This document shows positions 1 through 32,676 of a stretch of 32,676 bases of DNA, piece by piece. Source of the DNA: Elusimicrobiales bacterium (GTDB lineage Bacteria; Elusimicrobiota; Elusimicrobia; Elusimicrobiales; UBA9959); NCBI GenBank assembly GCA_023701245.1, contig JAMPXK010000025.1:1-32676 (forward strand), in the 5' to 3' direction. Every line of letters begins with the position of its first letter. Position 1 is the first letter of the stretch. The notes under the pieces are model-generated. The model ran no database searches. It worked only from the letters and a program-made list of their open reading frames with translations, and was not told the origin of the DNA. The translations under genes and the position numbers were made by a program.

Positions 1-15
1 TATGGGGGCAAGGTG

Positions 16-21
16 TATAAT
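16..21 (+). promoter_or_regulatory. -10 box of the hrcA operon promoter
   Basis: A perfect TATAAT lies at 16-21, directly preceded by TG. It sits 47 bases before the hrcA start codon and just upstream of the CIRCE-like operator, as in heat-shock operons repressed by HrcA. The -35 element would fall at or before the first base of the window and cannot be judged. Confidence 0.7.
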
Positions 22-25
22 ATTT

Positions 26-52
26 TTGGCAAACATGTATTCCGAGTGCTAA
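26..52 (+). promoter_or_regulatory. Degenerate CIRCE operator (HrcA binding site)
   Basis: The consensus CIRCE is TTAGCACTC-N9-GAGTGCTAA. Here the right arm GAGTGCTAA at 44-52 is perfect, the spacer 35-43 is exactly 9 bases, and the left arm 26-34 reads TTGGCAAAC, matching 6 of 9 positions. It lies across the expected transcription start of hrcA, so autorepression of the operon by HrcA is the natural reading. The weak left arm may lower affinity. Confidence 0.82.
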
Positions 53-68
53 TTAAAAGGAAAAGGCT

Positions 69-1178
69 ATGAGGGTACTAAAACCGGAAGTGGCGCAGGA
101 CAGGAAAGAGAAGATCCTTAACTGGGTTATCTACAACTATGTCAGCACCGGCCGCCCGGTCAGCTCCGAACTTATAGCCGAAGAAGGCCGCTTCAACATT
201 TCCAGCGCCACTATAAGGAATATACTTAAGGAACTGGAATCCGAAGGTTACCTTTACCAGGCCCATACCTCCGGCGGCCGCCTGCCTTCGGACAAAGGCT
301 ACCGCGCCTACGTGGACAATGTCCAGCGCATGCAGCTGCTGGCCGCCAACGAGAAGGAGCGCCTGGAGAACGAATACGACCGCCGCGTGGAGCAGCTCGA
401 CGGCTTCCTCAAGCACACCTCGCGCATGCTCGCCGACATGTCCAAGTGGGCTGGCTTCGTGATGAGCGCAGACATGGACCTCGACAGCGTCAAACGCCTG
501 GACCTGCTGGCCATGGGCCCCAAGAGCGTGCTGTCGGTCATGTTCGCGCATTCCGGCCTAATAAAGCACGCGGCCTTCTCCCTGGAGCATACCGCCGACA
601 AGGCCGCGGTCAAAGCCCTTTCGCTGCGCCTCAACCGGCGCCTCAAGGACCTGCCCATTTCCGACCTGCCGCAGGTCATCTTCAAGGAATTCCTTTCGAA
701 AGAAAAAGACAAGGGGCTTGAGGAACTGCTCCGGAAATTGGTGGAATACTTCCGGGGGTTCTCAAAGAGCGAAGACGCGCTTTACCTGGAAGGGTTGAGC
801 CGCATTTACTCCAACCTGGAAGACGGCAACGTGGAGGATATGCGCAATATCGCCAGGCTGCTGGAGGAGAAGGAACGCTTCTCCGGGCTGCTGCGCGAGC
901 GCCTGCGCGACTGCGCCCAGAAGACCAAGGCGCTGGCCGCTCCCGGCAAACGCCATATCGTGGACGTCACCATAGGGTCGGAGAACAGCCTGAAGGAGTT
1001 CAAGAACTTCAGCCTGGTCTCGAGCTCCTACTGCATGAACGACAAGGCCGTGGGACTGGTGGGCATCCTGGGCTACAAGCGCATGGAATACCCGCGCATG
1101 ATCTCCCTGGTGGATACCGTCAGTTCCATGATGGAAGACATGCTGGGCGAATGGGAAAAACTGGATTTCGAAGAGTAA
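69..1178 (+). CDS. hrcA: Heat-inducible transcription repressor HrcA
   Basis: HrcA represses chaperone operons by binding CIRCE and is kept active by GroEL in studied bacteria. The 369-residue product is slightly longer than the usual 340 or so. It begins with the family's winged-helix region (about residues 10-90, including ILNWVIYNYVSTGRPVSS and SSATIRNILKELE), followed by the GAF-like and dimerisation regions, ending with the typical G-x-L-G-x-x-R-M-x-Y-x-R segment near residue 340. The start at 69 is supported by the purine-rich AAGGAAAAGG just upstream. It is first in hrcA-grpE-dnaK-dnaJ and lies behind its own operator, so it probably controls itself. Identification is firm from sequence and context. 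Confidence 0.97.
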   Translation: MRVLKPEVAQDRKEKILNWVIYNYVSTGRPVSSELIAEEGRFNISSATIRNILKELESEGYLYQAHTSGGRLPSDKGYRAYVDNVQRMQLLAANEKERLENEYDRRVEQLDGFLKHTSRMLADMSKWAGFVMSADMDLDSVKRLDLLAMGPKSVLSVMFAHSGLIKHAAFSLEHTADKAAVKALSLRLNRRLKDLPISDLPQVIFKEFLSKEKDKGLEELLRKLVEYFRGFSKSEDALYLEGLSRIYSNLEDGNVEDMRNIARLLEEKERFSGLLRERLRDCAQKTKALAAPGKRHIVDVTIGSENSLKEFKNFSLVSSSYCMNDKAVGLVGILGYKRMEYPRMISLVDTVSSMMEDMLGEWEKLDFEE

Positions 1179-1182
1179 GGCT

Positions 1183-1806
1183 ATGAAAAACCATAAGGCG
1201 GAAGAGAAGAAGGCGAAGAAAGCGGAAGAACTGGACTGTGTCTGCGGGGCCGAGGCCCAGGCCATGGAGGCGGCGGGCAGCGAACTGGAAAAGCAGAAAA
1301 AGCAGTCCGAGGATTACTACAACCAGCTGCTGCGCCTGCAGGCCGACTTCGAGAACTACCGCAAGCGCGTGGAGAAGGAGAAGCCGGAACTTATTAAATA
1401 CGGCAAGGCCGACATCCTCATGCGCCTGCTGCCGCTCTACGACCTGCTGCTCGCGGCGCACAACCACGTGAACAACGCCAAGGACGGCGGAGGCAGCGAT
1501 GACGTGCTGAAGGGCCTGGAGATGATCTTCAAGGAGTTCTCCAAGGTATTCGAGGCGGAAGGCCTGCGCCCGATGGAGCCCGTGGGCAAACCCTACGACC
1601 CGATGGCCTCGGAGATCCTGGGGGTGGTGGAGGGGACGGACGAGAACGACGGGCTGGTTACGGAGGAGCTGCAGAAAGGCTTCTACTACGGCGAAAAGAT
1701 CCTCCGGCCCGCGCGGGTGAAGATATCCAAGAAGAAAGCCAAACCGGCGCCGGAGCCAGAAACGAAGCCTGAGGCGAAGCCGGAAGAGCCGCTGGAAGAA
1801 AATTGA
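1183..1806 (+). CDS. grpE: Nucleotide exchange factor GrpE
   Basis: GrpE releases ADP from DnaK in the cytoplasmic Hsp70 cycle. The 207-residue product has a charged N-terminal region, then a long helix (about 30-80) with the family pattern LLRLQADFENYRKRVEKE, then the C-terminal beta domain with GLRPMEPVGKPYDP and the ending YYGEKILRPARVKIS. A Lys/Pro/Glu-rich tail of about 23 residues follows the conserved domain and looks unstructured. The start codon lies 4 bases after the hrcA stop, with TAAGG as a modest ribosome site that overlaps that stop, so the two are likely translationally coupled. Confidence 0.96.
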   Translation: MKNHKAEEKKAKKAEELDCVCGAEAQAMEAAGSELEKQKKQSEDYYNQLLRLQADFENYRKRVEKEKPELIKYGKADILMRLLPLYDLLLAAHNHVNNAKDGGGSDDVLKGLEMIFKEFSKVFEAEGLRPMEPVGKPYDPMASEILGVVEGTDENDGLVTEELQKGFYYGEKILRPARVKISKKKAKPAPEPETKPEAKPEEPLEEN

Positions 1807-1838
1807 ATTCGCAGTAACTTAATTTGGAGGAAACACAT

Positions 1839-3698
1839 ATGGCAAAGATAATAGGAATAGACCTCGGTACATCTAACACCGCCGCGGCGGTGATGGAAGG
1901 CGGAAAAGTCACCATCATCCCGTCGGCCGAAGGCACCAGCCTGGGCGGGAAGGCTTTCCCGTCCTACGTGGCCTTCGCCAAGGACGGCCAGATGCTGGTG
2001 GGTGAACCCGCCCGCAGGCAGGCCGTCGCCAACCCGGAAGGCACCGTCGCCGCTTTCAAGCGCAAGATGGGCACCGAGCACAAATACAAGATAGCCGGCA
2101 AGGAATTCACTCCCCCGCAGCTGGCGGCGTTCCTGCTGCAGAAGGTCAAGCGCGACGCCGAGGCGTTCCTGGGCGAAAAAGTGGAGAAGGCCGTCATCAC
2201 CGTGCCCGCCTACTTCAACGACAACCAGCGCCAGGCCACCAAGGACGCCGGCACCATCGCCGGCCTGGAAGTGGTCCGCCTGGTCAACGAGCCCACCGCG
2301 GCCGCGCTGGCCTACGGTATCGATAAGGAAGGCAAGGACCAGAAGATCATGGTGTTCGACCTGGGCGGCGGTACGCTGGACGTGACCATCATGGAGCTGG
2401 GCAAGGAAGGCACGTTCGACGTGATCTCCACCTCCGGCGACACGCAGCTGGGCGGCACCGACATGGACCGCGCGCTGGTGGAGTTCATCGCCGGCGAGTT
2501 CCGCAAGGACACCGGCATCGACCTGATGGGCGACGCCACCGCCACGCAGCGCATCAAGGAAGCCGCCGAGAAGGCCAAGATCGAGCTCTCCACCACCATG
2601 GAGACCGAGATCAACCTGCCGTTCATCTCGGCCGACGCCTCGGGCCCCAAGCACATGGCGCTCAAACTCAGCCGCGCCCGCCTGGAATCCCTGGTGGAAG
2701 GCATCGTCAAGCGCTGCCAGAAGTCCATAGACACGGCCCTGGCCGACGCCAAGCTCAAGACCTCGGACATCAGCCGCATCATCCTCGTCGGCGGCCCCAC
2801 CCGCATGCCCATCGTGCAGAAGTTCATGGAAGAGTACGTGGGCAAGAAGATAGAGCACGGCGTGGACCCGATGGAGTGCGTGGCCAGCGGCGCCGCCGTG
2901 CAGGCCGCGGTGCTCACGGGCGACGTGAAGGACGTGCTGCTGCTCGACGTTACCCCGCTGTCGCTGGGCATCGAGACCCTCGGTTCCGTGATGACCCGGC
3001 TGATAGACAAGAATACCACCATCCCGGCCAAGAAGTCGCAGGTGTTCTCCACCGCGGCCGACAACCAGCCCGCCGTCACCATCCACGTGCTGCAGGGCGA
3101 GCGCGCCATGGCCGGCGACAACGTGTCGCTGGGCAAGTTCGACCTGGACGGCATTCCCCCGGCGCCCCGCGGTACGCCGCAGATAGAGGTGACGTTCGAT
3201 ATCGACGCCAACGGCATCCTGCAGGTGCACGCCAAGGACCTGGGGACCGGCAAGGCGCAGCACATCACCATCAGCGCGCCCAATAAGCTGAGCAAGGAAG
3301 ATATCGACAAGTTCATGAAGCAGGCCGAACAGTTCGCCGACGCGGACAAGAAGTACAAGGAGAAGGTGGAGGCCAAGAACGAGGCCGACGCCGTGCTCTA
3401 TACCACGGAAAAGGCCCTGAAGGAACACGGCGACAAGATCAGCCAGGACGAACGGCTGGCCGTTGACCGCGCCATGGGCGAACTGAAGGAAGCCCTTAAG
3501 GGCGACGACCTGGACAAGGTCAAGAAGGCCAAGGACAGCCTGATACAGGTCTCCCAGAAGCTGGGCGAGGCCGTGTACAAGGCCGCCCAGGCCAAGGCCG
3601 GCCCCGGCGCAGGCCCGCAGCCCGAGGGCGCCAAGGCCCATGCCGGCGGCAAGGAAGACGTGGTGGACGCGGAAGTGGTGGACGAGAACAAGAAGTAA
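1839..3698 (+). CDS. dnaK: Chaperone DnaK (Hsp70)
   Basis: The central ATP-dependent chaperone, 619 residues from the ATG at 1839; that start is chosen because GGAGG lies at 1826-1830 and the protein then opens with [14 protein letters not shown]. Visible Hsp70 landmarks are the phosphate loops ([11 protein letters not shown] and [11 protein letters not shown]), the [10 protein letters not shown] segment, the linker [13 protein letters not shown], the substrate-binding domain, the helical lid and a [10 protein letters not shown]-type C terminus. Between KRKMG and PPQ there are only 13 residues, so the roughly 24-residue insertion of E. coli-type DnaK is absent, as in Bacillus. [15 protein letters not shown] also differs from the common VNPDEVVAIGAA. 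Co-transcribed with grpE; a hairpin follows the gene. Confidence 0.98.
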
Positions 3699-3717
3699 AG
3701 TTCCCGGCGGTCCTATC

Positions 3718-3772
3718 GGCGGGTAGCGCCCAGGCAGGCCCTGGCGCTATCCGCCTGACCGCTTATGCGGTC
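3718..3772 (+). other. Intergenic hairpins between dnaK and dnaJ
   Basis: A strong imperfect hairpin forms from 3718-3734 with 3740-3755: GGCGGGTAGCGCC pairs with GGCGCTATCCGCC (one G-T pair), and the stem extends by 3 pairs past a bulged C. A second 6-bp hairpin (GACCGC, loop TTAT, GCGGTC) spans 3757-3772. No T-tract follows, so this is not a classical Rho-independent terminator. It could attenuate or stabilise the mRNA so that dnaK is made in excess over dnaJ; that role is inference. Confidence 0.6.
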
Positions 3773-3786
3773 CGGCAGTACTTTTG

Positions 3787-3792
3787 TAGAAT
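3787..3792 (+). promoter_or_regulatory. Possible -10 box upstream of dnaJ
   Basis: TAGAAT at 3787-3792, preceded by TTTTG, lies 15 bases before the dnaJ ATG. It resembles the TAGAAT boxes before xerC and tolC. No convincing -35 is visible. If used, the leader would be only about 9 bases, which fits the lack of a Shine-Dalgarno at dnaJ. Confidence 0.4.
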
Positions 3793-3807
3793 TTACCCTG
3801 TAAATAT

Positions 3808-4935
3808 ATGGCATCAAACGATTACTACCGTACCCTGGGCGTGGCGCGCAACGCGGGCCCCGACGAGATCAAGTCGGCCTACCGCAAACTGGCGCTGAAG
3901 CACCATCCCGACCGCAACCAGGGCAACAGCGAGTCAGAATCCGTTTTCAAGGAGATCAACGAGGCGTACGAAGTCCTTTCCACCCCGGAGAAGAGGCAGA
4001 TCTACGACCAGTACGGCGCGGAGGGCCTCAAGGCCGGCGCCGGCGGGCGCGGCGGGTTCGGCGGCTTCCAGGGAGCGGACCTGGGCGACATGTTCGGGGA
4101 CCTGTTCGAGAACCTTTTTACCCAGGGCCAGGGCGGCGGCCGCGGCCGGCCGCGCTCGCGGCGGGGCGCGGACCTTAAGTACGAGGCCGAAATAACGCTG
4201 GAAGAAGCCTTCTCCGGCGTAAAAGTGCCTATCAATTTCGAGCGGACCGAGGTCTGCCAGGAATGCGACGGCACGGGAGCCCGCGGAAAATCCGGCATCA
4301 AGAAGTGCCCTACCTGCCATGGCGCAGGGCGCGTGCAGTATTCGCAGGGCTTTTTCGCCTTCAGTCAGGCCTGTCCCGACTGCGGCGGCCAGGGCGAGGT
4401 GATCTCCAGCCCCTGCAAGGCCTGCGCCGGCGCGGGCCGCCAGAAGAAGAACGCCACTATCAATATCAAGATCCCGGCGGGCGTGGAGGAGGGGTCCGTG
4501 CTGCGCGTCTCCGGCGGCGGCGACGCGGGCATGAAGGGCGGGGATTCGGGGGACCTCTACGTGCAGGTCCGCCTTAAGCATCACCCGCATTTCGAGCGCA
4601 GCGGCAGGGACCTGGTCTACGAATGCCCCGTCCAGGTCTGGCAGGCCGCGCTGGGCGGGGAAACGGAAGTGCCGGTGATAGAAGGCGGCCGCGTGAAGAT
4701 CCGCATCCCCCAGGCCACGCAGCACGGCAAGGTTTTCCGCGTGCACGACCAGGGCATGCCTTCGCCCGGCGGCAAGGTCCGGGGCGACCTGCTGGTGCGG
4801 GTGAAACTCGAGGTCCCGCACGACCTTACGCCGCGCCAGCGCGAACTGTTCGAGGAACTGGCCCGCCTGGGCGGCCACGAAACGCCGCTCCCCGGAGATA
4901 AAGAGAAAGGATTTTTCAAAAAGATACTGGGCTGA
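3808..4935 (+). CDS. dnaJ: Co-chaperone DnaJ (Hsp40)
   Basis: DnaJ stimulates the DnaK ATPase and delivers substrates. The 375-residue protein is a complete type I Hsp40: a J-domain (residues 4-70) with the HPD motif at 33-35, a Gly/Phe-rich stretch (about 75-112), four zinc-binding repeats ([32 protein letters not shown]), and two C-terminal beta domains with the usual ending [10 protein letters not shown]. The ATG at 3808 gives the correct N terminus, but no Shine-Dalgarno precedes it, unlike dnaK. Its stop codon overlaps the rsmE start by one base (TGATG), implying coupled translation. Confidence 0.98.
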
Positions 4936-5645
4936 TGCCGCAATACTATATCCCTTCCGAACGCATCCGCGCCGGCGAGTTCGCCGCCGGGCCCGACGAG
5001 TCCAACCATATCGCCAGGGCCGCCCGCGCGCGCGTAGGCGACGAGATAGAGATCTTCGACGGCAAGGGGGGGCGCTACCTGGCGGTGGTGAAGTCCCTGG
5101 CCGGCGGCCTGGTCACCGGTTCCGTCAAAGGCCCGCTTCCCAGCCCGGAGTACAAGACCAGGCTCACGCTCTGTTTCGCGGTGGTGGCCAAGCCGGCGCT
5201 GGAGGACATCCTGGAGCATTGCACCGAAGCCGGCGTGGACGTGTTCCAGCCCGTCATGGCATCCAGGGTACAATTCGACCTGTTCAGCGATTGGGAACGG
5301 CGCGCCGCCAGGCTCGCCCAGGTGGTGCTGGCCGCGGCCAAGCAGTGCGGCCGCGGGCTGCTGCCGGAAGTGCGCAAGCCGGAGAAGTTCGACGACCTGC
5401 TGGCCGCCGGCGGCGCGGCGGTACTGGCCTCTGCGGACGGCGAAGGTCCCGACGAGGCCGTGAAGAAACTGGCCGGCGTGAGGGAGATAAAACTTTTTGT
5501 GGGGCCCGAGGGCGGGTTTACGAAAGGAGAACTGGAATTCGCGCGCGCGGGCGGCGCGGGGACCATGAACCTGGGGCTCTATACGTTGAGGGCGGAATCG
5601 GCCTGCCTGGCCGCGTCTTCCGCGCTGCTGACCCGCCTGGGCTAA
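4935..5645 (+). CDS. rsmE: 16S rRNA (uracil-1498-N3)-methyltransferase RsmE
   Basis: RsmE methylates U1498 of 16S rRNA in the 30S subunit using S-adenosylmethionine. The 236-residue product has the N-terminal PUA-like region (about 1-75, including GDEIEIFDGKG) and a C-terminal SPOUT knot with CTEAGVDVFQPVMASR, LFVGPEGGFTKGELEFA and LGLYTLRAESACLAA, the RsmE signature. It follows dnaJ with a one-base overlap. In Bacillus the orthologue (yqeU) sits in the same dnaK operon downstream of prmA (yqeT); here prmA is missing. It ends 4 bp from the convergent response regulator, with no visible terminator between them. Confidence 0.95.
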   Translation: MPQYYIPSERIRAGEFAAGPDESNHIARAARARVGDEIEIFDGKGGRYLAVVKSLAGGLVTGSVKGPLPSPEYKTRLTLCFAVVAKPALEDILEHCTEAGVDVFQPVMASRVQFDLFSDWERRAARLAQVVLAAAKQCGRGLLPEVRKPEKFDDLLAAGGAAVLASADGEGPDEAVKKLAGVREIKLFVGPEGGFTKGELEFARAGGAGTMNLGLYTLRAESACLAASSALLTRLG

Positions 5646-5649
5646 AACC

Positions 5650-6099
5650 TTACTTCTGGACCGTATCCGGTTTCTTTGCCGGCGCGGCGTACCGGCTGAA
5701 GGAAGCGCGCAGCATTAATTTTTCCTTCTCGTTCTTTTCAAGAAGCTTGGAGACCGCGCTGCGCAGGTCGGCTATCTGTATGGGTTTGTTCAGGTAAAGT
5801 TCCGCCCGGGCGCCCAGGTTGCCCTCTATGCGGGCCTCGTTGGTGGTGTTCCCGGTAAGGATGATCACCTTGGTGTGGCGGGTGCGGGGATTGTCTTTTA
5901 TGGCCTTGCAGACTTCCAGGCCGCTTATATCCGGCAGCCCCAGATCTATGATGGCGAGGTCCAGCGGCACTTCCTTTATCCAGTTCACGGCCGTTTCGCC
6001 TTTTTCGGCCGCTATGACCATGTAGCCCTGTGATTCCAAGGCGTGCTTGAGCAGATTAAGGAACGACGTCTCGTCGTCAACCAGCAGTATCTTGTTCAT
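5650..6099 (-). CDS. Single-domain (CheY-like) response regulator
   Basis: The 149-residue protein is essentially a lone receiver domain. It carries the acidic pair D8-D9, the phospho-acceptor D52 (in IIDLGLPD), the switch T82 (in LTGNT) and K105 (in LNKP). A basic and Ala/Pro-containing tail of about 30 residues follows, too short for a DNA-binding output domain. It therefore probably acts by protein contact or as a phosphorelay intermediate. No histidine kinase is adjacent; the nearest is at 11498-13426 on the other strand. The start at 6099 is supported by GGGGAGAG on the minus strand. Its 3' end converges on rsmE. Confidence 0.93.
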   Translation of the reverse strand: MNKILLVDDETSFLNLLKHALESQGYMVIAAEKGETAVNWIKEVPLDLAIIDLGLPDISGLEVCKAIKDNPRTRHTKVIILTGNTTNEARIEGNLGARAELYLNKPIQIADLRSAVSKLLEKNEKEKLMLRASFSRYAAPAKKPDTVQK

Positions 6100-6126
6100 A
6101 GAACTCTCCCCTGTAACCTTAAGCAG

Positions 6127-6135
6127 ACTATACCA
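6127..6135 (-). promoter_or_regulatory. Extended -10 promoter of the response regulator
   Basis: Read on the minus strand this is TGGTATAGT, an extended -10 element (TG-N-TATAGT), ending 27 bases before the start codon at 6099. No good -35 is present at the 17-base spacing. Confidence 0.5.
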
Positions 6136-6184
6136 TAAAACCGCCGCCGCGGGATTTGACTTTGGTCACAGTACCTTTAGGCCC

Positions 6185-6213
6185 TTGCCGGGGCCTTTTG
6201 CATATGGTAGAAG
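6185..6213 (+). promoter_or_regulatory. Promoter of the 6256 gene
   Basis: TTGCCG at 6185-6190 and TAGAAG at 6208-6213 are separated by exactly 17 bases, and TGG precedes the -10. It lies 42 bases before the start at 6256 and is probably the first promoter of the long plus-strand run. Confidence 0.5.
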
Positions 6214-6255
6214 ATATATAGAGCTTTACAATAACGCCCGCCTGTGAGGAGAACC

Positions 6256-6564
6256 ATGATAGACCTTAAACCGCTGCACCTGCGCAAAGTAAAAAAGGTC
6301 CTGTCCGGCAACGTTCCGGAGTACGGGGTGCTGGTTTACGGCCCCAGGGCCTCCGGCACGGCCAAGACCTATTCCTATCTGGACCTGGCCATAATGGCCG
6401 ACAAACCGCTGGGCGAACCGCGCATGCAGAAGATAGCCGCCGACTTCGCGGCCTCGGGGCTGCCCTTCCGGGTGGAAACCATCGACTGGGCGGCTACCGG
6501 CGCCAGTTTCCGCAAGGAGATCCGCAAGAGCGGCGTTCCCATACAGAATTCAGTTAAAAAATAG
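6256..6564 (+). CDS. Small nucleotidyltransferase-like (MNT) protein, catalytic motif altered
   Basis: The ATG at 6256 follows GAGGAG at 6246-6251, giving 102 residues. The layout matches minimal nucleotidyltransferases of the pol-beta fold: a G-S-x-A/T turn, then S-D-x-D-L, then a V-D-x-I-D-W strand and a final helix ending GVPIQ. Here the turn reads GPRASGTA (P30 in place of Ser) and the next motif reads SYLDL (Y41 in place of the first catalytic Asp; D43 kept). The Tyr codon TAT is one base away from GAT. Such proteins often act as antitoxins beside a HEPN toxin, but no HEPN gene is adjacent. It is probably catalytically inactive; the function is unknown. Confidence 0.75.
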   Translation: MIDLKPLHLRKVKKVLSGNVPEYGVLVYGPRASGTAKTYSYLDLAIMADKPLGEPRMQKIAADFAASGLPFRVETIDWAATGASFRKEIRKSGVPIQNSVKK

Positions 6565-6592
6565 TCCTTAGCCCGTTCACGGAACGCGCGCA

Positions 6593-6620
6593 CCACCCCG
6601 ACACCAGGTTGTCGGGGTGG
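6593..6620 (+). terminator. Perfect hairpin downstream of the MNT gene
   Basis: CCACCCCGACA at 6593-6603 pairs perfectly over 11 bp with TGTCGGGGTGG at 6610-6620 around a 6-base loop. The following bases TCTGCTATGC do not form a proper T-tract. It may be a weak terminator after the MNT gene or a leader structure for mtaB. Confidence 0.45.
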
Positions 6621-6675
6621 TCTGCTATGCTATTGCCGGGAGAGGAAGAGCCGGGCGCCGGTAAAAAGGTAAAAT

Positions 6676-7923
6676 ATGAAGGTGAAAGTTTATTTCAAAA
6701 CCGTCGGATGCCGGGTCAACCAGGTGGAGACCGAGAGCCTGCGCGAGAAGTTCGCCTCCCTGGGCCACCAGGCCGCCGAGTCCCCCGAAGAGGCCGACCT
6801 GGTAGTGCTAAATACCTGTTCCGTCACCGCCAAGGCCGACAGGGACTGCCTGGCCTTCCTGCGCCGGACTGCCGCCGCCAACCCGGGGGCTTCCATCGCC
6901 GTGACCGGCTGCCTCGCCACGCTGGAGCCGGGCAAAATACTGGCAGCCGTCCCCGGCGCCGCGCTCTTCTCCAACAAGGACAAGGAAAGTATCCCGGCCG
7001 CCCTGTGCGGCACTCCGGCCGCCGCGGACTTTTTTTCGGTCACTAAATTCCAGGGCAAGGCCAGGGCTTTCATAAAAGTGCAGGACGGCTGCGACCTGAA
7101 ATGCGCCTACTGCCTGGTCAACATAGCCCGCAACGAACTCCGCTCCAAGCCCAGCGCCGCCGCCGTAGCGGAGATACGCGCGCTCGCCGCCGGCGGCTTC
7201 GCCGAAATAGTCCTCTGCGGCACGCGCCTGGGTATTTACAAATGCCCGGTCACCGGCACGGGCCTGGCCGGCCTGCTGGAGCGGGTCTTCGCCCTGCCGG
7301 GGGATTTCCGGGTCAGGTTCTCGTCCATAGAATCCCAGGAACTGACGCCGGAACTGCTGCGGGTACTTAAAGCCGCCGGCCCCAGGTTCTGCGACTATTT
7401 CCACCTGCCGCTGCAGGCCGGCGCCGACCCTGTGCTGAAGGCCATGGGCCGCCTTTACGGTACCGCCCGCTACAGGGACAAAGTGGAGGAACTGCGGTCC
7501 ATTTTCCCCGGCGTCGGCGTCTACGCGGACATCATCGCCGGCTATCCTTCCGAGACCGAAGAGGATTTCGCCGCCGCGCTGTCTTATGTGCGGGAACTGG
7601 GCCTGTCCGGCCTCCACGTCTTCAGCTTTTCCGCGCGGCCGGGCACCCGCGCCGCGGCCCTGAAAGCCCTGCCTCCGGGGACCGTAGCTGCCCGTTCCGC
7701 CTCCCTGCGGGCCCTGGACGCGCAGCTGCGCGCCGCCTTCGCGGCGTCCATGCTGGGACGGGAGACGCTGGCTTTGGTGCTCAGGAACAAGGACGGGCGG
7801 GCGCTGGCGCTGGCCTCCAATTTTGTAAATCTGGAAATAGCCGGACCGCAGAAGGCGGGCACCCTGCTGCGCTGCCGCATCACCGCGGCCAGGCAGGGCG
7901 TCTGCCTGGCCGAAAAACTATGA
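6676..7923 (+). CDS. mtaB: tRNA methylthiotransferase, MtaB family
   Basis: This radical-SAM enzyme family adds a methylthio group to t6A37 of tRNAs that decode ANN codons. The 415-residue product has the N-terminal cluster-binding domain with C12, C48 and C79 (TVGCRVNQVETE, NTCSVTAKAD, VTGCLA), the radical-SAM CxxxCxxC at C139/C143/C146, the HLPLQAGAD segment, and a C-terminal TRAM-like domain. The opening TVGCRVNQ favours MtaB over MiaB or RimO. After the radical-SAM cysteines it reads LVNIARNELRSKP where relatives usually have a PYARG-like stretch, so the subfamily call is good but not certain. AAAAGG lies about 10 bases before the ATG. Bacillus keeps mtaB (yqeV) just after rsmE. Confidence 0.88.
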   Translation: MKVKVYFKTVGCRVNQVETESLREKFASLGHQAAESPEEADLVVLNTCSVTAKADRDCLAFLRRTAAANPGASIAVTGCLATLEPGKILAAVPGAALFSNKDKESIPAALCGTPAAADFFSVTKFQGKARAFIKVQDGCDLKCAYCLVNIARNELRSKPSAAAVAEIRALAAGGFAEIVLCGTRLGIYKCPVTGTGLAGLLERVFALPGDFRVRFSSIESQELTPELLRVLKAAGPRFCDYFHLPLQAGADPVLKAMGRLYGTARYRDKVEELRSIFPGVGVYADIIAGYPSETEEDFAAALSYVRELGLSGLHVFSFSARPGTRAAALKALPPGTVAARSASLRALDAQLRAAFAASMLGRETLALVLRNKDGRALALASNFVNLEIAGPQKAGTLLRCRITAARQGVCLAEKL

Positions 7924-7931
7924 AAAACGCG

Positions 7932-7960
7932 TTAATATTCCCCGGACAACTTGCTATAAT
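7932..7960 (+). promoter_or_regulatory. Promoter of the 8007-13426 gene unit
   Basis: TTAATA at 7932-7937 and a perfect TATAAT at 7955-7960 are 17 bases apart, with TTGC just before the -10. The surrounding CAACTTGCTATAATTA is nearly identical to the sequence before xerC (CAACTTGCTAGAATTA). The leader would be about 40 bases and AT-rich, with another TATTAT near 7985. Confidence 0.6.
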
Positions 7961-8006
7961 TAAAAAGTAAATCGCGTATATATATTATACCGGGGGCGGC
8001 AACTTT

Positions 8007-9677
8007 ATGGATAACAAAGACGGGAAAAAGAAAGAGTCTATAGACGAAATACTCTCCGACCTTAACGGCCTCCTCAATAAGATGCCTTCCATCCTGGACG
8101 GGATCAAGATGCCGGAGATGAAGCCTGTAGAGTTCTCCGCCGCGCCCGAGGAGAAGAAGCCGGAACCCAAGACCCCGCAGCTGCCGCCGGACGCCGACAA
8201 GACGGTGGTGCTGGAGGCGTTCTCCGGCCTGCCGGAAGGCGCCGCCTCCCCCGAACCCGCTCCCGCCGCTGACTCCGCTGATAAAACGCTGATAATAGAG
8301 AATTTTTCTCCCGCGCCCGAAGGTGGGCAGCTCCCGGAGGAGGAAAAACTGGTCCCTCAGAGCCTCGGGGATTTCATGTTCGGGGAAGACGAACAGCTGT
8401 CGCCGGCCGCAGGGGCGGCCCCTGAAGCGGCAGCCGCCTCCAAGGAAGAACCGATCTCTCTTCCGGAGTTCCAGGCGCCGGAGCCGGAGGTCCGCCCGGC
8501 CGCAGTTTCGCAGGACGCCAGCCAGTTCGAAAGCACCAGGGACTTCGGCGGCATTCCGGACATAGACGCGCTGATACAGTTATCGGACGGGGGGGCGCCC
8601 AAGCCGGCCCCCGCGCCCGCGCCCGCAGCCGAAGCGCAGGCCCAGGCTCCGGCCGCGGCTCCGGAACCGTCCCTGGACGAACTCGCCGAGTTTGAAAAGC
8701 AGCTGGAAGCGGCGGCGCCGCGGGGAGAAGCGATGGACAGCAAGCCCGAAGAAGAGAAGCCGGAGGTTCAGCCCGCCCGGGAGCCCGAGCTGGTGATAGA
8801 ACCTTCCGCCAAACCCGGTCTGGATTTCGAGAGCCTTACCATAGAACCGGAAGGCCAGCCCGCCGCGGCCGAAGGGACGCCTGAACCCGAAGCGGCCGTT
8901 CCCGCGCAGGGGATAGAGCTGGAGCCGGCCATCCAGGCCGCCGCAGAACCGGCGGCGGAAGCCGCCGAAACCCTGCAGCTGGAACCCGCGCCCAAGTTCG
9001 GCGCTTCCCCTGCCGAGGCAGAAACCCTGCAGTTGGAGCCTTCCCTCGGCGCCGCGGCCCAGCCGCAGCCGGCGGCCGAAGGCCAGGAACAGACTTTAAC
9101 CGTAGGCCAGCCCGATAACGGGTTGGTCATGGAATCCGCCAGCGCCGGCCTTTCCGCCGCGGCCCAGCCTTCCGGCGACCAGACCCTGGTGGTCCCGCCT
9201 CCTTCGGGGGACGAGGATAAGACCGTGATCTTCGAGGCCGGGGCGGCTCCCGGGATAACCTCCCGTTCGCAGGCCGGGGACCTTGCGGGCCTGGCCGAAC
9301 GTTCCGTCCCCGAGGGCATACCGGCGGAACGCACGCGCGCCATTGCGTTCCTCTACGCCCCGGAAGACAAGGCCCTTTGCGCTACCGTGCTTTCGGAACT
9401 GGACGCTATCTGCCTTAAGTCCCCTCAGACCCCCATGTTCATCAAGCGGGCGTCCGTAAAGGAATGCGACCCGGAGGTGAACGCCAACTACGTGCTGCAG
9501 AGCGTTACCGACTCCGGAGCGCAGGGTATGGTCTGCGTGGGTTCCATACCCCAGGAGAAGATCTACGAAATGGAGAACGCCTTCACTTCTTCCGGCGGCT
9601 TCTTCCGTCACTACGACTCCGCCGCGTTCACGCATTCCGCCGCCCTTGACCTGGTGATGGACCTGATACTTCGGTAA
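8007..9677 (+). CDS. Acidic Ala/Pro/Glu-rich protein with repeated D/E-x-T-L/V motifs and an alpha/beta C-terminal domain
   Basis: I do not recognise a family for this 556-residue protein. Residues 1-40 look helical (SIDEILSDLNGLLNKM). Residues 41-435 are acidic, low-complexity and rich in Ala, Pro and Glu. Inside this region are recurring short motifs: DKTVVLE (64), DKTLIIE (92), ETLQLEP (321 and 339), QTLTV (362), QTLVV (392) and DKTVIFE (404), plus weaker forms such as SLTIEPE and GIELEPA. Residues 440-556 alternate hydrophobic strands and helices (RAIAFLYAPED, GAQGMVCVGSI, ALDLVMDLILR) and look like a folded alpha/beta domain. No signal peptide or membrane segment is visible, so it is probably cytoplasmic. 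It lies 5 bases before the DnaA-like gene and has its own promoter. A scaffold or phospho-docking role is inference. Confidence 0.85.
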   Translation: MDNKDGKKKESIDEILSDLNGLLNKMPSILDGIKMPEMKPVEFSAAPEEKKPEPKTPQLPPDADKTVVLEAFSGLPEGAASPEPAPAADSADKTLIIENFSPAPEGGQLPEEEKLVPQSLGDFMFGEDEQLSPAAGAAPEAAAASKEEPISLPEFQAPEPEVRPAAVSQDASQFESTRDFGGIPDIDALIQLSDGGAPKPAPAPAPAAEAQAQAPAAAPEPSLDELAEFEKQLEAAAPRGEAMDSKPEEEKPEVQPAREPELVIEPSAKPGLDFESLTIEPEGQPAAAEGTPEPEAAVPAQGIELEPAIQAAAEPAAEAAETLQLEPAPKFGASPAEAETLQLEPSLGAAAQPQPAAEGQEQTLTVGQPDNGLVMESASAGLSAAAQPSGDQTLVVPPPSGDEDKTVIFEAGAAPGITSRSQAGDLAGLAERSVPEGIPAERTRAIAFLYAPEDKALCATVLSELDAICLKSPQTPMFIKRASVKECDPEVNANYVLQSVTDSGAQGMVCVGSIPQEKIYEMENAFTSSGGFFRHYDSAAFTHSAALDLVMDLILR

Positions 9678-9682
9678 ACACT

Positions 9683-11494
9683 ATGATAAAAAAGTGGGAC
9701 GTGGCGCCGGCGCCTAACGAAAAGAATCCCGGCAGGCATAAACTGAGGATCAAAGGGGAGATGAAGGACATCTTCCTGATAGTCAAGAACCTCGGCAGCC
9801 TCTGTTCCCGCCCGGAGAAGACTTCCGGGGATTTCGATTTCATAATTTACCTGTCCAAGCTGGAAATGGACACGATGAAGAAGCTGAAGTCGGTGGCGGA
9901 GGAACTTAGTTCCCCGGCCGCGGTGGAAGCCGATTCTTTCGGGGACGAGCCGGCGCCTTTCGACGCGCCCAGGCCTAAACTCAAGACCGAGCCGCAGCCC
10001 GCGCCCAAGGCCCAGCCCCAGCAGGCCTCCGCCGCCCCGGCGGAGCAGCCCAGGCCGGCCCCCGCGCTTGGACCAGCGCCTGCTCCCGCACCCGCGCCTG
10101 CGCCGCAGCCCGCGCCCGCCCCTGCCCCGGAGCAGAGGCCTGCCATGTCCCCCGCGCCGCAGCAGCCGCCGCTTATCCCTTCCGCCCGGCCTTCAGACAT
10201 GGGGCTGCCGTCGCAGACCATGCGCAGGAAGGCGGAGCCGGTACCCGCCGCCGCTTCCCCGGCCGTCAGCACGCCCCAGCCTACCATCTCTTCCAGGATC
10301 AAGGCCAAGTGGTCCATGGAGCTGCCGCTGATCCCCACGTACAGTTTCCAGACCCTGATAGCCGGGTCCCACAACCGTTTCGCCCACGCCGCCGCCATGG
10401 CGGTGGTGGAAAACCCCGGGGTCATCTACAACCCGCTGCTGCTGTTCGGCGCTCCCGGCACCGGCAAGACGCATTTCGTCAACGCCATTTCCTACGGGCT
10501 GTCCGCGTCCATAGGCCAGAGCAATATCTTCGTTACCGACGGCATAAAGCTGTCCAAGGGGATAGAACTGGCCATCAAGGAAAATTCCATCTCGTGGCTG
10601 GAGGACCTGCTGGCCAAGGTCAAGGTCCTCATCATCGACGACGTCCACCTGCTGATGGTCTCCGACACCAACAAGAAGTACCTTTCCAAGTGGCTTAACG
10701 ACTTCGTGGCGCAGAACAAGCAGATCGTGGTCACTTCCGTGTTCCCGCCCAAGTCCCTCTCCGGCCTGGAGGACGCGGTGGGCTTCCAGTTCACCCAGGG
10801 CTGGATGGTGGACCTTAAGATGCCTAATGCCCAGGCCTATAAGTCCATAATCTCGCAGCTGCTCCAGGGGCTGGATATCAAACTTTCCGAAGAGGAGATC
10901 ACCAACATCTTCGCCGCCGGCCTGATGCCGTTCGGCGAGGCGGTAAAGTCCCTGGAGGACATGCGCAAGCTGGAGAAGTTCCTGGTGAATTCCTCCAATA
11001 ATCTGACCCATTCCCAACTGCTGGACATGCTGCTGGGCCTGAGCGAAGCGGCGGACCCTTCCCCGCTCTCCGACGACGAGGCCCGGTCGGCGTCGGCCTG
11101 GCAGCCGTCCGGCAAGGATGCCTGGTTCAAATGGGGCCTTTTCTATCCCAAGGGCATGCGCCGGGAAGCGGAGTTCGCCCTTTATTCCGTCAATCAGAGG
11201 GCCAAGGAACTGGGGCTCAATACCACCTGGAGCCAGGTGTTCACCGAAGAGTATAATTCGGACGAACTTTACGGGATCCCCTTCCATATCGGCAACGTGG
11301 CCACGGAGCGCGGCATCAACGGCGCCATCGTCCTGGGCCCTCAGCCTACTTCGGCGCTCGGCGCGCAGGAGGCGGAGTTCCGCCACATTACTTTCAAGAT
11401 ACTCGACAGTTTCCTGGTGAAGGGCGCCTGGCTGCCCATGGGCCGGCTCAAATCCAAGTCGGCCTACGCCAAGATACTCATGGACCTGGTGTGA
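9683..11494 (+). CDS. DnaA-like AAA+ ATPase without DNA-binding domain
   Basis: The 603-residue protein has an unrecognised N-terminal domain (1-75), a long Pro/Ala/Gln linker (about 80-205), a DnaA-type AAA+ domain (about 215-440) and an alpha/beta C-terminal domain (about 480-603). The AAA+ part is clearly DnaA-like: YSFQTLIAGSHNRFAHAAA, ENPGVIYNPLLLFG, Walker A GAPGTGKT at 256-263, Walker B VLIIDD at 315-320 and sensor 1 VVTS at 349-352. Where DnaA has its arginine-finger motif (RLxSRF) this protein reads AVGFQFTQG, with no Arg. The DnaA box-binding helix-turn-helix domain is absent and replaced. It is therefore not the replication initiator. It lies between the acidic protein and the histidine kinase with gaps of 5 and 3 bases. 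Function unknown; an ATP-dependent switch or scaffold is plausible. Confidence 0.88.
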   Translation: MIKKWDVAPAPNEKNPGRHKLRIKGEMKDIFLIVKNLGSLCSRPEKTSGDFDFIIYLSKLEMDTMKKLKSVAEELSSPAAVEADSFGDEPAPFDAPRPKLKTEPQPAPKAQPQQASAAPAEQPRPAPALGPAPAPAPAPAPQPAPAPAPEQRPAMSPAPQQPPLIPSARPSDMGLPSQTMRRKAEPVPAAASPAVSTPQPTISSRIKAKWSMELPLIPTYSFQTLIAGSHNRFAHAAAMAVVENPGVIYNPLLLFGAPGTGKTHFVNAISYGLSASIGQSNIFVTDGIKLSKGIELAIKENSISWLEDLLAKVKVLIIDDVHLLMVSDTNKKYLSKWLNDFVAQNKQIVVTSVFPPKSLSGLEDAVGFQFTQGWMVDLKMPNAQAYKSIISQLLQGLDIKLSEEEITNIFAAGLMPFGEAVKSLEDMRKLEKFLVNSSNNLTHSQLLDMLLGLSEAADPSPLSDDEARSASAWQPSGKDAWFKWGLFYPKGMRREAEFALYSVNQRAKELGLNTTWSQVFTEEYNSDELYGIPFHIGNVATERGINGAIVLGPQPTSALGAQEAEFRHITFKILDSFLVKGAWLPMGRLKSKSAYAKILMDLV

Positions 11495-11497
11495 AGA

Positions 11498-13426
11498 ATG
11501 CTTAACGAATTGATAGGGGCCGGCGCCCTGGGCGCCGCTGGCGCCTTCGGCGCTTACTGGTACCTGAAGTTCAGGTCCGTGCTGCCCATTGAGACCCGCC
11601 TGCGCGCCGCGCAGCGTGCCTTTACGGATTTTACGGCCTTCACCAGGGAGACCATGGAACGGGCCTACGCCCCGGAGCAGCCGGAGCATTACGGCGATAT
11701 CACCAACTACTACCTCATAAAACTCCACAAGGTTTTCCCGGACAGTTCCATGCTGGTCTTCGAAAAAGGGCCGGGGCAGTGGAAACTGGTCAACTACCTG
11801 AAGCATTTCAAGGTGGAACCCAAGCTGCTGACGGCCTACAAGTGGAGCGCCTTCGACCGCAGTTCTTCCGAGGGGGAACTGCTGCGGTTCGACGATTTCA
11901 AGGCCGGGGATTACCAGGGCGTGGAGGAACTTTTCTCCGTTTTCGATATCAGGTCCGTGCTGATGTGTCCTTTCCGCCCGGCGGGCGGGGCGGCGGAACG
12001 CCTGGTGGTCTTCGGGGCGCCAACCCCGGCCTCCTTCGACTCGGCGCAGCCTTACCTGCGCTTCGTGACGTCCCAACTGTCCTCCATCTCCAAGGTTTCC
12101 GACAAGGTCTTCACGCTCAGGAAGGAGACGGAGCATTTGAAGAGCGAGGTCAGCGCCGTGGTCAAGGAACTGGACGTGGCGGGATCGCGCCTGATACAGC
12201 GGGCCCGCGAACGCAAGGCCCTTTACGAAGTGGTCACCAAGGCCGCCGGGCCCGGCCAGGACGCCCAGAACGGCTGTTCCGCCATTCTCAATATAGTCGC
12301 CAAGATGGTGGAGGCCGATGTGGTGGCCTGCCTGCTCTTCGACGAGGCCAAGGGAGAGCTGGTGGTCAGCCCCGGCTCCTACGGCATTCCGGATTCCGAG
12401 CGGATGTGCTACAGCATCCCCGTCAGCAACCATTCTTCCGCCTCCGTGCGCACTTTCCTCAGCCGCAAGCCGTTCATCACGGCCGACGCGCAGAACGACC
12501 CGGACGTGCTGGCCCGCTACGCCAAGCTCTGGGAGATCCATTCCCTGATGATCGTGCCCATCTCCCTTCACGACCGCATCATAGGCGTCATGCGGGTGGG
12601 CAGCCGGCGCAAGGACTTCTTCACCCCGGACCAGCTGGAGTTCCTCTCCATCATAGCCGACGAACTGGCCATCATCATAGAGATGTTCACCCTCTACGAG
12701 AACCTTTCCCGGACCGCGCAGGAACTGGCCCAGCTCAACAAGATAAAGGACGAGTTCCTCTCCACGGTCAGCCATGAGCTCAAGACGCCGCTTACCACCA
12801 TAAAGGGGTTCGTCTCGGTCATCCTGAGCGGAGAAGTGGGCCCCCTTAACGAACAGCAGACCAATTTCCTCACGGTCACGGACCAGTCCGTGAACCGCCT
12901 GACCCACCTCATCTCCAACCTCCTGGACCTTTCCCGGCTTAACGGCAAAGTGGAGATGGAGTTCCACCGGGTGGACCTCGGGGAGCTTGTGCGGTCTTCC
13001 GTTTCCACCATGCTCCTGAAGGCCAGGGAAAGCAACGTGACCTTGTCCAACGCCGTTTCAAAGAACCTGCCGCACGTAAAGGCGGACACCCGCTGGATAG
13101 GCCAGGTCATAGACAACCTCCTCATCAACGCCATCAAATATTCCGGCGCCGGCGCCAAGGTTAACGTTGTGGGGACCGATAAGGGCGAGGCCGTGGTGAT
13201 CTGCGTGGAGGATAACGGCCCGGGCATCCCGCCCGAAGAGCAGAAGCGCGTTTTCGATAAATTCTACCGCGGCAAAGCCAGCGCTACCCAGGTCCCGGGC
13301 ACCGGCCTGGGGCTGGCTATTTCCAAGTCGGTGGTTGAAAAGCACGGCGGCAAGATCTGGGTGGAGTCCAAGCCCGGGCACGGGGCAAAATTCTTTTTCG
13401 CGCTGCCGGTAGCTAAGACTAACTAG
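11498..13426 (+). CDS. GAF-domain sensor histidine kinase
   Basis: The 642-residue protein has one hydrophobic N-terminal segment (about 5-25), a degenerate GAF-like region (about 60-200), a coiled-coil stretch (200-240), a clear GAF domain (about 240-400), the HisKA dimerisation domain with phospho-acceptor H426 (STVSHELKTPL), and a HATPase domain with the N box (DNLLINAIKYS), G1 (DNGPGIP), F box (VFDKFYRG) and G2 (GTGLGLAI). All catalytic motifs look intact. The single N-terminal segment may anchor it to the membrane with both sensory regions in the cytoplasm. No response regulator is adjacent in the operon; the single-domain regulator at 5650-6099 is a possible partner. It begins 3 bases after the DnaA-like gene. 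Confidence 0.94.
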   Translation: MLNELIGAGALGAAGAFGAYWYLKFRSVLPIETRLRAAQRAFTDFTAFTRETMERAYAPEQPEHYGDITNYYLIKLHKVFPDSSMLVFEKGPGQWKLVNYLKHFKVEPKLLTAYKWSAFDRSSSEGELLRFDDFKAGDYQGVEELFSVFDIRSVLMCPFRPAGGAAERLVVFGAPTPASFDSAQPYLRFVTSQLSSISKVSDKVFTLRKETEHLKSEVSAVVKELDVAGSRLIQRARERKALYEVVTKAAGPGQDAQNGCSAILNIVAKMVEADVVACLLFDEAKGELVVSPGSYGIPDSERMCYSIPVSNHSSASVRTFLSRKPFITADAQNDPDVLARYAKLWEIHSLMIVPISLHDRIIGVMRVGSRRKDFFTPDQLEFLSIIADELAIIIEMFTLYENLSRTAQELAQLNKIKDEFLSTVSHELKTPLTTIKGFVSVILSGEVGPLNEQQTNFLTVTDQSVNRLTHLISNLLDLSRLNGKVEMEFHRVDLGELVRSSVSTMLLKARESNVTLSNAVSKNLPHVKADTRWIGQVIDNLLINAIKYSGAGAKVNVVGTDKGEAVVICVEDNGPGIPPEEQKRVFDKFYRGKASATQVPGTGLGLAISKSVVEKHGGKIWVESKPGHGAKFFFALPVAKTN

Positions 13427-13448
13427 GGCCGCGTCGGCCCCGGGGGAT

Positions 13449-14555
13449 ATGATGAAACCTTTCGTTGCGACCATTCTGGCGTCTTGCGCGTTCCTGCTCG
13501 GGGCCTGTTCCCACGCTCCCGTTCCCGGGTCCTCCAAGGCCCCGCCCGCCCAGCTTTCCGCGGACGGGTCCGCTCCTTTTAACGAAAAAGACCTGGCGGC
13601 TTCCCGCGCGGCGGCCGTGCTGGACGCGCAGCGCAGCGCGGTAAGCCGTGCCGCCGTTCTTTACCTGGACGAGGAGACCCGCGCGGAGAAGTCCTCCGTG
13701 CTGGAGAACTACCTGCTGAAGACCCCCCAGCATTACGTGGCGAAGTATAAGATCGTTTCCGAGGGCCAGGACGGGGCTTTCTACCGGGTGCGGCTCAAGG
13801 CCTGGGTGTACAACGGGCGCATAGCTTCCGAACTGCGCGCCTTGAAACTTTCAGGCGTTTCCGCGGCCGCGCCCAGGGCGGCTTTCGTTCTGCGGGGCGC
13901 GCCGGCTCCGGCTTTCGTTTCCGCTTTCCGCGAGACTTTTGTCCGGCGGTCGGCCGCGGTCATAGAGGACTTTCCTTTCGCCGCCGACGCGGCGCTGGCG
14001 GCAGGACCCGAGGAGAAACTGCTGGAAGCCGCCGCGGTTTCCGGCGCCGACCTTCTCATCTCCGCTTCGGCTTCCGCCGCCGCGGCCGGCGCGGGCCTCA
14101 ATACCGGGTTCTATCCTTCCCGGGCCGACGCCTCCGTCAGGCTTTATGACGCCGTTTCCGGCAAACTGCTGCTGGACTTTTCCGGGCAGGGCAGCGGCAT
14201 AGATTCCACCGAGGCCGGCTCTTTCTCCAAGTCCCTGGCCTCGGCCGGGGAACTGCTGGCGCAGGAGGCGGCGGTAAGGGCCGCCCGGGCCTTCAAGCCC
14301 GAGACCCCGCTGCGGATAAAGTTTTACGGCCTGGAAGGGCTGGAGATAGTGGAGACGCTGCGCGCCCAGCTGCTCAGGCTGGACGCCAGGGGCGTGCGCC
14401 TGGACAGTTTCGACTCGGGGACGGCCGTGTTCCTTGCCGTGCCCCGCAAGCCGGACCCGCAGGAATTCGCCAGTTCCGTGCTGCGCGGCGACGCCCTGGG
14501 CCTGGAAATGGAAGGTACCAGCCCGCAGGAAATAGCCTTTTCCCTGCCGAGGTAA
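13449..14555 (+). CDS. Putative lipoprotein with FlgT/LPP20-like N-terminal domain
   Basis: The 368-residue product opens with a signal peptide ending in the lipobox LGAC (C20), so it is very likely a lipoprotein; a second ATG follows immediately at 13452. A GGGGGA ribosome site precedes the start. Residues about 45-135 show the pattern of FlgT/LPP20-type domains: Ala-rich helix with DAQRSAVSRAAVLYL, then YLLKTPQHYVAKYKIVSEGQDGAFYRVRLKAWVYNG across a line break of motifs. The remaining 230 residues are Ala-rich with no domain that I recognise; residues 230-300 look like a second alpha/beta unit. It starts 22 bases after the kinase gene and 6 bases before the next lipoprotein, so it may be part of either unit. 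Confidence 0.75.
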   Translation: MMKPFVATILASCAFLLGACSHAPVPGSSKAPPAQLSADGSAPFNEKDLAASRAAAVLDAQRSAVSRAAVLYLDEETRAEKSSVLENYLLKTPQHYVAKYKIVSEGQDGAFYRVRLKAWVYNGRIASELRALKLSGVSAAAPRAAFVLRGAPAPAFVSAFRETFVRRSAAVIEDFPFAADAALAAGPEEKLLEAAAVSGADLLISASASAAAAGAGLNTGFYPSRADASVRLYDAVSGKLLLDFSGQGSGIDSTEAGSFSKSLASAGELLAQEAAVRAARAFKPETPLRIKFYGLEGLEIVETLRAQLLRLDARGVRLDSFDSGTAVFLAVPRKPDPQEFASSVLRGDALGLEMEGTSPQEIAFSLPR

Positions 14556-14561
14556 AACTTT

Positions 14562-15170
14562 ATGCCGTTCGCCCGCCGCCTGATCCTGCCCGCCTGCCTG
14601 GCCGCCGCCTGCGCCGGCAAGGCCGCGTACCTGGTGGCGCCGTCCCTGCGAACCGCGGCGGACCCCCGGGTGGCCGTGCTGCCCTTCGACAACCAGAGCA
14701 CCGACGTGGGGGCGGCCGACGTGATGCGCAAGCTGGCCCAGGAGAATTTCGGCCGGCGGGGGTATCCGCCACTGCCCGCGGAAGAAGTCGACGCCAAACT
14801 TTCCGGCCTGGGGATCTCCGAGGGCGGGCAGCTGCCCGGCGTGAAGCCGGCCGACCTGGGCAAGGCCCTCGGCGCGGACCTGCTCTGCTACGGGGACGTT
14901 GAGGATTTCACGTTCCAGAACCTGGGTTTCGTGATACGCAAGTCCGTGGGCCTGAAGATAAAACTGGTGTCGGCCGCCACCGGGGAAACTCTTTACGAGG
15001 GTTCCGGTTCCGGCAAGGACGTGAAATTTTTCATGAACAAGGACGAGGCCCGGGCGGCTTTCGTGGAACAGATGGCGGTTAAGCTGGTGCAGAACATCCT
15101 TAAGACGCCCCTGAAGAAAGAGGCGGAGGCTGCCGCCTGGAAGGCGCTGGACGGCCTGCCCCGCAGGTGA
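14562..15170 (+). CDS. Putative lipoprotein, GNA1162/DUF799-like
   Basis: The 202-residue product has a short signal sequence with possible lipidation at C17 (or C12), so export and anchoring are likely but the exact site is unclear. The mature part resembles the GNA1162/DUF799 lipoproteins, which adopt a TolB- or CsgG-like alpha/beta fold: RVAVLPFDNQSTD at the first strand, GYPPLPAEEVDAKL, GADLLCYGDVEDF and KLVSAATGETLYEGSG. In other bacteria members of this family sit beside CsgG-like lipoproteins, and here a CsgG gene is next, 29 bases downstream. Envelope-associated; specific role unknown. Confidence 0.72.
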   Translation: MPFARRLILPACLAAACAGKAAYLVAPSLRTAADPRVAVLPFDNQSTDVGAADVMRKLAQENFGRRGYPPLPAEEVDAKLSGLGISEGGQLPGVKPADLGKALGADLLCYGDVEDFTFQNLGFVIRKSVGLKIKLVSAATGETLYEGSGSGKDVKFFMNKDEARAAFVEQMAVKLVQNILKTPLKKEAEAAAWKALDGLPRR

Positions 15171-15199
15171 AGATTCGGTAACTATAACGGAGGAAGAAC

Positions 15200-16135
15200 A
15201 TGCATAAACTAAAATTCATAGCCGCGGCCGCTTTGCTGGCCGCCGCCTGCGCGCCGGCCAAGTCCGTAAAACAGCAGCAGGCGCTCAGCGTGGACAAAAC
15301 CGAAAAAGTGGAGTCCAAATATACCGGGCCCAAGCGCCGCATAGGCGTGGTGGAGTTCGAGAATAAATCCGCTTACGGGCAGGGCCGCCTGGGCGGGGCC
15401 GCTTCCGATATCCTGGTGACCGAACTGGTAAAATCCGGCAAGTTCATAGTGGTGGAACGCGACCGCCTTAACAAGGTGATGGAAGAACAGAAGTTCCAGT
15501 CCCAGGGCATGACGGATTCCCAGACGGCGGTGAAGATAGGCCAGGTGATGGGCCTGGAAGCCATTGTGGTGGGGTCCGTGTCCCAGTTCGGCGTGAAAAA
15601 AGAAGGCTCCGATTACCTGCTTACCCAGTCCAAGCGCCAGGTGGCCGACGTGACGGTGGATATCCGCCTGATAGACGTGCAGAGCGGCCAGGTGATACTG
15701 GCCGATTCCGGCAAGGGCATGGCCAAGAATACCAAGGCCTCTTTCCTGGGCATGGGCACCAAGGGCGGCTACGACGAAACCCTTGAGGGCGAGGCCCTGC
15801 GCGCCGCGCTGGTGCAGTTCGTCACCAATATCGCCAGCCAGCTCAATAAGAAGCCCTGGTCCTGCATGATAGCGGCCGCCGCCAACGACCAGCTTTACCT
15901 CAACGCCGGTTCCGACTCCGGCGTCAACGAAGGGATGGACCTGGATTGCTACCGCCAGGGCGCGGAAATACGCGACCCCCGGTCCAACCTGGTGATAGGC
16001 CGCGTGGAAGAGTACCTGGGCCGCGCCGAGGTGGAAGGGCCCTGCGGCGATTCCGGCGACTGCGCCAAGGCGCGGATCACCAAGTCTTCCGGCGGTTCTC
16101 CCAAGTCCGGCGACATCTGCCGCCTGGCGAAGTAA
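15200..16135 (+). CDS. CsgG-family putative lipoprotein with FlgT-like C-terminal domain
   Basis: The 311-residue product has a signal sequence with a likely lipidated C17 (LAAAC), then a CsgG/HfaB domain (about 47-215): RIGVVEFENKSAYGQGR, ILVTELVKSGKFIVVERDRLNKVMEEQ, KIGQVMGLEAIVVGSVS and DIRLIDVQSGQVI. CsgG itself forms the outer-membrane secretion pore for curli; related proteins serve other envelope tasks. The C-terminal 85 residues (LYLNAGSDSGVNEGM, SNLVIGRVEEYLGRAEV, GDICRL) resemble the C-terminal domain of FlgT-type proteins and include several cysteines. GGAGG precedes the start. No csgA, csgB, csgE or csgF genes are nearby, so curli export is not supported. Confidence 0.85.
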   Translation: MHKLKFIAAAALLAAACAPAKSVKQQQALSVDKTEKVESKYTGPKRRIGVVEFENKSAYGQGRLGGAASDILVTELVKSGKFIVVERDRLNKVMEEQKFQSQGMTDSQTAVKIGQVMGLEAIVVGSVSQFGVKKEGSDYLLTQSKRQVADVTVDIRLIDVQSGQVILADSGKGMAKNTKASFLGMGTKGGYDETLEGEALRAALVQFVTNIASQLNKKPWSCMIAAAANDQLYLNAGSDSGVNEGMDLDCYRQGAEIRDPRSNLVIGRVEEYLGRAEVEGPCGDSGDCAKARITKSSGGSPKSGDICRLAK

Positions 16136-16145
16136 GAGGTTCTCT

Positions 16146-16187
16146 GGCCGCGCCGGGAAGGCGCGGCCGCTCCCGGCGGGCCCGGGA
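16146..16187 (+). other. Tandem hairpins between the CsgG gene and comM
   Basis: GGCCGCGCC (16146-16154) pairs perfectly with GGCGCGGCC (16160-16168) around GGGAA. A second hairpin, TCCCGG (16171-16176) with CCGGGA (16182-16187), follows at once. Neither has a T-tract. They may reduce read-through or protect the mRNA 3' end of the lipoprotein genes. Confidence 0.55.
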
Positions 16188-16195
16188 ACGGATTT

Positions 16196-17731
16196 ATGCT
16201 GTCGAAACTGCGCACATTATGCCTTAAGGGCATAGACGGCCGCGAGGTCCTCGCCGAGGTGTATATCGCCCCCGGCCTGCCGGCCTATACCGTGGTGGGC
16301 CTTCCCGACGCCGCCGTCAAGGAGGCCAAGGACAGGGTAGTGGCCGCTGTGCGCAATTCCGGCTACGATTTTCCCTCCAAACGCATTACCGTCAACCTGG
16401 CGCCCGCTGAAATAAGAAAAGCCGGGACGCATTTCGACCTGCCTATAGCCCTGGGGGTCCTGGCCGCCGGTGGCGGGTTCGGCAAGAAGCCTCCCGCCGC
16501 GCTGGGGGATACTTTCTTTATAGGCGAACTGGCCCTGGACGGGGCGCTGCGGCCCGTGGCAGGTGTGCTGCCCATGCTCCTGGCCCTCAAAGGCTCGGGC
16601 GCGCGGGCGGTGGTGCCGGCCGGCAACGAGGCCGAAGCCGCAGTTTCCGGAGTTCCCTGCCTGGCCGCGACCAGCCTCAAAGAGGCGGCCGACTGGCTGG
16701 CCGGGAAAGCGGAACTGAAGCCCTGCGAGGGCGCCGCCCAGGCCGCCGCGGGCCCACTGGCGGCGCACGACCTCTGCGACGTAAAAGGCCAGGCCTTCGC
16801 CAAGCGGGCGCTTGAAATAGCCGCGGCCGGCTTTCACAACCTTATCATGGTGGGCCCTCCCGGCGCGGGCAAGAGCATGCTGGCCCGGAGGTTCTCCACC
16901 CTGCTGCCCAGGATGACCTTCGACGAATCCCTGGAGACCACCAAACTTTATTCCGTCAGCGGGCTGGTGCGGGCTGGCCGCCTGGTCCATGAGCGGCCTT
17001 TCCGCGAGCCGCACCATACCATTTCGGACGCGGCTCTTATCGGCGGCGGTTCCACGCCCCGGCCCGGGGAAGTGTCGCTGGCGCATAACGGCGTACTGTT
17101 CCTCGACGAGTTCCCTGAATTTTCCCGGCCGGCCATAGAGGCCCTGCGGGAGCCGCTGGAAGCCTGGAGGGTGACGGTCTCCCGCGTAAAGGAAAGCGTC
17201 TGTTACCCGGCCCGTTTCATGCTGCTGGCGGCCATGAATCCCTGTCCCTGCGGTTACCTGGGGCACCCGTCCAGGGAGTGTTCCTGCACGCCGGTGCAGG
17301 TGCACAGGTACCGGGCCAAGATCTCCGGCCCCATCCTGGACCGCATAGACCTGCATGTGCAGCTTTCGGCCGTAAAGTACGCGGATTGGGAAGCCCTGCC
17401 CAAGGGCGAGCGTTCCTCCGACGTGGCCGGGCGCGTGGCCGCGGCCATGGAACTGCAGCGCCGGCGTTTCGGTTCAGGCGCCCGCGCCAACGCTTTTATG
17501 TCGGGGGCGGAACTGCGCAAACACTGCGCCCTGCCGGGCGGGGCCTCGGCGGTGCTGGAGACCGCCATGAACAAACTCGGTTTTTCGGCCCGCTCGCTCG
17601 ACAAGATCCTCAAGATCTCCAGGACCATAGCGGACCTGGAAGGGTCCGAGGCCATAAAGCGGGAGCACGTTACCGAAGCGGTGCAGTACAGGATGCTGGA
17701 TAAGGCGGCGGAACTGCCCGCCGTGATATGA
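16196..17731 (+). CDS. comM: ComM/YifB family AAA+ ATPase (Mg-chelatase-like)
   Basis: ComM is a hexameric helicase that promotes branch migration when incoming DNA is integrated during natural transformation. The 511-residue length is normal. It opens with the YifB N-terminal domain (AEVYIAPGLPAYTVVGLPDAAVKE, NLAPAEIRKAGTHFDLPIALG), has Walker A GPPGAGKSM from residue 220, Walker B VLFLDEFPEF, the typical AAMNPCPCGYLG segment with the Cys-rich ECSCTP, and an ending with SARSLDKILKISRTIADLEG. Its position just upstream of dprA (with one gene between) fits a DNA-uptake or recombination role. No good Shine-Dalgarno is seen directly before the ATG. Confidence 0.95.
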   Translation: MLSKLRTLCLKGIDGREVLAEVYIAPGLPAYTVVGLPDAAVKEAKDRVVAAVRNSGYDFPSKRITVNLAPAEIRKAGTHFDLPIALGVLAAGGGFGKKPPAALGDTFFIGELALDGALRPVAGVLPMLLALKGSGARAVVPAGNEAEAAVSGVPCLAATSLKEAADWLAGKAELKPCEGAAQAAAGPLAAHDLCDVKGQAFAKRALEIAAAGFHNLIMVGPPGAGKSMLARRFSTLLPRMTFDESLETTKLYSVSGLVRAGRLVHERPFREPHHTISDAALIGGGSTPRPGEVSLAHNGVLFLDEFPEFSRPAIEALREPLEAWRVTVSRVKESVCYPARFMLLAAMNPCPCGYLGHPSRECSCTPVQVHRYRAKISGPILDRIDLHVQLSAVKYADWEALPKGERSSDVAGRVAAAMELQRRRFGSGARANAFMSGAELRKHCALPGGASAVLETAMNKLGFSARSLDKILKISRTIADLEGSEAIKREHVTEAVQYRMLDKAAELPAVI

Positions 17732-17747
17732 GAGAACGGAGGATTAC

Positions 17748-19256
17748 ATGGGAAAGTTAGTTTTAGCCGCCGGATTTATGTTCATGGCCGCCCTGGCCTC
17801 GGCCCAGCAGGTCAAACTGCTGGATGACCTCGCGTCCGAATCCTCGGGCACGCAGGCCTCTCAGCCGGGGGAGGATCCGCAGATCATCATGCCCTCCGAG
17901 GACAAACCCGCCGCGGAAGTTAAACCGGAGGAAGTTAAAAAACCCGACGTTCCCAAGAAAGCGCCCCCTGCCGCCAAAAAAACCGTCAAGAAAACCGCGC
18001 CCAAGCCCGTCGCCGTAAAACCGGCTGCCCCGGCGGTGCCTGCCGCCGCGCCGGTCCCCGCCGCCGCGCCCAAGCCTGCGGAGCAGCCTAAGCCGGCCAG
18101 CCCCGTTGCCCCTGCCGCCGCCAAGCCCGCGGTCCAGGAAAAGCCTGCGGCTGTTGTTAAGCCGGCCGTCGCTAAACCCGCCGCGCCCGCCGCCGCCAAG
18201 CCGGCGCCCGCCGTTGCCCCCGCCGTTGAAACCAAAAAGACCGGTGAAAGCATGCCCAGAGTTCCGGCCCAGCCGCCGGCCGCCCCGGAGGTCCCGGTTA
18301 AAGCGGCCGTCGCTAAACCCGCCGCCTCCAAGTCCGCCGCGGTCCAGGCTCTGCCTGTTGCCCCGGCCGCCCCGGCCGCGCCGCCTTCGCCCAAAGTCTA
18401 CTCCGAACCATTAGGGCAATCCAGGCCCGCCGGCGCTCCCGTGCCGGCGGTCAAGCCGGCGCAGCAGGCCCGCGTGGAACCTTTGCCCCAGCCCGTGCCC
18501 GGCGCCGGGTTCGCCGTAGTCAAGACACATACGGTTACCGGCGGGGACACGCTCTGGGACCTTTCCTCCAGGTATTACAGCGACCCTTTCAAATGGGGCC
18601 GTATCTACAACGCCAACCTGGGCGTTGTCGCCAACCCGGACCGGATTTATCCAAAGAACGAACTGGTGATCCCCGACATAACCGAAGAGGTCCGCCCCGA
18701 GGTCAAGCAGCCCATTGTCATAACCGGGGGGGAGACGGTAAAAGAGGCCGAGCTCCTGAGCGCCGACGTGGAGCAGCCGCAGGAAGAGCCCGCCCAGGTC
18801 AACGAGGCTCCGCCGGTCGTGCCCGTGTTCAAGCCCGCTTCGGCCCAGTTGCAGGAAGCCCTGGACGCTTACGACCGCGCCGATCTTTCCGACGAAATGC
18901 CTAAACACCAGAAAGAGTGGGCCTCCGGGATAAAGATAGTGCCGCAGGACTGGCGCGAAGACGGCGTCATTACCGGCAAGGAAGTCGGCCGCGACGAGAG
19001 CATGGAAGACAGCCTCTCCATGTCGGGCGCCATGGTGAGCGTGGACATGGAGGACGAAGGCGCCAGGCCCGGAGACTATCTGGCTGTTTACCTGAAAGGC
19101 TCCACGGCTTACGACAAGTCCGGGAAAAAACTCGGCCTGGAAGTGCAGCGCGCCGGGACCCTGCAGGTAGTGAGCGCCGACGGGGCCGAGGTGCGGGCGC
19201 GCGTGATAAGCGCCGTTACGGCGATCTCCAAAGGGTACGTGGTCAAGAAGAAGTGA
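17748..19256 (+). CDS. Exported LysM-domain protein with long Ala/Pro/Lys linker
   Basis: The 502-residue product has an N-terminal signal peptide (about 1-20, ending ALASAQ), a basic Ala/Pro/Lys-rich linker (about 35-255), one LysM domain (about 262-312: TVTGGDTLWDLSSRYY, ...NPDRIYPKNELVIP) that should bind peptidoglycan, a second acidic linker, and a C-terminal domain (about 405-500) with GKEVGRDESMEDSL and GDYLAVY. The linker is long enough to span the periplasm. The C-terminal region resembles domains found after LysM in proteins of similar layout, but I cannot name it. GGAGG precedes the ATG by 7 bases. It lies between comM and dprA, so an envelope role linked to this operon is possible but unproven. 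Confidence 0.88.
   Translation: MGKLVLAAGFMFMAALASAQQVKLLDDLASESSGTQASQPGEDPQIIMPSEDKPAAEVKPEEVKKPDVPKKAPPAAKKTVKKTAPKPVAVKPAAPAVPAAAPVPAAAPKPAEQPKPASPVAPAAAKPAVQEKPAAVVKPAVAKPAAPAAAKPAPAVAPAVETKKTGESMPRVPAQPPAAPEVPVKAAVAKPAASKSAAVQALPVAPAAPAAPPSPKVYSEPLGQSRPAGAPVPAVKPAQQARVEPLPQPVPGAGFAVVKTHTVTGGDTLWDLSSRYYSDPFKWGRIYNANLGVVANPDRIYPKNELVIPDITEEVRPEVKQPIVITGGETVKEAELLSADVEQPQEEPAQVNEAPPVVPVFKPASAQLQEALDAYDRADLSDEMPKHQKEWASGIKIVPQDWREDGVITGKEVGRDESMEDSLSMSGAMVSVDMEDEGARPGDYLAVYLKGSTAYDKSGKKLGLEVQRAGTLQVVSADGAEVRARVISAVTAISKGYVVKKK
18163..18325 (+). repeat. 22-bp direct repeat within the LysM-gene linker
   Basis: The same 22 bases, beginning CGGCCGTCGCTAAACCCG, occur at 18163-18184 and 18304-18325. 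They are 141 bases apart, so the copies share a reading frame (47 codons) and both encode AVAKPAA. This points to internal duplication or recombination in the Ala/Pro/Lys linker. Confidence 0.8.
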
Positions 19257-19281
19257 ACTCCTGGTTTTGACGGGGGGGGAT

Positions 19282-20412
19282 ATGGGGGAAGGGACCGCTG
19301 CAGAGAAACTGGCGCGGGTACGCCTTAATTTCTTCGCCTGTTACAGGTGCGACTGGCTGCTGCGCCTGCTGGACCTTTACGGCGGGGCCGCGCCCCTGCT
19401 GAAGCGGCCGCCCCGGGAAATAGCGGCCGAGGGCGGCGTAATGCTGGAAACCGCCCAGCGTCTGGCGGCGCAGACAACCGCCTGCGACCCGGAGAAGGAA
19501 CTGCTGGCCGCGCAGAAAGCCGGCATCAAAGTCCTTACGGCCCTCGACGAGGGTTATCCCGAACTCCTGAAAAAGATCTACGATCCACCCATGGTGCTCT
19601 ATGTGCGCGGGGAATTGAGCCCGCGCCCGGCGGCCGGGATAGTAGGTACGCGCAAGGCTACGCCCTACGGCCTGCGCACCGCGGCGCGCCTGGCGGCTGA
19701 ACTGGCCGGTGCCGGCGTGGCGGTGGCCAGCGGGCTGGCGCGCGGCATAGATACGGCGGCGCATAAGGCGGCGGTAGAGGCCGGGGGCGTAACCTGGGCC
19801 GCGCTGGGCACCGGCCTCAATATGACCTACCCGGAGGAGAACGCTCGCCTGGCCGACAGGATAGTCGAGGCCGGCGGCGCCCTGGTCTCGGAATTCCCGC
19901 TCGATTCTGGTCCCTTGCCTCAAAATTTCCCGAGGCGCAACAGGATCATCTCCGGCCTGTCCCTGGCCACCGTGGTGGTGGAGGGCGGTTTCGAATCAGG
20001 CGCCATGATAACCGGGCGCTTCGCGCTGGACCAGGGGCGGGAGGTGCTGGCCGTGCCCGGCCCGGTGGACTCCCCTGTCAGCAAGGGGCCTAACTTTTTC
20101 ATCAAGAACGGCGCGTATCCCGCGGAGAACGGGGCGGATATCGTCGCCTGCTTCCCTCCGGAATACCTGTTCGGGCTGAAGGCCTGCGGCACAGGCGGCG
20201 TGAAGAGCCCGGCAGAGGCCGTCCTGCGCGGACTTTCCCCGGACGGCCTGGCGGCGTTCAAGGCGATAGCGGCGAACGAGGGCGGGCTGAGCGCGGACGA
20301 GGTTACCGTGGCGCTGGGCTGGCCGGTGCAGCGGGCGGCGGCGGCCCTGTTCGAACTGGAAGCCTCGGCGGCGGTGATGAGCCGCGGCGGCCGCTATTGC
20401 CCCGCGGTATAA
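19282..20412 (+). CDS. dprA: DNA-processing protein DprA (Smf)
   Basis: DprA binds incoming single-stranded DNA and loads RecA during transformation. From the ATG at 19282, chosen because a G-rich ribosome site lies at 19272-19280, the product has 376 residues. An N-terminal helical region precedes the Rossmann-like core: GIVGTRKATPYGLRTA, VASGLARGIDTAAH, ALGTGLNMTYPEEN, FPRRNRIISGLS and VVEGGFESGAMIT, all standard for the family. A C-terminal winged-helix (about 310-376) completes the usual architecture. It lies between the LysM gene and topA, the dprA-topA order being widely conserved. A hairpin follows the stop codon. Confidence 0.96.
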   Translation: MGEGTAAEKLARVRLNFFACYRCDWLLRLLDLYGGAAPLLKRPPREIAAEGGVMLETAQRLAAQTTACDPEKELLAAQKAGIKVLTALDEGYPELLKKIYDPPMVLYVRGELSPRPAAGIVGTRKATPYGLRTAARLAAELAGAGVAVASGLARGIDTAAHKAAVEAGGVTWAALGTGLNMTYPEENARLADRIVEAGGALVSEFPLDSGPLPQNFPRRNRIISGLSLATVVVEGGFESGAMITGRFALDQGREVLAVPGPVDSPVSKGPNFFIKNGAYPAENGADIVACFPPEYLFGLKACGTGGVKSPAEAVLRGLSPDGLAAFKAIAANEGGLSADEVTVALGWPVQRAAAALFELEASAAVMSRGGRYCPAV

Positions 20413-20450
20413 GGCGGAAAAAGCGGCAAACGAGGCCGCGCTTTTGCCTT
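20411..20450 (+). terminator. Imperfect terminator after dprA
   Basis: AAGGC (20411-20415) pairs with GCCTT (20446-20450). Inside it AAAA pairs with TTTT, and GCGGC (20423-20427) pairs with GCCGC (20435-20439) around a 7-base loop. The right arm includes TTTT at 20442-20445. It probably gives partial termination before topA and overlaps the topA -35 element. Confidence 0.5.
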
Positions 20451-20473
20451 ATAAGGATAAAATATAATATTAT
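20444..20473 (+). promoter_or_regulatory. topA promoter
   Basis: TTGCCT at 20444-20449 and TATTAT at 20468-20473 are 18 bases apart; a perfect TATAAT also lies at 20463-20468. Either -10 predicts a leader of about 5-10 bases before the ATG at 20485, and no Shine-Dalgarno is present. Confidence 0.5.
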
Positions 20474-20484
20474 TGATATCTATT

Positions 20485-22635
20485 ATGGCTGAAAAGACAC
20501 CTAAACTCACAAAACCCAAAGGCAAGCGGCACCTCGTTATCGTGGAGTCTCCTACCAAGGAGAAAACCATCAGCCGCTTCCTGGACGCGGATTTCGTAGT
20601 GCGCAGTTCTTTCGGGCATGTGCGCGACCTGCCCAAAGACGAACTGGGCGTGGACGTGAAGGACGGCTTCAAGGCGAAGTACGTGCTGGTGGAGCGCGCC
20701 AAGAAGATCATCGCCGAACTGAACATGATCGCCAAGAACGCGGACGTGATCTACCTGGCCACCGACCCTGACCGCGAAGGCGAGGCCATCAGCTGGCACC
20801 TGCGCGAGGCCATCAAGGCGGACGTGCCGTTCAAACGTATCAGCTTCCACGAGATCACCAAGACCGCCATCGCGGAATCGCTCAAGAGCCCGCGCGACCT
20901 GGACATGGCGCTGGTGAACGCCCAGCAGAGCCGCCGCATCATAGACCGCATAGTGGGCTACAAGCTTTCCCCGCTCTTGTGGAGCAAGATAAAGAGCGGC
21001 CTGTCCGCCGGCCGCGTGCAGAGCGTGACCGTGCGCCTCATAGCCGAGCGGGCCAAGGAAATAGCCGCTTTCAAGGAAGAGGACTATTACACGGTTTACG
21101 CCAAGCTCGCCAAGGGCGATTCCAAGGACTTCGACTCCAAGCTGGTCCGCTGGGAAGGCGCGGCCGTAGAGCAGACCATCCTGCTCAAACTCTTCGCCGA
21201 GGATTACCGCTACAAGACCTCCGTCTTCAAGAAGATAGAGGACACCGTGGAGGCCGGCACCCACCTGCGCAATTCCAAGCTGACCGTGTCCAAGGTGGAC
21301 GCCAAGGCCGTGCGCCAGAAGCCCAAGCCGCCATTCATCACCAGCACCCTGCAGCAGGACGCGTACAACAAACTGGGCTTCTCTTCGGACCGCACCATGA
21401 AGGTGGCGCAGAGCCTCTACGAAGGCGTGGACCTGGAAGGCGAGCGCTCCGGTCTCATCACCTACATGCGTACCGACTCGTTCAACGTGTCGGCCGACAT
21501 GCAGAAAGAGGCCGCCGAATTCATCACCAAGACCTACGGCAAGGACTTCTGCCCGGCCAAGCCGCCCACCTACCTCAAGAAGGTGAAGGGCGCGCAGGAA
21601 GCGCATGAAGCCATTCACCCCACGTCCGCCTACAAGCGGCCGGAAGAGATAAGCAAGTTCCTCAACCCCGACCAGGCCAAGCTCTACGACCTGATCTGGC
21701 GCCGCTTCATGGCCAGCCAGATGGAAGAGGCCATCTTCGACTCGCTCTCCGTGGAGTTCTCCGACGAAAAAGGCCGCGCCGTGCTGCGCACCAGCGGGCG
21801 CACCGTGAAGTTCGAGGGCTACCTCAAGATCTACATGGAAGAGAAGGAAGAGGAAGTCGCCGGCGAGGACGAAGAGGGTTCTGCCGCCCTGCCGCCGCTC
21901 AAAGAGGGCGACGTGGTGGTTCTCAAGGACATCTCCACCAAGGCGCACAAGACCTCCCCGCCGCCGAACTATAACGAAGCCAGCATCATCAAGACGCTGG
22001 AAAAACACGGCATCGGCCGCCCTTCCACCTACGCCGTCATCATCAAGAACGTCATCGACCGCGGTTATATAAACCGCGAGAAGGACCGCAAGCTCCTGAT
22101 CACGGAACTGGGCGCGCTGGTGACGGAAAAGCTGAAGGATTTCTTCAAGGACATAATGGAGATCTCCTATACCGCTTCCATCGAGGACAAGCTGGACGAT
22201 ATCGCCGACGGCACCATGGACTGGGTGAAGTTCATGCAGGACTTCTACGGGCCTTTCTCCGAGGAACTGGCCACTGCGGAAAAGGATATGACCCGGTCCC
22301 GTCCCAACGTCATCAAGACCAACGAGAAGTGCCCGCTGTGCCTCAGTCCCATGGTGCAGCGCGAAAGCCGCTTCGGCAAGTACCTCTCCTGCTCGCGCTT
22401 CCCCAAGTGCAAGGGCAAGGTGCCGCTGGACAAGGAAGGCAACAAGCAGGAGTACTTCGCGCCTATCAAGACCGAGAAGACCTGCACCAAGTGCAACAAG
22501 AACGCCATGCTGCTGCGCAAGAGCGCCCGCGGCTACTTCCTGGCCTGTTCGGGCTTTCCCAAGTGCCGCAACATAGAGCAGCCCACGCCGGAAGAGGTGG
22601 AGCGGCTGGTCAACTCCAGGAACAAACCCGCCTGA
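20485..22635 (+). CDS. topA: DNA topoisomerase I
   Basis: TopA relaxes negative supercoils through a 5'-phosphotyrosine intermediate. From the ATG at 20485 (an upstream TTG at 20473 is less likely) the protein has 716 residues. It shows the Toprim domain (HLVIVESPTKEKTI, YLATDPDREGEAISWHL), the active-site Y327 in LITYMRTDSF, HEAIHPTS, and GIGRPSTYA. Two C4 zinc ribbons lie near the C terminus (CPLC...SCSRFPKC and CTKC...ACSGFPKC). It starts about 70 bases after dprA, has its own promoter, and ends at a strong terminator. Confidence 0.97.
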   Translation: MAEKTPKLTKPKGKRHLVIVESPTKEKTISRFLDADFVVRSSFGHVRDLPKDELGVDVKDGFKAKYVLVERAKKIIAELNMIAKNADVIYLATDPDREGEAISWHLREAIKADVPFKRISFHEITKTAIAESLKSPRDLDMALVNAQQSRRIIDRIVGYKLSPLLWSKIKSGLSAGRVQSVTVRLIAERAKEIAAFKEEDYYTVYAKLAKGDSKDFDSKLVRWEGAAVEQTILLKLFAEDYRYKTSVFKKIEDTVEAGTHLRNSKLTVSKVDAKAVRQKPKPPFITSTLQQDAYNKLGFSSDRTMKVAQSLYEGVDLEGERSGLITYMRTDSFNVSADMQKEAAEFITKTYGKDFCPAKPPTYLKKVKGAQEAHEAIHPTSAYKRPEEISKFLNPDQAKLYDLIWRRFMASQMEEAIFDSLSVEFSDEKGRAVLRTSGRTVKFEGYLKIYMEEKEEEVAGEDEEGSAALPPLKEGDVVVLKDISTKAHKTSPPPNYNEASIIKTLEKHGIGRPSTYAVIIKNVIDRGYINREKDRKLLITELGALVTEKLKDFFKDIMEISYTASIEDKLDDIADGTMDWVKFMQDFYGPFSEELATAEKDMTRSRPNVIKTNEKCPLCLSPMVQRESRFGKYLSCSRFPKCKGKVPLDKEGNKQEYFAPIKTEKTCTKCNKNAMLLRKSARGYFLACSGFPKCRNIEQPTPEEVERLVNSRNKPA

Positions 22636-22647
22636 ACGGCGGGACGC

Positions 22648-22680
22648 AAAAAAGCCCGGGCAGGTGCCCGGGCTTTTTTT
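22648..22680 (+). terminator. Strong bidirectional Rho-independent terminator
   Basis: AAAAAAGCCCGGGC (22648-22661) pairs perfectly with GCCCGGGCTTTTTT (22666-22679) around the loop AGGT, with T-tracts on both strands. It ends topA on the plus strand and, just past its stop codon, the amylase gene on the minus strand. It is the clearest terminator in the window. Confidence 0.95.
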
Positions 22681-22693
22681 GCGCCTGGCCGGG

Positions 22694-24136
22694 CTACTTG
22701 GCCGGCCGGCTCCAGACCGCGTAGCGCTCGCCGCTGGCTTCCAGCGTCCAGCCGTCGCCGGGGCTCCAGCCCCAGTTCTTTCCCAGTTTCAGCACCAGCT
22801 GCTTGTGCTTGCCCGCCACCGTGGCGGCGTAGAGGCCGTTGGTGGCGGTGAGCACCTGCATGGGGCTGGTGGAATTAACCCCGGCGGCCTTGCGCACCAG
22901 GATAAGCCGGGCGATGGCCGCGCGGTAGGCGGGGCCCCAGTCGAAGAAATGCGGCCAGAAGACGCACGGGATACCGGGGTGGGTGAGGATGTAGGCGTAG
23001 CCCATCAGGCGCTGCGTCCTGTACTCGGCCGAAGCGTTCTGGATAAAAGAGGGATCGCGGGGGGAGGTGTCGTGGCTCTCCACGTAGGTAACGGCCTTGG
23101 CGGGCCACCAGCCGATCACGCCGGAGGGACGGCCGTTGTCGTTGAGCAGTTCGTAGCGCTCGCTCTCTACCGCGCCTACCAGGGCGTAGCGCTGCGTGAA
23201 ATCGAAAGCGGTGGAGGCGTTGACCTTGCCCGGTCTGGAATCGGTGCCGTCTATCCAGCTGGTTATCTGCTGGCGGTCGGTGTCGTAATATTCGCCGACA
23301 GTGAATTCGGGGCTGGAAGCCGTATTGTAATCCTCTATGTGGGAGGCCGCGTAGCCTTTTACCATGTCATAGCGCCACCCGTCGAAACCGATGGTGTGCC
23401 GAAGCCAGCGCATGAAGACGCGGGTGTCTTCCTGTACCGCCGGGTTCTTGTGGTCCAGGTCCCTGCAGCCGAAATCCCCCTGGCCTTCGTCTCCGTAGAG
23501 GGAGCGCGGCAGGGCCGCGTAGGGCGGCTGGGCCCAGACTTCGTCGTCGTTGACGATCACGTTGGACGGCCAGTCGGGGGAGGTGAAATCCAGCCAGTTG
23601 GTGGTGCCGTTGCGGTGGTTGAGCACCACATCGGCGAGGACCTTTACCCCGCCTTTGTGCATGGCCCTGATGGCTTCCGTCAGCGCTTCTTTCTTTCCCC
23701 ACTGCGAATCCAGGTTATACCACTCTTTGGGATAGTAGCTGCCCACTGAAACGGGGGGGAACCAGACCAGGTCGAAGCCGGCCGCCGCCACTTCAGGGGC
23801 CTTTTTCGCCAGTTCGCCCCACCAGCCGCGGGGAGGATGCTGCCAGTAATCGTCGGCGTACCAGTGGAAGCCCTGCAGCATCACCAGTTCGCTGCCTTCC
23901 GTATCCAGGCGGCGCTGGGGCGGCGGCTTGAAGGTCTTGCTGGAATATTTCCCGGAGGCCGCGCGCCAGTCGGCCGCAGGCGCGGCGGAGACTTTATAAG
24001 GGACCGGTACGTCGGGCGTTTCCAGGAACGCGCCCTTCCCGAGCGGGGCCGTGGCGGCGGTATCAAAAGCCGCGCCGCTGCCGGTCAGGAAGAAAGGCAG
24101 GGAAAAAACCAGGAGAAGAATTCTTGATCTGCTCAT
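22694..24136 (-). CDS. Secreted alpha-amylase, GH13, plant/archaeal-like type
   Basis: The enzyme should hydrolyse internal alpha-1,4 bonds in starch or glycogen. The 480-residue product has a signal peptide (about 1-23), a 60-residue spacer, and a GH13 barrel from about residue 82. Conserved regions are intact: DVVLNH (169-174), nucleophile D257 in GWRYDMVKGY, acid/base E282 in VGEYYD, and D356 in VESHD. MLQGFHWYADDYW, IGWWPAKAVTYV, GYAYILTHPGIPC and HFFDWG, plus the ending YAVWSR, strongly recall plant alpha-amylases (GH13_6) and the related archaeal group. The C-terminal part looks like the short beta domain of those enzymes. No Shine-Dalgarno is visible. It is a single gene convergent with topA. 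Confidence 0.93.
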   Translation of the reverse strand: MSRSRILLLVFSLPFFLTGSGAAFDTAATAPLGKGAFLETPDVPVPYKVSAAPAADWRAASGKYSSKTFKPPPQRRLDTEGSELVMLQGFHWYADDYWQHPPRGWWGELAKKAPEVAAAGFDLVWFPPVSVGSYYPKEWYNLDSQWGKKEALTEAIRAMHKGGVKVLADVVLNHRNGTTNWLDFTSPDWPSNVIVNDDEVWAQPPYAALPRSLYGDEGQGDFGCRDLDHKNPAVQEDTRVFMRWLRHTIGFDGWRYDMVKGYAASHIEDYNTASSPEFTVGEYYDTDRQQITSWIDGTDSRPGKVNASTAFDFTQRYALVGAVESERYELLNDNGRPSGVIGWWPAKAVTYVESHDTSPRDPSFIQNASAEYRTQRLMGYAYILTHPGIPCVFWPHFFDWGPAYRAAIARLILVRKAAGVNSTSPMQVLTATNGLYAATVAGKHKQLVLKLGKNWGWSPGDGWTLEASGERYAVWSRPAK

Positions 24137-24165
24137 GTGTCGGGTAAAGGGGTCTCTACCGGAAT

Positions 24166-24173
24166 ATTATACA
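24166..24173 (-). promoter_or_regulatory. -10 box of the amylase gene
   Basis: On the minus strand this reads TGTATAAT, a perfect -10 hexamer preceded by TG, ending 29 bases before the amylase start codon. It matches the TGTATAAT before hrcA. No obvious -35. Confidence 0.55.
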
Positions 24174-24248
24174 GGATTTAACCGGGACGGCGAGGGCCAA
24201 AAGGCCCACCCGCGGCACGGACTATTGCCGCTAAGCCGGCCTCCAACT

Positions 24249-24257
24249 TGCTAGAAT
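24249..24257 (+). promoter_or_regulatory. Extended -10 of xerC, predicted leaderless start
   Basis: TGC-TAGAAT at 24249-24257 is an extended -10 element ending only 7 bases before the xerC ATG, so transcription should begin at or next to the start codon. A TTGCCG at 24225-24230 is 21 bases upstream of the -10 hexamer, too far for a normal -35. Confidence 0.55.
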
Positions 24258-24264
24258 TATAACG

Positions 24265-25173
24265 ATGACCCTGCTCGTGGAGCGCTTTCTCCTGCACCTC
24301 AAGGCCCAGCGCAATTTTTCGCGCAATACCGTAAAGGCCTACCAGTTCGACCTGGGGGAGTTCACGGCTTACGCCGCTGCCAACAAGGCCTCCTCCCCCG
24401 CGGCGCTGGACCGCGCGCTCATGCGCGGGTATATCTCCATGGTAAGCGGGCGCAAGGTGTCGCGCAACACCCTGCTGCGCAAGATCTCCGCGGTACGTTC
24501 TTTCATCGCCTACCTGCTGGAGACCGGCCAGCTGGAGACGGACCCTTTCGACCTTATCACCATTCCCAAGAAGGAAAAACGCCTGCCGCGGTTCCTGACC
24601 GAAGGCGAGGTGGGAAAACTGCAGGACTATAACGCCCCTGAGCAGGTAGAGGCGCAGGAAAAGACCTACTATTTCGCCCTGCGCGACTACGCCCTGTTCG
24701 AACTGGTCTATTCCAGCGGCCTGCGCCGCTCCGAGGCCGCCGGCCTGAACGTGGGAGACCTGGACCTGTTCTCCGGCTTCGTGCGCGTCATGGGCAAGGG
24801 CTCGCGCGAGCGCCTGGTGCCCGTGGGGGAAAAAGCCCTCGCCGCCCTGCGCGCCTACCTGGCCACCCGCCCCAAGCCCCTGCCGCACGGGCTGCCGCTC
24901 TTCCTTAATCATAAGAACGGGCGCCTGACCGGCGCCGGAATAGCCCTGGTGTTCAAAAAAATGGCCAGGCGCGCGCGCTTCGCCAGGCCCATGAACCCGC
25001 ACGCCGTCCGGCATTCTTTCGCCACGCACCTGCTGGACCGCGGCTGCGACCTGAAATCGGTACAGGAGATGCTGGGGCACAAGAACCTGCAGACTACCGA
25101 GATCTATACCCATGTTTCGCTGGAGCGCCTGAAAGAGGTTTACGACAAGGCGCACCCGAGGGCGAAGAAATAA
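24265..25173 (+). CDS. xerC: Tyrosine recombinase XerC/XerD type
   Basis: Xer recombinases resolve chromosome dimers at dif sites. The 302-residue length is typical. The N-terminal SAM-like DNA-binding domain (about 1-90) includes RNFSRNTVKAYQFDL. The catalytic domain keeps all active-site residues: R154 (GLRRSE), K178 (GKGSRER), H246 and R249 (HAVRHSFATHLL), H272 (LGHKN) and the nucleophile Y281 (EIYTHV). Its place downstream of dprA-topA matches codV/xerC in Bacillus, so a housekeeping role is more likely than a phage integrase; no attachment-site repeats or mobile genes are nearby. It lacks a Shine-Dalgarno and overlaps the next gene by one base (TAATG). Confidence 0.93.
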   Translation: MTLLVERFLLHLKAQRNFSRNTVKAYQFDLGEFTAYAAANKASSPAALDRALMRGYISMVSGRKVSRNTLLRKISAVRSFIAYLLETGQLETDPFDLITIPKKEKRLPRFLTEGEVGKLQDYNAPEQVEAQEKTYYFALRDYALFELVYSSGLRRSEAAGLNVGDLDLFSGFVRVMGKGSRERLVPVGEKALAALRAYLATRPKPLPHGLPLFLNHKNGRLTGAGIALVFKKMARRARFARPMNPHAVRHSFATHLLDRGCDLKSVQEMLGHKNLQTTEIYTHVSLERLKEVYDKAHPRAKK

Positions 25174-26090
25174 TGCCCTTCGACCCCGCCCTGGACGCCG
25201 CTCCCGAACTGCTGGCCAAGGCCGCGAGGGCCGCGGGCTCCCGCCCCGACCTGACGCAGGGCGGCGGCGGCAACGTGTCGGTGAAGACCGGCCCGGAGCG
25301 CATGCTGGTCAAGGCGTCGGGGACGCAGCTTAAGGACGTGACCGCCGTTAAGGGCTACGCCCTGGTGAATTACGGCAGCATCAAGCGCCGCATAGCCGCC
25401 GGCCCCGGCGAAGAAGGCGCCTTCTCCGATTTTATCTGCGCGCAGGCCCTGCCCGTAAAAGGCGTACCTCCTGCCAAGCCCTCTATCGAAACGGGTTTCC
25501 ACGCCCTGCTCAATACCGTGGTGATCCACACCCATTCCGTTTACGCCAATATCCTCAACATGAGCGCCGAAGGGCATGTCCTGGGGCGCAAACTTTTCCC
25601 GGCAGCGGAATTCATCCCGTACAAGGCTCCCGGCCCGCAGCTCTGCACGGCCATTAACGAGCGCGCCCTCCCGCGCGGCCCGCAGGTGTTTTTTCTGGCC
25701 AATCACGGCCTGGTGGTGAGCCACGCGGGGGTGGAAGGCGCCCTGGAACTGAACGAGCGCGTGAACGAGACCATCCGGCGCCGCCTTTGCCTGCCGCCCT
25801 ATCCGGCGCTTACTCCGGCCGGCGGGCTTTGGGCGCATAACGCGGCCGGGCTGGCGCGCTATGGGCGCGAATTCATGCTGGAACATGTGCTGTCGCCGGA
25901 CCAGGCGCTGTACTGCGGCCCGAGGGAACTGGACGGCCAGGCGGGGGACGCGGTCAACGAAGTGCTGACGGCCCTTTTCTATATCCTCGACTGCGTGAGG
26001 GCGGCGGGGTTGACCCCTAAATTCCTGTCTAAGGCGGAAGTCGCCTACTTCGACACCATGAAGAGCGGCCGCTACAGCCGGAAAAACTGA
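25173..26090 (+). CDS. Class II aldolase/adducin-family protein
   Basis: The 305-residue protein resembles the aldolase part of large sugar-phosphate aldolase/dehydrogenase fusions, present here without the dehydrogenase domain. It has the family opening GGGGNVSVK, then MLVKASGTQLKD, and the metal ligands expected of class II aldolases: E106 (PSIETGFH), H119 and H121 (VIHTHSVYAN) and H178 (ANHGLVV). These enzymes cleave or epimerise sugar phosphates such as fuculose, rhamnulose or ribulose phosphates using a divalent metal; the substrate cannot be told from sequence. It overlaps xerC by one base, so it is co-transcribed and translationally coupled, but no metabolic partner is adjacent. It converges on the minus-strand barrel gene. 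Confidence 0.85.
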   Translation: MPFDPALDAAPELLAKAARAAGSRPDLTQGGGGNVSVKTGPERMLVKASGTQLKDVTAVKGYALVNYGSIKRRIAAGPGEEGAFSDFICAQALPVKGVPPAKPSIETGFHALLNTVVIHTHSVYANILNMSAEGHVLGRKLFPAAEFIPYKAPGPQLCTAINERALPRGPQVFFLANHGLVVSHAGVEGALELNERVNETIRRRLCLPPYPALTPAGGLWAHNAAGLARYGREFMLEHVLSPDQALYCGPRELDGQAGDAVNEVLTALFYILDCVRAAGLTPKFLSKAEVAYFDTMKSGRYSRKN

Positions 26091-26108
26091 AGACAGCGGG
26101 GCGAAGCG

Positions 26109-27032
26109 TCAGAACTCGAGGTTGGGGCGGAGGACGAACTGGAAGCTGTTGGCTTTTTTTGTTCCGGCGGCGCTGCCGGCCAGCGGGCCGGAATATTTTT
26201 TATCGGCGGTCCAGACGAAACCCAGGCCCAGCGTGAAAGCCATGCGGGACTTCTTCATGGGGAACTTTTTGTCCACCACTAAAAAATGCCTCAGGGGTTC
26301 CAGTTTTTCCTGGGAAAAGTCGGAGATGTACTCGAAGCCGCTGTTGTGCAGCCAGAAACTGGACTTGCCGCTGGTCTTGAAGTCGGTGCGGCTGCGCCTG
26401 AAGCCGACGAAGAAGGAATCCGAGATGTAGCGGTTCTCGTGGAACTTCATCCCGCCGCGGAAGCTCCACCGCAGGCTCCTGTCCGCCAGTATCTGCTCCC
26501 CTTTCAGCTTGCCTTCCAGCTGCATCCAGTTCTCCCTTATGAGCACGTTGTCCTTGATATGATGCGTGCCAAGGTCCACCAGCAGGCCTGAATAGCCGTT
26601 GCGCTTGCCCTGGAAGGACTTGTTGATAGTGTCGAAAGACACCACGTTACCGAGGAAGAACGACAGCGCCCACGGTTCCTCGAAGCCGGCCGTGGCGGCC
26701 TGCACGGCGTTGAAATTGTCGCTCAGCCGCATATCCTCGTAGAAACCGGGCTGGTGGCGCTTTATAAGCGTGCCCGCGTACGGCAGGGGGTTCAGGCTGG
26801 CCTCCACTATGAGGGTGCGGGGCTGGTAGAATTTAGTTATCAGTTCGCGGTAGATCTCCAGCTCGGAGTCCACTTCCAGGTGGGGGATGGGCTTGCCGGT
26901 GAGGCTGTTGTAGACGCCTATGGCGGAATAGTACGGGTCCAGTTCCAGTTCGATGGTGGTTTTCTTTTCCGCGGGCTCGGAGGCGGGGCAAAAAACGGGC
27001 AGCAGCAGGAGCAGAGCGGGCAGCAGTTTCAT
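26109..27032 (-). CDS. Putative outer-membrane beta-barrel protein
   Basis: From the ATG at 27032 the product has 307 residues and begins with a clear signal peptide (MKLLPALLLLLPVF...ASEP); an in-frame ATG at 27050 would add 6 residues that do not fit a signal peptide. The mature protein is rich in alternating polar/aromatic strands (for example LRWSFRGGMKF, SFFVGFRRS, FWLHNSGFEYI, MAFTLGLGFVWT) and ends in LRPNLEF, with the terminal Phe recognised by the BAM machinery. It fits a barrel of roughly 10-14 strands, but I do not recognise a family. It is divergent from dacB, with only 36 bp between the two start codons. Confidence 0.75.
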   Translation of the reverse strand: MKLLPALLLLLPVFCPASEPAEKKTTIELELDPYYSAIGVYNSLTGKPIPHLEVDSELEIYRELITKFYQPRTLIVEASLNPLPYAGTLIKRHQPGFYEDMRLSDNFNAVQAATAGFEEPWALSFFLGNVVSFDTINKSFQGKRNGYSGLLVDLGTHHIKDNVLIRENWMQLEGKLKGEQILADRSLRWSFRGGMKFHENRYISDSFFVGFRRSRTDFKTSGKSSFWLHNSGFEYISDFSQEKLEPLRHFLVVDKKFPMKKSRMAFTLGLGFVWTADKKYSGPLAGSAAGTKKANSFQFVLRPNLEF

Positions 27033-27054
27033 AGAGGCATAATTTATCATTTTT

Positions 27055-27062
27055 TGTATACT
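27055..27062. promoter_or_regulatory. Overlapping divergent -10 boxes on a GTATAC palindrome
   Basis: On the plus strand TATACT (27057-27062) lies 6 bases before the dacB ATG. On the minus strand TATACA (27060-27055) lies 22 bases before the barrel-protein ATG at 27032. Both share the palindrome GTATAC, so polymerase could open only one at a time. No -35 elements are evident. Confidence 0.4.
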
Positions 27063-27068
27063 TTCCCA

Positions 27069-28499
27069 ATGAAAACCCGCCTGATATTTTCCTTTCTGCT
27101 CGCCTGCGCCCCGGCGCTCTACGCCGGGCCGGTGGACGGAAAAATAAAAAAACTGGCCGCCGAGCCTGGCATAAAGAACGCCTCCTGGGGCCTGAGCGTC
27201 AAAGATACGGCCGGCAAAACCCTGATCGCGCGCTACCCGCAGCTTAACCTCACCCCGGCCAGCATCCTCAAGGTGCTCGTCACCGCGGCCGCCCTGGAGA
27301 AGCTGGGCCCGGAAAAAGTAGTCTACACGGGCCTGTATTACGACGGGGCTGTCTCCAACGGTTTTCTCAACGGCAACCTGTATATAAAGGGCGCGGGCGA
27401 CCCCTCTCTCGGCTCCGCCCTGGTAAAGGGCGCCCCCGCGCTGGAGGACGTTTACAGGGATTGGGCGCGCGCCGTTAAGGCGGCCGGGATCAACGTGATC
27501 AACGGCGCGGTGGTGGGCGATGACAGCGCTTTCGAGAGCGCGCAGCCCGGCTCCTGGGCCTGGGAGGATATCGGTAATTACTACGCCGCACAGCCTTCCG
27601 CCCTTACCCTTAACGATGGGCTCTACCGGCTTTACTTCAAGCCCGCCAGGAAGGCGGGGGACCTTGCTGCCGTGCTGCGCACGGAGCCTTACATGGAAGG
27701 CCTGGAGTTCGAGAACTACATGAAGACCGGCGCTCCAGGCTCAGGAGACAACGGCTACATCTACGCTTTCCCCGGCCAGACGCGGGCCGTACTGCGCGGC
27801 AGCGTACCGCAGGGGGCGGAGGAATTCGCCATCAAAGGCGCTTTGCCCGACCCTGCCCTGTTCGCCGCCCGGAGTTTCGGCGCCTATCTCGCCAAGGCCG
27901 GGATAAACGCCAATAAAAAACCGTACAGGGGCGTCCCGGCCGAAGGGGCCAGGCTGACCCTGGTGGCCGAGACCGCGTCGCGCCCCCTGAAGGACGTCGT
28001 GCGCGTAACCAATAAACGCAGTTTCAATCTTTATTCGGAGCTGCTGCTGCGGCAGCTGGGAGGCGGTCAGGCCGCCGCGGGGATAACGGCGGTGAAGGCG
28101 TTCCTCGCCGATAACGGGGTGGATGTTTCGGAACTTAAACTGGCCGACGCCTGCGGCTTGTCCTGGCGCAATACCGTGAAGGCGGAAACCTTTACCGACC
28201 TGCTGGCCGCCGTCTACAAGAAAAAATACTATGCCGAGTTCTACGATTCACTGGTATTCCCCGGGGACCCGGAGGCCACGGGCCATGTGCGCGCGCTCGG
28301 CAAAGGCACCGCGCTGGAAACGAACCTGCGGCTCAAGTCCGGTTCGCTCAACGGCGTGCGGTCCTATACCGGCTACCTGAAGAGCAAAAAAGGGCGCATG
28401 CTGGTCTTCACTTCCATAGTCAACAATTACTCGGCGCCCGGCGCCGCCCTGGACAGCCTCCACGAGGACCTGCTGCTGAGCCTGTACAATTCTTACTAG
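27069..28499 (+). CDS. dacB: D-alanyl-D-alanine carboxypeptidase/endopeptidase (PBP4, DacB)
   Basis: A periplasmic S13 penicillin-binding protein that trims or cleaves peptidoglycan cross-links. From the ATG at 27069 it has 476 residues, with a signal peptide (about 1-19, ending ALYAG). The three penicillin-binding motifs are intact: S65-I-L-K68 with the nucleophile Ser, S318-F-N320, and K423-S-G. The long insertion between the first and second motifs is typical of PBP4. The reading frame is open far upstream, but only this start gives a signal peptide. No Shine-Dalgarno precedes it; a -10-like box is 6 bases away. It converges on macB with 7 bp between the stop codons, which lie in one small palindrome. 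Confidence 0.94.
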   Translation: MKTRLIFSFLLACAPALYAGPVDGKIKKLAAEPGIKNASWGLSVKDTAGKTLIARYPQLNLTPASILKVLVTAAALEKLGPEKVVYTGLYYDGAVSNGFLNGNLYIKGAGDPSLGSALVKGAPALEDVYRDWARAVKAAGINVINGAVVGDDSAFESAQPGSWAWEDIGNYYAAQPSALTLNDGLYRLYFKPARKAGDLAAVLRTEPYMEGLEFENYMKTGAPGSGDNGYIYAFPGQTRAVLRGSVPQGAEEFAIKGALPDPALFAARSFGAYLAKAGINANKKPYRGVPAEGARLTLVAETASRPLKDVVRVTNKRSFNLYSELLLRQLGGGQAAAGITAVKAFLADNGVDVSELKLADACGLSWRNTVKAETFTDLLAAVYKKKYYAEFYDSLVFPGDPEATGHVRALGKGTALETNLRLKSGSLNGVRSYTGYLKSKKGRMLVFTSIVNNYSAPGAALDSLHEDLLLSLYNSY

Positions 28500-28506
28500 C
28501 CGGCGG

Positions 28507-30465
<1,959 letters not shown>

Positions 30466-30468
30466 TTC

Positions 30469-31428
30469 TTAATGCGAGATCTCGAAGCCGGAGCGTTCCT
30501 TGGCTATGCCGGTGGAGTAGTACACGGTGTCGGCGTCGGCCAGGCCGTCCAGCACCTCTATGCTGTTCTCGTTGGTGGAGCCCACCGTCACTTTCTTCTC
30601 CGTGAGCTTCCCTGCCGGGGAAGCCTTGACGGAGACGAAAGCGTCCCCGTCGCGGTACTTCACGGCCTTGCGCGGGATGGTCATGGCGTCGGGCTTGCTG
30701 CCGGTAACTATCAGCACGTCGGCGGTCATGCCCGAGCGGAGCACGGGGATGGACCTGGAGGGGAGGATCTTCACTTCGTAGACTATGATCCCGTCCTTAA
30801 GGGAGGATTCGTGGGAGATGGCCAGCACGCGCCCTTCGTGCCGGTCCTTCGGGAAAGCGTCCAGGTAGAAGTCCGCCCGCTGGCCCTGCTTGACCGCGCC
30901 GATATCCGTTTCGTCCACGAAGGTCTTGACTATGAGCCGGTCGGAGATGACCGCGAGTTCCTTGGCGGCGCTGACCGACTGGCCAGGTTCCACGGCGCGC
31001 TTTACCACCATGCCGCCGATGGGCGCTACAACGGGGGCAAGGTTGTAGGCCTCCTCCACCATTTTCCTTTCTTCCGGGGAGGATTCCTTCATCTTGAGCG
31101 AATCCAGCAGAGCGGTGCGCTCGCTGGAACTTATCCAGGCAAGCACTTCCCCTTTCTTTACCAGCTGCCCTTCCGTAAAAAGCACTTCTTCCGCGCGGCC
31201 GCTCACCGAGGGAGTTACCAGCACCCGGTTCTCCGGCTCTACGTTGCCCGTAGCCTGCGTTTTCATGACCAGCAGGCCGCGCTGCGGTTTTGCCGGGGAC
31301 ATCCCGGCCGCGCGTTTGGCTTCGGCCTTGGCGCCGGCCTGCCTGGCCCAGAGCCAGCCGCCAGCGGCGAGCAGGGCCAGGGCCAGCGGTATTATGAATT
31401 TCTTGGTCTTGTAGAAAGGTTTTTTCAT
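30469..31428 (-). CDS. macA: MacA-like periplasmic adaptor, short hairpin
   Basis: The adaptor joins MacB to the outer-membrane channel. It has 319 residues, shorter than the usual 370 or so. An N-terminal anchor (about 11-28) is followed by the first lipoyl half (about 68-100, VSGRAEEVLFTEGQLVKKGE), the second lipoyl half (about 132-165, VVAPIGGMVVKRAVEPGQSV), then beta-barrel and membrane-proximal domains (SGMTADVLI, TIPRKAV). Between the lipoyl halves only about 30 residues remain for the alpha-hairpin that normally reaches TolC. It starts 4 bases after the tolC stop and ends 3 bases before macB, so the three are one operon. Confidence 0.88.
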   Translation of the reverse strand: MKKPFYKTKKFIIPLALALLAAGGWLWARQAGAKAEAKRAAGMSPAKPQRGLLVMKTQATGNVEPENRVLVTPSVSGRAEEVLFTEGQLVKKGEVLAWISSSERTALLDSLKMKESSPEERKMVEEAYNLAPVVAPIGGMVVKRAVEPGQSVSAAKELAVISDRLIVKTFVDETDIGAVKQGQRADFYLDAFPKDRHEGRVLAISHESSLKDGIIVYEVKILPSRSIPVLRSGMTADVLIVTGSKPDAMTIPRKAVKYRDGDAFVSVKASPAGKLTEKKVTVGSTNENSIEVLDGLADADTVYYSTGIAKERSGFEISH

Positions 31429-31432
31429 TGTG

Positions 31433-32659
31433 CTATTCCCCGATGGCCCGCGTGAAAGACGCGTGGCTTATGGCAAGGCCCCGGCCGGCGGCCAGGTACT
31501 GATTCTGTTCGTTGATAAGCTGCTCTTCCACGTTGCGCCATTCGAAATAGGAGGTTTGGCCCGCCAGGTACTGTTTTCGTACCAGCCAGGCCCGGGCCGC
31601 GGCCGCGTCCAGGGAACTTTTTGCCACGTCCACATAGGCCCGCGCTTCGCGCCAGGCCAGGAAAGCGTCCTCCGCGCCCAGAGAAACCTCTTCGGAAGCG
31701 TCGCGCAGGTCCGCGGCCGCGGCCCTGGCGTCCTTTTTTGCCGCGGACAGCCCGGCGGCCAGGCGGCCGCCCTGGAAGAGCGGGAGGCTGAGGCTGGCGC
31801 CCAGTGACCAGTTGTTGGGCGCCTCGGGCCAGTCCGACCCGCTCCATCTATAATTCCCTGAAGCCGAGGCGTCCGGCAGGCGGGCGCTCCTGGAGGTGTC
31901 CTCAGAGGCGTTGGCGGATTCCAGGGCGGCCCTGGCGGTGCGCAGCGAGTAATGCTCCTGCAGGCGCGCCTCGAAGGCCGCCAGGTCCTGCGGAGGCTCC
32001 GGAGGCAGCGGGAGAAGAAGCCCTTCTACCGGGGTCTGGGCGGGCCTGGCCAGCAGTCGGATGAGCCCGCGTTCCAGCAGGCGCAGGTTCTTCTTGTATT
32101 TCTCGTGCTGCCACTGCGCCGTTTTCAGGGCGGCTTCGGTCTCCAGCAGCGCCGCTTTGTTCTCGCGCCCGGCCTGGTATTTCAGGCGGATAAGTTCCAG
32201 GTTCTCCCCGCGCCGTTTCAGCGTTTCCTCGGAAAGTTTTATGGTCTCCCTGGCGTTGAGGATGTCCGCGAAAGCGGATTTGAGCTGGTAGCGCAGGCCG
32301 GAGGCCGTGCGGTCATAAGAAGCCTGCGCGGAACGCAGGGAGGCCCGGGCCGACCGTACCGCCGCCGGTACGGCCGGGGCGAACAGCGGCTGATAGCCGG
32401 AAAAACCGTAGGAGTAGGAATCTCCGGCCGGCAGGCCCTGGGCGCCTGCCCGGCTATAAGAGGCGTCGGCGGAAAAACTGGGAAAGAACCCGGCTCTGGC
32501 TGCGGTAACGCGCGACTTCGCGGCTTCGAGGCCGAGCGAGGCGGAAACGGCCTGCGGGTTCGCGGTCAGCAGGGTCTTCAGCGCTTCGTCCAACGTCAAA
32601 GTTCCGGCCGCCGCGGCGGGGCCGGCGAAAAGAAGTACGGGCAGCAGCAGGGCTCTCAT
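31433..32659 (-). CDS. TolC-family outer-membrane efflux protein
   Basis: TolC-family trimers form the outer-membrane channel and periplasmic tunnel of efflux and secretion systems. From the ATG at 32659 the product has 408 residues (a GTG one codon upstream is less likely). It has a signal peptide (about 1-18, ending AAAAG), then the duplicated helix-strand pattern: LTLDEALKTLLTANPQAV, PSFSADASYSRA, QYAGRENKAALLETEAAL-like helices, and in the second half WSLGASLSLPLFQGGRLAAGL and YLAGQTSYFEWRNVEEQL. This is an ordinary outer-membrane factor. It is first in the operon with macA and macB, and has a -10-like box only 6 bases before the ATG. Confidence 0.92.
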   Translation of the reverse strand: MRALLLPVLLFAGPAAAAGTLTLDEALKTLLTANPQAVSASLGLEAAKSRVTAARAGFFPSFSADASYSRAGAQGLPAGDSYSYGFSGYQPLFAPAVPAAVRSARASLRSAQASYDRTASGLRYQLKSAFADILNARETIKLSEETLKRRGENLELIRLKYQAGRENKAALLETEAALKTAQWQHEKYKKNLRLLERGLIRLLARPAQTPVEGLLLPLPPEPPQDLAAFEARLQEHYSLRTARAALESANASEDTSRSARLPDASASGNYRWSGSDWPEAPNNWSLGASLSLPLFQGGRLAAGLSAAKKDARAAAADLRDASEEVSLGAEDAFLAWREARAYVDVAKSSLDAAAARAWLVRKQYLAGQTSYFEWRNVEEQLINEQNQYLAAGRGLAISHASFTRAIGE

Positions 32660-32665
32660 CACTTG

Positions 32666-32671
32666 ATTCTA
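32666..32671 (-). promoter_or_regulatory. -10 box of the tolC-macA-macB operon, predicted leaderless
   Basis: On the minus strand TAGAAT (32671-32666) ends 6 bases before the ATG at 32659, with no Shine-Dalgarno. Position and sequence match the xerC box. The -35 would lie beyond the window end. Confidence 0.45.
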
Positions 32672-32676
32672 CTAAA

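Follow-up and report, generated by a model that had tools for sequence, protein, structure and literature searches.

The window analyzed here, a 32,676-nucleotide stretch of DNA from an Elusimicrobiota MAG, raises the question of what an acidic protein, a DnaA-like ATPase, and a sensor kinase encoded back to back might do together. As an earlier note on this DNA had described, the three open reading frames lie on the plus strand, as do all other features given below, at positions 8007 to 9677 (gene A, 556 amino acids), 9683 to 11494 (gene B, 603 amino acids), and 11498 to 13426 (gene C, 642 amino acids), with gaps of 5 bases between A and B and 3 bases between B and C. The note had further placed them as a single unit behind one promoter. 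A candidate promoter, an extended -10 type site with 10 of 12 consensus matches and a TG before the -10 element, does precede gene A (7932 to 7960); scanning positions 7700 to 19300 yielded five promoter-like sites versus a mean of 1.4 in shuffled sequences. The transcription unit, however, probably extends past 13426. The co-oriented genes after C are separated by 22, 6, 29, 60, 16, and 10 bases, and between C and D the scan listed no terminator-like site on the plus strand. Genes D (no Pfam family), E (GNA1162-like), and F (CsgG), located at 13449 to 16135 and kept in this order in many loci of the window's family (f1), probably share a transcript with A-B-C. They are followed by a ComM/YifB-like Mg-chelatase-type ATPase (16196 to 17731) and DprA (DNA_processg_A; 19267 to 20412), both assigned by Pfam scan. 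The unit as originally delimited was therefore incomplete, since the gene row continues to ComM and DprA, and many lineages add a PilT retraction ATPase.

In protein B, a DnaA-type AAA+ core is flanked by two new domains, the N-domain and a Rossmann-like C-domain. The core (residues 218 to 376, positions 10334 to 10810) matched Pfam Bac_DnaA (PF00308) with an E value of 3e-30; Pfam returned no match for the N- and C-terminal parts and no hit to DnaA domain IV. The N-domain (9683 to 9919) is a small alpha/beta fold (49-row alignment; AF2 pLDDT, 89) with no close structural neighbor. An ACT-like identity was considered and rejected: PDB sequence matches started at an E value of 0.35, several lying near 1 (ACT-bearing hydroxylases), and Foldseek reached an E value of 0.03 at best. 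Because these matches are weak, no family is claimed. The C-domain (11087 to 11491; 54-row alignment; AF2 pLDDT, 91) replaces DnaA domain IV. A resemblance to the Argonaute MID domain, suggested by eye, was likewise dropped; Foldseek returned lumazine synthases, MID/PIWI, Cnx1G, and other generic neighbors at TM scores of about 0.45 to 0.62 without a favorite, which limits the claim to "Rossmann-like."

The proposal that B is an AAA+ protein derived from DnaA was supported by both the Pfam match and phylogeny. B and DnaA were separated by one split (97/75), which recurred in 96% of bootstrap trees, in a tree that contains long branches and in which the SH-aLRT value of 75 is below the usual 80. 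B is best read as a DnaA paralogue of single origin. It shares its AAA+ core with DnaA (TIGR00362; PF00308 plus PF08299), and B proteins of other lineages also share the arginine finger and sensor II boxes. In contrast to DnaA, B has no detectable domain IV, carries the new N- and C-domains, and is encoded at a locus separate from that of true DnaA. Domain IV (PF08299) was found once per genome in 20/20 genomes, in a gene of true-DnaA length elsewhere and never at B, with the matches in G088, G094, and G200 (454-amino-acid frames, family f10) counted as true DnaA by length and family. This agrees with the earlier description of B as lacking the DNA-binding domain. One older-type B (L090) scored 361.8 bits against the NCBI DnaA cutoff of 343.9, and some "DnaA" names in Elusimicrobiota genomes are therefore likely wrong.

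Walker A (GAPGTGKTH, 10448 to 10474) and Walker B (VLIIDDVH, 10625 to 10648) are intact in the window's B, and the Walker motifs were kept in 28/28 B proteins. Box VII (EDAVGFQFTQGW, 10769 to 10804) is degenerate and has lost its arginine finger, as judged from an alignment that also included 20 DnaA proteins and 27 further B proteins; alignment showed the sensor II/box VIII region (10925 to 10981) to be degenerate as well. Loss of the finger, as first reported, is right for this lineage: the arginine finger and sensor II boxes were lost in 12/12 aligned B proteins from the clade comprising families f1, f2, f7, and f8. Outside this clade, both were kept in 16/16, a retention that had been overlooked. 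Given their absence in the window's clade, B should bind ATP there and hydrolyze it slowly.

Protein A is acidic, as had been noted, and rich in Pro, Ala, and Glu, with 99 acidic and 37 basic residues among 556, and had no match in Pfam, NCBIfam, or PADLOC at the limits used. The idea that A and B share a C-terminal fold was supported by hhalign profile comparison with a negative control, which showed the C-domain of A (9297 to 9674), also aligned to other A proteins, to be homologous to that of B. On sequence grounds, A is a paralogue of B without the AAA+ core. A proteins of family f11 carry the N-domain without AAA+; this sharing of the N-domain in some lineages, and the paralogy itself, had escaped the first reading. 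Within neighborhoods, a lenient cutoff of 12 bits was used to label A; among the labels, two small ones that follow B (in G205 and G213) should be viewed with doubt.

Between a conserved short helix-like motif near the N terminus, seen in f1 A proteins (ESIDEILSDLNGLLNKMPSILDGIKMPE, 8034 to 8117), and the C-domain, the stretch from 8196 to 9236 holds five [DE]-x-T-hydrophobic motifs (at 8196, 8280, 9087, 9177, and 9216). This count was reached by 0 of 1,000 shuffles, for a pattern picked post hoc after the window's sequence had been seen, and agrees with the earlier view of A as motif rich. At least one motif occurred in 18 of 19 A proteins (L073 had none); the respective counts were reached by none of 1,000 shuffles for 16 of the 19, by 6 for L045, and by 19 for L052. 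A second set of ten f1 A proteins, partly overlapping in genomes with the first, had nine motifs versus 0.25 expected. The window's genome has three Ser/Thr kinase genes and one FHA gene; the latter shares a contig with two of the kinase genes and lies within about 5.5 kb of them. In the sample, FHA was present in 16/17 f1 genomes versus 0/52 f2 genomes. By eye, A of G192, the sole f1 genome without FHA, is short and has no repeats. No [DE]-x-T-hydrophobic motif was found in A of f7 and f11, although many sampled genomes of these families have FHA. A putative role of A as an FHA scaffold is a lead drawn from these patterns.

Protein C was found to contain GAF (residues 260 to 395), HisKA (417 to 482), and HATPase_c (530 to 639) domains in Pfam, with the H-box (SHELKTPL) and the N, G1, and G2 boxes all present. 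Of the original description as a membrane-anchored sensor kinase, the kinase part stood and the anchor did not hold well: the N terminus has one Gly/Ala-rich segment, with a best 19-residue hydropathy of 1.26. A long kinase at L090, from another lineage, has a transmembrane look by eye. C resembles GAF sensor histidine kinases (PnpS/WalK/PhoR-like in the catalytic part) in its HisKA, HATPase_c, and complete set of boxes. It differs from known members in scoring below the cutoffs of the 25 NCBIfam kinase models listed of 91 matched, in being tied to B in gene order, and in having no adjoining response regulator seen. In 12/12 genomes with a kinase adjoining B, that kinase matched C better than any other protein of the genome.

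Co-occurrence across the phylum, the check that the earlier note had proposed for itself, was strong in the window's own family. In a named collection of 41 loci, A lay directly 5' of B in 40/40 and kinase C directly 3' of B in 39/39 loci with room, and in most of the 41 the genes overlapped or lay a few bases apart. B and the kinase occurred together in nine families. The kinase was missing beside B in 18/50 resolvable loci, and none was seen there in f12, f15, f17, f18, or f19. In f2, B had neither a kinase nor a separate adjoining A in 5/5 loci, inspected from 52 B-bearing genomes in the sample. Neither a search of plasmids with one C-domain, which gave no match, nor a scan with the window's B, a query limited in reach to close relatives, is a test of absence outside the phylum.

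Outside f1 and f2, a distinct PilT paralogue adjoined A/B in 30/38 resolvable loci from 12 families. This neighbor is a bona fide member of the PilT/PilU retraction ATPases (TIGR01420, 436 bits versus a cutoff of 319.1), its nearest solved chains being PilT. PilTs beside B were split from other PilTs at a 99/100 branch once row L173, a wrongly chosen reading frame, was set aside. Some PilT was present in 110/110 B-bearing genomes, and B was present in 0/71 PilT-free genomes; the 20 PilT-free genomes that were listed all belong to f10 or f4 (the other 51 were not listed), and this co-occurrence thus represents few independent events. PilT was present and B not found in 17 genomes, and in f6 the B-associated PilT type occurred in a stretch without B (2/2). 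No PilT was found at the locus in f1 (0/10) or f2 (0/5), at five f7 loci, or in f12, f14, and f21, implying that B works there without that PilT.

Taken at a probability of roughly 0.45, our main reading is that A, B, and C form a sensor-kinase/AAA+ regulatory module of Elusimicrobiota, inherited vertically, that controls type IV pilus retraction. B would have arisen from DnaA, most simply once, by retaining the AAA+ core, losing domain IV, and gaining the N-domain and the Rossmann-like C-domain. In A, a disordered linker with motifs would carry the C-domain and, in some lineages, the N-domain as well; the GAF kinase C would be the constant partner of B wherever a kinase exists. C might sense a cytoplasmic signal and either set the state of an ATP-bound A/B assembly or be gated by that state. 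This assembly would control pilus retraction, ancestrally via the neighboring PilT paralogue and, in f1, which does not have that PilT, via the pilus motors that remain, a possible purpose being DNA uptake given ComM and DprA 3' of the unit. In the window's clade, B would be held in an ATP-bound, slowly hydrolyzing state and act like a switch or scaffold.

Each of the other readings that we weighed explains part of these data. Hda is a DnaA-derived regulator without a DNA-binding domain, and B, which likewise combines a DnaA-type AAA+ core with the lack of domain IV, could similarly regulate the initiation of replication, contacting DnaA or the replisome by way of this core, with the kinase coupling growth signals to replication. 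The descent of the core from DnaA, the score of the older-type B (L090) above the DnaA cutoff and its match, at 107.4 bits, to the Hda model (TIGR03420; cutoff, 194.8 bits), and the intact finger and sensor II in 16 B proteins are in keeping with this. However, neither this B nor the window's B, a weak match at 31.5 bits, reached the Hda cutoff, and B differs from Hda in its extra domains and gene company: PilT, not replication genes, is what lies beside B in 30/38 loci. Together with the missing domain IV and the loss of the finger box in the window's clade, this makes a replication role improbable.

We also consider it unlikely that A/B/C is an ordinary two-component unit with an AAA+ adaptor for gene regulation, no pilus role, and a PilT that stayed nearby through inherited gene order. 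The catalytic boxes of the kinase and the retention of B without PilT at the locus in f1 and f2 would fit such a unit, and conservation of the region extends to the housekeeping genes TIM, RpiB, and DeoC (9 to 12 families), indicating that part of the synteny is unrelated to B. Yet PilT lay one to three genes 5' of B in 29/33 clustered ORFs, whereas distances to TIM, RpiB, and DeoC varied widely, and every B-bearing genome of the sample had PilT. Moreover, Pfam found no response regulator among 20 window proteins scanned and no DNA-binding domain in A or B. That the genes are mere neighbors with separate jobs is very unlikely: unrelated genes of the wider region are syntenic too, and some families lack the kinase, some A, and some PilT, but the tight spacing (a few bases or an overlap) in the majority of the 41 loci, the tandem paralogy of A and B, and the single kinase lineage that stays with B in nine families (best match in 12/12 genomes) argue otherwise.

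Two further roles were considered and set aside. ComM and DprA lie 3' of the unit in the window, f2, and f7, and ComM follows B in order in 21/29 fetched loci of f1, f2, and f7. DNA uptake as the specific role was rejected, since ComEC, present in 169/198 genomes with or without B, does not track B. An anti-phage defense system was rejected as well, PADLOC having given weak partial AAA+/kinase matches of 37 bits at best.

Retaining pilus control as the preferred reading, a more tentative history, which we hold as possible and somewhat doubtful, would be that early in Elusimicrobiota a duplicated replication initiator became an ATP-dependent regulator of pilus retraction with its own kinase, PilT, and the core-less paralogue A, and that one clade turned it into a hydrolysis-poor switch, lost that PilT, and adopted other pilus or DNA-uptake motors. 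We found no report of a DnaA-type AAA+ protein recruited to a surface motor in the literature searched, nor a description of a DnaA-type partner of PilT there or in passages of a review of PilB cofactors. The data suggest that A/B/C, with PilT in many lineages, is an undescribed control unit for pili in Elusimicrobiota. If this is right, the AAA+ fold of a replication initiator would have been recruited to run a surface motor, and the gradation between B proteins that have the finger and adjoin PilT and those that have neither would offer a natural record of an AAA+ machine becoming a switch. It would also provide a testable pilus-control system for this little-studied phylum.

The window, a whole contig (G000:C82) of a 2.5-Mb metagenome-assembled genome, carries three forward-strand genes for an acidic protein (A, positions 8007 to 9677), a DnaA-derived AAA+ protein (B, 9683 to 11494), and a GAF sensor histidine kinase (C, 11498 to 13426). 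A sequence scan placed an extended -10 promoter-like site ahead of them on the same strand (7932 to 7960). C is closely followed by co-oriented genes for D, which lacks any Pfam family, and, by Pfam, a GNA1162-like protein, CsgG, a ComM/YifB-like ATPase, a LysM protein, and DprA. The genes and the gaps of 5 and 3 bases stand as the earlier note had them, but the unit probably extends beyond three genes, with A, B, and C opening a longer operon. A Pfam scan of 20 window proteins revealed no response regulator.

The expectation that the three genes co-occur in relatives held in a named collection of 41 loci, whose record titles read Elusimicrobia, Elusimicrobiales, Elusimicrobiota, Elusimicrobium, or plain "bacterium." A ended no more than 300 bases before B in 40/40 loci with room, C started no more than 125 bases after B in 39/39, and the gaps were mostly below 20 bases. 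Of the 32 genomes in the window's genus, 31 yielded B, and the remaining one, G016 (79% complete), gave a DnaA-like match only. One assembly, MAG SKS1.bin104, holds two differing copies of the A-B-C locus (L049 and L064), reflecting either duplication or contamination.

In a phylum sample of 198 genomes, 112 matched B at an E value of ≤1e-25. Three of these (G088, G094, and G200, with 454-aa frames) were taken for true DnaA and removed, and G111 was added after B turned up in its fetched stretch, giving 110 B-bearing genomes. Sixty stretches were fetched, 57 of them with B. Among the 50 loci with enough sequence downstream of B, 32 have the kinase gene after it, in nine families: f1 (the window's family; 9/10), f7 (8/11), f11 (8/8), f16 (2/2), and f8, f9, f14, f21, and f22 (1/1 each). 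It was absent from f2 (0/5), f12 (0/1), f15 (0/1), f17 (0/4), f18 (0/2), and f19 (0/1). When C was used as the query against 16 genomes, the B-adjacent kinase was the best match in all 12 genomes having one, which is not expected from unrelated kinases landing next to B; of the remaining four genomes, three reached at most 183 bits and one gave no match at an E value of ≤1e-45. By this search, the kinase next to B is a single lineage.

Judged from its sequence, B is a rebuilt DnaA. Pfam matches in the window's B were confined to AAA+ families, with the DnaA core scoring best, and all five solved sequences matched at an E value of ≤0.001 were DnaA. B is built from three parts throughout the phylum, with variable linkers connecting the AAA+ core to an N-domain of about 80 residues, which L091, L095, and L098 lack, and to a C-domain of about 125 residues. 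The proposed loss of the DNA-binding domain was confirmed in the 20 genomes searched: none gave a domain IV match on B, and all 20 encode a true DnaA with domain IV (449- to 476-aa frame) at a separate place. A tree was built from the cores of 28 B and 20 DnaA proteins, all from Elusimicrobiota. B occupied one side of a branch (97/75; 96% of bootstrap trees), and f1, f2, f7, and f8, the window's clade, formed a fast-evolving group within it (100/100). Walker A and Walker B were retained in 28/28 B proteins. The arginine-finger and sensor II boxes were intact in 16/16 outside this group and lost in 12/12 inside it, in agreement with the arginine-finger loss proposed for the window's B; L088 and L074 have single aligned R residues, but within degenerate boxes. 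The B of L090 (6988 to 8835, family f16) scored 361.8 bits against the NCBI DnaA equivalog cutoff of 343.9 despite lacking domain IV, so automatic annotation would name it a second DnaA. In f2 (genomes of 1.2 to 2.3 Mb), B reaches about 1,100 to 1,620 aa in 4/5 inspected loci (e.g., L080:6789-10082) and begins with a long acidic region, as if the linker of A had been fused onto it.

The C-domain of the window's B was predicted to adopt an alternating beta-alpha fold (pLDDT 91), with generic Foldseek neighbors only and no PDB sequence match to its profile up to an E value of 10. The N-domain was predicted as a small alpha/beta fold (pLDDT 89), for which no close relative was found. Profile comparisons bore out the suggestion that A and B share a C-terminal fold: the C-domain of the window-family A matched its counterparts in other A proteins (probability 97.5, E value 5e-12), which in turn matched the C-domain of B (98.2, 6e-14), and the direct comparison gave 87.0 and 4e-6, versus 0.1 and 0.44 for an unrelated N-domain as control partner. 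In f11, where A genes sometimes occur two in tandem, A also has the N-domain, so that A resembles B minus the AAA+ core; no N-domain was recognizable in the window's A. These comparisons identify A as a paralogue of B. The window's A contains [DE]-x-T-hydrophobic repeats (8196 to 9236) and may be a phosphothreonine scaffold. A single FHA gene of the window's genome lies near two Ser/Thr kinase genes, away from A (L162 and L166).

Outside f1 and f2, 38 of 41 B loci had more than 1.5 kb upstream, and in 30 of these, from 12 families, a PilT gene adjoined A or B. The eight loci without it came from f7 (five loci), f12, f14, and f21 (one locus apiece). Such a neighbor was seen in 0/10 resolvable f1 loci and 0/5 f2 loci. 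The module-adjacent PilT scored 436 bits against the PilT/PilU cutoff of 319.1, and its nearest solved structures are PilT. A 99/100 branch separated the PilTs next to B from other PilT paralogues, in a tree whose row L173 is a wrongly picked sequence, and the B-adjacent PilT is by this placement one lineage. In f6, module-type PilT occurred without B in the fetched stretch (2/2). The window's genome (92.8% complete) has two PilTs at an E value of ≤1e-90, both of the nonmodule kind: the first belongs to a PilB-PilT-PilC cluster, and the second directly follows ftsA and ftsZ (L141:3116-6619). The pilus cluster also has, immediately ahead of PilB, a gene (L140:236-2512) for a 758-aa Pro/Ala-rich protein without a Pfam match, whose N terminus resembles a GYF-type domain by eye.

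At the same threshold, PilT was present in 110/110 B-bearing genomes and in 17 further genomes that yielded no B, and B was found in 0/71 PilT-free genomes. The listed PilT-free genomes (20 of 71) all belong to f10 or f4, and therefore few independent events lie behind this co-occurrence. Conservation near the module extends to TIM, RpiB, and DeoC (12, 12, and 9 families), at varying distance, and part of the region's synteny therefore has causes unconnected with B. Gene order and co-occurrence lead us to infer a link of the module to the pilus.

Downstream, 21 of the 29 fetched loci have ComM after B in the gene row (f1, 8/11; f2, 5/5; f7, 8/13), several stretches ending too early. The gene rows are A-B-kinase-D-E-F-ComM-LysM-DprA in f1 (E and F being the GNA1162-like and CsgG genes), and B-D-ComM-DprA-TopA in f2; in f7 the row may be PilT-A-B-kinase-ComM-DprA-TopA, as in G140. 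ComM and DprA have roles in natural transformation. We rejected B as a marker of DNA uptake as such, since ComEC occurs in 169/198 genomes, many of them without B.

No paper in the open-access library searched mentioned a DnaA-like protein, PilT, type IV pili, and a histidine kinase together. Among the matches listed, titles and abstract beginnings described no such module for combinations of Elusimicrobi, PilT, and DnaA, for DnaA paralogues with twitching, or for PilT with a kinase or AAA+ protein; the word DnaA is absent from the main texts of PMC11656802 and PMC6668835. Most likely, C would sense a cytoplasmic ligand via its GAF domain and would act on, or be gated by, an assembly of A and B whose ATP state would set pilus retraction. 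B could hydrolyze ATP between subunits in other lineages; that of the window's clade is expected to act as a switch that is slow or locked.
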